This document shows positions 1-64,000 of a DNA stretch of 64,000 nucleotides, piece after piece. Both the position numbers and the translations under genes were made by a program. The DNA is taken from NCBI RefSeq assembly GCF_024168045.1, contig NZ_CP100126.1:327501-391500 (forward strand), written 5' to 3'. Origin of the DNA: Dorea longicatena (GTDB lineage Bacteria; Bacillota; Clostridia; Lachnospirales; Lachnospiraceae). Within the stretch, counting starts at the first letter, position 1; every line of letters starts with the position of its first letter. The notes beneath the pieces were generated by a model that had not been told where the DNA came from, did no database searches, and worked only from the letters and a program-made list of their open reading frames with translations.

Positions 1-1
1 C

Positions 2-3000
2 GGATTCGAGACGGCAGAAGAATATAAGGAAATGATAGACCTTTTAATCCAGCTCAGGACACCAAAGCTTTCCAAGGATTTCAAACCATCCGTGATCAAT
101 GATATTCTGAGTGATTCGCTTCAGCCATTATCGGATGATGATCTGCGTCCGATGTCTGAAGCAATTGAAAATATGGATACCATGAACATGAATCTGAAGA
201 ATAGAAAAGAAGCAAAACAGGCAGCAGAGAAGATTCAGGGAGTATTTTCAAAATATAATCAGAAATTATTATATGAAAAAGCAGAGCGGTATGAACAGGC
301 AGAAATCAAATTAGAAAATGCCAGGACACAGCAGAAAGAGCAGGAAAAGAAATTATCCGAGTGCAGACAGAATATCGAGAAGTTGCAGGCAGAACATCAG
401 GAACTGGATGCAAAACATGAGTCCATGGAAAAAGAACGGGAGTCCCTGAATAAAAGTGATGCTGTAGCATTAAAACGAAGAGAAGCAGAAGTGACTACAG
501 AATTAGAGGGGCAGCAGAAAAATCTAAGAGAAAAGCAGCATTTTCTTGAACTGAAACAAGAGCAATATCAGGATGCACAGAATCAGATCAAAGCAGAAGA
601 AGACCGGAAGTATGAGAAAGAAAAAGAACTGGAAGAACTCATAGAAGAGATGCAGGACGAGGCAGATATCATGGCTTTCGAAGAACATGCATTTATGAAA
701 GAAGAACTGGAAAAGCATCCGGAAGAACCATATAAGTTCGAATTACATCAGCAGCAATATGAGCATACGAAAGAAAAAATCAATGAAGGAACAGAAATCC
801 TTGCAGAGACGGATCGTCTGGAAAGACAGAAAGACGACCTGATCAAAGAAAGAGAAAAAAAGATCCGTGAACTGGATACGCTTCAGAGAAAAGTATCAGA
901 ACTGGAGGCTGTGTTTGTACAGACACAGAATGAATGGAAAGAAGCTCTATATCAGTGGAATGGTGCGAATCGGGAACTGGTACTGGAAAAAGAATTACTA
1001 AAAGAGTTAAGCACATTTGCAGAAGCTTATGAAGAGACATCTGATTTTGCAGAGGTTCGTCAGAAGATTGCAGATGTGTGGATCGGGAAAAATGCGGATG
1101 TTGAATCTGGGATTTCTTCGAACAGGGCAGAGAAAGAAACAGCAGAAAAAGAACTAGAAGAAGTGAAAGCAGAACTGACGGAATGGGAGAATCAGAAAGA
1201 ACCACAGCCGGAGCGCTCGGAAGCGGTCATCCGTAACCGTCAGAGATTGGATGCACTTGAAATTCCGTACCAGGAGTTTTATAAAGTTATAGAGTTCGGA
1301 GACAATCTGGATGAAGAAGATTGCAACCGGCTGGAAGAAGCATTATTGAAAATGGGAATTCTGGATGCGCTGGTGATTGATGAACAATACAAAGAGCAGG
1401 TTCTGCATTTGAAACAGGGATGTGAAGATCATTATCTGTTTAGCTGCAAAAATGTTCAGAAAGAGCTGCAACCAGGAAAGAGTCTGTTAGACGTACTGGA
1501 ACTGAACGAAGAAGTCAATGACATTTTCTCCAATCAGCGGTTGACGGGAATTCTTGGAAGTATTGCATATGATAACGAAAGTATAATTACGATTGCAGAA
1601 GACGGTACCTACCGGATGGGAGTACTTGCAGGAACGGTAACCGGAGAATATGAGGCCGGATTCCTTGGAACAAAGGCCCGTGAAAGACACAGACAGGCAA
1701 AGATGGAAGCCTGCAGACAGAGAATCGCAGGGCTGGAAGAAGTATTACAGCAACTGGAAGAAATGTATCGGAAGTTATCCGAAAGAAAAGTCATTCTCAG
1801 ACAGGAATATGAGAATCTTCCAAAAGATACAGATATGCGGGAAGCCCTTCAGATGATGCGTGCGGAGGAACGGGCATGTGAACAGATCAGACGGGAAAGT
1901 GATAAATTAGAAGAGAGGATCCGTGAACTGCTCGAAATATTAAAAGAGAAGAAAAAGAAAGCACTGGAAATTGCGGATTCTCTGTATCTGACCTGTTCTT
2001 ATGAAGTATTCAAAGAAGCAAAAAGTGCAGCGGAAGAATATGGAAAGCATCTGATTAGTCTGATTGCAGCACATGAAATGTTCCTCAGAAGCCTGGAATA
2101 TCTGAAAGAGAGGAAAGAACATCTGGAAGATCTGGATGCAGATATGGAACAGATCCGGTATGATCTGTTCGAGATTCAGAAAGAACTCCGGAGAAAGACG
2201 GAAGAACAGACCTCTATTCAGGAACAATTACGTCTGACCGATTACGAAGAAATCAAAGACCGTCTGGACGCATGCATCAAGTGGCTTCAGGAATATCCAG
2301 AAAGACTGCGCATATGTGTAAGCAGACAGACGCATGAAGAAGACGAAGTTGGACAGCTGACCCTGCGTCTGGAAGAGGGTCGGAAGAGAATTGAGGAATA
2401 TGAAAAGAAGACGGCATATTTTTCAGAATGTTATGAGCAGGAGAAGAGTCTGCACTATGTGGAAATACCGGAAGAGATACCGGATGATGCCGGACATGTA
2501 CGGAGCTATCTGGAGTCTGACGTGAAAACACTGGATAAAGACAGTGTGATCCGTGATCTGAATAAAGTATATTTTGAAAATAGAGGATTTCTGACCGATT
2601 ATCATCTGATGCAGAATGAATTATTTGCAGAAGCAGAGCAGACAGAATTCCCGGCAAAACGACTGGATATTTCGGCCAGATACCAAGGGGTAAAGATATC
2701 ATTTTCAAGTCTCCTTACACATCTGGAAGAAGACATTGAAGAACTGGAGAATCTGATCAAAGACGGTGACAGGGAACTGTTCGAAGACATTCTTGCCAAT
2801 ACGGTAAGCCGGAAGATCCGTGGAAAGATCAATGCATCCAACACATGGGTACAGAAGATGAATTCCCTGATGAATGGGATGAACACATCCAGCGGTCTGA
2901 AACTCAGCCTCAGATGGAGAAGTAAGACGGCAGAACAGGAAGACCAACTGGATACAAAAGAACTGGTGGACCTGTTAAAGAAAGATTACCGTCTGATGAG

Positions 3001-3577
3001 CGAAGAAGAAGCCTCCCGGCTGTCGGCACATTTCCGTTCAAAAGTAGCAGAAGCGAGAAGGAATGCAAGAGACAGTGCCGGAATGATATCCTTCTATCAG
3101 ATTATGAAAGATACACTGGATTACCGTAAATGGTTTGAATTCCAGCTGTTCTCACAGAAGAACGGAGAACGTCAGAAAGAACTGACAAACAGTGTATTCG
3201 GAACCTTCAGTGGTGGAGAAAAAGCGATGTCCATGTATATACCGTTATTCTCTGCGGTTGTAGCGAAGTATCAGGGAGGCAGAGAAGATGCACCAAGACT
3301 GATCTCGCTGGATGAAGCATTTGCCGGAGTGGATAATAAGAATATCCGCGATATGTTCCGCCTGATGACAGAGTTCGGATTTGACTTTATCATTAACTCG
3401 CAGGTTCTGTGGGGCGACTGTGATACACTGGATGCACTGGCGATCTATCAGCTGATCCGCCCGGGCAATGCAAAATTCGTGACGGTTATGCCGTATCTGT
3501 GGAATGGAAAGAAGAAAGAATTGTTGGAACGTGAAGAGGAAGTAGAGCAGAGAGGGGCCGAGATTGGACAGCAATGA
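2..3577 (+). CDS. jetC: Wadjet SMC-like ATPase JetC (TIGR02680 type), 5' partial
   Basis: This is the large SMC/MukB-like motor of a Wadjet (Jet) anti-plasmid complex, which in the studied systems extrudes DNA loops and makes the JetD subunit cut small circular DNA. The frame is open through the left window edge, so the N-terminal Walker A is not visible; the first Met at nt 32 is internal. Long Glu/Lys/Gln-rich coiled coils fill about nt 200-1150 and 1680-2500, with a hinge-like globular segment between them. The ABC signature FSGGEKAMSMY is at about nt 3204-3236 and the Walker B LISLDEAFAGVD at about nt 3299-3334. The stop overlaps the jetD start by 4 nt. Family: the TIGR02680 protein that goes with TIGR02677/02678/02679 (type II). 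jetA and jetB should lie upstream of the window. Assignment is from remembered family motifs. Confidence 0.88.
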   Translation, partial: GFETAEEYKEMIDLLIQLRTPKLSKDFKPSVINDILSDSLQPLSDDDLRPMSEAIENMDTMNMNLKNRKEAKQAAEKIQGVFSKYNQKLLYEKAERYEQAEIKLENARTQQKEQEKKLSECRQNIEKLQAEHQELDAKHESMEKERESLNKSDAVALKRREAEVTTELEGQQKNLREKQHFLELKQEQYQDAQNQIKAEEDRKYEKEKELEELIEEMQDEADIMAFEEHAFMKEELEKHPEEPYKFELHQQQYEHTKEKINEGTEILAETDRLERQKDDLIKEREKKIRELDTLQRKVSELEAVFVQTQNEWKEALYQWNGANRELVLEKELLKELSTFAEAYEETSDFAEVRQKIADVWIGKNADVESGISSNRAEKETAEKELEEVKAELTEWENQKEPQPERSEAVIRNRQRLDALEIPYQEFYKVIEFGDNLDEEDCNRLEEALLKMGILDALVIDEQYKEQVLHLKQGCEDHYLFSCKNVQKELQPGKSLLDVLELNEEVNDIFSNQRLTGILGSIAYDNESIITIAEDGTYRMGVLAGTVTGEYEAGFLGTKARERHRQAKMEACRQRIAGLEEVLQQLEEMYRKLSERKVILRQEYENLPKDTDMREALQMMRAEERACEQIRRESDKLEERIRELLEILKEKKKKALEIADSLYLTCSYEVFKEAKSAAEEYGKHLISLIAAHEMFLRSLEYLKERKEHLEDLDADMEQIRYDLFEIQKELRRKTEEQTSIQEQLRLTDYEEIKDRLDACIKWLQEYPERLRICVSRQTHEEDEVGQLTLRLEEGRKRIEEYEKKTAYFSECYEQEKSLHYVEIPEEIPDDAGHVRSYLESDVKTLDKDSVIRDLNKVYFENRGFLTDYHLMQNELFAEAEQTEFPAKRLDISARYQGVKISFSSLLTHLEEDIEELENLIKDGDRELFEDILANTVSRKIRGKINASNTWVQKMNSLMNGMNTSSGLKLSLRWRSKTAEQEDQLDTKELVDLLKKDYRLMSEEEASRLSAHFRSKVAEARRNARDSAGMISFYQIMKDTLDYRKWFEFQLFSQKNGERQKELTNSVFGTFSGGEKAMSMYIPLFSAVVAKYQGGREDAPRLISLDEAFAGVDNKNIRDMFRLMTEFGFDFIINSQVLWGDCDTLDALAIYQLIRPGNAKFVTVMPYLWNGKKKELLEREEEVEQRGAEIGQQ

Positions 3578-4872
3578 ATGAGAGTGAGCAACAAGAACTT
3601 GAGAAGATAAAAAAAGAATGCCTGACATATTTCCACCAAAGTCCAGTTTGGGAAAAAGTTCTGAAAGGGTTTCGTGATAAATACAGTTCTTATGGAAGAT
3701 TTGGTGGTAAAGTAGTTCTGAAGAATCTGAAATCACAGGATATCGAAGAACTGGAGGGATTCTTTGGCAAGTCTTTTCATGGACAGAAAAGTGTGACAGT
3801 GTCTGCAGAAAAATTCCGGCAGGCACTGAAAGCAAGCCGCTATAAAGATATCCCACCGGAATGTCTGTTGGAGAATTTTTTCGGAGAACCCTTGCTTGGA
3901 AAACAGGAACAGAAATTTTTGAGAGAACGGGAAAAAGAGAAAATCTGGCAGAAGTTTTTGAAAGACTATAAAGGAACTGAGATAGAGAAGGCGGCAGAAT
4001 TACTGAGGAATATTGTCAAAGACAGTGACAGTCAGGAACTTGCAGAATGGGATTGTGCGCTGCGGTTTGGAGCAGAAATGTACAATCATTTGCCATATCG
4101 TCAAAGTGATAAGTTGTATCTGGCTGTATTTGCAGCCATGCTGACGGGAAATCCGCATGCATTTGACAATGGAACTGCAGCAGGAAATTTCCTGTATCAG
4201 ATGATACAGATGGATCTGGAAATCAGAGAAATTAAGATAGAGTCCTCGGAGATATTTCCGGCGTATAAGCGTCAGAAAAGTTACCTGACGGCCGGAATTA
4301 TGCTGGATGATATATCAAATTATGCAATGTTATATCAGGTACAGGCGGTCAAGAAAGACGGAAATCTTCATAAAGGCATGGAGGGATTTGCGAGTGAGCA
4401 GCATATTGTACAGGTCCCGCTTGCGGTGATTACGGAGTGGGAGTCGCTTCATTGTCCACAAGATGAGATCTATATTGTGGAAAATCCGTCTGTTTTTGCG
4501 GTATTGTGTGGAAAAGAGAAATCAGGAAACGTAAGAAGAGCATATATGTGCATGAATGGACAGCCAAGACTGGCAGGTCTGATGGTGTTGGATCTATTTG
4601 CAAAGTCGGGAATCCGGGTATATTATGCGGGCGACCTTGACCCGGAAGGAATACTGATCGCACAGAAATTATCACAGTATTATAAGGGAGAATTTCATTA
4701 CTGGCATATGGAAACGGCGGATTATGAGAAGTGCAGGTCAGAGGAAGTGATATCGCCGAAGCGTATGAAGATACTGGAGCGGATTACGGATAGGAGATTG
4801 AAACCGGTGGTGGATAGGATCGAAGAGTATGGGACTGCCGGGTATCAGGAGATGTTGGTGGAGGAGATGTGA
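3574..4872 (+). CDS. jetD: Wadjet nuclease subunit JetD (TIGR02679 type)
   Basis: This is the DNA-cleaving subunit of the Wadjet complex, a topoisomerase-VI-like protein with a C-terminal Toprim fold. It has 432 residues. The Toprim acidic residues can be seen as IYIVENPSVFAVL at about residue 297-309 and YYAGDLDPEGI at about 349-359 (Glu, then the DxD pair). The N-terminal half has the mixed helical arm region that contacts the SMC partner. The ATG at 3574 overlaps the jetC stop (ATGA), so translation is coupled. The following WYL regulator starts at or just after this gene's stop. Together with jetC this is the 3' half of a type II Wadjet locus. Both catalytic motifs are intact, so I see no reason to call it inactive. 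Confidence 0.85.
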   Translation: MNESEQQELEKIKKECLTYFHQSPVWEKVLKGFRDKYSSYGRFGGKVVLKNLKSQDIEELEGFFGKSFHGQKSVTVSAEKFRQALKASRYKDIPPECLLENFFGEPLLGKQEQKFLREREKEKIWQKFLKDYKGTEIEKAAELLRNIVKDSDSQELAEWDCALRFGAEMYNHLPYRQSDKLYLAVFAAMLTGNPHAFDNGTAAGNFLYQMIQMDLEIREIKIESSEIFPAYKRQKSYLTAGIMLDDISNYAMLYQVQAVKKDGNLHKGMEGFASEQHIVQVPLAVITEWESLHCPQDEIYIVENPSVFAVLCGKEKSGNVRRAYMCMNGQPRLAGLMVLDLFAKSGIRVYYAGDLDPEGILIAQKLSQYYKGEFHYWHMETADYEKCRSEEVISPKRMKILERITDRRLKPVVDRIEEYGTAGYQEMLVEEM

Positions 4873-4874
4873 TT

Positions 4875-5867
4875 ATGCCAAAAGGAACAAATCAAAAGCT
4901 AAAATTATACCGTCTCGCACAGATCATGCTGGAAAATACAGATGACGAACACTATATTACCATGCCGGAAATCATGGAAGAACTGGGAAAATACGAAGTG
5001 ACCGCAGATCGCAAAACAATCTATGCAGATCTGCGTGATCTGTCTGTACTCGGGATCGAGGTAGAGGGCGAACCCATCGGCAACCGCTATCATTACCGCG
5101 TAGTCAACCGCCCGTTCGAACTGCCGGAATTAAAGCTTCTGGTAGATTCCATCCAGTCTTCCAAATTCATCACAGAGAAGAAGACCAACACACTGATAAA
5201 AAAGCTGGAAAAGCTGGTCAGCAAATACGATGCACAGAGGCTGCAGCGACAGGTGTATGTATCCGGAAGAATTAAGACGATGAATGAAAGCATCTATTAT
5301 ACTGTCGATGCAATCCACAATGCGATTTCTGAAAATAAGAAGATCAAGTTCCAGTATTTCCAGTGGAATGTGAAGAAAGAGATGGAACTGCGTCACGGAG
5401 GAGCATGGTATCATATCAGCCCGTGGGGATTGTCCTGGGATGATGAGAATTATTATATGATCGGATATGATGCAGAGGCGCAGCTGATCAAGCATTATCG
5501 GGTGGACAAGATGCTGCATATCCGGATGTCGGATGAATCCCGTGAGGGAAAAGAACACTTTAAGAAGCTGGATATGGCGGATTATGCCAAGAAGAGTTTC
5601 GGAATGTTCAGGGGAAAGGAAACGTCTGTAAAGATGCTGGTAAATAACAGCCTTGCGGGCGTGATCATTGACCGGTTCGGGAAAGATGTGATGATGATTC
5701 CGGAAGATGAGGATCATTTCCGGGTGAATGTGGACGTGCATGTGAGCAAACAGTTCCTGGGATGGGTATTCTCGCTGGGGGAGGCAGTTAAGATCATTGG
5801 ACCGGATGAGGTTGTGGAGCAGATGCGGGGAGAGGCCCGGAGGCTTATGGAGCAGTATGGGGAGTAG
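4875..5867 (+). CDS. WYL-domain transcriptional regulator
   Basis: This is a DeoR/YafY-like regulator: an N-terminal winged HTH (residues about 5-75, with TADRKTIYADLRDLSVLG as recognition region), then a WYL domain (about 135-235; AWYHISPWGLSWDDENYYMIGYD is the core) and a C-terminal extension. WYL proteins bind ligands or nucleic acid and often repress defence loci (CapW and BrxR are known cases). The ATG at 4875 is preferred because GGAGG at 4860-4864 lies about 10 nt upstream; an in-frame GTG at 4869 overlapping the jetD stop is the alternative. The tight overlap with jetD suggests it belongs to the Wadjet operon and may control it. That role is inference; the ligand is unknown. Confidence 0.88.
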   Translation: MPKGTNQKLKLYRLAQIMLENTDDEHYITMPEIMEELGKYEVTADRKTIYADLRDLSVLGIEVEGEPIGNRYHYRVVNRPFELPELKLLVDSIQSSKFITEKKTNTLIKKLEKLVSKYDAQRLQRQVYVSGRIKTMNESIYYTVDAIHNAISENKKIKFQYFQWNVKKEMELRHGGAWYHISPWGLSWDDENYYMIGYDAEAQLIKHYRVDKMLHIRMSDESREGKEHFKKLDMADYAKKSFGMFRGKETSVKMLVNNSLAGVIIDRFGKDVMMIPEDEDHFRVNVDVHVSKQFLGWVFSLGEAVKIIGPDEVVEQMRGEARRLMEQYGE

Positions 5868-5925
5868 GAAATGGATTCTGAATTAGCAAAACAAGAACAC
5901 GATTGTAAACTTGCGAGAAAAATAA

Positions 5926-5954
5926 GTTGACAATCAAAGCGAAATACGATAAAT
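5926..5954 (+). promoter_or_regulatory. bioYD promoter
   Basis: TTGACA at 5926-5931 is a perfect -35. The -10 is less clear: GATAAA at 5948-5953 (16-bp spacer) or TAAATT at 5950-5955. It runs straight into the BirA operator, so bound BirA would cover the -10 and start region. Confidence 0.6.
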
Positions 5955-5988
5955 TGTTAACCATAAACTGAAAGGAAGGTTAACAATT
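5952..5988. promoter_or_regulatory. BirA (biotin) operator
   Basis: AATTGTTAACC at 5952-5962 and GGTTAACAATT at 5978-5988 form a perfect 11-bp inverted repeat with a 15-bp spacer, the known Firmicute/archaeal BirA operator pattern (TTGTTAAC-N14-16-GTTAACAA). The right arm ends two bases before the bioY start codon and the spacer contains the AAAGGAAGG ribosome site. Biotinyl-AMP-bound BirA should therefore repress bioY and bioD when biotin is plentiful. Confidence 0.93.
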
Positions 5989-5990
5989 TA

Positions 5991-6554
5991 ATGAACACAA
6001 AAACAAAAAAATTATCCACCGTAAGTATGGTATTATGCGGAATGTTCGCGGCGCTGGTTGCCATAGGAGCATTTATCCAGATCCCGGTTCCATATATGGA
6101 TTATTTCACACTTCAGTTCTTTTTCGTACTGCTTGCAGGATTGATTCTGGGGGCTGATAAGGGAGCAATATCTGTAGGATGTTATGTATTACTGGGACTT
6201 GTCGGAGTACCAATCTTTGCAGCAGGCGGAGGAATCGGATACATATTCCGGCCAAGCTTTGGTTATCTGGTCGGATTCATTGTAAGCGCATATGTAACCG
6301 GAAAAGTATGCGAAAAGCTGAAAGCAAGTTACAAGAACTATCTGCTTGCCTGTCTTGCAGGATTTGTTGTGACATATGCAATCGGAATCGTGTATAAATT
6401 CATAATCTTGAACTTTTATGCACATACACCGGCAACGCTGGGCGTGATCTTTTTGTCCTGCTTCCCATTAGATATGCCTGGAGATTTTGTATTATGTCTG
6501 CTGGCAGCCGGTGTGGGACTTAGAATGCGGAAAAGCGGATTTTATCTGAGTTAA
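5991..6554 (+). CDS. bioY: Biotin ECF transporter substrate-binding protein BioY
   Basis: BioY is the membrane S-component that binds biotin and works with a shared ECF energy module (EcfA1A2T, not in the window). The 187-residue length is normal. About six membrane segments can be seen; family-typical stretches are LGADKGAISVGCYVLLGLVG (about 53-72) and the FRPSFGYLVGF region (about 86-96). The ATG is fixed by the operator and by AAAGGAAGG 12-20 nt upstream. It is followed after 21 bp by bioD in the same operon, and the BirA operator confirms the biotin link. Confidence is high. Confidence 0.95.
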   Translation: MNTKTKKLSTVSMVLCGMFAALVAIGAFIQIPVPYMDYFTLQFFFVLLAGLILGADKGAISVGCYVLLGLVGVPIFAAGGGIGYIFRPSFGYLVGFIVSAYVTGKVCEKLKASYKNYLLACLAGFVVTYAIGIVYKFIILNFYAHTPATLGVIFLSCFPLDMPGDFVLCLLAAGVGLRMRKSGFYLS

Positions 6555-6575
6555 TAAAAAAAGGGGCATGAGATT

Positions 6576-7244
6576 ATGGCAAAAGGAATATTTGTGACGG
6601 GCACCGGCACAGATGTAGGAAAGACGTATGTCACAGCATTAATCGTGAAAAAGCTGGCGGATGCAGGAATCCATGCAGGCTATTATAAGGCCGCCTTATC
6701 AGGCGCAGAGTCCATAGAAGAAAGTGACGCAGGCTATGTAAAGAAGATTGCCGGTATCACACAGGAAGACAGCAGCTTACTGTCATATCTGTATCAAAAT
6801 GCGGTGTCTCCGCATCTGGCTGCCAGAATAGAAGGGAATCCGGTTGATCCGGAAACGGTAAAAGCAGATTTTGACAGGGTAAAGAAAGAGTACGATTATG
6901 TCACGGTAGAAGGAAGCGGCGGCATTGTATGTCCGATCCGCTGGGATGAAGAGCATGAGATCCTGCTGGAAGACATTGTGAAAATGCTGCATCTGAATAC
7001 TCTAGTGATCGCAGATGCCGGACTTGGCACGATCAATGCGGTTGTCCTGACGGTAGAATATATCCGGAATCATGGAATGGATGTAAAAGGAATCATTCTG
7101 AATCATTACTCGGGTGGAGCGATGCAGGAAGATAATGAGAAAATGATCGAGAGATTAACGGGGGTACCGGTGATTGCCAGGGTAAGAGATGGTGACAGGG
7201 AGCTTGAGGTTGATCTGGAAGTGTTGAAAAGGTTGTATGACTGA
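6576..7244 (+). CDS. bioD: Dethiobiotin synthetase BioD
   Basis: This is the ATP-dependent enzyme that carboxylates 7,8-diaminopelargonate and closes the ureido ring to give dethiobiotin. The P-loop GTGTDVGKT is at residues 9-17, the substrate-binding YYKAALSGA at 35-43 and the EGSGGIVCPI motif at about 111-120; the 222-residue length is typical. AAAGGGG at about 6560-6566 serves as ribosome site. The second gene of the BirA-controlled bioY-bioD unit. No bioA, bioB or bioF is in the window, so the cell may import an intermediate or carry the other genes elsewhere. A T-tailed hairpin follows directly. Confidence 0.95.
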   Translation: MAKGIFVTGTGTDVGKTYVTALIVKKLADAGIHAGYYKAALSGAESIEESDAGYVKKIAGITQEDSSLLSYLYQNAVSPHLAARIEGNPVDPETVKADFDRVKKEYDYVTVEGSGGIVCPIRWDEEHEILLEDIVKMLHLNTLVIADAGLGTINAVVLTVEYIRNHGMDVKGIILNHYSGGAMQEDNEKMIERLTGVPVIARVRDGDRELEVDLEVLKRLYD

Positions 7245-7254
7245 TGATGAGAAG

Positions 7255-7285
7255 AGGAAATTGACTGTGGTTGATTTCCTTTTTT
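7255..7285 (+). terminator. Terminator after bioD
   Basis: AGGAAAT at 7255-7261 pairs with ATTTCCT at 7274-7280, followed by TTTTT. Confidence 0.7.
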
Positions 7286-7451
7286 GATGTATGGAAATAA
7301 AAAATAAGGTGAGAATATTATACCCCATCAACTGAATTATACTATACACATCAAAGGGAATAAAACAGAATTCCGGGAGATAAAAGTAATTATAAGACAA
7401 CAAATCAAATTCAGATGAACACGTTTTTTAAGCGTGAAAGGAGCACACACA

Positions 7452-7778
7452 ATGGCAAAAATATTTATCACCCTGACAGGAACAAAACACTACTTCGGAA
7501 ATGATTTTCTGAAGAAAGGTATGAAGGTCAGATTAGAAAAGGATCCGGATAATGAATATGACAAGGAAGCAATCAAAGTGACGTATGAAGGACTTGGGAA
7601 GATCGGTTATGTGGCAAATAGTTCGTATACAGTCATCGGTGAATCTATGAGTGCAGGCCGCCTGTATGACAAGATTGGTGACACGGCATATGCGAAGGTG
7701 GTATTGGTTACACCGGCAGGAACAATCTGCAAGATCTGTAAAAAGAGTCTGAAAAGTGAACAGGAGGAAACAGCATGA
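7452..7778 (+). CDS. Stand-alone HIRAN-domain protein
   Basis: A 108-residue protein consisting of one HIRAN domain, a small beta-barrel module that in HLTF binds 3' DNA ends and in bacteria occurs alone or fused to nucleases and helicases. Typical residues are LTGTKHYFG (about 6-14), the DPDNEYDKEAIKV stretch (about 30-42) and KIGYVANS (about 49-56). The tail ends with a CKIC pair that may bind metal. The ATG at 7452 is chosen over an upstream GTG at 7434 because AAAGGAG at 7437-7443 is correctly spaced. Its stop overlaps the start of an exonuclease fragment (ATGA), so it was probably once translated with an exonuclease. Confidence 0.8.
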   Translation: MAKIFITLTGTKHYFGNDFLKKGMKVRLEKDPDNEYDKEAIKVTYEGLGKIGYVANSSYTVIGESMSAGRLYDKIGDTAYAKVVLVTPAGTICKICKKSLKSEQEETA

Positions 7779-7909
7779 ATTACCTTGTGATAGATTTAGA
7801 AATGAATTTTTGGAATTCGATGAATATAAAAAAGAAACGAGCACCCCGCTTGAGCAACAGCTGTACGGTAACAAACCCATTTCTTTGTATAGAATATTAC
7901 TTTATTTGA
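7775..7909 (+). pseudogene. N-terminal stump of a DEDD-type 3'-5' exonuclease
   Basis: The 44 codons begin MNYLVIDLEMN, which matches exonuclease motif I (DxE, here D7 and E9) at the N-terminus of the Lachnospiraceae DnaQ/KapD-like exonucleases. After about 20 codons the similarity stops and the frame ends at 7909; motifs II and III are missing. It overlaps the HIRAN stop by 4 nt and has GGAGGAAA just upstream, so the start signals are intact and the gene was truncated at its 3' side. Family recall from a short motif, so only moderately sure. Confidence 0.5.
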
Positions 7910-7929
7910 TGATAAATGTCAATTGTATT

Positions 7930-7961
7930 AGAAGAAGTCGTAGAAATATGACTTCTTCTTG
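7930..7961 (+). terminator. Hairpin, probable terminator
   Basis: AGAAGAAGTC (7930-7939) and GACTTCTTCT (7950-7959) are perfectly complementary around a 10-nt loop; only TTGT follows, so the T-run is weak. Confidence 0.5.
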
Positions 7962-8032
7962 TACGTCAATGGTTAGCGAAGTATAATGAATATAAGAGAT
8001 TTTCAGTAAATACATCGAAGAGGAAAATTGAA

Positions 8033-8368
8033 ATGACAGAAGAAACAATCAAAGAAATATTAAAATTTCGAGACGACAGAGACTGGAAACAATTCCACAA
8101 CCCGAAAGATCTGGCAATCTCCATTTCACTGGAGGCAGCAGAACTTCTGGAAGTATTCCAGTGGAGTGGCGCAGATGTCTTAAATGAAGGAAAACAGGAG
8201 AAAATAAAAGAAGAACTGGCGGATGTTGTGAATTATTGTGTCTTGCTGGCAGATGCTTGCGGACTGGATCTGGATGAGATCGTGCGGGAGAAGATCAGGG
8301 TGAATGCAGAGAAGTATCCGGTGGAGAAGGCTAAGAGAGACCGCTTGAAGAATATACAGAAGAATTAA
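8033..8368 (+). CDS. MazG-like nucleotide pyrophosphohydrolase
   Basis: This 111-residue all-alpha NTP pyrophosphatase (MazG/RS21-C6/dCTPase group) hydrolyses (d)NTPs to monophosphates and pyrophosphate. Metal-binding signatures are SLEAAELLEVFQW (about residues 30-42, the ExxE pair) and KEELADVVNYC (about 62-72, the ExxD pair). The length fits a single-domain dCTP-pyrophosphatase-like member. Start at ATG 8033 with AAGAGGA at about 8018-8024. Its stop shares one base with the start of the next gene, an AT-rich HEPN protein, so the two are translationally coupled. Substrate cannot be told from sequence. Confidence 0.85.
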   Translation: MTEETIKEILKFRDDRDWKQFHNPKDLAISISLEAAELLEVFQWSGADVLNEGKQEKIKEELADVVNYCVLLADACGLDLDEIVREKIRVNAEKYPVEKAKRDRLKNIQKN

Positions 8369-9201
8369 TGAAAATAAAAAGATTAATTGAATTATCATCA
8401 CTGAAAAGAATTTATATAGAAGAGATATGGGGATGGAATTCTCAAATCTGTGATATTTATGACTCAGATAGTAAATTTGAACGGCCGATAAAGATTGATG
8501 CTATTTATATAAATAAAAGGGAAGCTGAAAAGGATAAAATAGATAAGAGTGATATATGGCGTTTTATTACTCTTACGGAGTTACGAGAAAATAATAGCTT
8601 TAACTATTATTTTGAAAAGTATAAAAAATTGGAACCAATTATTGAATTATATATGGAACTATTTCGTAAAGGGGAAATTTCTGGAAGACGTATGTTTTTA
8701 AATCTTGTACAGGCATTGGAAACCTATCATTCTAGGTTTACAACTAATGATTTAGAAGGATTTAAATGGCGAGTTGATAATGAAATATTAAAAGATAGAC
8801 CAGAGGAAGTGAAGGAAAGAGAAAGAAAATTATTAATGGCTAATTCGAGAAAATTTGTAACTTTAGAAAGCCGACTCGCAGATTTATTAATAGCAGAGTT
8901 TCAAATATATTTTGATACAGGAAATATAAAAAGAGAAGAATTTCCTAGTGTGATAGCTAGGACAAGAAATTATTATATACATTATGATGAAAAGATTAAG
9001 GAAAAGGGACTGGTTTTAAATGATGAAGAAATTACGATATATAATAAAACACTAGTATTTATATTAGAATATTATTTGCTTTTGGAACTAGGTTTTCAAG
9101 ATGTGAAAAAGTTAAATGAAAAATTGATTGGTAGATGGGGGCATGTTTCAGATAAGTTAAGAATACAGCATGCTGTGGAAAATTTGGAAAGGGCGGAATG
9201 A
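8368..9201 (+). CDS. HEPN-domain protein (ApeA-like C-terminal domain)
   Basis: The 277-residue protein has a C-terminal HEPN-like helical domain (about residues 110-265) with the motif RTRNYYIHYDE, an R-X4-H ribonuclease signature of the kind seen in ApeA and other abortive-infection proteins. The first 100 residues resemble nothing I can name. ApeA proteins are usually larger, so this may be a shortened relative. The A+T content is clearly higher than in the flanks and codon use is dominated by AAA, TTA and ATA, which suggests horizontal acquisition. The ATG overlaps the MazG stop by one base. Role as an RNase effector in defence is inference. Confidence 0.6.
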   Translation: MKIKRLIELSSLKRIYIEEIWGWNSQICDIYDSDSKFERPIKIDAIYINKREAEKDKIDKSDIWRFITLTELRENNSFNYYFEKYKKLEPIIELYMELFRKGEISGRRMFLNLVQALETYHSRFTTNDLEGFKWRVDNEILKDRPEEVKERERKLLMANSRKFVTLESRLADLLIAEFQIYFDTGNIKREEFPSVIARTRNYYIHYDEKIKEKGLVLNDEEITIYNKTLVFILEYYLLLELGFQDVKKLNEKLIGRWGHVSDKLRIQHAVENLERAE

Positions 9202-9445
9202 TAAGAATAAGTTGTAAATAATGAAAGCAGTAAAATCGTTTATTGATGTATACAGAAAAAAGATATATTTATTTTAGGGGGGTTGTAAAAAGCAGGAGGG
9301 AAAATCGAAGAACAAAAAATATAATATCTCGAATGAGATAGCTGATGAGCTTTACTGAAAAAATGTAATTTATCATGATGTAATAAGCTTTAGATTTTGA
9401 GGATTTAATTATTAGTGTAGATTGGAAAATAATTAATCATATATG

Positions 9446-9503
9446 AATAATCCGGGCTAAAATCCATACACCGAGCAGGGGATAGATTTTAGCCTAGATT
9501 ATT
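9446..9503. repeat. Imperfect inverted repeat with 18-19-bp arms
   Basis: The arms are 9446-9463 (AATAATCCGGGCTAAAATC) and 9485-9503 (GATTTTAGCCTAGATTATT), separated by about 21 nt. No T-run follows on either strand. It may be an RNA hairpin or a small mobile-element end. Confidence 0.7.
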
Positions 9504-9744
9504 TACTTTACTGGCAGAATATTCGGTCGAGATTATAAAGGTGTTTTTAGTGTTCCGCGTATAAAGATGGAATTAAGCTATGGCATTTCTATTATAGATA
9601 TAGCTATACTCTTTCTTGTATCCTACTACTCCCATCTTTTGGAAGAGATTCCGAGACACACAGACGAGAAAGATTGTTCCTTTTTGGAAAATCTTCTGCC
9701 TTGGTCGCGAAAACTTCCAGCAGAGATTCGCAAAGCTTAAATCT

Positions 9745-9767
9745 AGGTGGCTGCAAAGCAGCCGCCT
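9745..9767. repeat. Compact 10-bp hairpin
   Basis: AGGTGGCTGC (9745-9754) pairs with GCAGCCGCCT (9758-9767) around an AAA loop, followed by TAAAAA. It sits beyond the IS66 TnpB remnant on its minus strand and could be a terminator for it. Confidence 0.5.
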
Positions 9768-9797
9768 AAAAATGTTAAGGTACTCGCTATTGAGCAT

Positions 9798-10088
9798 TTA
9801 CTCGATATCGATGCCTGACATCAGCCAGTCGAACTCTCTCCAAGTGAGATTCCGGACTTCTGATTTATCCCGGGGCCACCGGTAAGAGCCTTGGGCGGTG
9901 AGTCTTTTGTAGATCATAACAATTCCGTCGGACTCTTTTAAGATAGCTTTAATCCTGTCGCATTTGCGTCCACAGAATAGATAGAGCGAATGGTCGATTT
10001 CCATAGAGAACTGCTCCTGAATAATTGCGCATAATCCATCGATAGATTTACGCATACCTGTTCTGCCACAAACGATATCTTCTATCAT
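9798..10088 (-). pseudogene. tnpB: IS66 accessory protein TnpB (remnant)
   Basis: The 96 codons match IS66 Orf2/TnpB: IVCGRTGMRKSIDGL near the N-terminus (usual CGxTDMRKSIxGL), then SLYLFCGRKCDRIKAI (usual LFVFCNRRRDRLKxL) and the C-terminal YKRLTAQGSYRWP. TnpB is an accessory protein required for IS66 transposition. The first about ten residues of the family appear to be missing and the main transposase gene that should follow is absent. The reading frame itself is open, but in this context it cannot serve transposition alone. Confidence 0.75.
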
Positions 10089-10139
10089 TATGAGGTAGGA
10101 AACGGAGAATATCTAGTTACCCAAAAACTAAGCGCTTAC
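9798..10139 (-). mobile_element. IS66-family remnant
   Basis: Contains a tnpB gene and, at 10124-10139, a terminal sequence that reads GTAAGCGCTTAGTTTT on the minus strand, which fits the GTAAGCG start of IS66-family inverted repeats. No tnpA, no large transposase and no second end can be found, so the element is truncated. Confidence 0.65.
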
Positions 10140-10163
10140 GAATAATATAATATGATTATGTAA

Positions 10164-10772
10164 GTAACCGGACGAAGAACTGACAGAACAGACTATCCAA
10201 TAACAGCGGTTAGAGAAGCTATTATAAATGCATTAGTACATCGTGATTATAGTATTCATACAGAAGGAATGCCGATTCAACTTATAATGTTTGAAGACAG
10301 GATTGAAATACATAATCCAGGTGGATTATATGGAAGAATCACTATTGACCAATTAGGAAAAATTCAACCGGATACAAGAAATCCGGTACTTGCATCGGCA
10401 CTTGAAACATTGGGAATAACAGAAAACAGGTATTCGGGAATTCCAACAATCCGAATGGAAATGGAGAAATATAACTTAAGACAGCCAGAATTCTTGGATG
10501 AAAGAGGAAGTTTTATTGTAAAACTATATAAAGAATCAAAGAATGATTATGAAGATATGTCAAATGATGAAGAAACAAATAATTTAATAGTATTTTGTAA
10601 AACACCGCGTACAAGAAAGGAAGTTTGTGATTATCTGGGGTTAAATTCTGTTACTTATGCTATACAGACGTATGTAAATCCATTAGTAGAAGCTGGCGTA
10701 ATTAAGTTGAGTATTCCAGATAAGCCAAAGAGTCCAAAACAGTTATATTATAGCGTAGAAAGAGAAAAATGA
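10164..10772 (+). pseudogene. C-terminal fragment of a RecG-like/AlbA-2 ATP-binding protein
   Basis: The frame is open from just after a stop at 10161-10163 and has no proper start; an internal ATG is at 10269. It contains YPITAVREAIINALVHRDYS, the ATP-binding (HATPase_c_4) part of the widespread AlbA_2-containing transcriptional regulator/RecG-related family, then IEIHNPGGLYG and a C-terminal winged-helix stretch (TPRTRKEVCDYLGLN). The N-terminal DNA-binding AlbA_2 domain is missing; the IS66 end lies only 24 bp upstream, so IS66 insertion or the deletion that removed most of IS66 probably caused the loss. Confidence 0.75.
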
Positions 10773-10870
10773 GAGAAGACCAATTCCTGCGGCAGCGTCT
10801 GCAGAAAGAAATCCCGATTGAGATTTCACCTGTTTTAAGAGATTTAATAACTGTTATATTTTGTTATTAA
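10769..10870 (+). pseudogene. N-terminal scrap of a SprT-like gene copy
   Basis: Positions 10773-10819 match 20897-20943 (start of the intact SprT-like gene) with a single mismatch over 47 bp, giving REDQFLRQRLQKEIPI. After 10819 the match stops and the frame ends at 10870. The missing C-terminal part of the same copy lies 5.1 kb downstream at 15918-16259, on the far side of the scr cassette. Confidence 0.85.
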
Positions 10871-10929
10871 ATTCTCCGCAAACCCTTGAAAATCTTTGTG
10901 TGAATCCTCTATTTCGGACAGGAGATAAT

Positions 10930-10959
10930 TTGACAGGAAATTTCAAAGAAGAGTATAAT
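10930..10959 (+). promoter_or_regulatory. scrR promoter
   Basis: TTGACA (10930-10935) and TATAAT (10954-10959) are both perfect consensus, with an 18-bp spacer. Confidence 0.85.
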
Positions 10960-10975
10960 ACATATTAAGACATTT

Positions 10976-11026
10976 TGAATCGGCATGTGTCCGAAAGAAG
11001 CTGTCACTGGCAGGTTCTCTGTATTA
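10976..11026. repeat. Dispersed 45-bp repeat, copy A
   Basis: The core GCATGTGTCCGAAAGAAGC is followed by TGTCACTGGCAGG and CTGTATT. It closely matches copy D at 26383-26436 and less closely copies B, C and E. It lies in the 5' leader of scrR. Confidence 0.75.
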
Positions 11027-11049
11027 TAAGCAGGTTCGAAATAGACGCT

Positions 11050-12054
11050 ATGGGGGAAAATAATTTGGAAAAAAAACTGACAATAAATGATATAGCCCAG
11101 ATGTCCGGTGTGGCAAAAAGTACTGTATCAAGATATCTGAACGGGGGAAGCGTCAAAGATGCAACGGCCCAGAAGATAAAAAAAATCATCGAAGAAAATA
11201 ATTATGAGCCGAATCTGTTTGCAAGGCTGAATGCAAAAGAGAGCCGGATCATAGGACTTACGGTACCTGGATTTAACTCGGTAACAACACCGAGACTTGT
11301 AGAAGTAATCGTTGCCTATCTTAAGAAAAATGATTATACACCTCTTATCATGCATACGGAAAATGATATCGAAGAAGAAATACGCTGTATCGAACGGCTG
11401 AAGAATATGAATGTAGATGGAATTATGGTTCTTGCGACGGGAAGCACAAAAGAATACGAAGAAGCAGTAAAGAAGTTAAAAATTCCAATCCTGTTTCTTG
11501 GACAACGCTTCCCGGGAGAGAATTCTGTCATTAATGATGATTACAATGCAGGATATGCGGTGGGTAATTATATCGGACAACGTAAGTTCAAGGAGATTTA
11601 TATGCTCTGGGTACCTGAAGATGACCCGGCAGTAGGAGGAGAACGACGCCATGGAGTGATCGATGGACTTATGTCCTGTGAGAAAAAGCCAAAAGAAGTC
11701 ATAGAGACAACGTTCTTTTATGAAAATGCAATTGAAAATGTACAGAAATTTGTAGATCATATGAAGACACCGGCGGCAGTCGTATGCGCAACAGACCGTA
11801 TCGCATTTGGCGTGTACAAAGTAATGTCAGAGAAAGGTATACGGATACCGGAAGAAGTATCCGTGGTAGGATTTGGCGATTACGAAGCAGGAGAACTGTT
11901 ACAGCCGCCACTTACGACGGTAAAATTTGACTGGAAGAACTGGGGGGAGATCAGTGCTGAGTCGATGATCCAGATGATTTTAGGAAAGCCGGTAAGCCCG
12001 CTTCAGGTCAACCCGTATGAAATTATAGAAAGAAAAAGTGTAAAAGAGAACTGA
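11050..12054 (+). CDS. scrR: LacI-family sucrose operon repressor ScrR
   Basis: A LacI/GalR-type regulator of about 334 residues. The HTH is TINDIAQMSGVAKSTVSRYL near the N-terminus, followed by the hinge (ENNYEPNLFARLN) and a periplasmic-binding-protein-like sensor domain ending in VSVVGFGDYEAGELLQPPLT. Start: ATG 11050 or TTG 11065; the GGGGG at 11052-11056 would serve the TTG. The longer frame upstream to 10975 only translates the dispersed repeat. It is followed by its own terminator, then two LacI-type operators in front of scrA, so it most likely represses scrAB until sucrose-6-phosphate or a related sugar appears. The exact inducer is inferred from neighbours. Confidence 0.9.
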   Translation: MGENNLEKKLTINDIAQMSGVAKSTVSRYLNGGSVKDATAQKIKKIIEENNYEPNLFARLNAKESRIIGLTVPGFNSVTTPRLVEVIVAYLKKNDYTPLIMHTENDIEEEIRCIERLKNMNVDGIMVLATGSTKEYEEAVKKLKIPILFLGQRFPGENSVINDDYNAGYAVGNYIGQRKFKEIYMLWVPEDDPAVGGERRHGVIDGLMSCEKKPKEVIETTFFYENAIENVQKFVDHMKTPAAVVCATDRIAFGVYKVMSEKGIRIPEEVSVVGFGDYEAGELLQPPLTTVKFDWKNWGEISAESMIQMILGKPVSPLQVNPYEIIERKSVKEN

Positions 12055-12061
12055 GAATCAG

Positions 12062-12092
12062 GCGGATCTGTCAATTTGACAGACCCGCTTTT
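12062..12092 (+). terminator. Terminator after scrR
   Basis: GCGG and TCTGTC (12062-12072) pair with GACAGA and CCGC (12078-12088) with a small mismatch, followed by TTTT. Confidence 0.75.
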
Positions 12093-12123
12093 GTGCAATA
12101 TAGACAAATTTAGATATCAATTT

Positions 12124-12140
12124 TTGGAACCGTTTCCGAA
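12124..12140. promoter_or_regulatory. ScrR operator O1 (upstream)
   Basis: TTGGAACCGTTTCCGAA contains GGAACCGTTTCC, a 10-of-12 palindrome similar to O2. It lies upstream of the -35, with its centre 82 bp from that of O2, a distance suited to repression by looping. Confidence 0.75.
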
Positions 12141-12165
12141 AATGAAATTGCAGTGACGTTTTGTG

Positions 12166-12193
12166 TTGACATACAAAAGCTGATGTATATAAT
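12166..12193 (+). promoter_or_regulatory. scrAB promoter
   Basis: TTGACA (12166-12171), 16-bp spacer, TATAAT (12188-12193). Confidence 0.88.
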
Positions 12194-12207
12194 AAAAACA
12201 TAGGAAC

Positions 12208-12219
12208 GGAACCGGTTCC
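12208..12219. promoter_or_regulatory. ScrR operator O2 (downstream of -10)
   Basis: GGAACCGGTTCC is a perfect 12-bp palindrome placed at about +9 to +20 of the scrA transcript, the usual roadblock position for a LacI-family repressor. Confidence 0.85.
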
Positions 12220-12247
12220 AAAACAAAACAATACAAGGAGAAGAGAA

Positions 12248-14167
12248 ATGGGAAAGAACAATGAGTATCTGGAAATATCAAAACAGATCGTAGCCAATAT
12301 TGGTGGAATGGATAATATCCAGGGAACAGCACACTGTGCAACCAGACTCAGGATCGTATTGAAAGATAATGATCTTGCAGATATTGAAAAACTGGAAGAT
12401 ATCGACAAAGTAAAAGGTGCGTTCATAGCAGGTAATCAGTTACAGCTGATCCTGGGAGCTGGAACAGTGAATGATGTATATGAGGTATTTGCCGAGTATA
12501 CGAATACACAGAATATGTCACTGGGAGATCTGAAGGAAGAAAGTGCGAAGAGGCAGAATCCACTTCAGGCAGTGATCAAAGCGTTATCTGATGTATTTAT
12601 CGGAATCATGCCGGCACTTCTTGCAGCAGCCCTTCTGATGGGAATTACAAGCGTCCTTGGCGGACTTGAAGTAGTAAAGACACATGATACCTTATATGCG
12701 ATCAACCGGCTGGTAAGTCTTGCGTCTACAGGTATCTTTGCAATCCTTCCAATGGCAGTATGCTATTCAGCCGTAAAAAGATTTGGCGGGAATCCGGTTC
12801 TTGGTATGGTAATCGGAGCAATCATGTTAGACAGTTCTCTTGCCAATGCTTACCAGGCTGCACAGGGAACCGTTGATATAGAAGTTATCCGTCTGTTCGG
12901 ACTGAAGATTGAGATGGTAGGATTCCAGGGAGGAATCATCATCGCGCTTATGATGGGATTTGTAGTTGCAAAACTGGATAAATTCTTCAATAAGGTAATT
13001 CCGGATGTAATCAAGCTTCTGGTTGCACCAATGCTGACAGTATTTATCTCTACGGTATTACTTTTTACACTTGTAGGCCCGGCAGGACGAATTCTTTCTA
13101 ATGGAATCACAGACGGACTGATGTGGGGTACAGAACATCTGGGAGCATTCGGGTATGCGTTATTTGCCGGAGTTCAGCAGATCGTAGTTATCACAGGTCT
13201 TCATCACATTATCGGTGCGGTAGAAGCACAGCTTATTGCATCGACAGGAACAAACTTTTTAAATCCACTGATGTCTGTAGCTTTATTTGGACAAAGTGGT
13301 GCGGTACTTGGTTATCTTTCCCTGAACTGGAAGAACTTAAAAGCCAGAGAGCTTTGTATTCCAAGTTTCTGCTCGACATTATTTGGTATCAGTGAACCGG
13401 CAATCTTCGGAGTAAACTTACGTTACAAGTTTCCACTGATCGGTGGATGTATCGGTGGTGCAGTTGCAGGTGCATATGTATACTATTCAAAGCTTACTGC
13501 TCTTGGATTCGGTACAACTGCACTTCCTGGAATGGCAATTGCTAATCCGGCACATCACGGGTACATTAACTACATCATTGCACATGCAATCGCGATTACG
13601 ATTGGATTTGTATGTACAGTCATCTTTGGAAAAATGTGGTCAGCACCGGATAAGAATAAAAATGACAAAAAGAACGATACAAAAGAAAATGATACAACAA
13701 AGGCAGTTATTACAGAAGAGCCTGGTGCAGTCTATGCAGCAGCAGAGGGAACAGTAAAAGATATCGAAGCATCGACAGATCCGACATTTGCAAACAAGGT
13801 ACTTGGAGACGGTGTCGTTATCTTTCCGGAAGACGGAACCGTTATGGCACCATGTAAGGCAACCGTATCACTCGTATATCCAACCGGACATGCAATCGGA
13901 CTTACAACTGCAGATGGAGCAGAGATCCTGATTCACTGCGGGGTAGATACCGTCAATATGAACGGTGAAGGATTTGAGACACTTGTAAAAGAAGGACAGG
14001 AAGTAACAGCAGAAGAAGCACTTATCAGATTTGACATCGACCTGGTGAAGAAGCATGGATACTCTCCGGAGATTCTTGTTATCTTCACAGAGCTTCCGGA
14101 AGGAAAGACCATCAAAACAGAAGAAAAACATATTGCAAAAAATGATAAGATGGCTGAAATCGTGTAA
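12248..14167 (+). CDS. scrA: Sucrose PTS permease EIIBCA (ScrA)
   Basis: A 639-residue phosphotransferase permease that imports sucrose as sucrose-6-phosphate. Domain order: EIIB (residues about 1-85; the phospho-Cys is in AHCATRLRI near residue 28), EIIC (about 105-460, ten or so membrane segments, with the substrate-site region GHHIIGAVEA-like LHHIIGAVEAQ) and a glucose-type EIIA (about 495-625; phospho-His in ILIHCGVDTV near residue 562). Length fits B-C-A sucrose permeases. AAGGAG precedes the ATG by 8 nt. It is 21 bp upstream of scrB and is controlled by two ScrR-type operators. Trehalose or another glucoside is possible, but the partner hydrolase points to sucrose. Confidence 0.92.
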   Translation: MGKNNEYLEISKQIVANIGGMDNIQGTAHCATRLRIVLKDNDLADIEKLEDIDKVKGAFIAGNQLQLILGAGTVNDVYEVFAEYTNTQNMSLGDLKEESAKRQNPLQAVIKALSDVFIGIMPALLAAALLMGITSVLGGLEVVKTHDTLYAINRLVSLASTGIFAILPMAVCYSAVKRFGGNPVLGMVIGAIMLDSSLANAYQAAQGTVDIEVIRLFGLKIEMVGFQGGIIIALMMGFVVAKLDKFFNKVIPDVIKLLVAPMLTVFISTVLLFTLVGPAGRILSNGITDGLMWGTEHLGAFGYALFAGVQQIVVITGLHHIIGAVEAQLIASTGTNFLNPLMSVALFGQSGAVLGYLSLNWKNLKARELCIPSFCSTLFGISEPAIFGVNLRYKFPLIGGCIGGAVAGAYVYYSKLTALGFGTTALPGMAIANPAHHGYINYIIAHAIAITIGFVCTVIFGKMWSAPDKNKNDKKNDTKENDTTKAVITEEPGAVYAAAEGTVKDIEASTDPTFANKVLGDGVVIFPEDGTVMAPCKATVSLVYPTGHAIGLTTADGAEILIHCGVDTVNMNGEGFETLVKEGQEVTAEEALIRFDIDLVKKHGYSPEILVIFTELPEGKTIKTEEKHIAKNDKMAEIV

Positions 14168-14188
14168 GGATAAGGTGGACAGGAACAG

Positions 14189-15631
14189 ATGAACAAAGAG
14201 ACATATTTAACAGAATATCCGAAGCATGAAAGTATGAGGGAGAATGTAAAAAAAGATAAAAACAGACTTCACTTTCATATAATGCCGCCGACAGGCTGGA
14301 TGAATGATCCGAATGGTCTGTGTGAATTTCAGGGTGTGAATCATATTTATTTCCAATATACACCATTTCTTGCCGGATGGGGAACGAAGCTTTGGGGACA
14401 TTACACAACAAAGGATTGGATTCATTATAAAGAAGAAGAGCCGTTCCTTTATCCGGACGAAGAATGGGACAGAGACGGTGTATATAGCGGATCAGCCTAT
14501 ACCTGTGAAGATGGAATTCACTATTTTTACACAGGAAATGTAAAACTCTGGGATAAAGATTATGATTATATCATGAATGGACGGGAACAGAATACGATTC
14601 ACGTATTCAGTCCGGATGGAAAGAATATTGCATACAAGAAGCTTGTAATGACCAATGATGATTATCCGGTGAATATGTCCAAGCATGTCAGAGATCCAAA
14701 AATCTATAAAAAAGACGGCCGTTATTATATGATCCAGGGAGGCCGTGATGCGGAATCTTATGGCTGTGCACTTTTGTTTTGTTCCGACGATCTGGAACAC
14801 TGGAAATGGTACGATACGGTGCGGACAGCAAAGCCATTTGGTTATATGTGGGAATGCCCGGATCTGTTCGAGATTGACGGCCAGCAGATTATGACATGCT
14901 GTCCACAGGGAGTAGATCAGAAGGGATATGATTACCAGAATGTGTACCAGTGTGGATATTTTCCGGTAGAGTTTGACCTGAAGAACAAATCATACAGCTT
15001 TGGAAAATTTCAGGAATTTGACAAAGGATTTGACATCTATGCGACACAGACATTTGCAGATGAAGCGGGTAGAAGAATCCTGATTGGCTGGATGGGGATT
15101 CCGGATGCAGATTATGATAATGATGCAACGGTTGCATATGACTGGATCCATGCACTTACCATGCCAAGAGAACTGGAATGGAAAGATGGAAAGATCTTAC
15201 AGCATCCATTAAAGGAGATGAAAGATCTGCGTAAAAATGCATTTACCTGCGAACTGGAAGCATTTACAAAGTGGGCGCCTGCGGACTGCTGTTTTGAACT
15301 GAGACTTGACGTGGAAGAAGCAAAAAATCTGGAGCTTAAGCTTCGTGAAGATGTTACAATAAGCTGGAAGGACGGGCTTTTTACCTTATCGATGGGAGAA
15401 AGCGGACGTGGAAGAAAGCAGCGCTTTGCTAAGGTGGAAGAGCTTTCGGATATTACCATCTTTTCGGATACATCAGCCATTGAGATATTCATTAATAACG
15501 GGGAAACGGTTCTGACAACAAGAGTATATAGTGAACATCTTGAACAGAAAGTAGAGCTTGTATCCAGAGAGGTAAAGGGAAGCGTTCATGGATATGAACT
15601 TGGATCATTCGAGGTTGAATATAAAAAATAG
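14189..15631 (+). CDS. scrB: Sucrose-6-phosphate hydrolase ScrB (GH32)
   Basis: A GH32 beta-fructofuranosidase that cleaves sucrose-6-phosphate into glucose-6-phosphate and fructose. The nucleophile motif WMNDPNG is near residue 37-43, the transition-state Asp in RDPK near 170 and the acid/base Glu in WECPDL near 224; the C-terminal beta-sandwich follows. The 480-residue length is normal and there is no signal peptide, so it acts in the cytoplasm on the PTS product. It ends in front of a strong terminator. Confidence 0.93.
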   Translation: MNKETYLTEYPKHESMRENVKKDKNRLHFHIMPPTGWMNDPNGLCEFQGVNHIYFQYTPFLAGWGTKLWGHYTTKDWIHYKEEEPFLYPDEEWDRDGVYSGSAYTCEDGIHYFYTGNVKLWDKDYDYIMNGREQNTIHVFSPDGKNIAYKKLVMTNDDYPVNMSKHVRDPKIYKKDGRYYMIQGGRDAESYGCALLFCSDDLEHWKWYDTVRTAKPFGYMWECPDLFEIDGQQIMTCCPQGVDQKGYDYQNVYQCGYFPVEFDLKNKSYSFGKFQEFDKGFDIYATQTFADEAGRRILIGWMGIPDADYDNDATVAYDWIHALTMPRELEWKDGKILQHPLKEMKDLRKNAFTCELEAFTKWAPADCCFELRLDVEEAKNLELKLREDVTISWKDGLFTLSMGESGRGRKQRFAKVEELSDITIFSDTSAIEIFINNGETVLTTRVYSEHLEQKVELVSREVKGSVHGYELGSFEVEYKK

Positions 15632-15680
15632 ATTCCGGACTGCATAAGATATAACAGGTGAATATACGGAAAAGAAAATA

Positions 15681-15729
15681 AAAATGTGGACAGGTTCCTG
15701 AAAAAAGAGGTGCCAGTCCACATTTTTTA
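15681..15729 (+). terminator. Terminator after scrB
   Basis: AAAATGTGGAC (15681-15691) and GTCCACATTTT (15716-15726) form an 11-bp stem followed by more T residues. Confidence 0.85.
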
Positions 15730-15736
15730 TACCATA

Positions 15737-15775
15737 GTATGCAAGAGATGCTGTCAGTGGCAAGTTTTATGTATT
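15737..15775. repeat. Dispersed 45-bp repeat, copy B
   Basis: It reads TATGCAAGAGATGCTGTCAG then TGGCAAGTTTTATGTATT and begins right after the scrB terminator. It overlaps the start of copy C. Confidence 0.65.
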
Positions 15776-15820
15776 GCCATGCATTTGTAAGAAGTAGCAG
15801 GTGGCAAGTTTTTTGTATCT
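15774..15820. repeat. Dispersed 45-bp repeat, copy C
   Basis: GCCATGCATTTGTAAGAAG then GTGGCAAGTTTTTTGTAT; it is in tandem with copy B. Confidence 0.65.
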
Positions 15821-15830
15821 GACTGCAAAT

Positions 15831-15911
15831 TCCGCTTCATCGGATCACCGATTCCGCTAGCAACGGATCAGTTTTTCCGGTCGTAACGGAACACTTTTCC
15901 GCTTCGTCGGA
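15831..15911. repeat. Four tandem TCCG-N6/7-CGGA palindromes
   Basis: TCCG...CGGA units start at 15831, 15853, 15876 and 15898, spaced 22, 23 and 22 bp. Units 1 and 4 share TCCGCTTC-A/G-TCGGATCAC. Each unit is a small hairpin with a 6-7-nt loop. The array ends 6 bp before the SprT-like gene fragment. Confidence 0.8.
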
Positions 15912-15917
15912 TCACGC

Positions 15918-16259
15918 GCGTGGAAATACTGCTGTTCTCTTATCGGAGCGGCGCCGACGCCGTATTATAAGGCGGGCGAAGCGCTTATGAATCATGACTA
16001 CGATAAGGTATTAAAGAACAGGATTCATGATAAGTCCGTGCCGGTCCGGGATACTTATCAGCAACTGAAGACTGCACAGAAGAGAAAGGATGAAGTGGTA
16101 CAGTATAAGCTTGGCGATGCGGTGACACATCCGAAATTCGGACATGGAATTGTGGAGAAGATTAATCAGAGATCTGGCGGTGTGCATTTACATATCCGGT
16201 TTGATGGGGAAGTGAAGTGTATTGATCAGAAATGGCTGTCGCGGAAGAAGTATACGTAA
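15918..16259 (+). pseudogene. C-terminal half of a broken SprT-like gene copy
   Basis: These 342 bp align without gaps to 21241-21582, the last 113 codons plus the stop of the intact SprT-like gene. By eye count 17 bases differ (95 percent identity); two of the changes alter an amino acid (K to R, and the last residue). It encodes the H-G-S-A-W-K-proximal part, a helical linker and the C-terminal YKLGDAVTHPKFGHGIV module. An internal ATG at 15987 gives a 90-residue open frame, but no promoter or good ribosome site is seen. The N-terminal scrap of the copy is at 10773-10819. Confidence 0.88.
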
Positions 16260-16373
16260 TAAGAAATATATAAAAGCTTTCTCTCATGCGTTTATTTTAA
16301 CATAAAACAGATAGACAAACTACGGGGCGGATTTACAATTCGTGCTATTTTTTGACTATTCGTGACAGAGCGA

Positions 16374-16401
16374 TTGAAAACAAGAAGTGTTTTTTTATAA
16401 T
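16374..16401 (+). promoter_or_regulatory. Promoter of the lipoprotein gene
   Basis: TTGAAA (16374-16379), 16-bp spacer, TATAAT (16396-16401). Confidence 0.75.
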
Positions 16402-16445
16402 AAAAGCAGTAGATGACAAAGGCTGGAAAAAGGAGGAAAGTATAA

Positions 16446-18503
16446 ATGAAAGGAAGAAAAATACTATTAGCGTTTATTATATCTGCAATTACGCTCACAT
16501 CGGGATGTGCAAATGGTACATCAAAGACAGAGGAGGCAAAATCAGAGCAGAAGACAACAGAAGAAAATGCAGTTGTTCCAATTAAGCCGATTACGGCAAA
16601 AGTAATTGATGATAATCCATATATGGCAAAGAGTGATGCCAATGTTCATCAGGACTGTTATAATTCAGATACGACAGATGAAGTATTACCGGTTGATATT
16701 TATCCGGAGATTAATGTTTCTTATGAAAAAGTAAATCCAAATGCATCTCCGGCGGTATTTTTTGATACATATGGACATGCTGTTGTTCCATTTCAAGGAG
16801 GACTGGCTATCCGTGATATTAATGCGGATGAAACACAGACAGAAGGTTATTTTTCACCGGCAAAGCATGATGGCGGAGGATATGTGATACAAAGCTCATA
16901 TTCATTCGTAGATGAGAGCAATCGCCTGGTATGTCCGACAAGCAACAACCATGTGCTTATGTTGAAAGCAACAGATGATGCGGGAAATGTCCTTCCGGAA
17001 TTTGAAAAAGTGCTGGATATTGATATTAAAGCAGCGGCAGAAGAAATTACAGGGAAAACATTGGATCAGAACTTATTATCTGTAGTTTTTGACTATGAAG
17101 GAAATTTATGGTTTGCTACAGGCGGTTTCCGTATTTATCCGGAACGTAAACAGCAAGGTGCAATGGGATACATTTCAAGGGCAGCAATTGATGCCATCTT
17201 AAAGGGAGAACATGTTGATCTGAAAGAATCTACATTTGTATATGAATTGGAGCCTGGCGAAGGTGCAGAGAATGGAATTGCATCGTCAAAGGAAGGTGCA
17301 GTTATATTAACGAATCAAAATTGTTATTTATTAAATGCAAAAGATGGTGTACAGGTGCAGTGGTGTACCCCATATGAAAGCGTGGGAGCGAAAGACAGCA
17401 AAGAGGGAGATGAAACTACAGGCGGAGGTCTTGCCTGGGGAGGTGGATGTTCACCATCTCTGACAAGCAAATTAGTTATGTTTACAGATAATCAGGATCC
17501 GGTAAATCTGTTGGCATTAGATATGAAGACCGGGGAAATAGTGGCAAGCATGCCGGTAATCGATGAGCTTCCGAAAAATATGCAGGTGTCGGTAGAAAAT
17601 TCAGCAATGGTATATGATAACGGAGAAGGTACAGTCAGCACAATCGTATGTAACTGGTTTGGAGCCGGAAGTGCTAAACTTGCGGACGCAGACAACGATT
17701 CTTCTATACAGACCTATGAAAATATTTACGATGTAAACTGGTTGAAGAAGGGAAATAAGATGGTTGTGCCGGGAGTAGAGCGTGTCGATACCATTAAGAC
17801 AAAGGACGGATACGAAATGAAGAGTATCTGGTGCAGAAACGATATCCGTGATACATCTATGATGAAGCTTTCTACAGCGACAGGTTATATCTATGGTTAT
17901 GTTCAGGATCTGGAAAGTGGCATGTGGCAATTCATCATGTTAGATTTTGAAACAGGAGAAACAGTATTTACAATGGATGTCTCAGATAAACCGGGATACA
18001 ACAATATGGCAATCGGCATGTATGCAGGAAATAGTGGAAATACATTATATTGCCCGACAGGATATCTGGAGCTCTTAAGATTGCAGGACAGATTTGTTTA
18101 TCTGCCGGAGATGCCTTATCGAAAAGTAGATTTAGACAAGGCAAAGAGAAATGTACTAACACAAGAAGAATTTACAGAAGCCGGCGGGAAAGGAAATGTT
18201 GCAGGCTGGCTGAATACGATTACAGTAGAAAATGTACATCCAAATACTACTGTGGCAATACGAATGAAAGGAATTGCAGGAAAAGCAGATACATTTACAT
18301 TATATGCATATGATAAAGAGAATAAATTAAAAGAAGTTCCTGCAGAGTTATGGCATATTCAGGAAGAAGATGGAACATTGCCGGATAAACTTACAGAGGA
18401 TACATTATATGAAGTGCATGTTATGGTAGAAGATGGAGGAGAATTTGATCTTAGTGATACAGAAAAAGAAATTAAGATAGCAGTTATTCTCGGAAATAAA
18501 TGA
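16446..18503 (+). CDS. Surface lipoprotein with probable beta-propeller fold
   Basis: The 685-residue protein starts with a lipoprotein signal peptide (MKGRKILLAFIISAITLTSGC, lipobox LTSGC, Cys21), so it is exported and anchored to the outer face of the membrane. A short Glu/Lys/Thr-rich linker follows. The body (about 70-560) has repeated Gly/Asp-rich beta-strand blocks such as LLSVVFDYEGNLWFATGG, TNQNCYLLNAKDGVQVQW and LALDMKTGEIVASM, which look like PQQ/WD-type propeller blades. The last 120 residues look like a separate beta-sandwich. GGAGG lies 8-12 nt before ATG 16446. I do not recognise a named family; a sugar- or polymer-binding or redox role would be a guess. Confidence 0.75.
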   Translation: MKGRKILLAFIISAITLTSGCANGTSKTEEAKSEQKTTEENAVVPIKPITAKVIDDNPYMAKSDANVHQDCYNSDTTDEVLPVDIYPEINVSYEKVNPNASPAVFFDTYGHAVVPFQGGLAIRDINADETQTEGYFSPAKHDGGGYVIQSSYSFVDESNRLVCPTSNNHVLMLKATDDAGNVLPEFEKVLDIDIKAAAEEITGKTLDQNLLSVVFDYEGNLWFATGGFRIYPERKQQGAMGYISRAAIDAILKGEHVDLKESTFVYELEPGEGAENGIASSKEGAVILTNQNCYLLNAKDGVQVQWCTPYESVGAKDSKEGDETTGGGLAWGGGCSPSLTSKLVMFTDNQDPVNLLALDMKTGEIVASMPVIDELPKNMQVSVENSAMVYDNGEGTVSTIVCNWFGAGSAKLADADNDSSIQTYENIYDVNWLKKGNKMVVPGVERVDTIKTKDGYEMKSIWCRNDIRDTSMMKLSTATGYIYGYVQDLESGMWQFIMLDFETGETVFTMDVSDKPGYNNMAIGMYAGNSGNTLYCPTGYLELLRLQDRFVYLPEMPYRKVDLDKAKRNVLTQEEFTEAGGKGNVAGWLNTITVENVHPNTTVAIRMKGIAGKADTFTLYAYDKENKLKEVPAELWHIQEEDGTLPDKLTEDTLYEVHVMVEDGGEFDLSDTEKEIKIAVILGNK

Positions 18504-18542
18504 TTTGTTTTTAAGAAAATCACCTGAGGTGTATATCACAAG

Positions 18543-18572
18543 GCTCCGTTCTAAAAAAGAATGGAGCTTTTT
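18543..18572 (+). terminator. Terminator after the lipoprotein gene
   Basis: GCTCCGTTC (18543-18551) pairs with GAATGGAGC (18559-18567), followed by TTTTT. Confidence 0.78.
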
Positions 18573-18651
18573 AAAACTAATGCAAAGCAAACACCCCAAA
18601 AATTTAACAAAAGTTAGCAAGAATTCTCCTTCCTCTATAGGTGGGAGATGA

Positions 18652-18688
18652 ATTGCAGAAAAAGAAGATAGAACGCTTGTTCTGCAAT
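18652..18688. repeat. IS605 left-end inverted repeat
   Basis: ATTGCAGAA (18652-18660) and TTCTGCAAT (18680-18688) are perfectly complementary with a 19-nt loop. In this family, such sub-terminal hairpins are recognised by TnpA. Confidence 0.65.
18671..18682. promoter_or_regulatory. LexA-like box at the tnpA promoter
   Basis: GAACGCTTGTTC fits the Firmicute SOS box GAAC-N4-GTTC. TTGTTC (18677-18682) can serve as -35 for TATACT at 18700-18705 (17-bp spacer), so LexA would cover the -35. The same bases also form part of the left-end inverted repeat, so this could be coincidence. Confidence 0.45.
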
Positions 18689-18739
18689 GCGAAGTGTGGT
18701 ATACTATAATCAGTCGAAAGGATAGAAAGGACTGACTAT

Positions 18740-19147
18740 ATGGACAAAATGGATCATAATGCACATTCAGTATATTTGATGTATTATCATCTGATCATGG
18801 TTGTAAAATACCGAAGAAAAGTAATAGATGATCCGATTTCGGAACGTGCAAAAGAGATCTGGGAACGTATTGCACCTGATTATGGAATCACACTGGAAGA
18901 ATGGAATCATGATGTTGATCATGTGCATGTTATGTTTCGAGCACAGCCAAAATCAGAACTCAGTAAATTTATCAATGCGTATAAAAGTGCAAGCAGTCGT
19001 TTGTTAAAAAAGGAATATCCACAGATCAGGGAAAGACTTTGGAAGGAAGCATTCTGGAGTCAAAGTTTCTGCCTGTTGACAGCGGGTGGTGCACCGATTG
19101 ATGTTATCCGTAATTATATCGAGACGCAGGGAGAGAAAAAAAGATGA
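18740..19147 (+). CDS. tnpA: IS200/IS605 Y1 transposase TnpA
   Basis: A 135-residue HUH single-strand DNA transposase that cuts and rejoins the element ends as single strands. The metal-binding HUH motif is DHVHVMF (about residues 56-62) and the catalytic Tyr is in RNYIETQGE near the C-terminus (about 124-132). Length is normal. The ATG follows a TATACT/TATAAT region by about 30 nt. The last bases overlap the tnpB start (ATGA). All key residues are present, so it is probably active. Confidence 0.9.
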   Translation: MDKMDHNAHSVYLMYYHLIMVVKYRRKVIDDPISERAKEIWERIAPDYGITLEEWNHDVDHVHVMFRAQPKSELSKFINAYKSASSRLLKKEYPQIRERLWKEAFWSQSFCLLTAGGAPIDVIRNYIETQGEKKR

Positions 19148-20250
19148 ATATAGCTTACCATTTTCGTATATATCCAAACAGAGAGCAGGAAGTTCTGCTC
19201 GCAAAAACATTTGGCTGCTGTCGTTTTTTATATAATCAGATGTTGAATGATAAGATACGGGAATATGAAGCAACGAAAAAAATGCTGCGAAATACACCGG
19301 CGATGTATAAAAAAGCATATCCATTTTTGAAAGAAGTGGATTCCCTGGCACTTGCAAATGTGCAGATGCATCTGGAAAAGGCATATAAGAATTTTTTCAG
19401 GGATCCAAAGATTGGCTTTCCAAAATTCAAATCAAAACACAGGAGCCGAAAAAGCTATACGACAAATGTGGTCAATGGAAATATTCAGGTAGAAGATCAT
19501 CAGATAAAACTACCGAAGTTGAAATGGATCCGTATGAAAAAACATCGTGATATTCCAGAAAAATATTGCCTGAAATCTGTAACAATAAGTATGGAACCAT
19601 CTGGAAAGTATTATGCAAGTCTATTATATGAAAAAACTGACTGTGAAAACCAAGCAGAAGAATTAGATTATGAAGACGCAAAGATACTAGGAATTGATTA
19701 TGCAATGCATGGAATGGCTGTGTTTTCTGAAGATATACAGAAGGAAAATGAAGGATACTTCAGAAAAAGTGAGGAGCGGCTGGCAAGGGAACAAAGAAAG
19801 TTATCCCATTGCGTGAAAGGAAGCAATAATTATTACCGACAGAAAAAACGTGTTGCATTATGTCATGAAAAAATCCGAAATCAGAGGAAAGATTTCTTAC
19901 ATAAGCTGAGTCATGAAATGGCAGAGACATATGATGTTGTTGCAGTAGAAGATATTGATATGAAAGCAATGAGCCAGTGTATGCATTTTGGGAAAAGTGT
20001 CATGGATAACGGTTACGGAAAGTTTCGGGAATTGCTGGAATATAAGCTGACATGGAGAGGAAAGAAATTGGTACGTGTAGACCGTTTTTTCCCTTCCAGT
20101 AAAAAATGCTGTAAATGTGGTAGTGTAAAGAAAGAACTGAAACTTTCGGACAGAGTATATTTTTGTACATGTGGAAATCGGATAGACCGGGATCTGAATG
20201 CGGCAATCAATATACGTGAAGAAGCACGCCGCATGTTGTTAGCAGGATAA
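19144..20250 (+). CDS. tnpB: TnpB RNA-guided nuclease of IS605 (OrfB)
   Basis: A 368-residue TnpB, the ancestor-type relative of Cas12, which uses an omega RNA from the element's right end to cut DNA next to a short motif and so helps the element persist. N-terminal helical/WED part (YPNREQEVLLAKTFGCCRF), then the RuvC-like core: Asp in LGIDYAMHG (about residue 186), Glu in VAVEDIDMKAM (about 266), zinc ribbon CCKCGS...CTCG (about 320-342) and final Asp in RIDRDLNAAIN (about 346). The full D-E-D set and the zinc cysteines are intact. It is translationally coupled to tnpA. Confidence 0.9.
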   Translation: MNIAYHFRIYPNREQEVLLAKTFGCCRFLYNQMLNDKIREYEATKKMLRNTPAMYKKAYPFLKEVDSLALANVQMHLEKAYKNFFRDPKIGFPKFKSKHRSRKSYTTNVVNGNIQVEDHQIKLPKLKWIRMKKHRDIPEKYCLKSVTISMEPSGKYYASLLYEKTDCENQAEELDYEDAKILGIDYAMHGMAVFSEDIQKENEGYFRKSEERLAREQRKLSHCVKGSNNYYRQKKRVALCHEKIRNQRKDFLHKLSHEMAETYDVVAVEDIDMKAMSQCMHFGKSVMDNGYGKFRELLEYKLTWRGKKLVRVDRFFPSSKKCCKCGSVKKELKLSDRVYFCTCGNRIDRDLNAAINIREEARRMLLAG

Positions 20251-20408
20251 ATGGGAAGTGTCTGTATCCAGACAATGAAAATATCCCATAACTGGGTAAA
20301 AATGAATCGCGGGGCACGCGAGGATAGCTTGTAGATACTTGGCTCAGTAGAGCCATTGAGCAAGAAGCCCTCACTTCAAAATCTGTGATTTAAGTGGTGG
20401 GAGCATGT
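20200..20408 (+). ncRNA. Putative omega RNA / right end of IS605
   Basis: In IS605 elements the guide RNA covers the 3' end of tnpB and the right end, with the guide read from the flanking DNA. Here the right end has GGCT-CAGTAG-AGCC (20341-20354) and a stem of CCC and CACTT (20368-20376) with AAGTG and GGG (20392-20401). The guide would start at about 20409. The 5' limit is a guess. Confidence 0.5.
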
Positions 20409-20456
20409 CACCCTAAAATGGAATTATTATGATGAGTAATTATATGAGGAACAAAA

Positions 20457-20798
20457 ATGAACATACAAATTTTCGGAACCAAGAAAAGCTTCGACAGCAA
20501 AAAAGCTGAACGATTTTTCAAAGAGCGCGGAATTAAGTACCAGTTCGTAGATATGAAAGAAAAAGGTCTGAGTAAAGGTGAATTCAATTCGGTATGCCAG
20601 GCTGTCGGAGGATATGAAAAACTGATCGATCAGGAGTGCAAGGATAAAGATCTGCTTGCGTTGATTACTTATCTTGCAGAGGAAGATAAAGCAGAAAAGA
20701 TTCTGGAAAATCAAAAGGTGATCAAGACACCGATTGTGCGTAACGGGAAACAGGCAACAGTAGGATATCAGCCAGATATCTGGAAAAACTGGAAATAA
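20457..20798 (+). CDS. ArsC/Spx-fold protein lacking the first active-site Cys
   Basis: A 113-residue thioredoxin-fold protein of the ArsC/YffB/Spx superfamily: IFGTKKSFDSKKAERFFKERG at the N-terminus, KTPIVRNGKQATVGYQ near residues 83-98 (cis-Pro region TPIV). Members use a Cys in the KKC position; here Ser11 replaces it, and no CxxC is present, so arsenate reductase activity is unlikely. The protein may be a thiol-independent binding protein. It was separated from its former upstream neighbour by IS605. The ATG has AGGAAC 6-11 nt upstream. Confidence 0.78.
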   Translation: MNIQIFGTKKSFDSKKAERFFKERGIKYQFVDMKEKGLSKGEFNSVCQAVGGYEKLIDQECKDKDLLALITYLAEEDKAEKILENQKVIKTPIVRNGKQATVGYQPDIWKNWK

Positions 20799-20880
20799 AA
20801 GAGTATAAAGAAAGTAAAAAAGGAACTCAAAAATAATAACAAATAAATTTGAGATTAAGGAAAGAATACTGAGTGAGAAG

Positions 20881-21582
20881 ATGATAGATTACAACCGAGA
20901 AGACCAATTCCTGCGGCAGCGCCTGCAGAAAGAAATCCCGATTTTACGGGCATTAATACAAAATCTATATGAAGAAATGGACAGAAAACTCCATTTAAAC
21001 GGGGCAAAAGTACCGATAACATTTGGATATGATACGGACACACTGGGATCTTACACTAGACGAAGTGCACATGAAAAAGAGCATTTTCATTTTTCGCTGT
21101 TGTTTATTGCATATGGTGTGAAGAATCCGCTGTCCAAAGAAGACCGCATAGATCTGTTTAAGCATGAGTATGCCCATTACATGCAGTACAATATGCAGAT
21201 TCCCGAAAAGTATAAATGGCAGGCGGGAACGCACGGAAGTGCGTGGAAATACTGTTGTTCTCTAATCGGAGCGGCGCCGACGCCGTATTATAAGGCGGGC
21301 GAAGCGCTTATGAATCATGACTATGATAAGGTATTAAAGAACAGAATCCATGATAAATCCGTGCCGGTCCGGGATACTTATCAGCAACTGAAGACTGCAC
21401 AGAAGAAAAAAGATGAGGTGGTTCAGTATAAGCTTGGTGACGCAGTGACACATCCGAAATTCGGACATGGAATTGTGGAGAAGATTAATCAGAGATCTGG
21501 CGGGGTGCATTTACATATCCGGTTTGATGGGGAAGTGAAGTGTATTGATCAGAAATGGTTGTCGCGGAAGAAGTATATGTGA
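20881..21582 (+). CDS. SprT-like zinc metallopeptidase (intact copy)
   Basis: A 233-residue protein with a SprT/SPRTN-like zinc peptidase core: the HExxH motif HEYAHYMQ at about residues 98-105 and the third ligand in GTHGSAWKYC at about 116-125. A helical linker follows and then a small basic beta module, YKLGDAVTHPKFGHGIVEKI, which resembles the C-terminal domain of UvrD/PcrA-type helicases and may bind nucleic acid or RNA polymerase. In eukaryotes SPRTN digests DNA-protein crosslinks; a DNA-damage role here is inference. Start ATG 20881 follows GAGTGAGAAG, a weak site. A 95-percent-identical broken copy flanks the scr cassette. Confidence 0.8.
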   Translation: MIDYNREDQFLRQRLQKEIPILRALIQNLYEEMDRKLHLNGAKVPITFGYDTDTLGSYTRRSAHEKEHFHFSLLFIAYGVKNPLSKEDRIDLFKHEYAHYMQYNMQIPEKYKWQAGTHGSAWKYCCSLIGAAPTPYYKAGEALMNHDYDKVLKNRIHDKSVPVRDTYQQLKTAQKKKDEVVQYKLGDAVTHPKFGHGIVEKINQRSGGVHLHIRFDGEVKCIDQKWLSRKKYM

Positions 21583-21694
21583 AAAGATTCAGTAAAAACA
21601 AATAAGCAAGGTAGTGAAGTATCTGAAGAGGATAAACGTACACGAAGAACGTTAGATGATGAGATGACATTTTTCGTGTGCGTAAATTTATATA

Positions 21695-21723
21695 TTGACA
21701 TACTATCAAAGTGATACTATCAT
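21695..21723 (+). promoter_or_regulatory. Promoter and candidate operator of the Nudix/NrtR gene
   Basis: TTGACA (21695-21700), 17-bp spacer, TATCAT (21718-21723). Two direct TACTATCA copies (21701-21708 and 21715-21722) and the palindrome TATCA-AAG-TGATA (21704-21716) fill the spacer, a likely autoregulatory site. Confidence 0.6.
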
Positions 21724-21765
21724 AAAGATAATAATATAGGACGAAAAAAGAAAGAGGTAGTAATC

Positions 21766-22602
21766 ATGCGGAAAAAATCAGAAATGCAAAAGGTTAACGA
21801 AGAATTTGTAAAGACTTACGATGATTCAAAATATCCAAAACCATCCGTGACTGCAGATATCGTCATTTTCGGAATGTTTGATAAAGAAGAAGATAATTAC
21901 AGAAAAATAGCCGAGAAAGAGTTAAAGGTACTTTTAATCCAGAGAGGTGCGGCACCATATGAAGGCTGTTATGCCCTTCCGGGCGGATTCGTTGGTCCGA
22001 AGGAAACCATCGGCGAAGCCGCAGAACGTGAATTAAAAGAAGAGACAAACTGCAACTGTAATTTCCTGGAACAGTTCGGTACCTACAGCAATCCAAACCG
22101 TGATCCGAGAAGATGGGTGATCAGCAATGGATACATGGCACTTGTCAATGCCGGACAGGAAATGATCCAGGCAGGAGATGATGCTTCGGATGCAAAGTGG
22201 TTTGATGTGTCATTTCAGGAAGAAGCCGGTATATGGAATCTGTGTCTGACACATGGGGATGAGAAGCTTCATGCAAGATTAGAAGAGACAACTTCGAAGT
22301 GGGATGTAAAGAAGAAATTTAAGACTATAGAAAGCGATGACCTTGCATTTGACCACGAGCTGATTCTTGCAGATGCAATCGTACAGCTTCGCAAGTGGAT
22401 TACGGAGACGCATATAGCGTTCCGGCTTTTAACGGAGAAGTTTACACTGAGAGAATTGCAGCAGATTCATGAGACGGTGCTGGATACGAAGCTGTTGGTT
22501 CCGGCTTTTCGAAGAAAAGTGGCTGATCTGGTAGAAGATACCGGGGAGATGACGGGGGATGCCGGGCATAGACCGGCGAAGTTGTATCGGGAGAAAAGAT
22601 AA
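21766..22602 (+). CDS. Nudix hydrolase/NrtR-type transcriptional regulator
   Basis: A 278-residue protein with a Nudix domain (about 20-165) and a C-terminal winged helix (about 200-270; FTLRELQQIHETVL and a basic FRRKVADLV stretch), the architecture of NrtR regulators of NAD or sugar metabolism. The Nudix box GGFVGPKETIGEAAERELKE plus EE is complete, so it may still hydrolyse ADP-ribose-like compounds or sense them. AAAGAGG lies 9 nt before the ATG. Its promoter carries a repeat that looks like an operator for self-control. The regulon cannot be deduced; none of the known NAD genes is adjacent. Confidence 0.82.
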   Translation: MRKKSEMQKVNEEFVKTYDDSKYPKPSVTADIVIFGMFDKEEDNYRKIAEKELKVLLIQRGAAPYEGCYALPGGFVGPKETIGEAAERELKEETNCNCNFLEQFGTYSNPNRDPRRWVISNGYMALVNAGQEMIQAGDDASDAKWFDVSFQEEAGIWNLCLTHGDEKLHARLEETTSKWDVKKKFKTIESDDLAFDHELILADAIVQLRKWITETHIAFRLLTEKFTLRELQQIHETVLDTKLLVPAFRRKVADLVEDTGEMTGDAGHRPAKLYREKR

Positions 22603-22634
22603 ACTTTGGTAAGAAGAAAGGGCTGTGCATACTA

Positions 22635-22766
22635 ATGATAAAATTTTTATTCTTGATACTTTTCATAATTTGGGAAAAAAGAACATTTAGAGCAATTGTG
22701 GCATTGCCGGCAGGCATTGTTACAGCCGGGTATATGGAAGAGATTAATAAAGATGAATCTTTGTAA
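22635..22766 (+). CDS. Possible 43-residue membrane peptide
   Basis: A short frame, MIKFLFLILFIIWEKRTF at its start, with one hydrophobic helix and a second mildly hydrophobic stretch (ALPAGIVTAGY). No good ribosome site is present and the next gene follows within 20 bp. It could be a real small protein or chance. Confidence 0.3.
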   Translation: MIKFLFLILFIIWEKRTFRAIVALPAGIVTAGYMEEINKDESL

Positions 22767-22782
22767 TTTAGGAGAATTGCAG

Positions 22783-23553
22783 ATGGAAAATAAAGAGAAA
22801 AAGCAAATGCTTACAACGGAGCTAACAAAAGAAAAGAGCGGCAGGAGTGCCGGGATGATTCAGGATATTACAATAAACGGAATCAAACTACATCTCGCTC
22901 AGAACGGAATCGGCGGTCCGGTCATCTTCTGGGGCATGTATCCACATCAGCAGAACGAAGTAGAGCATCTGTGGGAATCTCTACTGGAACTTGTGCCGGA
23001 ACAAAATTTCCTGCTCGTTGCATTTCAGGTGGAGAATTGGAACCGGGACTTTTCACCGTGGGAAGCATCGGCTGTATTCGGAACGGAAGGTTTCGCAGGA
23101 CAAGGTCTGAAGACGCTGAGATGGCTGACAGAGGAATGTGTGCCACATATTGATCGGGCTTTTGGCGTGAAAGACAGGGAACATTGGCTGATGGGCTATT
23201 CGCTTGCCGGATTATTCGCGCTATGGGCAGCTTATGAAAGTGACGTGTTTTCTGGAATTGTATGCTGTTCGGGTTCGTTGTGGTTCCCGGACTGGGATCA
23301 TTATGTAAGGGATCATATGATTCAGAGTAAATGTAGCGTGTATCTGAGTCTTGGCGGGAAAGAAGAGAAGACGAAGAACAAAGTAATGGCAGCGGTCGGT
23401 GACAGGACCAGGGCGCAGGAAAGGCTGTTACAGGAGGACTCGATGGTGGAATCCGTGGTTTTAGAGTGGAATGCGGGAGGGCATTTTGCAGATGCGGGGA
23501 AAAGGCTGGCTAAGGGCGTGAAATGGATGTTCGGAGTGAAAAGTGGCTTATAA
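22783..23553 (+). CDS. Alpha/beta-hydrolase, esterase-D-like
   Basis: A cytoplasmic serine hydrolase of 256 residues. The nucleophile elbow is GYSLAG (about residues 143-148), an LSLGGKEEKT stretch carries the likely acid region (about 189-198) and the His is in NAGGHFAD near residue 235. It resembles the putative-esterase family (PF00756) that includes enterobactin esterase-like enzymes. ATG 22783 is chosen because GGAG (22771-22774) is 8 nt upstream; a longer frame to 22696 has no such site. Substrate unknown. Confidence 0.78.
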   Translation: MENKEKKQMLTTELTKEKSGRSAGMIQDITINGIKLHLAQNGIGGPVIFWGMYPHQQNEVEHLWESLLELVPEQNFLLVAFQVENWNRDFSPWEASAVFGTEGFAGQGLKTLRWLTEECVPHIDRAFGVKDREHWLMGYSLAGLFALWAAYESDVFSGIVCCSGSLWFPDWDHYVRDHMIQSKCSVYLSLGGKEEKTKNKVMAAVGDRTRAQERLLQEDSMVESVVLEWNAGGHFADAGKRLAKGVKWMFGVKSGL

Positions 23554-23622
23554 TATAAGTTGAGGGTGTTAAGGTTTCATGGTATCATAATCAGTATAGA
23601 AGTAGATTAGAAGGTGTAATAT

Positions 23623-25212
23623 ATGGGAAGATTTGTGAATCCGGATAACAGTGCATTTCAAGTAGCACTGAATTCAAAAATCTATATAGATAAAACAGGC
23701 TTAATTGCCTGCATGAATGATGTACTGGACTCAACAGACGGATATATTTGCAATAGTCGTCCACGTCGGTTTGGAAAATCATATGCGGCGAATATGCTTG
23801 CAGCATACTATAGCAAAGGTGCAGATTCGGAAGAGATGTTTTTTGATCTTGAGATAGGAAAAACAGAAGATTTTAAGAAGCATCTTAATAAATATGATGT
23901 GATCCATATAGATGTACAATGGTTTCTGACCAATTGTGAAGAAGCAGAAAATGTTGTAGCATATATTACCAGGATAGTATTGGATGAATTGAGGGAAATT
24001 TATCCGGAAATTTTGTCTGAGAATGTAAGATCTTTGCCGGATGGGCTTTCACGGGTTAAGGATAAGACAGGACAGAAATTTATTATTATTATTGATGAAT
24101 GGGATGTGCTTATCCGGGATGAGTCGGCAAATAAGAAAGTACAGGATGAATATATCCGTTTCCTGAGAAGTATGTTCAAGGGAACGGAACCTACGAAATA
24201 TATCCAGCTCGCCTATCTTACAGGAATTTTACCGATAAAAAAAGAAAGAACACAATCGGCACTTAATAATTTCCGTGAATATTCGATGCTGAATGCGGGA
24301 CCACTGGCCTCTTATATTGGATTCACAGAGGAAGAAGTAAAAGAACTTTGTGAGGAATATAAAAAGGATTTTTCAGAGGTGAAGCGCTGGTATGATGGCT
24401 ATCAATTAGGAAAATATCATGTCTATAATCCAAACGCAGTCGTAAATCTGATGACCGATGGAAATTTTCAGAGTTACTGGTCTGGAACGGCTTCCTATGA
24501 TTCGATCGTTCCATTGATTAATATGGATTTTGATGGATTAAAGACTGCAATTATTGAAATGTTGTCGGGGGCAGCGGTCGAAGTGGACGTTGCTTCATTT
24601 CAGAATGACATTGCAAATATTGTGAATAAGGACGATGTCCTGACGTATCTGATTCATATGGGTTACTTGGGATATTCGGGTGCTTCCAGGATGGCGTTTG
24701 TACCGAACGAGGAGATCCGGCAGGAACTGATTCGTGCGACGCGGAGAAAACGATGGAACGAGATGTTACTTTTCCAGCAGGAATCCGAATTGTTATTAGA
24801 TGCAACGTTAGATATGGATGGTGAAGCGGTTGCAGAACGGATAGAAAAAATACATGAGGAATATGCATCAACAATTCAATACAATAATGAAAATTCACTT
24901 AGCAGTGTGTTGGCATTGGCATATCTGAGTGCGATGCAATATTATTTTAAACCAGTTCGAGAATTACCGACAGGACGAGGCTTTGCGGATTTTGTGTTTA
25001 TTCCAAAACCGGAATATAAGAGTGATTATCCGGCGCTTGTTGTGGAATTGAAATGGAATAAAAGTGCTGTGAGTGCATTGCAGCAGATAAAGGATAGAAA
25101 ATATCCGGATTCTATTCAAGATTATACAGGTGATATTTTGCTGGTTGGGATTAATTATAGTAAAAAAGATAAGAAACATGAGTGTGTTATTAAGGCGTAT
25201 AAGAAAAAATAA
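23623..25212 (+). CDS. AAA-ATPase-like/PD-(D/E)XK nuclease family protein
   Basis: A 529-residue protein of the AAA-ATPase-like (PF09820) plus PD-(D/E)XK (PF08011) family that is greatly expanded in gut Firmicutes and Bacteroidetes. The N-terminal NTPase has a variant P-loop SRPRRFGKSYAAN (about 45-57) and Walker B KFIIIIDEWDVLI (about 148-160). The nuclease domain at the C-terminus has GRGFADFVFIP and VVELKW (about 447-475), the D and ExK of the fold. Function is unknown; roles in mobile DNA or defence have been suggested for the family. It is alone, with AAGGTGTAATAT before the ATG. Confidence 0.85.
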   Translation: MGRFVNPDNSAFQVALNSKIYIDKTGLIACMNDVLDSTDGYICNSRPRRFGKSYAANMLAAYYSKGADSEEMFFDLEIGKTEDFKKHLNKYDVIHIDVQWFLTNCEEAENVVAYITRIVLDELREIYPEILSENVRSLPDGLSRVKDKTGQKFIIIIDEWDVLIRDESANKKVQDEYIRFLRSMFKGTEPTKYIQLAYLTGILPIKKERTQSALNNFREYSMLNAGPLASYIGFTEEEVKELCEEYKKDFSEVKRWYDGYQLGKYHVYNPNAVVNLMTDGNFQSYWSGTASYDSIVPLINMDFDGLKTAIIEMLSGAAVEVDVASFQNDIANIVNKDDVLTYLIHMGYLGYSGASRMAFVPNEEIRQELIRATRRKRWNEMLLFQQESELLLDATLDMDGEAVAERIEKIHEEYASTIQYNNENSLSSVLALAYLSAMQYYFKPVRELPTGRGFADFVFIPKPEYKSDYPALVVELKWNKSAVSALQQIKDRKYPDSIQDYTGDILLVGINYSKKDKKHECVIKAYKKK

Positions 25213-25265
25213 CAGTGTTTCGTCAGGCATATAAGTGAAATGAAAGCATAGTAGAGGTGAATAAA

Positions 25266-25766
25266 ATGCTCCCGGCAAGAAAAATACATTTTGAAGCAAA
25301 AAAGAAAGAAAAAGAGAACTTAAGATTCCGAAGCTTCTTAAAATGCAATGCGGATGAAGAAGAACTGGACCAGCAATTTTTACAACTGCACAAAGAATTA
25401 TTTGAAAACTTCGATTGCGGCAGATGCCGTAACTGTTGTAAAGAGTACTGTGCGGAACTTACGACAGATGAAGTGAAGGAAGTGGCAGAGTATCTTAAGA
25501 TGGAAGAGCCGCAATTTGTTCAGACATATCTGGAAAAAGATGAGACGGAAGGGACTTATTTAACGAAAAATAAACCATGTGATTTTCTTCAAAAGAATGG
25601 AGAATGTCTTTTAGAGGAGTGCAAGCCGGATGGCTGTAAGAAGTATCCGTATACGGATCAATCGGGACGTTTGGGGAGTTTGTATGGTATGCTTGATGCG
25701 ATAGCGGTGTGTCCTGTAGCATATGAGATCTGGGAACGGTTAAAGAAAATATATAACTTTCATTGA
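25266..25766 (+). CDS. YkgJ-family cysteine cluster protein
   Basis: A 166-residue protein with the zinc- or iron-binding Cys cluster of the YkgJ (PF03692) family: CGRCRNCCKEYC (about residues 54-65), CDFLQKNGEC (about 104-113) and CKPDGCKKYP (about 119-128). Several cysteines and the late VCPVAYE are conserved in the family. The ATG at 25266 has GAGGTG about 10 nt upstream; an in-frame GTG at 25257 is the alternative. Biochemical role unknown. Confidence 0.85.
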   Translation: MLPARKIHFEAKKKEKENLRFRSFLKCNADEEELDQQFLQLHKELFENFDCGRCRNCCKEYCAELTTDEVKEVAEYLKMEEPQFVQTYLEKDETEGTYLTKNKPCDFLQKNGECLLEECKPDGCKKYPYTDQSGRLGSLYGMLDAIAVCPVAYEIWERLKKIYNFH

Positions 25767-25819
25767 TGATAATGTAAATGGAATGATAAAGAGGTAATTA
25801 CAACCGGAGGTGAAAATCA

Positions 25820-26266
25820 ATGAACAAAGCAGACAAAGCAGAATCCCTCTTCCGCACAGGCTACAACTGCAGCCAGTCGGTCTATGCAGCATTTGCGGAA
25901 GAACTGGGAATAACAGTGGAAGAAGCAGCGAAGAAGGCAAGCCCGTTCGGAGCAGGATTCGGCAAGCTTCGTGAAGTATGTGGTGCTGTGACGGGGATGG
26001 TCATGGTGATCGGTGATCTGTACGGATACGATGATCCGAAAGATGCGGCGGGGAAAAAGAAGCTTTATGCACTTGTGCAGAAGCTTTGCGGAGCATTTGA
26101 AGAATCGGAAGGAAGTCTAATTTGCCGGGAACTTCTTGGGTTGGAGAAGGGCGAAGATCTGGAAGAGCCTGCGGTCAGAACGGAAGAGTATTATCAGAGC
26201 AGACCGTGCGTGAAAGCATGTAGAAGAGCAGCAGAGATTTTGGAAGAATATATGAAGAATAAGTAG
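25820..26266 (+). CDS. C_GCAxxG_C_C family redox protein
   Basis: A 148-residue protein of the C_GCAxxG_C_C family (PF09719). Signature residues: TGYNCSQSV (about 13-21), REVCGAVTGM (about 52-61, the CGAxxG core), KLCGAFEE (about 90-97), ICRELLG (about 103-109) and CVKACRRAAE (about 131-140). The spaced cysteines probably bind iron-sulfur or other metal centres; family members occur next to oxidoreductases in anaerobes. CCGGAGGTG is an excellent ribosome site. It is the last gene before a strong terminator. Confidence 0.85.
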   Translation: MNKADKAESLFRTGYNCSQSVYAAFAEELGITVEEAAKKASPFGAGFGKLREVCGAVTGMVMVIGDLYGYDDPKDAAGKKKLYALVQKLCGAFEESEGSLICRELLGLEKGEDLEEPAVRTEEYYQSRPCVKACRRAAEILEEYMKNK

Positions 26267-26340
26267 AAAAAGACAGCAAAAAAATCGGGGAATATATAAA
26301 GAATAAAAGGATAATAGAACGATTGATGTTGAATATAAAA

Positions 26341-26377
26341 AACAGAGCGGTACGATGAAGGTACCGCTCTGTTTTAT
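26341..26377. terminator. Bidirectional terminator
   Basis: AACAGAGCGGTAC (26341-26353) pairs perfectly with GTACCGCTCTGTT (26361-26373), with A-run before and T-rich after. Confidence 0.88.
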
Positions 26378-26382
26378 ATTCT

Positions 26383-26436
26383 GAATCGCCATGCGTTCGT
26401 AAGAAGCTGCCAGTGGCAGGAATTGTTATGTATTCG
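26383..26436. repeat. Dispersed 45-bp repeat, copy D
   Basis: GCCATGCGTTCGTAAGAAGC then TGCCAGTGGCAGG and TTATGTATT. It lies immediately after the bidirectional terminator. Confidence 0.75.
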
Positions 26437-26478
26437 TAAAGTCTGGTTGGGGGCAGATTCCGCAGACAATGAAGGATT

Positions 26479-27021
26479 TTAAAATTTCTCATAATGAATT
26501 TTCTCAAATGGAAGCTTTGAAAGTTCGGCAGGTGTTTTCTCCTCAGCCGGCATCCCCAGAGACAGAATCGCTTCAAGCTTATACCCTTCCGGAAAATGCA
26601 GACATTCACGCACATAATCTTCGGTTGTAATAGATGCAGTACCGGAATCGGTGGAAGTTGCAGTTCTTAACCGTCCCTGGATCCAACAGCTTCCGATACC
26701 AAGACTGTCGGCCATCAGATGCATATTTGCCATGGCGATGGAGCTGTCCTCAATCCATACATCAGAGACTTCGGCATTGGCGATGACGACGATGGCCGCA
26801 TCTGCGCCGGCCAACATCCAGGCGGCGCCGGTACGGCATTCGGACAGATGACGGAGCATGTCTTTGTCTTTGACGACGATGAATTCCCATGGGCGGATCG
26901 AACGGCTGGAAGCGGACAGAAGTCCGGCCTGAATGATCTGTGTCAATGCTGCATCATCAATAGGTGCACCGGTGTATTTACGAATGCTGTGGCGTTGCTG
27001 GAAAATTGATAATAAATTCAT
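26479..27021 (-). CDS. Nitroreductase-family FMN oxidoreductase
   Basis: A 180-residue nitroreductase-fold protein using FMN and NAD(P)H. Key stretches: QRHSIRKYTGAPID (about 8-21, FMN phosphate contacts), SSRSIRPWEFIVV (about 37-49) and LGIGSCWIQGR (about 107-117). The start at 27021 is preferred over a longer frame to 27096 because AAGGGGG lies 8-14 nt upstream on the minus strand. It is divergent from the HD-domain gene, with a 10-bp inverted repeat in the shared control region. The natural substrate is not predictable. Confidence 0.88.
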   Translation of the reverse strand: MNLLSIFQQRHSIRKYTGAPIDDAALTQIIQAGLLSASSRSIRPWEFIVVKDKDMLRHLSECRTGAAWMLAGADAAIVVIANAEVSDVWIEDSSIAMANMHLMADSLGIGSCWIQGRLRTATSTDSGTASITTEDYVRECLHFPEGYKLEAILSLGMPAEEKTPAELSKLPFEKIHYEKF

Positions 27022-27039
27022 AAAAAACCCCCTTATCTT

Positions 27040-27072
27040 TTTTCTTATAGTATAATTGAGAATATAAGAAAA
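27040..27072. promoter_or_regulatory. Inverted repeat between divergent genes
   Basis: TTTTCTTATA (27040-27049) and TATAAGAAAA (27063-27072) are perfectly complementary with a 13-bp spacer that contains TATAAT. It may be an operator for the nitroreductase and the HD gene. Confidence 0.5.
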
Positions 27073-27124
27073 GGGAAGAGAAGAGTATTTAGACAAGTAT
27101 TAGACAAAAGAAAGCAGGAAGGAT

Positions 27125-27682
27125 ATGAGCGAATACATTACGACCTACACAGGAAAACATTTTAAACCAACAGAACCGAATCCGGAGTTATTTGACATAG
27201 CAGATATTGCACATGCGCTGTCCCTGATATGCAGAGGAAATGGTCATGTGAAGACGTTCTGGTCGGTCGGGGAACATTGCATTTGCTGTGCAAAAGAGGC
27301 AAAGGCGAGAGGTCTGTCGGATAGGATGGTGCTTGCATGCCTGCTTCACGATGCAAGCGAGTGTTATATGTCGGATGTTCCGTCGCCTTTTAAGAAGAAA
27401 CTGCCGGAATATAATGAACGCGAAGAACGTATGCTTTCTATGATTTATGAAAAATTTCTCGGTTCGGACCTGACACCGGAAGAGAAGATGCAGTTGAATG
27501 CGATTGATAAGGCAATGCTATGGTATGATCTGACGTTTCTTCTGGGAGAGAAACAGGAGAGCGAAGCGCCCGAATTGCATATTGATCTGAGGTATGAGGT
27601 CAGAGCATTTGGTGAGGTGGAAGAGGAATACCGGAGGATTTTTGAAGAACAGCTTATAACCGTACAGAATAAAAGAATCTAA
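27125..27682 (+). CDS. HD-domain phosphohydrolase
   Basis: A 185-residue HD hydrolase. Metal ligands can be seen as SVGEHCICCA (His, about residue 44), ACLLHDASE (the HD pair, about 74-75) and LNAIDKAML (Asp, about 123-131). It is similar to YfbR-like 5'-nucleotidases and to phage-type HD proteins with the ECYMSDVPSPFK stretch. The likely reaction is removal of phosphate from a nucleotide. GGAAGG lies 8 nt before the ATG. A monocistronic gene or the first of a unit with the following lipase-like gene 36 bp on. Confidence 0.82.
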   Translation: MSEYITTYTGKHFKPTEPNPELFDIADIAHALSLICRGNGHVKTFWSVGEHCICCAKEAKARGLSDRMVLACLLHDASECYMSDVPSPFKKKLPEYNEREERMLSMIYEKFLGSDLTPEEKMQLNAIDKAMLWYDLTFLLGEKQESEAPELHIDLRYEVRAFGEVEEEYRRIFEEQLITVQNKRI

Positions 27683-27718
27683 AATCGTACGGATAAGATA
27701 GAAAAGGAGGAATACATT

Positions 27719-28642
27719 ATGTTACACGAAGTATCTTTTGCGTCCTACAACGGACGTGACCAGGTCCAGGGATGGATCTATGTTCCGGCTTGCAAACCGA
27801 AGGGAATTGTCCAGGTGATCCACGGATTTGGGGAACATTCCAGACGTTATCTGCATATGATATCTGCCTTCATGGATGCGGGTTATATCGTGGCAGCAGA
27901 CGATCATGTAGGACATGGGAAGACAGCAATGGTCAATAATGTGTGGGGCGACTGGGGAGACAAAGGACCGCATACAATGATGGAAGACGAGCATACATTG
28001 AAAGGAATCGTGTGTGAAAAATATCCGGATCTGCCATATTTCTTATTCGGACACAGCATGGGATCTTTTATCACAAGAGATTTCATTGCAAAATACGGGG
28101 ACGAACTGGCCGGGGCAACCATCTGCGGAACAACGGGAATCTTCCGCGGGGCAGAAGAGACGGGAAAGAAATTAAAAGAAGCGATCGATGCAGGACATGG
28201 AGAAGAATCTGATCCGTCATATACCGGAGAACTGATGGGATGGATGTGTGAGCGCTGTGGAGAGGTCAGTATCGGAAATGAGTGGATCTGTGCCGATCCG
28301 TATGTACAGCGGGATCATGCCGATGATCCGTTTGATGCATTTACCAGACCGACCAGCAACCGTTCGGTATATGATTTCATCCAGATGATGTTACAGATCG
28401 AGGGAACAAAGTGGGCCGAAAAAGTGCCGACAGACCTGCCAATCTATAATATTGCGGGAGATCAGGACCCGGTAGGTGAGTATGGTGTCGGTGTATATCA
28501 GGTAAGTAACTGGCTGGTACAGACCGGACATAACGTAACGACGAAGCTGTACTCGGGATACCGCCACGAGATACATAATTATGCTGAGATTAAGAACGAA
28601 GTCGAAGCGGGTATTATTGCATTCATGGACAAGGCATTATAA
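27719..28642 (+). CDS. Alpha/beta-hydrolase, monoacylglycerol-lipase-like
   Basis: A 307-residue cytoplasmic serine hydrolase of the Hydrolase_4/lysophospholipase group. The oxyanion loop is IHGFGEHSRRY (about residues 37-47), the nucleophile elbow GHSMGSFI (about 110-117), the acid in NIAGDQDPVG (about 243-252) and the His in YRHEIHNY (about 280-287). AAGGAGG is 8 nt upstream of the ATG. A T-tailed hairpin follows 130 bp later. Likely substrates are monoacylglycerols or related esters. Confidence 0.85.
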   Translation: MLHEVSFASYNGRDQVQGWIYVPACKPKGIVQVIHGFGEHSRRYLHMISAFMDAGYIVAADDHVGHGKTAMVNNVWGDWGDKGPHTMMEDEHTLKGIVCEKYPDLPYFLFGHSMGSFITRDFIAKYGDELAGATICGTTGIFRGAEETGKKLKEAIDAGHGEESDPSYTGELMGWMCERCGEVSIGNEWICADPYVQRDHADDPFDAFTRPTSNRSVYDFIQMMLQIEGTKWAEKVPTDLPIYNIAGDQDPVGEYGVGVYQVSNWLVQTGHNVTTKLYSGYRHEIHNYAEIKNEVEAGIIAFMDKAL

Positions 28643-28778
28643 AAATGTATTAGGTGCCGGGAGGGATTATAATTTAAAAAAAATAGAGATAAAGGCATAA
28701 AAAGTACAAGAGCATTTGTGATAACGATTGTCGTGATCAGTGTAGATAAGAAAGACGTAAGGGAAATTTGATTTTCAG

Positions 28779-28812
28779 GGACTCCGGTTTTACTAAAACC
28801 GGAGTCCTTTTT
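28779..28812 (+). terminator. Terminator
   Basis: GGACTCCGGTTT (28779-28790) pairs with AAACCGGAGTCC (28796-28807) around TACTA and is followed by TTTTT on the plus strand. The stop of the converging GGDEF-EAL gene lies within it. Confidence 0.88.
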
Positions 28813-31800
28813 GAAGAAGTTCATCGAAAGAGCAAGGTTTTCCCCACAGATATCCCTGACTATAATCAGGATCCATCAGCCGGATCTTTTCCCATTCATC
28901 CTCAGTCTCCACACCTTCTATGCAGATTTTTATGTTCAGACGGTGTATCATAGTGCAGAATCGTTTTAAAAGATCATATTCCTTTGCATCTTTTATAGCT
29001 TTTGCGGTAAAGGAACGGTCAATTTTAATGATATCCGGACGCAGTTCATTGAGATAATGGAAGTTCGAATAACCGGTTCCGAAATCATCCAGTGCAAGCC
29101 GTATGCCGGCTTTTCTTAATTCCTTCAGGAAATGCCGTGCATTGGAATTGTCTTCCAGCAAAGCACTTTCTGTTAATTCCACGATCAATGCTTCCGGAGG
29201 AAGTTTGGCATTTTCAAGTTCAGCAGAGATATCCTGTATCACATCAGACTTTTCAATCTGTATCTGTGAGATATTGATGCTGACCTGGAAGTCCGGAATT
29301 GTTTCACGGAGCTTTTTACATGCCTGTAGAGCTTCCCTTATGATCCAGCGGCCGGCCGGAATGATGAGTCCGCTTTCTTCCAGGATAGGGATAAATTCTG
29401 CCGGTGAGATAGTTCCGAACTGTCCGGAAGAAAAACGCATCAAGGTTTCCGCACCAAAAGGCTGTCTGCAGCCTGCTTTCACCAATGGCTGTAAGGCAAC
29501 AGAGAATCCACGGAAGTCATGTATGACTGCCGCATGAAGGACATCGCTGATATCTTTCAGATGTAAGAACCGTTGATAGTCCTGTTCATTGAAAATGTAA
29601 TAACGGTTTCTTCCCCGTTTTTTAGCTGTGTTCAATGAAAAATCTGTCCGCTTCATCATTTCATCATATTCGCTTTCCAGAAGATTATAAAATGGGAGAA
29701 TCCCACCGGAAATCGTAAAGATTGCCGTATAATGATTCTTTTTAATAAACTGGTTGATGTTTTCCCTGATTTTATTGTAAAGGTGTACTGCTGTCTGCTT
29801 ATCGTCAGAAGTAACATCCACGATGATAAATTCATCAGAGGATAATTTGTATACCTGCTGTTCCCCTGAAATACAGTGCGAAATACACTCTGCAGTTTTC
29901 CGGAGAATATAATCACCATAATCCCATCCGAATTTTTCATTGATCGATTTGAAATTATCGATACCAAGGCGTAACAGAAATCCATTTTCCAGAGGAGTCT
30001 CCTGGGTCTTCAGGTATTCAATCAGACCATTCTCGCCGAAAAGTCCACTGATATTATCTGCTTTCTGCTTTTCGCCGATCTCATTAATACATCCAACCAT
30101 GTAGAGCGGCTTTTGATAATCATCCCGTACAAGATATCCGCGGCAGTTGATCCAGACCGGATTCCCGTTCAGATCCAGCCAGCGATATTCCATATTATGG
30201 ATACAACGGTTGGTAGTAAGCAGATCACGGAATTCGGCAGTCAGCAGCGGATAATCCTCGACATATACAAAGTCCCGGTGTGTTTCCATAACATTATAAA
30301 AAGCATTTTGAGGAACGCAGAAACGTTCCAGTGACTGTGGCGCAATATAGTAAAAGTCGGTCCGGAAATCAATAAAGTACAGATAGTCATCGGTACTTGG
30401 ACTGAGCAGGTCAATGATCCCGCATAATTCCGTCGGTGAAATATGCTGGTATTTTTTCTCCTGCGTGATCAGTTCATCCGTGATCCCTTGTGCACGAGAT
30501 TGCTTTCCGGAAGAAAGCATCGGATGAGAAGAAGCGGAATGTGATATTTTTTTTCTTCGTTTTTCACGGTAAAGCATAGTATCACTGCGTCTTACGATAT
30601 CTTTAAAATCCATATCGGTGTCAGGCTGATAATAGGCATATCCGGAGGAGACGCTGGGAGAATAGGAAAGATCCTGATCCTTTTCATTTAGAAGCAGCTC
30701 CAGTTTATGGATCTTATCGGCAATCAGCTCTTTTTCATCTTTATGGAAAATATAAGCAAATTCGTCTCCACCGATTCGGAAACAATTCTGTTCCGATGGA
30801 AAAGCCTGGCGGATACACTGATAGCAAAGCTTTAAGGCTTCATCTCCCTTTTCGTGGCCAAAGTTATCATTGATTTCCTTCAGATTATCAAGGTCTAATA
30901 AGACAACTCCGGTTGTATGTAATTCCAACTCCTGTTCGTCCAGATAACGGATCATATTTTCATAGGCATTCCGGTTCATGGCTTCGGTGAGCATATCTAT
31001 ATTTGCCAGTTTCTGGAAGTAGATCAGTTTTTGCTTCTGGATACACTGCTCATAATATTGCGATACCTGGATCCAGATCAGCATAAGGATAAACAGCAGA
31101 GTGCCAAGCGGAAGAAATACAGATGTCTGCTGGAATCTGCGGATATAATAAATCAATAGTTCCGATAAGGAAAAACACATAATGAGGTACATTGGATATC
31201 TGAACTTTCTGGCAAGTTCGTTTCCAAGCTGTTTTGCTTCGTAATGGATCAGTCCGATCGTATATGCTGCATTCACAAGCATGATCAGATGCGTGATCGG
31301 AAGAATCAGGAAGATATCGACAATTCCCATACACTGAAGAAGGACGGCTGCGCCCATATTGATCAGATAAGAAACAGACAGGAACAGGGCACCTTTTTGG
31401 AATTTACTTTTGCAAATATCATACAAAAGGAAATTAAACGGAACAGGAAAGAGATAAAATGTAAAGAAGTCAATAAAATACAGTGTTCTTCCATCCGGGA
31501 CTAAAAACTGCAGGAAACCGCATTGATTCAGGGACCATAAGGCAATCAACAGGGAGAAGATTCCAAGATTCAGGAATATTTTAGATGTTTCTTCGGAAAA
31601 ATCCTCCTGTTTCTTACGAATCACTGCAATATACAATACCAGAGAGAGAAATCCCAAAAATAAAACACCGCAACTGAGGATCAGTATTCCTAGACTCTGG
31701 CTGAGAATCTTCAGAATACAATCGCCCCTCGTACCTAGAAAAAGATGCACCGGGTTCCCGTAATAACCCTGATATACAGGAATGATTTTGACGGTCAGTT

Positions 31801-32161
31801 TCTTGGTGTCACTGTTTGCCGGAATGTCTACAATATGCCAGCAGGAGCCGGGTGATTTCATGAATTTGGGTGTGTGTTTTTCATTTCCGTATTGATAAAT
31901 AAGTTTCCCATCAAGCCAGACTTCTGCATTGGTATGAGTAGTCTGGAAAAGAATCGCTTTTTGCGTGTGGAATTCATCGGACAGGATCACAGATTCTGTT
32001 TTCGCACCGTCAGTTTTAAAACTTGTTGTTTTCAGTGAGGTGGTGTTATCAAAAGGCAGTTCGTTCCGAACAGTATCCTGTCTAAATATCCAGATGGAAA
32101 AGATAACGGCAAATAAGACAGATGCGATCAACGAGAGCCATATTTTTTTCTCTATTTTCAT
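28793..32161 (-). CDS. 7TM GGDEF-PAS-GGDEF-EAL cyclic-di-GMP protein
   Basis: A 1122-residue membrane signalling protein. An N-terminal anchor helix and extracytoplasmic beta domain (about 1-145) are followed by about seven helices (150-380, 7TMR-DISM type), then a GGDEF domain with intact RIGGDEF (about 462), a PAS domain (about 570-690), a second GGDEF-like domain with degenerate KLSSDEF (about 770) and an EAL domain (about 890-1120). In EAL the first motif reads ETL but the Glu is kept, and VELTES, DDFGTGYS, KIDRSFT and EGVE are all present. It may therefore both make and break c-di-GMP. It is divergent from the rib operon. Confidence 0.88.
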   Translation of the reverse strand: MKIEKKIWLSLIASVLFAVIFSIWIFRQDTVRNELPFDNTTSLKTTSFKTDGAKTESVILSDEFHTQKAILFQTTHTNAEVWLDGKLIYQYGNEKHTPKFMKSPGSCWHIVDIPANSDTKKLTVKIIPVYQGYYGNPVHLFLGTRGDCILKILSQSLGILILSCGVLFLGFLSLVLYIAVIRKKQEDFSEETSKIFLNLGIFSLLIALWSLNQCGFLQFLVPDGRTLYFIDFFTFYLFPVPFNFLLYDICKSKFQKGALFLSVSYLINMGAAVLLQCMGIVDIFLILPITHLIMLVNAAYTIGLIHYEAKQLGNELARKFRYPMYLIMCFSLSELLIYYIRRFQQTSVFLPLGTLLFILMLIWIQVSQYYEQCIQKQKLIYFQKLANIDMLTEAMNRNAYENMIRYLDEQELELHTTGVVLLDLDNLKEINDNFGHEKGDEALKLCYQCIRQAFPSEQNCFRIGGDEFAYIFHKDEKELIADKIHKLELLLNEKDQDLSYSPSVSSGYAYYQPDTDMDFKDIVRRSDTMLYREKRRKKISHSASSHPMLSSGKQSRAQGITDELITQEKKYQHISPTELCGIIDLLSPSTDDYLYFIDFRTDFYYIAPQSLERFCVPQNAFYNVMETHRDFVYVEDYPLLTAEFRDLLTTNRCIHNMEYRWLDLNGNPVWINCRGYLVRDDYQKPLYMVGCINEIGEKQKADNISGLFGENGLIEYLKTQETPLENGFLLRLGIDNFKSINEKFGWDYGDYILRKTAECISHCISGEQQVYKLSSDEFIIVDVTSDDKQTAVHLYNKIRENINQFIKKNHYTAIFTISGGILPFYNLLESEYDEMMKRTDFSLNTAKKRGRNRYYIFNEQDYQRFLHLKDISDVLHAAVIHDFRGFSVALQPLVKAGCRQPFGAETLMRFSSGQFGTISPAEFIPILEESGLIIPAGRWIIREALQACKKLRETIPDFQVSINISQIQIEKSDVIQDISAELENAKLPPEALIVELTESALLEDNSNARHFLKELRKAGIRLALDDFGTGYSNFHYLNELRPDIIKIDRSFTAKAIKDAKEYDLLKRFCTMIHRLNIKICIEGVETEDEWEKIRLMDPDYSQGYLWGKPCSFDELLQKGLRF

Positions 32162-32205
32162 AATTTGATTTCCTTTAGATTCTACGTATTCTCAGGTGAC
32201 AATAA

Positions 32206-32219
32206 TCTATACGTATAGA
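32206..32219. promoter_or_regulatory. 14-bp palindrome upstream of the GGDEF-EAL gene
   Basis: TCTATACGTATAGA is a perfect palindrome about 45 bp before the start codon of the minus-strand gene. A candidate operator; no regulator can be named. Confidence 0.4.
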
Positions 32220-32279
32220 ATAACAAAATTGGCAGATGAAATCAATGTGAAAAGGAGTCTGCTATTTCCAAACTTTTGC

Positions 32280-32308
32280 TTTACAAATGATATATAAAGT
32301 ATTATGAT
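32280..32308 (+). promoter_or_regulatory. Promoter of the riboflavin operon
   Basis: TTTACA (32280-32285), 17-bp spacer, TATGAT (32303-32308), ending just before the riboswitch. Confidence 0.75.
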
Positions 32309-32320
32309 AAAAAAAACGAA

Positions 32321-32427
32321 ATCTTCAGGGCAGGGTGTGATTCCCTACCGGCGGTAAAGCCCGCGGGCCGAGAGGCATGATCCGGTGTGATTCCGGAGCC
32401 GACAGTATAGTCTGGATGAAAGAAGAT
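32321..32427 (+). ncRNA. FMN riboswitch (RFN element)
   Basis: P1 is ATCTTC (32321-32326) with GAAGAT (32422-32427). Conserved cores are present in order: AGGGCAGGGTGTGATTCCC, ACCGGCGGTAAAGCCCGCG, GGCATGATCCGGTGTGATTC and CCGACAGTATAGTCTGGATG. FMN binding should favour the downstream terminator and shut the rib operon. Confidence 0.97.
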
Positions 32428-32465
32428 GATGGTACAGTTATTTTAATAGATGAATGTAGTGTCAG

Positions 32466-32500
32466 AGCTCTGAGATGGTGATCCATTTCAGAGCTTTTTT
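32466..32500 (+). terminator. Riboswitch expression-platform terminator
   Basis: AGCTCTGAGATGG (32466-32478) pairs with CCATTTCAGAGCT (32483-32495), followed by TTTTT. Confidence 0.88.
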
Positions 32501-32541
32501 GATTAACAGATCATTTGTCAGTTATATGTAACAGATCATTT

Positions 32542-32569
32542 CCCCTGTAGGTATCCTGCAGGGGTTTTT
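32542..32569 (+). terminator. Second hairpin terminator before ribD
   Basis: CCCCTGTAGG (32542-32551) and CCTGCAGGGG (32555-32564) around a TAT loop, with TTTTT after it. It ends only 26 nt before ribD and both terminators are preceded by ACAGATCATTT-like context (32506 and 32531 copies flank it). Confidence 0.75.
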
Positions 32570-32595
32570 GTATAACTAAGAAAGAAGGAAGAAAA

Positions 32596-33732
32596 ATGAC
32601 GGATCAGGAATATATGCTCCGGGCAATTCAGCTTGCAAAAAAAGGAGAAGGATGGACGAATCCAAATCCCATGGTAGGTGCGGTGATCGTAAAAGACGGC
32701 CGGATCATCGGGGAAGGTTATCACAAAAAATGCGGAGAACTTCATGCAGAGCGCAACGCAATCGCATCGCTTACAGAATCGGCAGAGGGTGCGACAATCT
32801 ATGTAACGTTGGAACCATGCTGTCATTATGGTAAGACACCGCCGTGTACGGAAGCAATCATAGAACAGAAGATTAAAAAAGTGGTGATTGGTTCCAGGGA
32901 TCCGAATCCAAAGGTGGCAGGAAAAGGTGCACAGATATTGCGTGAATTGGGAATTACAGTAGTTCAGGATTTTATGCGGGAAGAATGTGACTGTCTGAAC
33001 CCGGTGTTCTTCCATTATATTACGACGAAGACACCGTATGTAGTGATGAAATATGCCATGACACTGGATGGGAAAATTGCGACAAAGACGGGTGCATCGA
33101 AGTGGATCACAGGAGAACCGGCCCGACAGGAAGTGCAGCATATGCGGCACCGGTATATGGGTATTATGGCCGGTATCGGGACTGTACTTGCGGATGATCC
33201 GATGTTGAATGTCCGGGTAGAAGGATGGAAAAGTCCGGTCAGAATAGTATGCGACAGCAGTCTTAGGATACCGTTTGACAGCCAGATCGTAAGAAGTGCA
33301 AAAGAGTACCGGACAATCGTGGCTTATGCAGGACGGGAAGAGAACGAAGAAATAACAGAAAAAATAGAACGGTTACATGCGAAAGGCGTGGATACTGTCT
33401 GCTGTCCGGATGAAAAAGGTCAGATAGACCTTAAAAAGCTGATGACATATCTTGGAAATGAGGGCATTGACAGCATTCTGCTGGAAGGCGGGGGCACGCT
33501 GAACGACAGTGCACTGCGGGCAGGAATTGTAAAAGAGGTACACTGTTTTATCGCACCAAAATTATTTGGCGGAAAGAACAGTAAGACACCGGTGCAAGGA
33601 ATCGGCATCGGACTTCCCTCAGAAGCATTGAAACTGAAATGTACGGATATCTGCCGGATCGGTGAAGACATCAGGATAATCTGTCAGGTATGTGAAAAAG
33701 AACAGGAGGGGCCATGTTTACAGGAATCGTAG
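32596..33732 (+). CDS. ribD: Riboflavin deaminase/reductase RibD
   Basis: A bifunctional enzyme for steps two and three of riboflavin synthesis. The N-terminal deaminase (about 1-145) has the zinc site HAERNAI (His49-Ala-Glu) and PCCHYGKTPPC (Cys pair, about 74-84). The C-terminal reductase (about 146-370) has MKYAMTLDGKIAT and LLEGGGTLN. The 378-residue length is typical. GAAGGAAG is 7 nt before the ATG. It is the first gene of the FMN-riboswitch operon; its end overlaps ribE by 19 bp. Confidence 0.96.
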   Translation: MTDQEYMLRAIQLAKKGEGWTNPNPMVGAVIVKDGRIIGEGYHKKCGELHAERNAIASLTESAEGATIYVTLEPCCHYGKTPPCTEAIIEQKIKKVVIGSRDPNPKVAGKGAQILRELGITVVQDFMREECDCLNPVFFHYITTKTPYVVMKYAMTLDGKIATKTGASKWITGEPARQEVQHMRHRYMGIMAGIGTVLADDPMLNVRVEGWKSPVRIVCDSSLRIPFDSQIVRSAKEYRTIVAYAGREENEEITEKIERLHAKGVDTVCCPDEKGQIDLKKLMTYLGNEGIDSILLEGGGTLNDSALRAGIVKEVHCFIAPKLFGGKNSKTPVQGIGIGLPSEALKLKCTDICRIGEDIRIICQVCEKEQEGPCLQES

Positions 33733-34367
33733 AAGAGAAAGGAACGGTCCGCTATATGCAGCTGACCGGAGAGTCGGGAGTTCTGGCAGTCAAGGCGAAG
33801 AAGGTATTGGAAAGAACGAAGATCGGTGACAGTATCGCAGTCAATGGCGTGTGTTTGACCGTTACTTCACTCCAGCCGGATGGGTTTACTGCAGATGTGA
33901 TGGCAGAGACTGTCAGGAGAAGCAGTCTGGGAAGCTGCAAAGCCGGAAGTCAGGTGAACCTGGAACGGGCAATGGCTGCAGATGGAAGATTCGGAGGACA
34001 TATCGTAAGCGGTCATATTGACGGAACCGGTGTGATCCGGTCTCTGATCAGGGAGGAGAATGCCATCTGGGTATCCATCGGAACATCGCCGCAGATATTA
34101 CATCTGATCGTGGAAAAAGGATCCATCTGTATAGACGGCATCAGTCTGACAGTGGCAAAAGTAGATGAAGAGGGATTTCAGGTATCGGTTATCCCGCATA
34201 CAGGAGAAGAAACGACGCTTTTGGAAAAGGTGCCGGGCGATCCGGTGAATCTAGAGAATGATGTGATCGGAAAATATGTAGAAAGGCTGTTAGGCATCAA
34301 AAAGAGTGAAGAAGAGAAAAAAGAATCCGGAATTACGATGGAATTTTTGCAGGAATTCGGATTTTAG
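33714..34367 (+). CDS. ribE: Riboflavin synthase alpha chain RibE
   Basis: It dismutates two 6,7-dimethyl-8-ribityllumazines to riboflavin. Two tandem lumazine-binding barrels: MFTGIVEEKGTV at the N-terminus and GGHIVSGHIDGTG (about 97-109) opening the second. 217 residues. It overlaps the end of ribD and is 19 bp before ribBA. The AACAGGAGG ribosome site lies inside ribD. Confidence 0.95.
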   Translation: MFTGIVEEKGTVRYMQLTGESGVLAVKAKKVLERTKIGDSIAVNGVCLTVTSLQPDGFTADVMAETVRRSSLGSCKAGSQVNLERAMAADGRFGGHIVSGHIDGTGVIRSLIREENAIWVSIGTSPQILHLIVEKGSICIDGISLTVAKVDEEGFQVSVIPHTGEETTLLEKVPGDPVNLENDVIGKYVERLLGIKKSEEEKKESGITMEFLQEFGF

Positions 34368-34386
34368 AACAGGAGGATAAATAAAA

Positions 34387-35604
34387 ATGTCACAAAACAA
34401 TCAATACAATACAATCGAGGAGGCACTGAGAGACCTGAGGGAAGGAAAGATTATTCTGGTTACAGATGATCCGGACAGAGAGAACGAAGGGGATCTGGTA
34501 TGTGCGGCAGAGTTTGCAACACAGGAGAATATTAATTTTATGGCGACTTATGCGAAAGGGCTTATCTGTACACCGATGAGTGCGGAAATTGCAGCAAGGC
34601 TTAACTTTCCACCGATGGTTGCGGAGAATACCGATAATCACAGCACAGCATTTACCGTTGCAGTGGACCATGTTGATACGACGACAGGTATTTCGGCAGC
34701 AGAACGTTCCTATACAATCATGAAATGTGTGGATGAAGATGCGAAGCCGGAAGATTTCAGAAGACCGGGACATGTATTTCCACTCATTGCCAGAAAAGGC
34801 GGAGTCCTGGTGCGGAACGGACACACAGAGGCAACGACTGATCTGGTGAGACTGGCTGGATTGAAAGAATGCGGCGTGTGTTGTGAGATTATGAAAGAAG
34901 ATGGCACAATGATGCGTACACCACAGTTGTGGGAACTTGCAAAAGAGCATAATCTTACATTTATTACAATCCGTGATCTTCAGGATTACATGAGAATCCA
35001 TGAAAAACATGTAAAAGAAGAGGCGGTTGCAGACCTTCCGACGCAGTATGGAGATTTCAGACTTCACGGATATATCAATGATATTACAGGAGAACACCAT
35101 CTTGCACTGGTAAAAGGTGATATCGGAGACGGTGAAGATGTACTTTGCAGGGTACATTCGGAGTGCCTGACAGGTGATGCATTTGGCTCGCTTAGATGTG
35201 ACTGTGGTCTGCAGCTTCAGACAGCGATGCGTCAGGTAGAAGCAGAAGGCAGAGGGATCATTCTTTACATGAGGCAGGAAGGCAGAGGAATCGGGCTGCT
35301 CAATAAGATCAAGGCATATGCACTGCAGGAGCAGGGATATGATACGGTAGAGGCCAATGTAAAGTTGGGATTTGCACCGGATCTCAGAGAGTACTGGATC
35401 GGAGCGCAGATATTATCGGATCTCGGAGTGAAGTCATTGAGACTTCTGACCAATAATCCGGACAAAGTCTATGGACTTGGTGGGTTTGGACTGAAGATCA
35501 ATGAAAGAGTACCGCTGGAGATCCCACCCCAGAAGTATGATCTGAAATATATGAAGACAAAACAGGAAAAGATGGGACACATTTTCAAAGAAATAGAATT
35601 ATAA
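34387..35604 (+). CDS. ribBA: DHBP synthase/GTP cyclohydrolase II RibBA
   Basis: A 405-residue fusion. RibB part (1-200): [18 protein letters not shown] with the acidic metal site, and [10 protein letters not shown]. RibA part (205-400): zinc cysteines in [19 protein letters not shown] (about 257-275) and [14 protein letters not shown]. It supplies both substrates of the pathway, 3,4-dihydroxybutanone phosphate from ribulose-5-phosphate and the pyrimidine from GTP. Third gene of the operon; AACAGGAGG upstream. Confidence 0.96.
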
Positions 35605-35636
35605 AAAGATTTAATGAATAACAGGAGGAAGAAATC

Positions 35637-36110
35637 ATGAGACAGATCAATTTAGTAGAAGGAAAAGTAGTAGCACCTGAGGGAATGAAAGTCGGAATCG
35701 TGGCTGCCAGATTCAATGAGATCATTGTGAATAAGTTATTGGGCGGAGCCGTCGACGGGCTGGTAAGACATGGGGTAGAAGAAGAGAACATTACGGCTGC
35801 ATGGGTACCGGGAGCATTTGAGATTCCGCTGACTGCACAGAAGATGGCACAGTCCGGAAAGTATGATGCAGTCATCTGCGTGGGAGCAGTTATCCGCGGG
35901 GATACTTCCCACTATGATCTGGTGTGTAATGAATCGGCCAAAGGAATCGCGCAGGTTGAACTTGCAACAGGAATTCCGGTATTATTCGGAGTGATCACAA
36001 CAGAGAATATCGAACAGGCTATCGCACGTGCAGGAAGTAAAGCAGGAAATAAAGGATATGACTGTGCATTGTCCGCAATTGAGATGGTAAATCTGATGAA
36101 GCAGCTTTAA
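35637..36110 (+). CDS. ribH: Lumazine synthase RibH
   Basis: It joins dihydroxybutanone phosphate and the ribitylaminopyrimidine to form 6,7-dimethyl-8-ribityllumazine, usually as a 60-subunit shell. Conserved: [10 protein letters not shown] (about 22-31), [10 protein letters not shown] (about 56-65), [14 protein letters not shown] (about 87-100, catalytic His), [11 protein letters not shown] (about 116-126). 157 residues, typical. AACAGGAGG upstream. Fourth gene of the rib operon. Confidence 0.96.
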
Positions 36111-36123
36111 TCAGGTGCAGCCG

Positions 36124-36768
36124 ATGGTGAAAACAATCATTTTTGATTATGATGGAACGATACATAATACTCTTGGAATCTATGAGCCGGCGTTCAGGGA
36201 AGCTTATCAGTGGTTGTCAGAACAGAATGTTGTAGAGGAACAGAAGATAGAGACGGCGCAGATCGCAGGCTGGCTGGGCTTAAACAGCAAAGAAATGTGG
36301 GATACATTTCTGCCGGAATTAGATCAGAGATACAAAGATCAGGCGAGTGCAATCGTGGGAGATTCCATGGTCAGGCAGATCAGGAAGCACCGGGCAGTGT
36401 GGTATCCGGGAGCGGAAGAGATGCTTACAGCTTTGAAGAACAGAGGATATCATCTTGTGATCTTAAGCAACTGTAAAGTGTCATACCGCAAAGCACATTG
36501 GGAAGAATTCCGAATGGAAAGATGGTTTGAACAGTTTTATGACTGTGAATCGTATGGTTTCTGCCCTAAGACGGAGATCGTGCAGGAAGTTATCAGAGAC
36601 TATCCGGGTTCCTATCTGGTGATCGGAGACAGAAGACAGGATTTGGAATGTGCCAGATCCTGTAAAAGTCCGTTTATCGGATGCCTGTATGGTTATGGTG
36701 AGAAGGGAGAACTGGATGGAGCAGATTATTTTGTGAAATCTGTAGAAGAGATAACCGGAATCATATAA
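36124..36768 (+). CDS. HAD-superfamily phosphatase, possible rib-pathway phosphatase
   Basis: A HAD IA-type phosphatase of 214 residues: motif I IIFDYDGTIHN (residues 5-15), cap domain about 17-90, motif II VILSNCKVS (about 108-116) and motif IV YLVIGDRRQDLECA (about 167-180). It starts 14 bp after ribH (ATG 36124; AGGTG 6 nt upstream; a GTG at 36115 is an alternative), so it is part of the rib transcript. The riboflavin pathway needs a phosphatase for 5-amino-6-(5-phosphoribitylamino)uracil, and in other bacteria HAD enzymes do this; this gene is a good candidate by position. Confidence 0.82.
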   Translation: MVKTIIFDYDGTIHNTLGIYEPAFREAYQWLSEQNVVEEQKIETAQIAGWLGLNSKEMWDTFLPELDQRYKDQASAIVGDSMVRQIRKHRAVWYPGAEEMLTALKNRGYHLVILSNCKVSYRKAHWEEFRMERWFEQFYDCESYGFCPKTEIVQEVIRDYPGSYLVIGDRRQDLECARSCKSPFIGCLYGYGEKGELDGADYFVKSVEEITGII

Positions 36769-36781
36769 TGTGAAAAAATGC

Positions 36782-36805
36782 ACAAAAATAGAATAGTATT
36801 TTTGT
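36782..36805 (+). terminator. Weak AT-rich hairpin after the rib operon
   Basis: ACAAAAATA (36782-36790) and TATTTTTGT (36797-36805) are complementary. Confidence 0.45.
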
Positions 36806-36904
36806 AAATTATGTTTAATTCCACTCTTGCACTTTACAAGAAAAAAGTGTAAAACATTAAGTAAGCTAAAAAAGTAAATAAGAAATGCAATGAAAGGGAT
36901 ACGT

Positions 36905-37188
36905 CATAAAAGTTAACTGGAATTCAGAGAGCCGTTGGATGGTGTGAAACGGCAGAAAGTATTTTATGATATCACCCAGGAGCATCCCGCTGAAATATAC
37001 AGGTTGGAAGAATCAACATAGTCAGGTATCGAGTAAGCCGGGACGTTGTCTTCACGTTACAGAAGAAACTGTTAGATATTTTGACAGTAACAAGTGGTTG
37101 TGGTTAGTGATGACTGCAGTAAAACGAAGTGGTACCACGGAAGAATATTCCGCCTTTGTTATCCGAAAGGATAGCGAAGGCGTTTTTT
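36905..37188 (+). ncRNA. T-box leader of cstA
   Basis: The T-box sequence GTGGTACCACGG is at 37129-37140, followed by an antiterminator/terminator region. Stem I has the K-turn CAGAGAG (36925-36931) and GGTGTGAAAC apical part. The likely specifier is ATC at 36971-36973 (Ile), followed by the usual ACC and GGAG; this reading is by pattern, not by folding. Uncharged tRNA should prevent termination. Confidence 0.9.
37151..37188 (+). terminator. T-box regulated terminator
   Basis: CGCCTTTGTTATCC pairs with GGATAGCGAAGGCG (37151-37181), followed by seven T residues. Confidence 0.88.
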
Positions 37189-37227
37189 TATATATTTACT
37201 TTAAAGAGAAAGAAGAGGGATTATTTT

Positions 37228-38925
37228 ATGAGTGGAATATTAATGATGATCATTGCCATTGTTGTGCTTGGTGGAGCATATCTTCTTTATGGTCGTTATC
37301 TCCAGAACAAATGGGGCATTGACCCAAATGCCAAAACTCCGGCATATGAGATGGAAGACGGGGTTGACTATGTACCGGCCGATACGAACGTCGTATTCGG
37401 TCATCAGTTTGCATCAATCGCAGGTGCAGGTCCGATCAACGGACCGATCCAGGCAGCAATCTTCGGATGGCTTCCGGTACTTTTATGGATCTTAATCGGA
37501 GGGGTATTCTTTGGAGCCGTTCAGGATTTCGCATCTATGTATGCATCTGTAAAGAATAAAGGACGTACAATCGGATATATCATTGAAGAATATATCGGAA
37601 AATTAGGTAAGAAATTATTCCTGTTATTCTGCTGGCTGTTTTGTATTCTGGTCGTTGCAGCTTTTGCTGATGTTGTAGCCGGAACCTTTAATGGATTCTC
37701 AGTAAGTGAAGCCGGAAAAGTAACAAAAATTGCAGCTAACGGTGCAGTCGCAACTACTTCTATGATATTTATCTTAGAAGCAGTCGGACTTGGAATGTTT
37801 TTGAAGTATACGAAATTCAACAAGTGGATTAATACAGCGGTTGCAATCGTATTATTGGTAGCAGCAATCGCACTGGGACTTCACTTCCCAATGTATGTAG
37901 GACTGGATGCATGGCATCTCATCATCTTCGTTTACATCCTGATTGCCAGTGTCGCTCCTGTATGGGCACTTCTTCAGCCTCGTGACTATCTGAATAGTTA
38001 CCTTTTGATTTTTATGATTGTTGGTGCGATTGTTGGTGTATTTGTAGCAAATCCATCTTGTAACCTTCAGGCATTCACAAGCTTTAACGTAGATGGACAG
38101 TATATGTTCCCAATCTTATTTGTAACGATCGCTTGTGGTGCGGTTTCCGGCTTCCATTCACTGGTATCTTCCGGTACAGCATCCAAACAGATTAAGAATG
38201 AGAAGAACATGCTTCCTGTATCATTCGGAGCAATGTTAATGGAAAGTATGCTTGCAGTTATTGCACTGATCGCAGTTGCATCTTTTGCCAAAGGTGAAGC
38301 AGCAGCACAGGGACTGACAACACAGCCTCAGATTTTCGCCGGAGCGATTGCGAACTTCCTGTCAGTCATCGGACTGCCACACTCTCTTGTATTTACGCTG
38401 ATCAATCTGGCAGTATCCGCATTTGCACTGACTTCTCTGGATTCCGTAGCCAGAGTAGGCCGTCTGTCATTCCAGGAATTCTTCCTCGATGATGATGTAG
38501 ATCAGGATAACATGAGTCCATTCTTAAAAGTGGTAACGAATAAATACTTTGCAACGGTTATTACACTGGTACTTGCATATTTCCTGACAAAAGTCGGTTA
38601 TGCAGAGATCTGGCCTTTATTCGGTTCAGCCAACCAGCTGTTATCTGTACTGGCACTGGTAGCTTGTGCGGTATTCCTTAAGAAAACGAAGCGCAAGGGA
38701 TTCATGCTCTGGGGACCAATGGTATTCATGATGGCTGTTACATTTACAGCACTTGGTATGACGATCGTGAAACTGACAAAAGCATTCCTGACAACAGGGC
38801 TGGATCTTGGAAATACATTACAGCTGATTTTTGCCGTATTGCTTCTGATCCTTGGTGTGTTGGTTGCAATCCAGGGTGTAAAGAAACTTCTTGAAAAAAC
38901 AGATGATAAGAAAGCAACAGCTTAA
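37228..38925 (+). CDS. cstA: CstA-family carrier (carbon starvation protein)
   Basis: A 565-residue membrane protein with about 14-16 helices of the CstA family, whose members import pyruvate (BtsT) or peptides. Family stretches: FGHQFASIAGAGPINGPIQA (about 55-74), DFASMYASVKNKGRTIGYII (about 99-118) and FHSLVSSGTASKQI (about 310-323). The ATG at 37228 with AAGAAGAGGG upstream is chosen; the longer frame to 37129 runs through the T-box and is not real. Control by an amino-acid T-box suggests a role in amino-acid or peptide supply. A good terminator follows. Confidence 0.9.
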   Translation: MSGILMMIIAIVVLGGAYLLYGRYLQNKWGIDPNAKTPAYEMEDGVDYVPADTNVVFGHQFASIAGAGPINGPIQAAIFGWLPVLLWILIGGVFFGAVQDFASMYASVKNKGRTIGYIIEEYIGKLGKKLFLLFCWLFCILVVAAFADVVAGTFNGFSVSEAGKVTKIAANGAVATTSMIFILEAVGLGMFLKYTKFNKWINTAVAIVLLVAAIALGLHFPMYVGLDAWHLIIFVYILIASVAPVWALLQPRDYLNSYLLIFMIVGAIVGVFVANPSCNLQAFTSFNVDGQYMFPILFVTIACGAVSGFHSLVSSGTASKQIKNEKNMLPVSFGAMLMESMLAVIALIAVASFAKGEAAAQGLTTQPQIFAGAIANFLSVIGLPHSLVFTLINLAVSAFALTSLDSVARVGRLSFQEFFLDDDVDQDNMSPFLKVVTNKYFATVITLVLAYFLTKVGYAEIWPLFGSANQLLSVLALVACAVFLKKTKRKGFMLWGPMVFMMAVTFTALGMTIVKLTKAFLTTGLDLGNTLQLIFAVLLLILGVLVAIQGVKKLLEKTDDKKATA

Positions 38926-38960
38926 TCATTATTTTATTCGTAATAAGAACATATAAGAGA

Positions 38961-39000
38961 AACTGTGATAATAGCGTGAAGGTTATTATCGCAGTTTTTT
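38961..39000 (+). terminator. Terminator after cstA
   Basis: AACTGTGATAATA (38961-38973) pairs with TATTATCGCAGTT (38984-38996), then TTTT. Confidence 0.85.
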
Positions 39001-39024
39001 ATTTAAGTTATAGCAGATAAAAAA

Positions 39025-39036
39025 GAACAAATGTTC
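39025..39036. promoter_or_regulatory. LexA (SOS) box 1
   Basis: GAACAAATGTTC is a perfect Firmicute LexA/DinR box (GAAC-N4-GTTC), just upstream of the -35 of the radical-SAM gene. Confidence 0.8.
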
Positions 39037-39046
39037 TGAAAACCAC

Positions 39047-39075
39047 TTGAAAACAAGAACGCTTGTTTGTATAAT
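39047..39075 (+). promoter_or_regulatory. Promoter of the radical-SAM/DUF4130 pair
   Basis: TTGAAA (39047-39052), 17-bp spacer, TATAAT (39070-39075). LexA box 2 fills the end of the spacer. Confidence 0.85.
39057..39068. promoter_or_regulatory. LexA (SOS) box 2
   Basis: GAACGCTTGTTT fits GAAC-N4-GTTY and lies between -35 and -10, where LexA would block RNA polymerase. Centre-to-centre distance to box 1 is 32 bp, three helical turns. Confidence 0.75.
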
Positions 39076-39081
39076 AAAACT

Positions 39082-40608
39082 ATGAATATAGAAATCAAAA
39101 ACAGTAATTATACAACACAGGAGAAATTACAGATTCTTGCTGATGCGGCAAAATATGATGTGGCATGTACGTCAAGTGGTTCCAGCCGCCGTGGAAAGAA
39201 AGGAGAACTCGGCAATACAGAGGCATGCGGCATCTGTCACAGTTTTGCAGCGGACGGAAGATGTATTTCTTTATTAAAGATTCTGATGACAAATCATTGT
39301 GCCTATGATTGTAAATATTGCATTAATCGTGCAAGTAACGATGTGAAACGGGCAACATTTACACCTGAAGAGATCTGTGAACTGACGATTGAGTTTTATA
39401 GGCGTAACTATATAGAAGGTCTTTTCTTAAGCTCCGGAGTTTTGAAAAATCCGACATACACGATGGAAAAGATGTGTGAGACTTTACTGCTGCTTCGCAC
39501 AAAATATCATTTTAACGGATATATCCATGTGAAGACGATTCCGGGAGCTTCGGATGAACTTCTTGCCGCAGCGGGATATCTGGCCGACCGTATCAGTGTG
39601 AATCTGGAACTTCCGACGGAAGAGAGTCTTCGGACTCTTGCACCGAATAAGACAATGAAGACAATCCTTAATCCTATGGGAAAGGTTCAGAATACAATTG
39701 CTGCACACCGGATGGCCATCGGAAAGACAGCATATATGGAAAGAAGCAGGGGAAATCAACTGTTAAATAACGGCATTTTTTCGGAAATATCCAAAAGGAA
39801 TTATCGGGAAAGCCTGGAAGAAAAAAAGAAGACAGACAGACTGTCGGATGGAAAGGACGGAACTTTGCCTTCTCAAAAAGAAATGGGGAGAGTGGATGGA
39901 CTCCTTACATGGGACAATGCATATCAGTTAGCACCCCGTGATATGTCTGGTTTAAAGCGTCGTTTTGCACCTGCTGGGCAGAGTACACAGATGATCATCG
40001 GTGCGACGGGGGAAAGTGACTATACATTATTGCAGACGACCCAGCAGTTGTATCAGGGCTTTGATCTGAAACGAGTGTTTTACTCAGCATATATTCCGCT
40101 GAATGAGGATGATGCACTGCCGGGGCTTGGAACACCGACACCGCTTTTGCGTGAACACCGCCTCTATCAGGCAGATTGGCTGCTTAGATTTTATGGATTC
40201 CAGGCAGGTGAATTATTGTCGGAAGAAAAGCCGGATTTCAATGAACTGATCGATCCAAAGTGTGACTGGGCATTACGCCATCTCGAACAATTTCCTGTGG
40301 AAATAGAGACTGCAAGTTATGCAAGACTGCTTCGGGTACCGGGAATCGGTCCCAAATCCGCCAGTCGGATCACACATGCAAGACGGTATGGAAGACTGGA
40401 TTTTGCAAGCTTAAAGAAGATGGGTGTGGTACTTAAGCGGGCGCATTATTTTATTACCTGTGGGGGAAAACAGATGTATCATACACCGGTTGAAGCATCG
40501 TATATTATGAGACAACTGGTGAGTGTAGATAAGAAAGATGTATGGAATATAGAACATTCCAATGAATCTTATGTGCAATTGTCGTTGGCAGACTTTGGGA
40601 TAGGGTAG
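39082..40608 (+). CDS. Putative DNA modification/repair radical SAM protein (TIGR03916)
   Basis: A 508-residue radical SAM enzyme. Extra cysteines near the N-terminus (ACGICHSFAADGRC, about 51-65) are followed by the 4Fe-4S motif CAYDCKYC (about 73-80), the TIM-barrel with SSGVLKNPTYTMEKMC, and at the C-terminus a helix-hairpin-helix DNA-binding segment, LLRVPGIGPKSASRI (about 413-427). This matches the family named putative DNA modification/repair radical SAM protein, always paired with the next gene's family. A Lys/Ser-rich insert (about 215-285) makes it longer than usual. ATG 39082; the TTG at 39067 lies inside the promoter. Two LexA boxes indicate SOS control. The reaction is unknown. 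Confidence 0.88.
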   Translation: MNIEIKNSNYTTQEKLQILADAAKYDVACTSSGSSRRGKKGELGNTEACGICHSFAADGRCISLLKILMTNHCAYDCKYCINRASNDVKRATFTPEEICELTIEFYRRNYIEGLFLSSGVLKNPTYTMEKMCETLLLLRTKYHFNGYIHVKTIPGASDELLAAAGYLADRISVNLELPTEESLRTLAPNKTMKTILNPMGKVQNTIAAHRMAIGKTAYMERSRGNQLLNNGIFSEISKRNYRESLEEKKKTDRLSDGKDGTLPSQKEMGRVDGLLTWDNAYQLAPRDMSGLKRRFAPAGQSTQMIIGATGESDYTLLQTTQQLYQGFDLKRVFYSAYIPLNEDDALPGLGTPTPLLREHRLYQADWLLRFYGFQAGELLSEEKPDFNELIDPKCDWALRHLEQFPVEIETASYARLLRVPGIGPKSASRITHARRYGRLDFASLKKMGVVLKRAHYFITCGGKQMYHTPVEASYIMRQLVSVDKKDVWNIEHSNESYVQLSLADFGIG

Positions 40609-40614
40609 GAAATT

Positions 40615-41388
40615 ATGAAGATATATACTTGTAAGGATCGTCTGGAGGACATTATGACCTGCATCTATGATGCCTGGTCGGAAGCTTTACGAATCGGTCA
40701 TGATCAGATACAATTAAAGAAAGAACCGATATTACAGCAGACAATGTTTGATGAGTATGTCCATGTAGACGGGGATAATGTGAAAGCAGAAAAAGTAATC
40801 CGTTCTGTTCGCAGGGATATTTCCGATGAAGCATATCTGGATGTATATTATGCAAGCCTTTCTGTGGAGGAAGATGCGTTACAGGCAATCTATAATTTTC
40901 TGCGTGTCGGATTTGCAGTGGGAAGTAAGGTACTGGAACAGTATTCGAATCCTCATGTGATACGCATGTTGGAACTTCGGAGGAAAGTCGGTAATGAAAG
41001 CCATCATTTTAATGAATTTGCACGATTCCAGTCGCTGGACAGAAAGGTCTATGTCAGTCATCTGGAACCCAAAAGTGATGTGATCATGCTGGTTGGCAGA
41101 CATTTTGCGGACCGGATGCCATCAGAACATTGGATGATCATAGATGATAACCGGAAAACAGCATGCGTACATCCAAAAGACGGAACAAACTATCTGCGTT
41201 ATCTGACGGATGACGAATTTGAGTCACTTCGTAAAACAGAACAGTATGAAGATGAATATACAGAGATGTGGAAGACGTTTTTTCAGGCGGTTGCGATCAA
41301 AGAGAGGGAGAATTATGTGTGTCAGCGGAATTTGTTCCCAATCTGGAAGAGGAAGCATGCGGTGGAATTCAGAACGCTAAGGATATGA
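40615..41388 (+). CDS. TIGR03915-family putative DNA metabolism protein (DUF4130)
   Basis: A 257-residue protein of the DUF4130 (TIGR03915) family, always found with the radical SAM protein that precedes it by 6 bp here. Family features are the N-terminal YTCKDRLEDIMTCIYDAW, a helical middle (AIYNFLRVGFAVGSKVL), ARFQSLDRKVYVSHLEP (about 142-158) and the C-terminal KTFFQAVAIKERENYVCQ and LFPIWKRK. In other bacteria it is fused to or located beside uracil-DNA-glycosylase-like domains, so a base-repair role is possible. It shares the LexA-controlled promoter. No catalytic residue can be named. Confidence 0.88.
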   Translation: MKIYTCKDRLEDIMTCIYDAWSEALRIGHDQIQLKKEPILQQTMFDEYVHVDGDNVKAEKVIRSVRRDISDEAYLDVYYASLSVEEDALQAIYNFLRVGFAVGSKVLEQYSNPHVIRMLELRRKVGNESHHFNEFARFQSLDRKVYVSHLEPKSDVIMLVGRHFADRMPSEHWMIIDDNRKTACVHPKDGTNYLRYLTDDEFESLRKTEQYEDEYTEMWKTFFQAVAIKERENYVCQRNLFPIWKRKHAVEFRTLRI

Positions 41389-41457
41389 GCATAAAAACTT
41401 GCGAATCCTGAAAGAAATATCTGTCAGGAAGAGAATCATTGAAAGGGGAACAAATCA

Positions 41458-42087
41458 ATGCAGCAAAATTTAAAAGTGTTAATGTTAAATGGAAGCCCAC
41501 GGGCTAATGGCAATACATCTGTTGCATTAAAAGAAATGGAACAGGTATTTAAAGATAACGGAATCGAGACAGAGATCATACTGGTCGGCAATAAAGATAT
41601 TCGAGGCTGTATCGCCTGTGGTTCCTGCTATGAGAAAGGCAAATGTGTATTCAACGATATGGTAAATGAACTGGCACTAAAGTTTGAAGAAGCCGATGGA
41701 TTTGTCGTTGCAAGCCCGGTATATTATGCGTCAGCAAATGCGACACTGATTGCTTGTCTTGATCGTTTGTTCTACAGCAGTCATTTTGACAAGACGATGA
41801 AAGTCGGAGCAAGTGTTGTATGTGCAAGACGCGGTGGTTGTTCAGCAACATTTGATGAATTGAACAAGTATTTTACAATCTCCGGAATGCCGGTTGCATC
41901 AAGCCAGTATTGGAACAGCATTCATGGACGTATGCCGGGTGAGTCAGAGCAGGACGGAGAAGGAAAACAGACGATGCGTACACTTGCAAGAAATATGACA
42001 TTCTTGATGAAGAGTATTGCGCTTGGAAAAGAAAAGTTCGGATTACCGGAAAAGGAAGAACGAATTGCGACACATTTTATACGGTAA
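41458..42087 (+). CDS. Flavodoxin-family NAD(P)H oxidoreductase
   Basis: A 209-residue flavodoxin-like fold protein (FMN reductase group): LMLNGSPRANGNTSVAL (about 8-24) is the FMN-phosphate loop, CIACGSCYEKGKC (about 50-62) a Cys-rich stretch typical of iron-sulfur-flavoprotein relatives, and ASPVYYASANATL (about 79-91) the flavin loop. An electron carrier or quinone/azo reductase role fits. AAAGGGG is 9 nt upstream. It is 70 bp after the DUF4130 gene and might be transcribed with it. Confidence 0.85.
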   Translation: MQQNLKVLMLNGSPRANGNTSVALKEMEQVFKDNGIETEIILVGNKDIRGCIACGSCYEKGKCVFNDMVNELALKFEEADGFVVASPVYYASANATLIACLDRLFYSSHFDKTMKVGASVVCARRGGCSATFDELNKYFTISGMPVASSQYWNSIHGRMPGESEQDGEGKQTMRTLARNMTFLMKSIALGKEKFGLPEKEERIATHFIR

Positions 42088-42106
42088 TGGGATTGGAGAA
42101 AAGAAA

Positions 42107-42628
42107 ATGTCAAATAAACATATTTCAGAAAGATATGAATTTAGAAACATAAAACAGAACGAAGCAGAAGAAGCAGCAGAGATCGAAAGGATCTGTTTTC
42201 CGCCGAATGAAGCCTGTTCTAAGAAGCATATGAAAGACCGTGTTGCCGGAATTGCGGATTTATTTCTGGTAGCGATTGATAAAGAAAATGGAAAGATGGC
42301 AGGTTTTTTAAATGGACTAGCAACGGATGATGAGATATTAAAGGACGAGTTCTTTACAAATGCCAGTCTGCATAACCCGGAAGGCAAGAATGTCATGCTT
42401 CTGGGATTGGATGTACTGCCGGAATACCGCAGTCAGGGACTTGCAAGAGAACTGGTACGCCGGTATCTCGAAAGAGAATGGGGGCGGGGAAGAAAAGAGA
42501 TTATCCTTACCTGTCTGGAATCGAAGGTAGCGATGTATGAGAAATTCGGATTTAAAGATAAAGGAATCGCGCAGTCAACCTGGGGCGGGGAAGAATGGCA
42601 TGAGATGGGTGTAAAGAATCAGAATTAG
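42107..42628 (+). CDS. GNAT-family N-acetyltransferase
   Basis: A 173-residue acetyltransferase: LGLDVLPEYRSQGLARELV (about 104-122) holds the acetyl-CoA loop (R/QxxGxA), and the C-terminal YEKFGFKDKGI is the usual motif B. ATG 42107 with GGAG 9-12 nt upstream is preferred; a longer frame back to 42017 overlaps the flavodoxin gene. Substrate unknown. Confidence 0.85.
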   Translation: MSNKHISERYEFRNIKQNEAEEAAEIERICFPPNEACSKKHMKDRVAGIADLFLVAIDKENGKMAGFLNGLATDDEILKDEFFTNASLHNPEGKNVMLLGLDVLPEYRSQGLARELVRRYLEREWGRGRKEIILTCLESKVAMYEKFGFKDKGIAQSTWGGEEWHEMGVKNQN

Positions 42629-42687
42629 AACACTGGAAAAAATGTATCAGCAAGAGAATAAATAGGCAAGAATACGGGAGGTACAAT

Positions 42688-42903
42688 GTGAGCAAAATAG
42701 TAAATATAAATTCCACATCAACAAAAGAAGAACAGTTAAAAGACATGATAACATCCATCCAACAAGTAAAAGATTCTCTGGTAAATATACTGGATGAATA
42801 TGAAGAAGAAGGTGAAGTGGATAAAGCAGACACTCTGACGGAAGCGTTGGATGCATTGGAAGATGCGTACGATGCGGTCAATGATGTGTTGTTAGATGAC
42901 TGA
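42688..42903 (+). CDS. Small acidic protein of unknown function
   Basis: A 71-residue, strongly acidic, helical protein (many Asp/Glu; ILDEYEEEGEVDKADTLTEA in the middle). It starts with GTG at 42688 behind a perfect GGGAGG (42676-42681), which supports translation. I do not recognise the family. A strong terminator follows. Confidence 0.6.
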   Translation: MSKIVNINSTSTKEEQLKDMITSIQQVKDSLVNILDEYEEEGEVDKADTLTEALDALEDAYDAVNDVLLDD

Positions 42904-42951
42904 TAAAATAATAAAAAATAGTCTGGAAGCTATAGTCTGAAATCAGAAATG

Positions 42952-43005
42952 AATCCCTGAAATCACAGTAAAACGACAAATGACGGTGATTTCAGGGATT
43001 TTTTT
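42952..43005 (+). terminator. Terminator
   Basis: AATCCCTGAAATCAC (42952-42966) pairs perfectly with GTGATTTCAGGGATT (42986-43000), then TTTTT. Confidence 0.9.
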
Positions 43006-43044
43006 GCTATGCGTTTTAAAAAGCTGTTATTGGCAATTTTAACA
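43006..43044. repeat. Dispersed 45-bp repeat, diverged copy E
   Basis: GCTATGCGTTTTAAAAAGC then TGTTATTGGCAATTTTA, again directly after a terminator. The match to copies A-D is weaker. The rest of 42904-43206 has a possible promoter (TTGACG at 43084-43089) and nothing else I can name. Confidence 0.45.
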
Positions 43045-43206
43045 AAAATATCATTCCTTTCACGAATAAATCCGCTCAGATTCTTGACGACTTCACCAAA
43101 AAAGTGTAAAAATAGAAAACGTTATTGAAAAAACATATGGATAGAATGAACTAACAATGAACAATACAAGTTGTGCTATCAAGATGTATTTGGAGGAAGC
43201 AGACAA

Positions 43207-44223
43207 ATGGAATTAAAAGACAAGATCGCAGGAGCATTATACGGAATGGCATTAGGTGATGCGATGGGAATGCCGGCAGAGTTGTGGGGGCGTGAAAGAG
43301 CGAGAAAGTTCTTCGGAGGAAAGATCACAGGATTTATCGACGGACCGAAGGAAAATGACGTCGCATTCAACTACAACAAAGCGCAGTTCACAGATGATAC
43401 AGGCCAGGCCCTGGTACTTCTGGATTCATTAAAAGCAACAGATTATAAACCAGATGCGGCAGACATCGCAAGACGTATGTTAGAGTGGGCAGAGAAGGAA
43501 AATGCATTTGAAAATAACATTCTCGGACCGACGTCAAAAGTAGCATTAGCGAATTTTCGTGACGGTGTGGATGCTAGTGCGATTACGAATAAAGCGTTAT
43601 CCAACGGAAGTTCTATGAGAATTGCACCGATTGGATGCTTATTTACACCGGATCAGAGAACCGAACTGATCGATTATGTATACGGTGTGTCGCAGGCAAC
43701 ACATACCAGTGATGTAACAATTGCCGGAGCAGCCATGATCGCAGAAGGCGTGGCATCTGCAATCGTAAATGATGATTTTGAGCAGGTATTAAGTGATATC
43801 CTTTCGGTAGAAGAAGCCGGATATGAAAAGGGATGTGAGACATTCAGTCCAAGACTTGCGGAACGTGTGAAGATCGGTGTACAGATTGCAAAAGAATATG
43901 CAGATGATGCAGATGCATTTTCAAAGAAAATCTATGATGTGATCGGATCTGGTGTGGGAATCATTGAATCCGTTCCGGCGGCAATTTCCATTGCATATTA
44001 TACACAGGATCCGAATGAATGCTGCCTGATGTGTGCGAATCTTGGAGGAGACACAGACACCATCGGAGCTATGGCAACTGCAATCTGCGGAGCATTTACC
44101 GGATACTCCAAGATCAATCCGGAATACACGGAACTTTTAAGAGTACAGAATCCGGAGACGGATTTTGCGGAATATATCAACATTCTTGAAAAGGGAAGGG
44201 AGTTGTCGGGATGCGGACGTTAG
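43207..44223 (+). CDS. ADP-ribosylglycohydrolase-family protein
   Basis: A 338-residue member of the DraG/ARH fold, which removes ADP-ribose from proteins or small molecules using two Mg2+. IAGALYGMALGDAMGMPAE (about 7-25), FTDDTGQALVL (about 60-70; first metal ligands) and NLGGDTDTIGAMATAICGA (about 278-296; second set) are all present. GGAGG lies 10-14 nt before ATG 43207. It overlaps the PfkB kinase gene by 13 bp and forms an operon with it and pnuC, so a small nucleoside or ADP-ribose-like compound is the likely substrate. Confidence 0.88.
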   Translation: MELKDKIAGALYGMALGDAMGMPAELWGRERARKFFGGKITGFIDGPKENDVAFNYNKAQFTDDTGQALVLLDSLKATDYKPDAADIARRMLEWAEKENAFENNILGPTSKVALANFRDGVDASAITNKALSNGSSMRIAPIGCLFTPDQRTELIDYVYGVSQATHTSDVTIAGAAMIAEGVASAIVNDDFEQVLSDILSVEEAGYEKGCETFSPRLAERVKIGVQIAKEYADDADAFSKKIYDVIGSGVGIIESVPAAISIAYYTQDPNECCLMCANLGGDTDTIGAMATAICGAFTGYSKINPEYTELLRVQNPETDFAEYINILEKGRELSGCGR

Positions 44224-45128
44224 TAGTCGGCGCGGCGATCGTTGATCTGATGATGAAGATCGACCGGCTTCCGAAGAGTGGGGAAGATATTCCATGCAGG
44301 GAGACAAAGACGGTAGTCGGCGGCTGTGCCTATAATGTGGCAAATACTTTACGGAACCTGCATTGTGAACATGATCTGTGTGTACCGGTCGGAACCGGGT
44401 CATTTGCAGATATCATCCGCAGAGGAATGAAAGAAAAAGGATACGAACCGGTGATTGAAGAACCGGAAGAGGATAACGGATACTGCTTAAGCATGGTAGA
44501 AGCGGACGGTGAGCGGACATTTATTACTGTTCAGGGAGCGGAATGCCATTTCAAAAAAGAATGGTTTGACCGGATTGACATGAGCAGATATGAGAATATC
44601 TACATTGCCGGTTATCAGGTGTGTGGAAACAGTGGCAGGATTATCGCCGACTGGCTGCAGAATGTACCGGATGTAGATAAAAAGAAGATCTTTTTTGCGC
44701 CGGGACCGATGATAACAGAGATCGAACCTGAGACGATGGAAAAGCTGATGGCATTAAGTCCGGTGCTTCATATTAATGAGGCAGAGGCCAAGAACTACAC
44801 CGGTCGGGAACACGTAGAAGATGCAGTGAAAGACATTTTCGCAAAAAGTCAGAATACCGTATTTGTTACACTCGGGAGAAACGGAACAATGTTCTATGAC
44901 GGAAATGAGATTCGGAACGTGGCATCATTCAAAACAGAAGTAGTAGATACGGTGGGCGCAGGTGATAGCCATATCGGCGCAGTGATCGCAGGACTTTCCC
45001 AGGGAATGGAAGTAAAAGCTGCAGTAAGACTTGCCAACCATGTGGCATCAGCGGTCGTAGGTACATCCGGACCGGTTATGGATTACGAGGAATTTCAAAA
45101 GATTTCGGAGGAATGGGAAAATGAATAA
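44211..45128 (+). CDS. PfkB-family carbohydrate/nucleoside kinase
   Basis: A 305-residue ribokinase-fold kinase. The substrate end VVGGCAYNVANTLRNL (about 36-51) and the catalytic DTVGAGDSHIGAVIAG (about 245-260, with Asp of GAGD) are intact. It probably phosphorylates a sugar or nucleoside released by the preceding glycohydrolase or imported by PnuC. It overlaps both neighbours (13 bp and 8 bp). Confidence 0.9.
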   Translation: MRTLVVGAAIVDLMMKIDRLPKSGEDIPCRETKTVVGGCAYNVANTLRNLHCEHDLCVPVGTGSFADIIRRGMKEKGYEPVIEEPEEDNGYCLSMVEADGERTFITVQGAECHFKKEWFDRIDMSRYENIYIAGYQVCGNSGRIIADWLQNVPDVDKKKIFFAPGPMITEIEPETMEKLMALSPVLHINEAEAKNYTGREHVEDAVKDIFAKSQNTVFVTLGRNGTMFYDGNEIRNVASFKTEVVDTVGAGDSHIGAVIAGLSQGMEVKAAVRLANHVASAVVGTSGPVMDYEEFQKISEEWENE

Positions 45129-45807
45129 AATCAAGAACTTTTTTGCAGATTGGAGCTGGAAAGAAAAAGCGTGGCTGGCATTCGTGCTGATCGTACAGAC
45201 AGTTGCATGGGGCATTCAGAAGGAAAGCGCATTCATGCTGGTCATGACACTGACAAGCAGTCTGAACCTGGTACTGGGAGCGAAAGGTAAAGTGGCCGGT
45301 CTGTACTTTGCGATCATCAACAGCGCACTGTATGCGATCAACTGTATGGGGATCCCGCTGTACGGAGAGGTTATGTACAACTTGATCTACTCGATTCCGG
45401 TAAGTACGATTGCAATCTTCACATGGAAGAAGAACATGACCAAGGGTGGCGAGGTCAAATTCCGTACCATGACACCAAAGATTATGATCACAACAGCGGT
45501 TGTAACAATTGCCGGTGTATTAGCTTACATGCAGATTCTGAAGTGGATGGGCGGAAATCTTCCATTCATGGATTCTCTGACAACGGTAGTATCTGTTGTT
45601 GCAAGTTTCCTGTACCTGCTTCGCTTCTCTGAGCAGTGGGCAATGTGGGCAATCGTAAATGCATTGTCAATTGTGATGTGGATCATGGTATTTATGCAGG
45701 GTGATTCATCCGCACTTCTGATCATCATCATGAAGTCGATCAACTTTATCAACTCTACATACGGCTTCCTGAACTGGAGAAAGATTGCGAAGGAAAATGC
45801 ACAGTAA
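45121..45807 (+). CDS. pnuC: PnuC-type nicotinamide riboside/nucleoside transporter
   Basis: A 228-residue membrane protein with about 7 helices of the PnuC family, facilitators for nicotinamide riboside and related nucleosides that depend on a cytoplasmic kinase for trapping. Family landmarks: WGIQKESAFMLVMTLTSSLN (about 31-50), a KVAGLYFAIINSALYAIN stretch (about 59-76) and the C-terminal INSTYGFLNWRKI. The neighbouring PfkB kinase could be the trapping kinase, in place of NadR. Last gene of the operon. Confidence 0.88.
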   Translation: MNKIKNFFADWSWKEKAWLAFVLIVQTVAWGIQKESAFMLVMTLTSSLNLVLGAKGKVAGLYFAIINSALYAINCMGIPLYGEVMYNLIYSIPVSTIAIFTWKKNMTKGGEVKFRTMTPKIMITTAVVTIAGVLAYMQILKWMGGNLPFMDSLTTVVSVVASFLYLLRFSEQWAMWAIVNALSIVMWIMVFMQGDSSALLIIIMKSINFINSTYGFLNWRKIAKENAQ

Positions 45808-45831
45808 TATAGAGTGAAGGAAAAGTTTAAT

Positions 45832-45856
45832 CCCCCAGCTATGCTGGGGGAGAATA
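45832..45856. terminator. Hairpin between convergent genes
   Basis: CCCCCAGC (45832-45839) and GCTGGGGG (45843-45850) around TAT. On the minus strand ATTAAACTTTT follows. Confidence 0.7.
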
Positions 45857-45878
45857 GTTTTATATTGAAACATGGAAG

Positions 45879-48194
45879 TTATGTTTCGCGACTCTGAATA
45901 TATTTCTTATATTCTTCTTCAGACCAGCGCCGGTATTCGGCAGCTTCATCGTTTTTACCCTGCTTTTCCAAAATCTTAGATTTGATATCATAAAGCCAGT
46001 ATTTCCGGCAATTTTCTTCACCATAATATTCATATTCATAAGTAAAAGCCTGCTCCAATGCATTCGTAGCTTTTGTGCAGTCATTCAAATCAAGATAGGC
46101 TTCTGCGATACAGATATAGGCAGGTACACAGATACCAATCTCGTTAATCAGCAGGAAACGCCTGATGGCTTCTTCATAATATTGAATGGCCTTTTCTGTC
46201 TCTTTCATCTTAGTCAGCACACTGGCACTGTTGAAATATGCCCAGGCGATCAGCACATTGTCGTCTGAAAGCGTTTCTTTACGGAGATGCAGAGAATGTT
46301 CAAAATAAGAAAAAGCCTGTTCAAAGTCATCCGTATGATATTTTGCCCATCCCATCATAGAATAACTTCTGGAGAGCTGCTGCTTCTTTTCTAAAGAATC
46401 CGGAAGGTCTTTCAGTAGGGAAAGGGACAACGCAGCTTCAGAAGAAAGTCCATCATATTGTTCAAGGCAGCGCAGCTGATTTGAAATGTAGTAGTGATAC
46501 CAGCTGGCTTTCAGTGGCTTCGGATTCAGCGTCAGAAGCCGTTTCATGATGGCAATACTTTTGTCTCGTATAAAATATTCGGCATAAGCTTCCGCAAGAT
46601 GTTCCATGAATGGAATATCAAAAGAGCGGGATGGACTGCACCATTTCAGATAGTAAGCTTCCGCAAGTGAGAGCAGGGTACGCTTTTCCGTTGACTTCAA
46701 ATGTGTAAAAGATGAGAGCTGTCTGGTCAGATTCTGGATATAAATCTGGCAGTCATCTACAAAATCAGGATCATTTTTCTGAATGGTATTGACAATGAGC
46801 GGATGCAGGGATATCACATCGGTAATGTAATTATACTGGATAAAACTGGAATCAATCAGTTCATCTATCAACATAAAATCATCTAGTTCTGTCAAGTCAA
46901 AAAAAGTCTCTGTTTCAATACCTTCTACCGGAAGAAGTGCCATATTTTTCAAGATGGAGAGTTTCTCTTCTGTAAGGCTGCCCAGGTGGAACAAATCTGT
47001 CATTATATTCAGGATATGTTCCATTACTATGTGAGAACGTCTGGAGGCAGGAGTTTCTTTTCCATTGAAAAAGTCCAGCATACTGGCAGGGGACATTCTG
47101 GAGGCTTGCATTTGTCTGGCCAGAAGTTCGATGCCGTAGGTGTGACGGGCAATCTTATCAAAAATCTGCAAGAGAATCATATCATCGCCAGACTGTAGAG
47201 GACGTTTATAAAATTTCTGAAACAAAGCAATAAGATCTTCCGGATTGTCCATTGGATGAATGGAAAGTTCCGGATATCCATCTTTTTCACGACTGATGCG
47301 GGTAGTGAAAATTACAGAATATGGTCCCTCCAGAAGTTCCTGTGTACGTTCATCTTCGGCATCAAAATTGTCGATGATAAGAAGTGTACGTTTATCACAG
47401 TGTTCTTTTAAATAATTCAGCTTTTTATAATAATAAGTTTCCCGTGCCTGAGGAGTTGTAAGGTCTTGTTTCTCATTTTCCAGACCATGGATGAGAAGAA
47501 ACTGATCTGTGATGATCATATCTTCCAGCGTACTGTTGTAAGTGAACCAGAGAATGGTTCGGTATTCGTTCTGAAATTTCAGTCCATATTGTCTGGCAAG
47601 TTCACTTTTTCCAATGCCACCGGTTCCGCATAAAAATAATTTATTGTTGTCGCTATGAAGTAAACGGTATATTTCGTTAAGTTCAGATGCCCGGCCAACA
47701 AAATTTGTGTTGTGTACAAGGGTGGTACTGTGTATGCTCTGAACCTGAACGACCGGTTGGGCATTGTTGTTCCATTCACTGCTTTGAATCCAATAAGAAA
47801 TTCTGGATACAAGAGCATTGATACGGTCTTCTTCTGGCGGTTCGGTACCATCCAGAAAATGAATCCGTCCAAGGTAATACCGGACATCATCCGATATTTC
47901 CCTGTTATCGGTTCGGAAAGGTAACAGGCGGATGGATTCATGTTGATGGAACCGGTTAAAAGCACAGTCAATTTCATTGAGTACATGGGCAGAATGAGAA
48001 GACTGCTCATTCATAACCAGAAGGAAGACTTTGCATGTATTGATTGCTTTAACAATATCTCCGGCATAGCTTGAATCTACATCTCGTGGGGCATACCAGC
48101 ATTTGATTCCGTGACTTTCCAGTGCCGCTACAATATGTTCCACAAGTTCAGCAGATGAGTTTCGGTGATAACTGATAAATACTTCGTGCTGCAT
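45879..48194 (-). CDS. TIR-STAND NTPase-TPR protein (bacterial NLR-like)
   Basis: A 771-residue protein. The TIR domain is at 1-135 (EVFISYHRNSSAELVEHIVA; CWYAPRDV; catalytic Glu in AHVLNEIDCAF near residue 74). A STAND/NB-ARC ATPase (about 165-480) follows with P-loop LCGTGGIGKSELA (about 185-197), Walker B TLLIIDNFDAE (about 265-275) and VIFTTR. TPR-like repeats fill about 540-770 (for example AWAYFNSASVLTKMKETEKA). Many such proteins are antiphage sensors whose TIR degrades NAD+ when activated. The start at 48194 has GAGGTG upstream; the frame to 48302 is longer but unsupported. A minus-strand promoter TTGTCA-N16-TATTAT can be seen. Defence role is inference. Confidence 0.87.
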   Translation of the reverse strand: MQHEVFISYHRNSSAELVEHIVAALESHGIKCWYAPRDVDSSYAGDIVKAINTCKVFLLVMNEQSSHSAHVLNEIDCAFNRFHQHESIRLLPFRTDNREISDDVRYYLGRIHFLDGTEPPEEDRINALVSRISYWIQSSEWNNNAQPVVQVQSIHSTTLVHNTNFVGRASELNEIYRLLHSDNNKLFLCGTGGIGKSELARQYGLKFQNEYRTILWFTYNSTLEDMIITDQFLLIHGLENEKQDLTTPQARETYYYKKLNYLKEHCDKRTLLIIDNFDAEDERTQELLEGPYSVIFTTRISREKDGYPELSIHPMDNPEDLIALFQKFYKRPLQSGDDMILLQIFDKIARHTYGIELLARQMQASRMSPASMLDFFNGKETPASRRSHIVMEHILNIMTDLFHLGSLTEEKLSILKNMALLPVEGIETETFFDLTELDDFMLIDELIDSSFIQYNYITDVISLHPLIVNTIQKNDPDFVDDCQIYIQNLTRQLSSFTHLKSTEKRTLLSLAEAYYLKWCSPSRSFDIPFMEHLAEAYAEYFIRDKSIAIMKRLLTLNPKPLKASWYHYYISNQLRCLEQYDGLSSEAALSLSLLKDLPDSLEKKQQLSRSYSMMGWAKYHTDDFEQAFSYFEHSLHLRKETLSDDNVLIAWAYFNSASVLTKMKETEKAIQYYEEAIRRFLLINEIGICVPAYICIAEAYLDLNDCTKATNALEQAFTYEYEYYGEENCRKYWLYDIKSKILEKQGKNDEAAEYRRWSEEEYKKYIQSRET

Positions 48195-48281
48195 AAAAGC
48201 ACCTCGTTTCTGTATTGATAATAATTCTATTTTAGCATATGACAAACAACGGGGAAACTGTAAAAACGGTGAAACCAAGGA

Positions 48282-48310
48282 AGTGGGACATTGACGTCCC
48301 ACTCCTTTTG
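48282..48310. terminator. Hairpin between TIR gene and transporter
   Basis: AGTGGGAC (48282-48289) pairs with GTCCCACT (48296-48303), then CCTTTT. No plus-strand gene precedes it, so it may be a relic terminator. Confidence 0.55.
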
Positions 48311-48330
48311 ATATAAACTATTATCTATAT

Positions 48331-48350
48331 GTCTATAGTAAAATATAGAC
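48331..48350. promoter_or_regulatory. Inverted repeat before the DAACS transporter
   Basis: GTCTATA (48331-48337) and TATAGAC (48344-48350) are perfect, spacer 6. It is about 40 bp before the start and overlaps likely -10 sequences; a candidate operator. Confidence 0.45.
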
Positions 48351-48389
48351 GTTATATTATAGTTAAAAGAGTAAGGAGAGTACATACGA

Positions 48390-49613
48390 ATGAAGAGTTT
48401 TTATGAGTGGTACAGAAAACACATCACCGGTGCGATTTTCGGCGGATTGATCCTCGGAATCTTGACCGGACTGTTTTTGGCGGGACGGTTTAAAGTGGTT
48501 CTGACTGCAACGAGTGTACTGGGAAGCATCTATATGAGTGCATTGAACATGATGATCTTCCCGCTGGTATTCTGTTCGATCGTAATGGGTATTGCAAGCA
48601 TCGGAAGTGCCAGGACGACAGGTAAGATCACAGGAGCGGCAATGCTGTTCTTCCTGTGCACCACAGCGCTGGCAAGTTTTGTCGGGCTGATCATTCCGAG
48701 ACTGATCCGTCTTGGAAAAGGTGTCAGCTTTAAGATGGCTACATCTGATATTCAGGCAACAAAGATGGACAGTATATTAGATACAGTGAAAGGACTGATT
48801 CCTTCCAATCCGGTGTCTGCATTTGCAGAGGGTAATATGCTGCAGGTGCTGGTATTTGCACTGATCATGGGATTTACACTGATCGCGATCGGAGAAAAGG
48901 GAGAGCCATTATTAAAGGTAATTGATTCTTGCAACGAAGCATGCCTGAAGATTATCAGTACGGTTATGTATTTCACACCGATCGGAGTATTCTGTACGAT
49001 CGTTCCTGTCGTAGAGGCAAATGGAACAAAGACGATCGTATCACTGGCTACACAGCTGATCATCTTATATGTTGCGTTCTTTGGATTTGCATTTGTTGTA
49101 TATGGCGGTGCAGTAAGCATTCTCGGAAAGACAAGTCCGGTGAAGTTCTTCAAAGCGATCATGCCGGCAGCATTGAATGCATTTGGTACATGCTCAAGTT
49201 CTGCAACGATTCCTCTCAGCAAAAGTTGTGTGGAAGATGAACTGGGCGTACCGAATCAGATATCCAGTATCACAATTCCGCTTGGAGCAACTGTTAACAT
49301 GGACGCAGTATCAATCCTGATGTCGTTTATGATCATGTTTTTTGCAAATGCATGTGGCGTACATGTCAGTATTCCGATGATGATCATCATCCTTCTGGCG
49401 AATGTTCTTCTGTCAGTTGGAACACCGGGAATCCCGGGAGGAGCAATCGCATCGTTTGCGGCACTGGCAACAATGGCAGGTCTTCCGGCCGGAGTCATGG
49501 GTGTGTATATCAGTATCAATACATTATGTGACATGGGAGCAACCTGTGTGAATGTAATCGGTGATATGGCCGGATGTGTCGTACTGAAAGAGAAGATAGA
49601 GATTGAAAAATAA
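48390..49613 (+). CDS. Dicarboxylate/amino acid:cation symporter (DAACS)
   Basis: A 407-residue GltP/SstT-type symporter moving glutamate, aspartate, serine or C4-dicarboxylates with Na+ or H+. Eight helices and two re-entrant loops are expected; the signature CSSSATIPLSKSCV (about 271-284, hairpin 1) and the TVNMDAVS stretch (about 307-314) mark the binding site. AAGGAGAG is well placed before the ATG. The EamA gene follows directly. Confidence 0.9.
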   Translation: MKSFYEWYRKHITGAIFGGLILGILTGLFLAGRFKVVLTATSVLGSIYMSALNMMIFPLVFCSIVMGIASIGSARTTGKITGAAMLFFLCTTALASFVGLIIPRLIRLGKGVSFKMATSDIQATKMDSILDTVKGLIPSNPVSAFAEGNMLQVLVFALIMGFTLIAIGEKGEPLLKVIDSCNEACLKIISTVMYFTPIGVFCTIVPVVEANGTKTIVSLATQLIILYVAFFGFAFVVYGGAVSILGKTSPVKFFKAIMPAALNAFGTCSSSATIPLSKSCVEDELGVPNQISSITIPLGATVNMDAVSILMSFMIMFFANACGVHVSIPMMIIILLANVLLSVGTPGIPGGAIASFAALATMAGLPAGVMGVYISINTLCDMGATCVNVIGDMAGCVVLKEKIEIEK

Positions 49614-49614
49614 A

Positions 49615-50553
49615 ATGGAAATTACAGAAAAACAAAATAGATTAACGAGGACCTGGGTGGTTGCAGCTCTGGCGTGTGTCTGCTGCATCTTATGGGGCAG
49701 CGCAATTCCAGTGATCAAGACAGGCTATCGCATCTTATCTGTAGATTCTGCAGATACCGCAAGCCAGATCGTCTTTGCAGGTATCCGGTTTGCATTGGCT
49801 GGAATTCTGGTATTAGTATTTGCATCTATCCGTGAAAAACATATGGTTCTTCCGGATGGAAAAGTATTCCGCTATGCAATTCCTGTCTGTTTTGCACAGA
49901 CCTTTGTCCAGTACTTTTTCTTCTACATCGGAGTAGCACATACCTCCGGTGTAAAAGGCGGAATTATCACAGGTCTTGGAAATTTTATCGCAATTTTAAT
50001 GGCATGTCTGTTAGTAAGAAATGAAAAGATGACAGGCAGAAAACTTGCCGGCTGTATTCTCGGATTTGCAGGAGTCGTGATCATCAACATGGCAGGTGGT
50101 TCTATGGATATGGGCTTCAGACTGACGGGAGAAGGCTTTGTGCTGATTGCACAGTTGTCCTATGGAGCATCGACCGTACTGATCAATATTTTTTCCCAAA
50201 AAGTATCACCGGTTATCTTAAGCGGCTGTCAATTCTTCATGGGTGGAGTGTTGTTGTTTGTAGTAGGAATCCTCATGGGTGGACATCTGGATCATATGTC
50301 TGTTGCGGGAGCGGTATTGATCCTGTATCTGGCGATGGTATCGGCTGTAGCGTATACACTCTGGTCAGTTCTGCTGGCACATAATGAAGTGTCAAAAGTA
50401 GCAATCTTTGGATTTGTCAATCCACTTTGCAGTGTGGTGTTATCGGCACTGGTTCTTGGAGAAGTAAGCCAGGCATTTAATGCGAGAAGCCTGATTGCAC
50501 TGATTCTGGTATGTGTGGGAATTTATATTGTGAATTACAAAAATAAAAAGTAG
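49615..50553 (+). CDS. EamA/DMT-family transporter
   Basis: A 312-residue drug/metabolite transporter with two EamA repeats (about 15-150 and 165-310), about ten helices. Landmarks are CCILWGSAIPVIK (about 19-31), GVKGGIITGLGNF (about 108-120) and the second-repeat LVLGEVSQAFN. ATG 49615, 1 bp after the stop of the symporter gene, is preferred to TTG 49603. Likely exports amino acids or a metabolite. Confidence 0.87.
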   Translation: MEITEKQNRLTRTWVVAALACVCCILWGSAIPVIKTGYRILSVDSADTASQIVFAGIRFALAGILVLVFASIREKHMVLPDGKVFRYAIPVCFAQTFVQYFFFYIGVAHTSGVKGGIITGLGNFIAILMACLLVRNEKMTGRKLAGCILGFAGVVIINMAGGSMDMGFRLTGEGFVLIAQLSYGASTVLINIFSQKVSPVILSGCQFFMGGVLLFVVGILMGGHLDHMSVAGAVLILYLAMVSAVAYTLWSVLLAHNEVSKVAIFGFVNPLCSVVLSALVLGEVSQAFNARSLIALILVCVGIYIVNYKNKK

Positions 50554-50602
50554 ATTTCGGGAAATATCTTTTTGAAAAACAGTAATGAAATGTAAATAAA
50601 GT

Positions 50603-50650
50603 AAGAGGCTGAGAAGTTCTTTCTAAAAAGAATTTTTACAGCCTCTTTTG
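50603..50650. terminator. Bidirectional terminator
   Basis: AAGAGGCTG (50603-50611) pairs with CAGCCTCTT (50639-50647), T-run on plus and A-rich on the other side. Confidence 0.82.
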
Positions 50651-50669
50651 CATGTCAGCGATATAGAGT

Positions 50670-52061
50670 TTACAATTTTCCTTCCGGAATCTTACTGATA
50701 ATCGTCTTATAAATTCTGATCAAAAATGCCATAGACGCAATAAATGATATCACTTCCGCAATCGGGAAAGACCACCATACAACGTGCAGTCCGCCAATCT
50801 TAGACAGGATATAAGCAGCAGGGATCAGTACAACCAGCTGACGCATGATAGATACGATCATGCTGAATACTGCTTTGCCGAGTGCCTGGAATACGGTACC
50901 GGCAATGATACAGAACCATGCGATCAGGTAGTGGATACCGATGATACGAAGTGCCGGAACACCAATCTTCAGCATGTCAGCAGATGCATTGAACATTCCA
51001 AGCAATACCTGTGGGATACCCTCAAAACAGAGAAATCCGATAAAAGTAAGGCAGAATGCAGTTGTCAGACTGATCCTGATCGTCCGGATCATACGCTTTC
51101 TCTGCTGGGCACCGTAGTTGTAAGCAATGATCGGTGTGATACCATTATTCAGTCCGAATACCGGCATGAAGAAGAAGCTTTGAAGCTTAAAGTATACACC
51201 GAATACAGCAGTTGCGGTAGAAGAAAACTCGATCAGGATGCGGTTCATCGAATAGGTCATGATTGATCCGATAGACTGCATAATAATAGACGGAATACCA
51301 ACTGCATAAATGTGTCCGATCAGGCTTATGTCCGGATGGAATCCTTTGAAGCTTAAGGATACTTCATGGTTATATTTGTGATTGCAGGTTCCGGCTACGA
51401 TGCCAGCTACGCACTGTCCGATGACGGTGGCAACGGCAGCTCCGGTTACTCCCATCTTCGGGAATCCGAGAAGTCCGAAAATCATAATCGGGTCAAGGAT
51501 GATATTGGTGATAGCACCGCATAACTGAGAAGTCATACTGAAGATCGTTCTTCCGGTAGAAGTCAGTAATCGTTCAAAGAAAATCTGTGTAAACAAACCA
51601 AAAGAAAAGATCATAACTGTACTCAGGTAATCAATTCCGAGATTCATGATCTCGACATCTGCATTTCCAATCTGGCTTGCATAGAACGGTTTTACAATCG
51701 TAAAGCCAAGGATTAAAAATACGATGTAACTGATGGCATAGATAAATGCTGCATTATCAGCAATCTTATTCGCCTTTTTAAAATTGCGCTCTCCAAGGGA
51801 TTTTGACAGGAGTGCATTCATGCCGACACCGGTACCGGTAGCTACCGCAATCAGAAGTGTTTGAAGCGGAAAAGCTAACGAAACGGCAGTCAGCGCATTT
51901 TCTGATAATTTTGCTACGAAGATACTGTCAACGATGTTATAAAGTGCCTGTACCAACATGGAAATCATCATTGGCAGGGACATGTTAAATACTAATTTTC
52001 CGACGGGCATGGTTCCCATCTTGTTTTCTGCTATGGGAGCAGATGATTGATTTTCACTCAT
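50670..52061 (-). CDS. MATE-family efflux transporter
   Basis: A 463-residue, 12-helix MATE (NorM/DinF-like) exporter driven by Na+ or H+. Starts of the two halves: MSLPMMISMLVQALYNIVDS and NNGITPIIAYNYGAQQRKRM. The start at 52061 fits GGAGGAAAAG upstream on the minus strand; the frame up to 52142 is unsupported. Probably handles drugs or metabolites. Tail-to-tail with EamA. Confidence 0.9.
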   Translation of the reverse strand: MSENQSSAPIAENKMGTMPVGKLVFNMSLPMMISMLVQALYNIVDSIFVAKLSENALTAVSLAFPLQTLLIAVATGTGVGMNALLSKSLGERNFKKANKIADNAAFIYAISYIVFLILGFTIVKPFYASQIGNADVEIMNLGIDYLSTVMIFSFGLFTQIFFERLLTSTGRTIFSMTSQLCGAITNIILDPIMIFGLLGFPKMGVTGAAVATVIGQCVAGIVAGTCNHKYNHEVSLSFKGFHPDISLIGHIYAVGIPSIIMQSIGSIMTYSMNRILIEFSSTATAVFGVYFKLQSFFFMPVFGLNNGITPIIAYNYGAQQRKRMIRTIRISLTTAFCLTFIGFLCFEGIPQVLLGMFNASADMLKIGVPALRIIGIHYLIAWFCIIAGTVFQALGKAVFSMIVSIMRQLVVLIPAAYILSKIGGLHVVWWSFPIAEVISFIASMAFLIRIYKTIISKIPEGKL

Positions 52062-52173
52062 AAATCTCTTTTCCTCCACAGTGACGCCGGCAAACCAGAG
52101 CGCCTGTTCATACAATTTCATTCTGTCTGTTATCAGACCCAAAAATATATATTAACATGAATGCAGAAAGGAT

Positions 52174-54993
52174 TCAATCATTTGAATGCAGGATTGGACG
52201 ATATTCGTAGCTCGGTATAAAATCCTTCTTATCATATAACGTATCATAATATTGGAAGATACGATCCATTACTTTTGGAATCTGTGTCTCATCCGGTTCA
52301 TACAGAATGAGCAGATACTGCATGGAACTGTAGCGGGTACAGATATCTACCTTACGGATTTTTTCATGAATGGCCTGTTCCATACATGAAAGGGCATATT
52401 CTCTGTTTTCCGTATATGTGACAGAGCCGGGTGCGGTGTCGATTGAGACCATTATAAGGAAACAGTGATGTTTATAGCGCTCATTGAGATGGTTCATGTA
52501 TTCATATATTTTTGCAAATTCCCGGTAATCAAGGTTCAGGGCACCATTGTAACGGCCGCTTTCGCTCAGAGCATGGGCAATTAATCCTAGGTCTTTGCCG
52601 GTTACTTCGTCTTCGGAAAAATCCAGTTCCATCTGCTGATAGAAGAAAAATCCCTGCTTTCCGTTTTGTTTTACATGATAGAGTGCTTTATCGGCTTTGG
52701 AGTAGCAATCTTCAAAAGGTTCGCCCTTTGTACTCAGATATAATCCTGCGGAGATAGAAGCATATTGGATCTCAGGGTCTTTTGAGGTGGCATGTTCGAA
52801 TTTTTCAAAAAGATCTTGAATGAATGCTGTCACCTGTTCCTTGTCTGTTTCAGGAATGAAGAGCAGGAACTCATCACCACCGAGACGGCATACGACAGAA
52901 TTCTGTGAGGACTCCGTAAGAAGCGTACCAAGAACTTTCAATGCTCTGTCACCTGCTTTATGTCCATGGATATCATTGATCTTTTTCAGATTGTCCATAT
53001 CTATGAAGATGAGGCATCCGCTATATTGCTGCATGAATTGTGCAGTGAGCTTTTCACCTCTGCTCCGCATCGGAAGTCCGGTGAGGAAGTCAAAGCTTTC
53101 ACTGTCTTCCTGCGTCTGTAGTGTAGACATGACATTTGAAACGAAATTTTCAATCTCATTTTCAATAAATGGAAGTTCAGGATCATCCTCCGAGAATTCA
53201 CAGTGTTCACAGATATGGACTCTGTCATCGCAAAGCAGATTCAGGAAGATGTCTGTAAGCTCCGGATCAAACTGAGTGCTTCTGTTATTCTCAATTTCTT
53301 TAAAGATCTTTTCCGGCGGAAGTGCATTCCGGTAGATTCTCTTGGAATTCATGGCATCGTAACAGTCGGCAATAGCCACGATGCGGGCGGAAAGAGGGAT
53401 ATTCTCTCCGGCAAGTCCGTCCGGATAACCTGTTCCATCATAATGTTCATGATGTGAACGGGCAACTTCGGCAACATGAGGAATCAGAGAAATGTTCTTT
53501 AGAATTTCGGCACCGATAACAGTGTGTTCTTTGATAACGGAATATTCTTCCGGTGTAAGGCAGGCAGGCTTGTTCAAAAGCATATCCGGGATACCGATTT
53601 TACCGATGTCATGTAAGTGTGCGGCATATTTCAGATTCATGATCTCTTCGGAATCCCATCCCAGTTCATTGGCGATCAGAGCGGCATATTCAGCAACGCG
53701 GTGAGAGTGCCCACGGGCATATTCATCCTTTGCTTCAATCGTAGTAGAAAGAGTCTGGATCATCTGAAGGGATACTTTCTCCATCTGACGTTTCCGTTTG
53801 GCCAGTTCTTTTTTCTGACGCTGGAGTTCTATCATATGTATATTTTCTGCGGTGCGAAGCACATTTAAAGAGAAAAGAATCATCATGCCGATTCCGACAA
53901 ATATACCGGAGAGAGATACAACAAAATAAGTAGAGATCCCTTCGATCATGACAGAGATTGTAGCAGCAAGCAGTCCGGAGAATGCAAGCAGATTCCGGTG
54001 CTTTTTATCTCTCTTTAGATCCAGTGCAAATGTGAACAGTACTACAAATACAGTAAGAAGGAGGATGGTATGAGACACAAAAAGCGTCTCGATATAATCA
54101 GCAATTCCTGTAAGATGCAGAATGGTACTGATGATGAAATTAAAAATTGCAAGCCATCCTATCGGAAGATAGAGCTTGCGGTATTTTCTATGCTGTACCT
54201 GATCGGCATAAAAGAGTACCGGAAGAGGGGAGAGCATGAGAATAATAAAGCACAGAGTGGCAAGTGCGGAGGAGTGCGGAACCAGAAGCTGGCGAAATTT
54301 TGATTCGCCGAGCATCCAGATCGATCCCATAAGCATGCACCATCCAAGATATTCCATGTCGAATTTGGTATGATAGATAAGTCCGAGCATGATACTGAAG
54401 ATAATGGTTATCACACTTGCAAACAACAGGAAAAATGCAATGATTGTTTCCATGCCGTATTGTGTGAACAGGAATTCCCATATATCGATCTTATCACCGC
54501 AATATACCGTATTGACAACACCGGAGTATTGTTTGGTATTGGTGCGTAATTCGATACGCAGTTCTTTACCGGCATCTGCATCAGATGTCTTACAGAAAAC
54601 ATAACGGCTCGCAGAATTTTTGCCTGCAAGTCTGGTATCTTTGGTGTCGTATTCGGAACGAAGTTTCCCATTAATATAAAAGCGTACACTCTGTAAAGAA
54701 GAACGGACAGCTAAGGTATTACTGTCGTAATCTTCCGGTAACGTAGAGGTGATTACCATAGTATCTTCCGGTGATACGGAATATCGTCCGGGAACGGTAA
54801 TTTTTTCGGAACTGCCGTCGGATTTCTGCCAGGTGAACGAACCATGATAAACTGGCATACCGGACACTTCGTTTATGTCTCTTTCGTTGGTCCCGAATGC
54901 CTGAAGGATAAGAAACCAGACGAGTATGCCGGACATAAGAAGATAAAACAAATATCGTATTTTTGTATTTTGTATGTATAGTTCTTTTGTCAT
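52174..54993 (-). CDS. 7TM HD-GYP-GGDEF cyclic-di-GMP protein
   Basis: A 939-residue membrane protein. N-terminal anchor, an extracytoplasmic beta domain (about 40-165), about seven helices (170-390), an HD-GYP phosphodiesterase (about 410-590, with HSHRVAEYAAL, HDIGK and HHEHYDGTGYPDGL intact) and a GGDEF cyclase (about 645-800, CRLGGDEFLLFI intact). The last 130 residues are uncharacterised. It could both make and degrade c-di-GMP under control of an outside signal, like the protein at 28793-32161, to which its N-terminal layout is similar. Confidence 0.9.
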   Translation of the reverse strand: MTKELYIQNTKIRYLFYLLMSGILVWFLILQAFGTNERDINEVSGMPVYHGSFTWQKSDGSSEKITVPGRYSVSPEDTMVITSTLPEDYDSNTLAVRSSLQSVRFYINGKLRSEYDTKDTRLAGKNSASRYVFCKTSDADAGKELRIELRTNTKQYSGVVNTVYCGDKIDIWEFLFTQYGMETIIAFFLLFASVITIIFSIMLGLIYHTKFDMEYLGWCMLMGSIWMLGESKFRQLLVPHSSALATLCFIILMLSPLPVLFYADQVQHRKYRKLYLPIGWLAIFNFIISTILHLTGIADYIETLFVSHTILLLTVFVVLFTFALDLKRDKKHRNLLAFSGLLAATISVMIEGISTYFVVSLSGIFVGIGMMILFSLNVLRTAENIHMIELQRQKKELAKRKRQMEKVSLQMIQTLSTTIEAKDEYARGHSHRVAEYAALIANELGWDSEEIMNLKYAAHLHDIGKIGIPDMLLNKPACLTPEEYSVIKEHTVIGAEILKNISLIPHVAEVARSHHEHYDGTGYPDGLAGENIPLSARIVAIADCYDAMNSKRIYRNALPPEKIFKEIENNRSTQFDPELTDIFLNLLCDDRVHICEHCEFSEDDPELPFIENEIENFVSNVMSTLQTQEDSESFDFLTGLPMRSRGEKLTAQFMQQYSGCLIFIDMDNLKKINDIHGHKAGDRALKVLGTLLTESSQNSVVCRLGGDEFLLFIPETDKEQVTAFIQDLFEKFEHATSKDPEIQYASISAGLYLSTKGEPFEDCYSKADKALYHVKQNGKQGFFFYQQMELDFSEDEVTGKDLGLIAHALSESGRYNGALNLDYREFAKIYEYMNHLNERYKHHCFLIMVSIDTAPGSVTYTENREYALSCMEQAIHEKIRKVDICTRYSSMQYLLILYEPDETQIPKVMDRIFQYYDTLYDKKDFIPSYEYRPILHSND

Positions 54994-55020
54994 GTCAGTC
55001 CTCCTGGAAGTACGATGTGA

Positions 55021-55956
55021 TTACAGTTCAAAAAAGTCTTTGATCTGATTCAGAATAATGTCCATCAGCCGTATGCGCGCCTCAATGCCAGCCCATGCGA
55101 TATGTGGTGTAATTAACAATTTGCGGCTGTCTTTGATCTGAAAAAGTGGATTCTGCTCACTCATCGGCTCCTGGCATAAGACATCCAGACCGGCGGCAGC
55201 AATCTCATCTGTTATCAAAGCATCATATAAGTCCTGCTCTACAACGATCGGTCCACGTCCGAGATTCAAAAAGATGCAGGATTTTTTCATCTTTGCAAAT
55301 GCATCTTTATCTAGAAGATTTTCAGTATATTCATTCAGGGGAGCATGGACAGAGATGATATCTGAAGTAGTAAGCAGTGTATCAAGATCAACCTGAGTGT
55401 ATCCGTTCTGGGCAGGTTGTCCGGAAGCAGAATAATAGATTACATGAGCGCCAAATGCCTCTGCGATCTGGGCAACACGGCGTCCGATAGCACCAAGCCC
55501 GATGATGCCCCATGTCTTGCCGTTAAGTTCTGAAAAATGTTCGGAAAAATGAGTAAAACAGGTGTCATTGATATAATTTCCATTTTTTACATAATCGTCA
55601 TAATAACGCAGCTTTTCAAGAAGATAGAAAAGCATGGCAAATGTATGCTGGGTTACTGTTTCGGTGGAATATCCGGCAACATTGCGCCAGGCAATGCCGC
55701 GGGAAGCCAGATAGTCTTTATCCAGATTATTGGTTCCGGTAGCAGTAACACAGACAAGCTTCAGATGCGCTGCGGTATGGATTGTCTGTTCGTTAACAGG
55801 AACTTTATTGATAATCAGAACGTCTGCGTCCTTGACCCGTTCAGGTGCTTCTTCCGGTGTGGTAAAGTCGTATCTGGTGACCTCCCCAAGTGCGTCGAAT
55901 CCGGAAAGGTCAATATCATCACCGATTGTTTTTGCGTCTAAAAATACAATTTTCAT
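55021..55956 (-). CDS. D-2-hydroxyacid dehydrogenase (NAD)
   Basis: A 311-residue D-isomer-specific 2-hydroxyacid dehydrogenase. The Rossmann GxGxxG is WGIIGLGAIGRRVAQIA (about 150-166), the substrate Arg is in LNLGRGPIV (about 228-236), Glu in CQEPM and the catalytic His in ITPHIAWAG (about 282-290). Possible substrates are hydroxypyruvate, lactate or glycerate. It lies between the HD-GYP gene and the antiporter gene, all on the minus strand. Confidence 0.9.
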   Translation of the reverse strand: MKIVFLDAKTIGDDIDLSGFDALGEVTRYDFTTPEEAPERVKDADVLIINKVPVNEQTIHTAAHLKLVCVTATGTNNLDKDYLASRGIAWRNVAGYSTETVTQHTFAMLFYLLEKLRYYDDYVKNGNYINDTCFTHFSEHFSELNGKTWGIIGLGAIGRRVAQIAEAFGAHVIYYSASGQPAQNGYTQVDLDTLLTTSDIISVHAPLNEYTENLLDKDAFAKMKKSCIFLNLGRGPIVVEQDLYDALITDEIAAAGLDVLCQEPMSEQNPLFQIKDSRKLLITPHIAWAGIEARIRLMDIILNQIKDFFEL

Positions 55957-55990
55957 AATAGGTTCATCCTTTCATAATGAAATCACTGCT

Positions 55991-56995
55991 TTACCGGATA
56001 CAGATATATACCATATAGGCAGCATATAAGATAAGCATGATGATTCCTTCCTTGCGGTTGAGTTCTTTTGAAGTCCATGCAAAGATCAGAGTTATCACAC
56101 TGATCACAATCAGGACAGCAATGTCGATCATGTTATCCCAGGCGAAAGCCACCGGACTGATTGCTGCGGCAACACCGAGTACAAGAAGAATGTTAAAGAT
56201 ATTGGAACCAATGACATTTCCGAGCGCCATATCGACTTCATCTTTTCTGGCGGCAACAATGGAAGTGACAAGTTCCGGAAGGCTTGTACCCATGGCAATA
56301 ATAGTAAGTCCGATCAATGTCTGGCTGAGTCCCAGGCGGACTGCAATCGCAGAGGCTCCATCGACGACAAAATCACCGCCGTACTTGATCGCGATCATAC
56401 CTCCAAGAATGAAAATGAGACATTTCCATGCCGGAAGGAGATTGATATGTGAGGTAACCTGTTCAATCTCTTCTTCAGAAAGAGAGATCCTTTCTTCTTG
56501 TATAGAAGAAATAGCATCAGGTGTTGTTGTACGGCGTGCTCTTTTGACTGAGCGGATCATCCAGAGCAGATATCCGGTAAATATTATAAGAAAGAGAATT
56601 CCATCGATTCGTCCGAGTGTCATACCCAGATATCCAAGCAGCAGTAAAAGTCCTGCACAGAAGATAGATAATGGGAATTCTTTCTGTAAAGTACTTTTCT
56701 GAACGGCAAGCGGAACAAATAAAGTACAGACACCGCATACTACCAGCAGATTAAAAATATTAGAGCCAACCGCATTGCTGATGGCAAGGGAATTATTGCC
56801 GGTCAGGGAAGCAGTTACACTGACTGCACATTCCGGAAGGCTGGTACCCATGGCTACGATGGTCATGCCGATAATCATGGAAGGGATCCGGAGCCGCTTT
56901 GCTACGGCAGAGCTGCCTTCTACAAAGAAGTCGGCACCTTTGATCAACAGGACAAATCCGACGATTAATATAATGAGTGATTTTAATAATTGCAT
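55991..56995 (-). CDS. Calcium/sodium antiporter (CaCA, YrbG-like)
   Basis: A 334-residue, 10-helix CaCA exchanger. Two inverted alpha repeats are clear: MGTSLPECAVSVTASLTGN with AVGSNIFN (about 51-85), and MGTSLPELVTSIVAARKDE with VIGSNIFN (about 233-267); the Glu of each binds Ca2+. AAGGAG precedes the start. A small hairpin (ACAGCC/GGCTGT, 57032-57049) lies in its leader. Confidence 0.92.
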   Translation of the reverse strand: MQLLKSLIILIVGFVLLIKGADFFVEGSSAVAKRLRIPSMIIGMTIVAMGTSLPECAVSVTASLTGNNSLAISNAVGSNIFNLLVVCGVCTLFVPLAVQKSTLQKEFPLSIFCAGLLLLLGYLGMTLGRIDGILFLIIFTGYLLWMIRSVKRARRTTTPDAISSIQEERISLSEEEIEQVTSHINLLPAWKCLIFILGGMIAIKYGGDFVVDGASAIAVRLGLSQTLIGLTIIAMGTSLPELVTSIVAARKDEVDMALGNVIGSNIFNILLVLGVAAAISPVAFAWDNMIDIAVLIVISVITLIFAWTSKELNRKEGIIMLILYAAYMVYICIR

Positions 56996-57185
56996 GTGAT
57001 TCTCCTTTTTTCCATCTTTAAATAGATATTAACAGCCGGCAAAGGCTGTCTCCTTGTAATTGTACCATAAAATCAAACAAAGAGGAAACAAGTGCCAGTG
57101 CCAATGTATATAAATTATTCTTTCCAAATGCATGGATTTACTGTATATTTATATGGAAAATAAAACAAGAAGGAGAAATACAAGT

Positions 57186-58589
57186 ATGTTAAGTATGGTC
57201 ATTGACAGCATCAGTTCATTCATGTACAGTAAATTGCTGGTCATTATGTTAATCGGAACTGGTGTGTATTTTACGATCCGGACGAAATTTCCGCAGGTGC
57301 GGCTGTTTCGCAGCGCCTGCAAAGCGGTAATGGAGAAACCGGATGATGAAGATGCAGTCTCTTCTTTTCAGGCACTGATGGTCTCCACTGCATCGAGAGT
57401 TGGAACAGGAAATATCGTAGGCGTATCGTCTGCAATCTGTATCGGGGGATTTGGAGCCGTATTCTGGATGTGGGTGATCGCAATTATTGGAAGCGCATCT
57501 GCGTTCGTGGAGAGTACATTGGCGCAGATTTATAAGAAAAAGGGTGAGGACGGAACATGTTACGGAGGACCGGCGTATTACATAGAGGCTGCACTTCGGT
57601 GCAGACCGCTGGCAATTGCATTCTGTATTGCCATGATCGCGACATATGCATTTGGATTTAATATGCTGGCATCTTATAACCTGCAGTCTACATTTGCAGG
57701 ATTTTCTTTTTATCATGCAGATGTGACACCGTGGATCATCGGAGGGATTCTGGCAGTTCTGACAGGATGGTGTCTGCTGGGCGGCGGTTCACGTATTGTA
57801 AAAGTAACTTCGATGCTGGTACCGGTTATGGGTGTGGCATATATTGTGGTGGCTTTGATCGTGGTTGTGATCAATATCAGATATATTCCAGATGTGTTTG
57901 CAACGATTTTCAGGGAAGCATTTGACTTTCAGGCAATCTTTGGTGCATTTGCCGGATCTGCCATGATGCAGGGAATCCGCCGGGGATTATATTCAAATGA
58001 AGCGGGGATTGGTTCTGCACCAAATGCGGCTGCATCGGCAAATGTCACGCACCCGGTCAAGCAGGGACTGGTTCAGATGTTATCGGTGTTCATTGATACC
58101 TTATTATTATGTACGGCAACTGCTATGATGTGTATGTCATCCGGGGTAGCCCCGTCGGAAGCATTGCAAGGAGCGCCCTGGGTACAGGCTGCATTGCAGG
58201 AATCACTCGGAACGTTTGGCCCTGTATTTATTGCGGTGTCTATGGTATTATTTGCATTTACAACACTGCTCGGCAATTGCTTTTACTGCGATAATCTGCT
58301 GACATATATTCATAAAAGTCAGCCCGGACGGCATTTCATGATGGCATTCCGTGTGGTATGTGCGCTTGTTGTATTCATGGGAGCCGGAATGGAGATGTCC
58401 ATGCTCTGGAATATCTCAGATGTGTTAATGGGAGTGATGGCGATCATTAATATTCCGGTGATCATCCTCTTATCAAATACGGCACTGAAAGCACTCGATG
58501 ATTATGAAAAACAGCTGAAAAAGGGTATGAATCCGGTATTTAAGAGTACGGATATCGGAATGAAAGAGAAACTGGATTGCTGGAAGTAG
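57186..58589 (+). CDS. Sodium:alanine symporter (AGCS)
   Basis: A 467-residue AGCS transporter that couples alanine or glycine uptake to Na+. Signature stretches: VSTASRVGTGNIVGVS (about 62-77), YSNEAGIGSAPNAAASA (about 271-287) and LLGNCFYCD. The ATG at 57186 has AAGGAG 10-15 nt upstream; the longer frame from 57132 is not supported. A short zinc-ribbon gene follows after 14 bp. Confidence 0.9.
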   Translation: MLSMVIDSISSFMYSKLLVIMLIGTGVYFTIRTKFPQVRLFRSACKAVMEKPDDEDAVSSFQALMVSTASRVGTGNIVGVSSAICIGGFGAVFWMWVIAIIGSASAFVESTLAQIYKKKGEDGTCYGGPAYYIEAALRCRPLAIAFCIAMIATYAFGFNMLASYNLQSTFAGFSFYHADVTPWIIGGILAVLTGWCLLGGGSRIVKVTSMLVPVMGVAYIVVALIVVVINIRYIPDVFATIFREAFDFQAIFGAFAGSAMMQGIRRGLYSNEAGIGSAPNAAASANVTHPVKQGLVQMLSVFIDTLLLCTATAMMCMSSGVAPSEALQGAPWVQAALQESLGTFGPVFIAVSMVLFAFTTLLGNCFYCDNLLTYIHKSQPGRHFMMAFRVVCALVVFMGAGMEMSMLWNISDVLMGVMAIINIPVIILLSNTALKALDDYEKQLKKGMNPVFKSTDIGMKEKLDCWK

Positions 58590-58603
58590 AGGAGGTGACA
58601 GCT

Positions 58604-58873
58604 ATGTATTATGTAGCGGACGGAACAAAGGAATGCGGATATTACGAATGTAAGAAATGCGGGAATCGTTTTCTGTCCCTGCAGACGATGAAACGGATCC
58701 CGTGTCCGGACTGCGAGCAGGAGATCGATTACGAGATCGGCCCGGATGAATCGCTGGAAGATGTGCTGGATACGGCAGAACTTCTGCAGAAGATCGAAGG
58801 CACAGAAGAAGTTGCGAAGATGGATGCGCTTCTGAGCTTGGCGATTACCGGCGGGGATTGTAATTGGATTTAA
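58604..58873 (+). CDS. Small zinc-ribbon protein
   Basis: An 89-residue protein with four cysteines in two CxxC pairs, YECKKCGN (about 15-22) and PCPDCEQE (about 36-43), a rubredoxin-like or FmdB-like zinc ribbon, then an acidic helix. GGAGGTGAC is an excellent ribosome site for ATG 58604. It is possibly co-transcribed with the alanine symporter. Function unknown. Confidence 0.75.
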   Translation: MYYVADGTKECGYYECKKCGNRFLSLQTMKRIPCPDCEQEIDYEIGPDESLEDVLDTAELLQKIEGTEEVAKMDALLSLAITGGDCNWI

Positions 58874-58911
58874 TTGGGATTTAATTTATTAACGCAGTTG
58901 GCCTCTCGATC

Positions 58912-59128
58912 CTTGAAGAAAACAGTATAAAATGGTTCTGGTTCAGGTTCCATACTCTAAGAAAAACTAAGAGAGCCAGAATCTCCTAAAAGCAAAGGAA
59001 CTACGCTCAAACTCGGCGTTTGCCTCAAACACGTTCGCTTCGTTCCTTTAACGGAGATTCTGACTCTCTAACTTTTCCTAAGAGTATTCCACATTCACCA
59101 GAACCACTTTATACTGTTTTCTTCAAGT
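58912..59128. repeat. 217-bp long inverted repeat
   Basis: Arms 58912-59001 and 59042-59128 begin and end with CTTGAAGAAAACAGTATAAA and its complement and are about 80 percent complementary, with a loop that has its own small hairpin (CAAAC-TCGGC-GTTTG). No gene is inside. It looks like a non-autonomous mobile hairpin (MITE-like) or a structured RNA. Confidence 0.82.
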
Positions 59129-59211
59129 CGTGACTGGCTGCGGATGTTAAGAAATGAAATACCCGGAAGTGTAACCCGGTGGAGGCCACTACGGTTACGC
59201 ATTTGTCATTT

Positions 59212-59476
59212 AGTACCATAAAAGTGTAGTTGTTAGAGAGTAATTAACTCTAACATCTACACTTATTTTATTATAATAAGGGAAGTAGTTGGTATGACAT
59301 ATTGCCATTAGGATTTTCACATCCGTGAATGAAACCGTCAGCCATCCCCTTATTATAAACATTCATTTAAGCAGGTTGAAACTCGCAGGAGCTTTCGCGT
59401 AACGAACTAAACTGAATCATAATAAGTGTAGATGGGATAAACAACTGCAATTCTATAAAAAGAAAAGGAGTATATT
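59212..59476 (+). ncRNA. Putative IS110 bridge RNA region
   Basis: The non-coding left end folds by eye into AAGTGTAG...CTACACTT with inner GTTAGAG/CTCTAAC (about 59226-59266) and a long stem TTATAATAAGGG with CCCCTTATTATAA (about 59271-59359). IS110 recombinases use a bridge RNA from this region with target- and donor-binding loops. The loops cannot be assigned without the element's exact ends. Confidence 0.55.
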
Positions 59477-60679
59477 ATGATCAGCGTAGGAATTGATGTA
59501 TCAAAAGGGAAAAGTACAGTATGTATTTTGAAACCATATGGAGAGATTGTTAGTAAGCCTTTCAATATTACCCATACCCAAAAGGATTTAAGCGAATTAT
59601 CTTCCATGCTTTTCAGACTAAATGATGAAGTCAAAATCGTTATGGAAGCAACCGGAATTTATCATCTTCCAGTTCTTACATATTTACAGGAAAAAGGATT
59701 TTTTGTTTCTGTAATTAATCCGTATCTTATGAAAAGTTATCGTAACGAAAGTCTGCGAAAAGCCAAAACCGACAAGATTGATTCCCGTATCATTGCTAAT
59801 TATGGAATTGATCATTGGTTTAAAATGAAAGAATTTCAAACTTCTGGAGAGATTTATGAAGAGTTGAAGTTGCTTGGACAGCAATATCGGCATTATATGA
59901 AGCTTCATCTTTTATCTCTCGCTGAATTGACCCATCTTTTAGATTTGACCATGCCTGGAATAAAGAATCTTCTTGCAAGTTGGAATGAAACAAATCGGAA
60001 AGATAAAAGAAGTGATTTTGTGGAACGTTTTTGGCATTATGATGTAATAACATCTATGTCTGAACAGGAATTTACTGAAGAGTATATACTTTGGGCAAAA
60101 GAAAAGAAATACGTCCCAAGCCAGGAAAAAGCCAAAGTTATATACACCCTGGCTCAGGAAAGTATTCCCACATTACCTTCAGAAACCTCATCGATCAAAA
60201 TGCTGGTGACTGAAGCAGTTCGGGTGCTCAAGGAAGTTGATGCAACCCTTGGTCTAATTTTATCACGGATGCAGGAAATAGCCAAAACTTTGCCAGAATA
60301 TTCGGTTGTAAGAGAAATGGGTGGAGTGGGAAATACATTAGCCCCAAAGTTAATTGCAGAAATAGGAGATGTTCGCAGATTTCGCAACGGGAAGGCATTG
60401 GTTGCATTCGCAGGAATTGATCCACCACCGTATGAATCTGGTCAATTTGTAGGTTGTAATAGGAAAATCTCGAAACGTGGTTCAGCATCATTGCGCAAAG
60501 TAGGATACGAAACAATGAGAAGTTTAAAAATGCATTCCAGACCAGAAGATCCGGTTTACCGATATGTTGTAAAAAAGGAATCAGAAGGTAAAAGTAAAAA
60601 ATCAGCAAAGATAGCCGGATTAAATAAGTTTTTACGCATTTATTATGCTCGAGTAACCGAACTATATAAAAATATATAA
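59477..60679 (+). CDS. IS110-family transposase (recombinase)
   Basis: A 400-residue recombinase. The N-terminal RuvC-like DEDD domain has SVGIDVSKGK (Asp7), VMEATGIYH (Glu near 57) and AKTDKIDSR (Asp pair near 97-100). The C-terminal Tnp20 domain has VGNTLAPKLIAEIGD (about 287-301) and the serine motif SKRGSASLRK (about 334-343). All residues are present and the gene is full length, so the element may be active. AAAGGAG is 8 nt upstream. Confidence 0.92.
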   Translation: MISVGIDVSKGKSTVCILKPYGEIVSKPFNITHTQKDLSELSSMLFRLNDEVKIVMEATGIYHLPVLTYLQEKGFFVSVINPYLMKSYRNESLRKAKTDKIDSRIIANYGIDHWFKMKEFQTSGEIYEELKLLGQQYRHYMKLHLLSLAELTHLLDLTMPGIKNLLASWNETNRKDKRSDFVERFWHYDVITSMSEQEFTEEYILWAKEKKYVPSQEKAKVIYTLAQESIPTLPSETSSIKMLVTEAVRVLKEVDATLGLILSRMQEIAKTLPEYSVVREMGGVGNTLAPKLIAEIGDVRRFRNGKALVAFAGIDPPPYESGQFVGCNRKISKRGSASLRKVGYETMRSLKMHSRPEDPVYRYVVKKESEGKSKKSAKIAGLNKFLRIYYARVTELYKNI

Positions 60680-60858
60680 TCTTATATAAAATAAATAATT
60701 TTTTAGACTGCCAATCAGACAGTCTATTTGTGGTACGCAAATATATTTTGTGACAGAAAATAAAAAAGATAAAAATAATTATTGACTTTTCTTAGCAGGT
60801 TTCATTCGTAAGGCATTTGACACACACGCCCTTTTTGTATACCTGTAGATTCTATCTA
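60680..60858. other. IS110 right end and spacer
   Basis: It holds the end of IS110, a small hairpin AGACTG-CCAAT-CAGTCT-like (60704-60724), and an AT-rich spacer before the SulP gene. Confidence 0.45.
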
Positions 60859-62502
60859 CTACTGAATTAACTCTTCCGCATGTTTAAGCGCGGCTGATAT
60901 ATTTGGACAGAAATTCTCACGTCCAACCAAATCTACGAATCCGGATTTTTTCATAACATTCAGAGGCTGTTTATTTACATGCGAGAATACCAGCGTAATT
61001 CCTTTATTTTCACATACCTTTGTAAGATTGAATAATGCGTTCATAGCAGTACTGTCAATTGCAGGAACACTTCGCATACGAAGAACCAGACAGCGTGTAA
61101 AGTCTTTGACAACAATGTGTTCGATTGCATCTGCAGCGCCGAAGAATAATGGTCCGGTGATTTCGTAGACACGGATCTGCAATGGCAGTTCCTTCAGTTG
61201 TGCATCAACATCCGGGGTGTCATCATCTACATAGACCCAGCTGTCTACATGAGTTTCTTCGCTCATACGTTTGATGAAGAGGAGACATGCAAGTACCATA
61301 CCGATCTCAATCGCAACCACCAGATCAAACAGGATGGTCAGAAGGAATGTGGTGAACAATACAATGATGTCGCTCTTCGGAGCGGTGCGCACCAGATGGG
61401 TGAATGTACGCCACTGGCACATATTATAGGCAACGATGAACAGGATCGCTGCAATAGTCGGCATCGGGATCATTCCGGCAAATGGCATCAGGACAACAAG
61501 TACGATGACCAGTGTGACGGAGTGGACTATTCCGGCAACGGGTGTACGTCCGCCGTTTTTGATATTGGCAGCAGTTCTTGCAATTGCACCTGTGGCAGGG
61601 ATTCCTCCAAATAAAGCAGAAGCAATATTACCTGCACCCTGTGCAACCAGTTCCATGTCGGAACGGTGTTTCCCGTTGATCATTCCGTCTGCAACAACGC
61701 AGGAAAGAAGTGATTCGATGGCAGCAAGTACTGCAATGGTAAATGCATTTGGAATCGCATTCTGGACAATCTGTACATTAACCTCCGGCAGATGGAATGA
61801 AGGAAGGGAATTGCTGATCGTGTAAAGATTCCCAATCGTGGAGACCTTAAGCGGCAGGAATTGTACCATCAGGCTTCCGACAATAACGGCGATCAGCGAT
61901 CCCGGAATTCTCTTTAAGAGCATCGGTGAGATGATCAGGATCGCGAGACTTACGATTCCGACGATTAAGGCATCTGTGTTTATCGTAGAGATATTTTCTG
62001 CAAATGCTTTGAATTTTTCGGTCGTTTCGATTGGTTTTACGCCGTCGGGATAAGTTATGCCGAAGAAATCTTTCAATTGCCCGATCACGATCGTAACTGC
62101 AATTCCTGAAGTGAAGCCCGTTGTGATCGTATATGGAATGAATTTGATCAGGCTTCCAAAATGGCAGAGTCCCATCAGGATCAGAAAGATACCTGCAAGG
62201 ATGGTTGAAATCACAAGTCCGTCCAACCCGTCTTTTGCAACGATACCTGCAACGATAGTTGCAAATGCAGCAGTAGGTCCGGCAATCTGGACACTGCTTC
62301 CGCCAAGTGCAGAGATGACAAATCCTGCAACAATCGCAGTGAAGATTCCGGCTTCCGGTCCGACACCAGATGCAAGTGCAAGTGCTATGGACAGCGGAAG
62401 TGCAATGATTGCGACAATGATTCCTGCGGTCACATCTTTTACAAACTGGGAACGGTCGTAAGATTTCAGTGAAGTCAGTAACATTGGTTTTAATGAGTTC
62501 AT
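60859..62502 (-). CDS. SulP-family anion transporter with STAS domain
   Basis: A 547-residue SLC26/SulP carrier, 14 helices (about 20-430), with IAGPTAAFATIVAGIV (about 72-87) and GGIPATGAIARTAANIKNGG (about 293-312) as family marks, then a cytoplasmic STAS domain (about 440-545; VLRMRSVPAIDSTAMNAL). Likely substrates are sulfate, bicarbonate or C4-dicarboxylates. It runs divergently to mgtE. Confidence 0.9.
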   Translation of the reverse strand: MNSLKPMLLTSLKSYDRSQFVKDVTAGIIVAIIALPLSIALALASGVGPEAGIFTAIVAGFVISALGGSSVQIAGPTAAFATIVAGIVAKDGLDGLVISTILAGIFLILMGLCHFGSLIKFIPYTITTGFTSGIAVTIVIGQLKDFFGITYPDGVKPIETTEKFKAFAENISTINTDALIVGIVSLAILIISPMLLKRIPGSLIAVIVGSLMVQFLPLKVSTIGNLYTISNSLPSFHLPEVNVQIVQNAIPNAFTIAVLAAIESLLSCVVADGMINGKHRSDMELVAQGAGNIASALFGGIPATGAIARTAANIKNGGRTPVAGIVHSVTLVIVLVVLMPFAGMIPMPTIAAILFIVAYNMCQWRTFTHLVRTAPKSDIIVLFTTFLLTILFDLVVAIEIGMVLACLLFIKRMSEETHVDSWVYVDDDTPDVDAQLKELPLQIRVYEITGPLFFGAADAIEHIVVKDFTRCLVLRMRSVPAIDSTAMNALFNLTKVCENKGITLVFSHVNKQPLNVMKKSGFVDLVGRENFCPNISAALKHAEELIQ

Positions 62503-62684
62503 GTGTTGATTTTACCCTCTCTCTCTTTTTTATTCCTCTAATCTATAAAAACAACAATTCAGTATAACATAGGAAGTAATTTGCAAAAACCGGGAACTGA
62601 GATGTTTATATTTATGTACAATTCCGGAAAAGTAAAATCTCCGGAAACATTATGTTAGATTAAGGAAAAGTATCGGGGAAAAGC
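62503..62684. other. Spacer between divergent sulP and mgtE
   Basis: Upstream region of both genes. I see no gene and no clear regulatory site other than the mgtE promoter that follows. Confidence 0.5.
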
Positions 62685-62713
62685 TTGAAATTCATATTCT
62701 GAGCGTTTATAAT
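62685..62713 (+). promoter_or_regulatory. mgtE promoter
   Basis: TTGAAA (62685-62690), 17-bp spacer, TATAAT (62708-62713). It implies a leader of about 360 nt. Confidence 0.8.
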
Positions 62714-62719
62714 ATGTTG

Positions 62720-63075
62720 CGGGCAGTTATATGCCGCACAAAATAGTTAGAAAATAAATAATAAAATTCAAAGAAAAAGGCAGGTGAACAGAATGGACGG
62801 TTGCGATAGTCATGGGCGAAGTAGCAGCATAGGATGGGAACAAAAAAGTTTATTAAGCAACAGTCGGTTCTGTTGGATGTAAGTATCACTGCGATATACA
62901 TTATATATTTCTTTTATTTCTTATCCTATTTCCCAATGAGTATGACAAGTGAATAGTAGCAGTCGTTGATGGAGGATATGATCGTTACATATCCTGCAGT
63001 GTATTTGTGGTGAAGAAAACCGGGCAATCTGTGCCACGGTTATATTTCACGTGAGGAAAAAAGGGTAGGAGGCAA
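62720..63075 (+). ncRNA. Long structured mgtE leader, possible Mg2+ sensor
   Basis: Helices seen by eye: GCGGGCA with TGCCGC (62723-62741); AACAGAA (62787-62793) with TTCTGTT (62869-62875) enclosing GTTGC (62800-62804) with GCAAC (62858-62862), separated by a 6 x 6 internal loop; GGATATG (62974-62980) with CATATCC (62988-62994); ACCGGGCA (63019-63026) with TGCC and CGGT (63032-63040). The classical M-box core is not visible. Confidence 0.5.
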
Positions 63076-63079
63076 AGGT

Positions 63080-64000
63080 ATGGAAAATAAAGATTACACA
63101 GTTGAAATACTGGAAATCATCAGAAGCAATACATCACCGGGGATTATGAGAAGCAGACTGGAAGATTATCATGCGAATGACCTTGCTGAAGTATTTCCGC
63201 AGCTGAAGATCTCCGAAAGAAGAAAAATCTGTAGAATTCTGGATCTGGACATGCTTTCAGATATCTTTGAGCATATTGATGAACAGGCAGCAGCCGAATA
63301 TCTGGATGAGATGGATATCAAGAAAGCAGCAGCAATCCTGTCTGCGATGGAGACAGATGCTGTAGTAGATGTTCTGCAGATGATGCCAAAGGAGAAGAAG
63401 AATCTTCTGATAGAATTAATGGATGACGATGCCAGAAAGGATATGGCAATCATCGCTTCCTTTGATGAGGAGGAGATCGGAAGCAGAATGACGACGAACT
63501 GTATCATGATCCGTGAGAATCTGACGGTGAAGCAGGCAATGAGCAGTCTGGTTGATCAGGCGGCAAAGAATGATAACATTTCTACGTTATTTATGGTAAC
63601 GGAAGATAATACATTTTACGGAGCAATGGATCTGAAAGATCTGATCATTGCGAGAAGAGAATCCCCGCTGGAGGATCTGATCGCAACATCGTATCCATAT
63701 GTATATGGTAATGAGCTGATCGATGACTGTATTGAGAGACTGAAAGATTATTCCGAGGATTCGATCCCGGTACTGGATAATGACAACAAGCTCCTCGGAG
63801 TCATCACATCCCAGAGCATGGTAGATCTGGTCGATGACGAGATGGGTGAAGACTATGCGAAGTTCGCCGGTCTGACCGCAGAGGAAGATTTGAAGGAGCC
63901 GTTAAAGGAGAGTATCAAGAAGAGACTTCCATGGCTGCTGGTATTATTAGGTCTTGGAATGATCGTTTCATCTGTAGTTGGTCTGTTTGAAGAAGTGGTA
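63080..64000 (+). CDS. mgtE: Magnesium transporter MgtE, 3' partial
   Basis: The first 307 residues of MgtE, an Mg2+ channel gated by cytoplasmic Mg2+. The superhelical N domain (about 1-130) is followed by two CBS motifs (about 135-255; MTTNCIMIRENLTVKQAM and IPVLDNDNKLLGVITSQ) and the plug helix with the first membrane segment (KKRLPWLLVLLGLGMIVSS). The stop is beyond the window. AGGAGG is 8 nt before the ATG. A long structured leader precedes it. Confidence 0.93.
   Translation, partial: MENKDYTVEILEIIRSNTSPGIMRSRLEDYHANDLAEVFPQLKISERRKICRILDLDMLSDIFEHIDEQAAAEYLDEMDIKKAAAILSAMETDAVVDVLQMMPKEKKNLLIELMDDDARKDMAIIASFDEEEIGSRMTTNCIMIRENLTVKQAMSSLVDQAAKNDNISTLFMVTEDNTFYGAMDLKDLIIARRESPLEDLIATSYPYVYGNELIDDCIERLKDYSEDSIPVLDNDNKLLGVITSQSMVDLVDDEMGEDYAKFAGLTAEEDLKEPLKESIKKRLPWLLVLLGLGMIVSSVVGLFEEVV

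Follow-up and report, generated by a model that had tools for sequence, protein, structure and literature searches.

A radical SAM gene and the DUF4130 gene that follows it are very likely controlled by LexA, judging from their promoter and from the promoters of their relatives. We consider it probable that the two form a LexA-repressed, damage-induced operon, in which a radical SAM enzyme and a DNA-binding partner would act on damaged or missing bases in single-stranded DNA. A DNA repair role is plausible in view of the SOS control, the helix-hairpin-helix region of the radical SAM protein, and the fusion of the partner to UdgX in Proteobacteria. Features of the locus are listed in Table 1 by their positions in the window, the whole 64-kb stretch of DNA that was analyzed. 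Both LexA-type boxes lie where a sequence-only reading of the window had placed them. That reading described them as flanking and overlapping the promoter, which is right only loosely because box 1 stops 10 bp short of the -35 hexamer; box 2 does fall between the -35 and -10 hexamers.

Table 1. Positions of the boxes, promoter elements, and genes of the radical SAM/DUF4130 locus in the window
Feature	Position	Strand	Description
LexA-type box 1, GAACAAATGTTC	39025..39036	.	Perfect palindrome; rank 1 lexA-matrix match in window, 17.1 bits
LexA-type box 2, GAACGCTTGTTT	39057..39068	.	Fills 17-bp spacer; rank 2 lexA-matrix match, 15.4 bits
-35 hexamer TTGAAA	39047..39052	+	5/6 consensus bases, read from sequence
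-10 hexamer TATAAT	39070..39075	+	6/6 consensus bases; six bases 5' of start codon
ORF 1, radical SAM protein, TIGR03916 (rSAM_link_UDG)	39082..40608	+	ATG at 39082; 508 aa
ORF 1 candidate second metal site: codons of C29, C52-H53, C61	39166..39264	+	Kept in 189/190 orthologs
ORF 1 radical-SAM motif CX3CX2C (C73, C77, C80)	39298..39321	+	190/190 orthologs
ORF 1 helix-hairpin-helix region, residues 405-446	40294..40419	+	PF12836, 23.8 bits, below Pfam cut-off 27
ORF 2, DUF4130/TIGR03915 partner	40615..41388	+	257 aa

Plain pattern counts are inadequate to make the case for the boxes, which is carried by their position and conservation. For the pattern GAACNNNNGTTY, 3.35 strand-matches would be expected in the window and 5 were counted, a number that 30 of 100 shuffles reach; a 14-mer search with 2 mismatches allowed gave 10 matches against 11.9 expected. 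The nearest genome examined (G001, 2.9 Mb) contains 23 perfect palindromes, fewer than the 39 matches to the reversed control pattern. One of the 23 lies 92 bp ahead of the match to the ORF 1 ortholog, and another, together with a second box, precedes lexA. We also scored sites with a LexA matrix built from 61 sites, all from lexA promoters of genomes in the same phylum. Its training sites were chosen with a GAACN4GTTY-type expression among the 30 best-scoring lexA loci, 26 of which have such a site. The threshold, 9.9 bits, is the 99% quantile of the scores of 2234 control windows and is passed by 1% of them. Across the 64 kb, the two boxes of the operon rank first and second with this matrix.

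Conservation was examined in the best 80 of 547 relatives, all of which were counted, from -250 to +60 around the projected start. A perfect GAACN4GTTC occurs in 43 of these 80 close relatives and a box with one relaxed end in 70, against a mean of 1.2 and a maximum of 6 in 100 shuffles; the flanks of the same loci hold 5 perfect sites in 650 kb. Every one of the 80 scores above the 99% matrix threshold. These loci are kin and hence do not represent 80 independent events. Box positions shift between groups, which argues for maintenance over mere descent. The sequence-only reading had also stressed a "helical spacing" of 32 bp, and a distance of 31 to 33 bp does hold in the closest relatives (L016-L022). 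Outside them the distance varies (19, 28, 35, and 48 bp, for example) or there is one box only, and this variability rules out a regular two-box arrangement as a general rule.

TIGR03916 is widespread, being above its cut-off in 91 of the 398 genomes of a phylum sample (92 rows). Of these rows we used 90, omitting two, and after removal of one locus with insufficient sequence the sample comprised 89 loci. Perfect boxes were present in 22/89 and relaxed boxes in 54/89, compared with 0/267 and 2/267 gene-body windows, and 100 shuffles gave a mean of 1.1 relaxed boxes and a maximum of 5. With any one mismatch allowed, the counts were 62/89 phylum loci versus 32/267 gene-body windows. The matrix threshold was passed by 62 of the 89 loci and failed by 27. 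A LexA-type box is thus conserved in ortholog promoters, with 80/80 close relatives and 62/89 phylum loci passing the threshold.

Promoters without the usual box were inspected, and a search for drifted boxes was made afterward. It is suggestive, as a post hoc observation on these sequences, that the promoter of the pair may drift along with lexA's own box where the usual box is missing. The lexA gene itself was matched in all 80 genomes tried (of 90), in 79 of them above cut-off. In one genus, seven loci (L161-L167) have GAAT-N4-ATTC between the hexamers of a promoter with a TTGAAA -35, and the lexA promoter, read in two genomes, has GAATGTATGTTT. In family f149, CAAACAATTGTTTTG is found at two lexA loci; two promoters of the pair carry CAAACATATGTTTG in one case and GAACATATGTTT in the other.

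Relatives also occur on plasmids. Of 158 plasmid records with a relative, two listings covered 40 and 60 rows, and 20 loci were taken so as to sample diverse taxa. One was Phaeobacter, in which the box had first suggested the motif test, and the other 19 were picked with their upstream DNA unseen. An exact GTTCN7GTTC or its complement lies near the start codon in 14/14 alphaproteobacterial loci, Phaeobacter included, against a background of 1 in 85.8 kb of alphaproteobacterial flanks; start codons of L232, L237, L241, and L242 are estimates because the records are unannotated there. CTGTN8ACAG was found in 2/2 Caballeronia (beta) loci, a figure that stands without a background count. We take GTTC-N7-GTTC to be the LexA motif of Alphaproteobacteria, CTGT-N8-ACAG that of Betaproteobacteria, and the GAAC-N4-GTTC type that of Firmicutes. 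None of the LexA motifs tried was found at the Acinetobacter and Bacteroides loci, and the Bacteroidetes motifs GGA-N5-TCC and CTAA-N5-TTAG were absent from two Bacteroidota loci (L188 and L189). Spirosoma has one relaxed match of the Firmicute type and Gemmatirosa one mismatched match of the alpha type; both are weak and were excluded from the count. If these motifs are the ones that the local LexA recognizes, the simplest reading is that selection keeps the operon under whichever LexA the host has.

LexA control of the pair is therefore strongly supported by comparison, through the matrix, conservation, shuffles, and lineage-specific boxes. The earlier description of the boxes as direct evidence of damage induction went too far; what they give is a comparison-based prediction of LexA control. 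SOS control conserved in three different LexA motifs would indicate when the cell needs the enzyme.

Across 170 loci scored for a strict promoter and a loosely defined box, the box lay in the spacer in 63, over the -35 hexamer in 18, and over the -10 hexamer in 1; no strict promoter-box pairing was found in the other 88. The arrangement in the window is thus the commonest seen, not a universal one. Six bases separate the -10 hexamer from the ATG in the window and in its nearest relatives. With start codons picked by rule, a -10 hexamer within 3 to 10 bases of the start was found in 35 of 169 readable orthologs, none of which has a Shine-Dalgarno-like stretch. Such a stretch was present in 70 of the 169, and 64 had neither feature. 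DUF4130 starts have a start-proximal -10 hexamer in 2/104 cases. As 29 of the 35 cases belong to the 80 close relatives plus G001, this is mainly the trait of one clade, for which we predict a leaderless mRNA start.

Two proteins assigned to Dorea longicatena match the product of ORF 1 at 97% identity, and the window probably stems from a relative of that species. The ORF 1 product matches TIGR03916 at 706.3 bits (curated cut-off, 343.5), and all orthologs keep the CX3CX2C cysteines. Three extra cysteines (C29, C52, and C61) near the radical-SAM motif are almost as widely kept, in a region of the structure model that is largely under pLDDT 50. Helix-hairpin-helix was matched in 42/42 family members (E up to 1). 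A sequence search of the Protein Data Bank returned partial matches only, confined to the region of the radical-SAM motif and that of the helix-hairpin-helix. For the model of the radical-SAM core, the nearest solved folds listed are lipoyl synthase (LipA) and HydE, which have the radical-SAM barrel in common with it. LipA has an auxiliary iron-sulfur cluster and likewise carries three cysteines ahead of the radical-SAM motif. Its sequence relation to the ORF 1 product, in contrast, is limited to the stretch around the common motif (hhalign probability, 2.5%), and membership in LipA was rejected on this basis.

ORF 2 scores 244.7 bits against TIGR03915 (cut-off, 112.25) and 160.2 bits against DUF4130 (cut-off, 27). 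The partner had been called obligate; it does adjoin in 77/80 close relatives and in 27/29 loci of a second set (L097-L125) and is missing in the rest, in a count that excludes 60 further loci with sequence too short to tell. Two of the three close-relative loci without DUF4130 next door end there. The AlphaFold2 model of ORF 2 has a mean pLDDT of 91.4, and its fold matches include replisome chains that we take to be Cdc45 or RecJ-type. Six residues are invariant in the DUF4130 alignment (R137, F138, P152, F164, R167, and R231), among which and elsewhere in the alignment no obvious catalytic residues were seen. We tentatively propose from the model that DUF4130 has a RecJ/Cdc45-like fold, possibly degenerate. 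A DHH motif was not found in the ORF 2 protein, a listing of 24 Pfam families with matches in 34 DUF4130 members contains neither DHH nor DHHA1, and a sequence search of the Protein Data Bank gave no match for DUF4130.

The ORF 2 counterpart in Phaeobacter is a fusion of DUF4130 with UdgX (TIGR03914, 331.9 bits). Annotation assigns the gene after the radical SAM gene to the UdgX family in 13/13 annotated alpha- and betaproteobacterial records, of which the profile scan covered Phaeobacter only. The DUF4130 partner is separate in Acinetobacter, Spirosoma, and Bacteroides. At E up to 0.001, ORF 2 matched TIGR03915 only, and no UDG domain was found in the window pair. UdgX proper was rejected as the Firmicute partner, being over the cut-off in none of 80 Firmicute genomes; weaker matches occurred in 49. 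Capture of uracil or abasic sites therefore looks like a proteobacterial add-on, and for the window pair the fusion offers at most a hint. It suggests a class of DNA sites to try, and the operon in turn is a place to look for the role of UdgX. A known anti-phage system was also considered and dropped, as PADLOC gave no match (E up to 0.001); the single PHROG family that the pair matches has no known function.

In the mechanism that we propose, LexA would sit in the promoter spacer at box 2, with help from box 1, and so obstruct RNA polymerase. RecA filaments formed upon damage would trigger LexA self-cleavage, allowing the operon to be transcribed. The DUF4130 partner may hold single-stranded or gapped DNA, and the pair would then act on a damaged or absent base in single strands exposed during SOS, presumably by hydrogen abstraction with a 5'-deoxyadenosyl radical. 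In Proteobacteria, the fused UdgX domain could serve to trap uracil or abasic sites on this DNA.

The boxes could instead be chance occurrences or serve another repressor, as the window patterns that do not exceed chance and the low palindrome count of G001 might suggest. We regard this as highly improbable, and chance was ruled out by the shuffles, the matrix, conservation, and the lineage-specific motifs. If the control is accepted, the chemistry may still be other than we propose. In one alternative, the enzyme would split pyrimidine dimers or related photoproducts directly, in the manner of spore photoproduct lyase. Reversal of this type was called an attractive idea in the sequence-only reading, and it is compatible with a radical SAM core that comes with helix-hairpin-helix and SOS control. 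A genome context study from 2013 linked DUF4130 to uracil-DNA glycosylases and to radical SAM proteins that it named SplB-like photolyases, according to its available text (PMC3765255). LexA sites have also been predicted before "splB," a gene that may or may not belong to the ORF 1 family (PMC3323433, available portion). Nevertheless, we found no support of its own for this chemistry in the window pair and consider it unlikely. Two fold searches listed 50 matches each, all to other enzymes, with HydE and lipoyl synthase at the head; neither list includes spore photoproduct lyase, an absence that excludes nothing. Among 42 members, no spore-lyase family appears in the 25 of 46 NCBIfam families listed, from a set of models without TIGR00620, or in the 18 Pfam families matched, where the presence of such a model is uncertain. 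The three extra cysteines also speak against it, as does the dark gut in which many of the hosts presumably dwell.

Those cysteines could be taken to point to DNA modification, with C29, C52, and C61 binding a second iron-sulfur cluster for LipA-like sulfur insertion or some other rewriting of bases under SOS. We doubt this as well: the lipA profile comparison aligns the common-motif stretch only, the cysteines sit in the low-pLDDT part of the model, and a zinc or electron-transfer site would fit them equally. A target other than DNA (a nucleotide, RNA, or protein), with SOS control serving stress metabolism, is in our view quite unlikely. We know of no assigned reaction for TIGR03916 and found no tested function for DUF4130, and most of the fold matches are to enzymes whose substrates are small molecules, peptides, proteins, or RNA; against this stand the helix-hairpin-helix in every member searched, the UdgX fusion, and LexA-type boxes in several lineages. 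We retain action on damaged or missing bases in single-stranded DNA as the preferred reading. In a more specific form, which is speculative and which we would not expect to hold, a radical enzyme with two metal sites would rewrite damaged or baseless single-stranded nucleotides held by a RecJ/Cdc45-like subunit, and the proteobacterial UdgX would trap the same sites. If true, this two-metal-site reading would describe a branch of radical-chemistry DNA repair that is neither photoreversal nor excision.

We take COG4277 to be the radical SAM family of ORF 1. The regulatory claim is not new, because LexA control is already in print for Clostridium acetobutylicum and, as COG1573-COG4277, for Bacteroidetes. 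CAC3343-CAC3344 of C. acetobutylicum was predicted to be under LexA, with expression data said to be supportive (PMC3828012). As described in the available text, that work concerns one species, gives no chemistry, and leaves the partner unnamed; our comparison is by description. The Bacteroidetes LexA network includes a UDG-based base-excision operon, COG1573-COG4277, whose LexA control is also cited for Verrucomicrobia and Alphaproteobacteria (PMC8565304). It resembles the window pair in having two genes under LexA and differs in its LexA motifs, and in the available part of that paper the operon is not presented as encoding a radical enzyme. The study that predicted LexA sites before "splB" (PMC3323433) appeared in 2012 and covered alpha- and betaproteobacteria; its available text parallels our argument, with a radical SAM gene and LexA sites of differing motifs in two groups, and terms the gene a spore photoproduct lyase homolog. 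If "splB" is of the ORF 1 family, the cross-lineage LexA argument is already published there. The genome context study that linked DUF4130 to photolyases calls it, in its available text, a predicted mutagenesis-related enzyme (PMC3765255), in contrast to the tentative RecJ/Cdc45-like fold and the lack of obvious catalytic residues seen here. In two papers on UdgX (PMC10359453 and PMC10776899), the words "SOS" and "operon" are absent from the main text, and the available text of the former calls the precise role of UdgX largely unknown. Our literature search returned nothing that treats UdgX together with radical SAM and no mention of TIGR03916. As far as our searches go, what we add is breadth across the phylum, the predicted leaderless start, the extra cysteines, the tentative DUF4130 fold, and the UdgX fusion in Phaeobacter. 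A LexA table in PMC9380542, in its available portion, includes a "Radical SAM protein," vnz_31145, which may or may not belong to the ORF 1 family. The same holds for an SplB-like photolyase described for Paracoccus aminophilus JCM 7686 in the available text of PMC3925955; this is the organism of one of the plasmid loci (L228).

Variants of the usual Firmicute LexA-type box (GAAC-N4-GTTC) were found both in promoters of the pair, i.e., the radical SAM gene and its DUF4130 partner, and in lexA promoters. Such variants, either GAAT-N4-ATTC or AAAC-N4-GTTT, are seen at pair locus L144 and at the pair loci of one genus (L161 to L167, with GAAT-N4-ATTC), as well as at lexA loci L199, L200, L202, and L211. 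Judging from these motifs, the pair and lexA promoters seem to drift together toward the variant boxes, suggesting that LexA specificity was altered in these lineages.

In two of the genomes G232, G099, and G428 (loci L221 to L223), roughly 3 kb separate the radical SAM gene from a lexA gene; in the third, a weaker LexA-like match (64.9 bits, below the cut-off) adjoins the radical SAM gene. The pair is present in a 44-kb record labelled as an unverified faecal bacteriophage (MT835514.1, locus L190), and a radical SAM gene of the same name occurs in two 240-kb Acinetobacter records labelled "phage" (hits H46 and H47).

Features of the window outside the pair
Feature	Position	lexA matrix (bits)
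LexA-type box, perfect palindrome	18671-18682	13.9
TnpA, IS200/IS605 transposase gene	18740-19147	
TnpB	19144-20250	
Inverted repeat, then T-run	38960-39005	

The third-ranking lexA-matrix match of the window is a perfect palindrome; it overlaps the -35 region of the gene encoding the IS200/IS605 transposase. TnpA matches numbered 12, from 6 of 61 relatives. Nine copies carry a comparable box at about the same position (14.7 to 18.9 bits), all from three genomes, and copies sharing a genome are not independent counts; two lack the box, and one further copy was unreadable. The box could place transposition under SOS control; alternatively, it could belong to the hairpin at the end of the element.

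In the gap that separates the pair's promoter from the upstream gene, we noticed by eye an inverted repeat and then a T-run, which look like a putative terminator.
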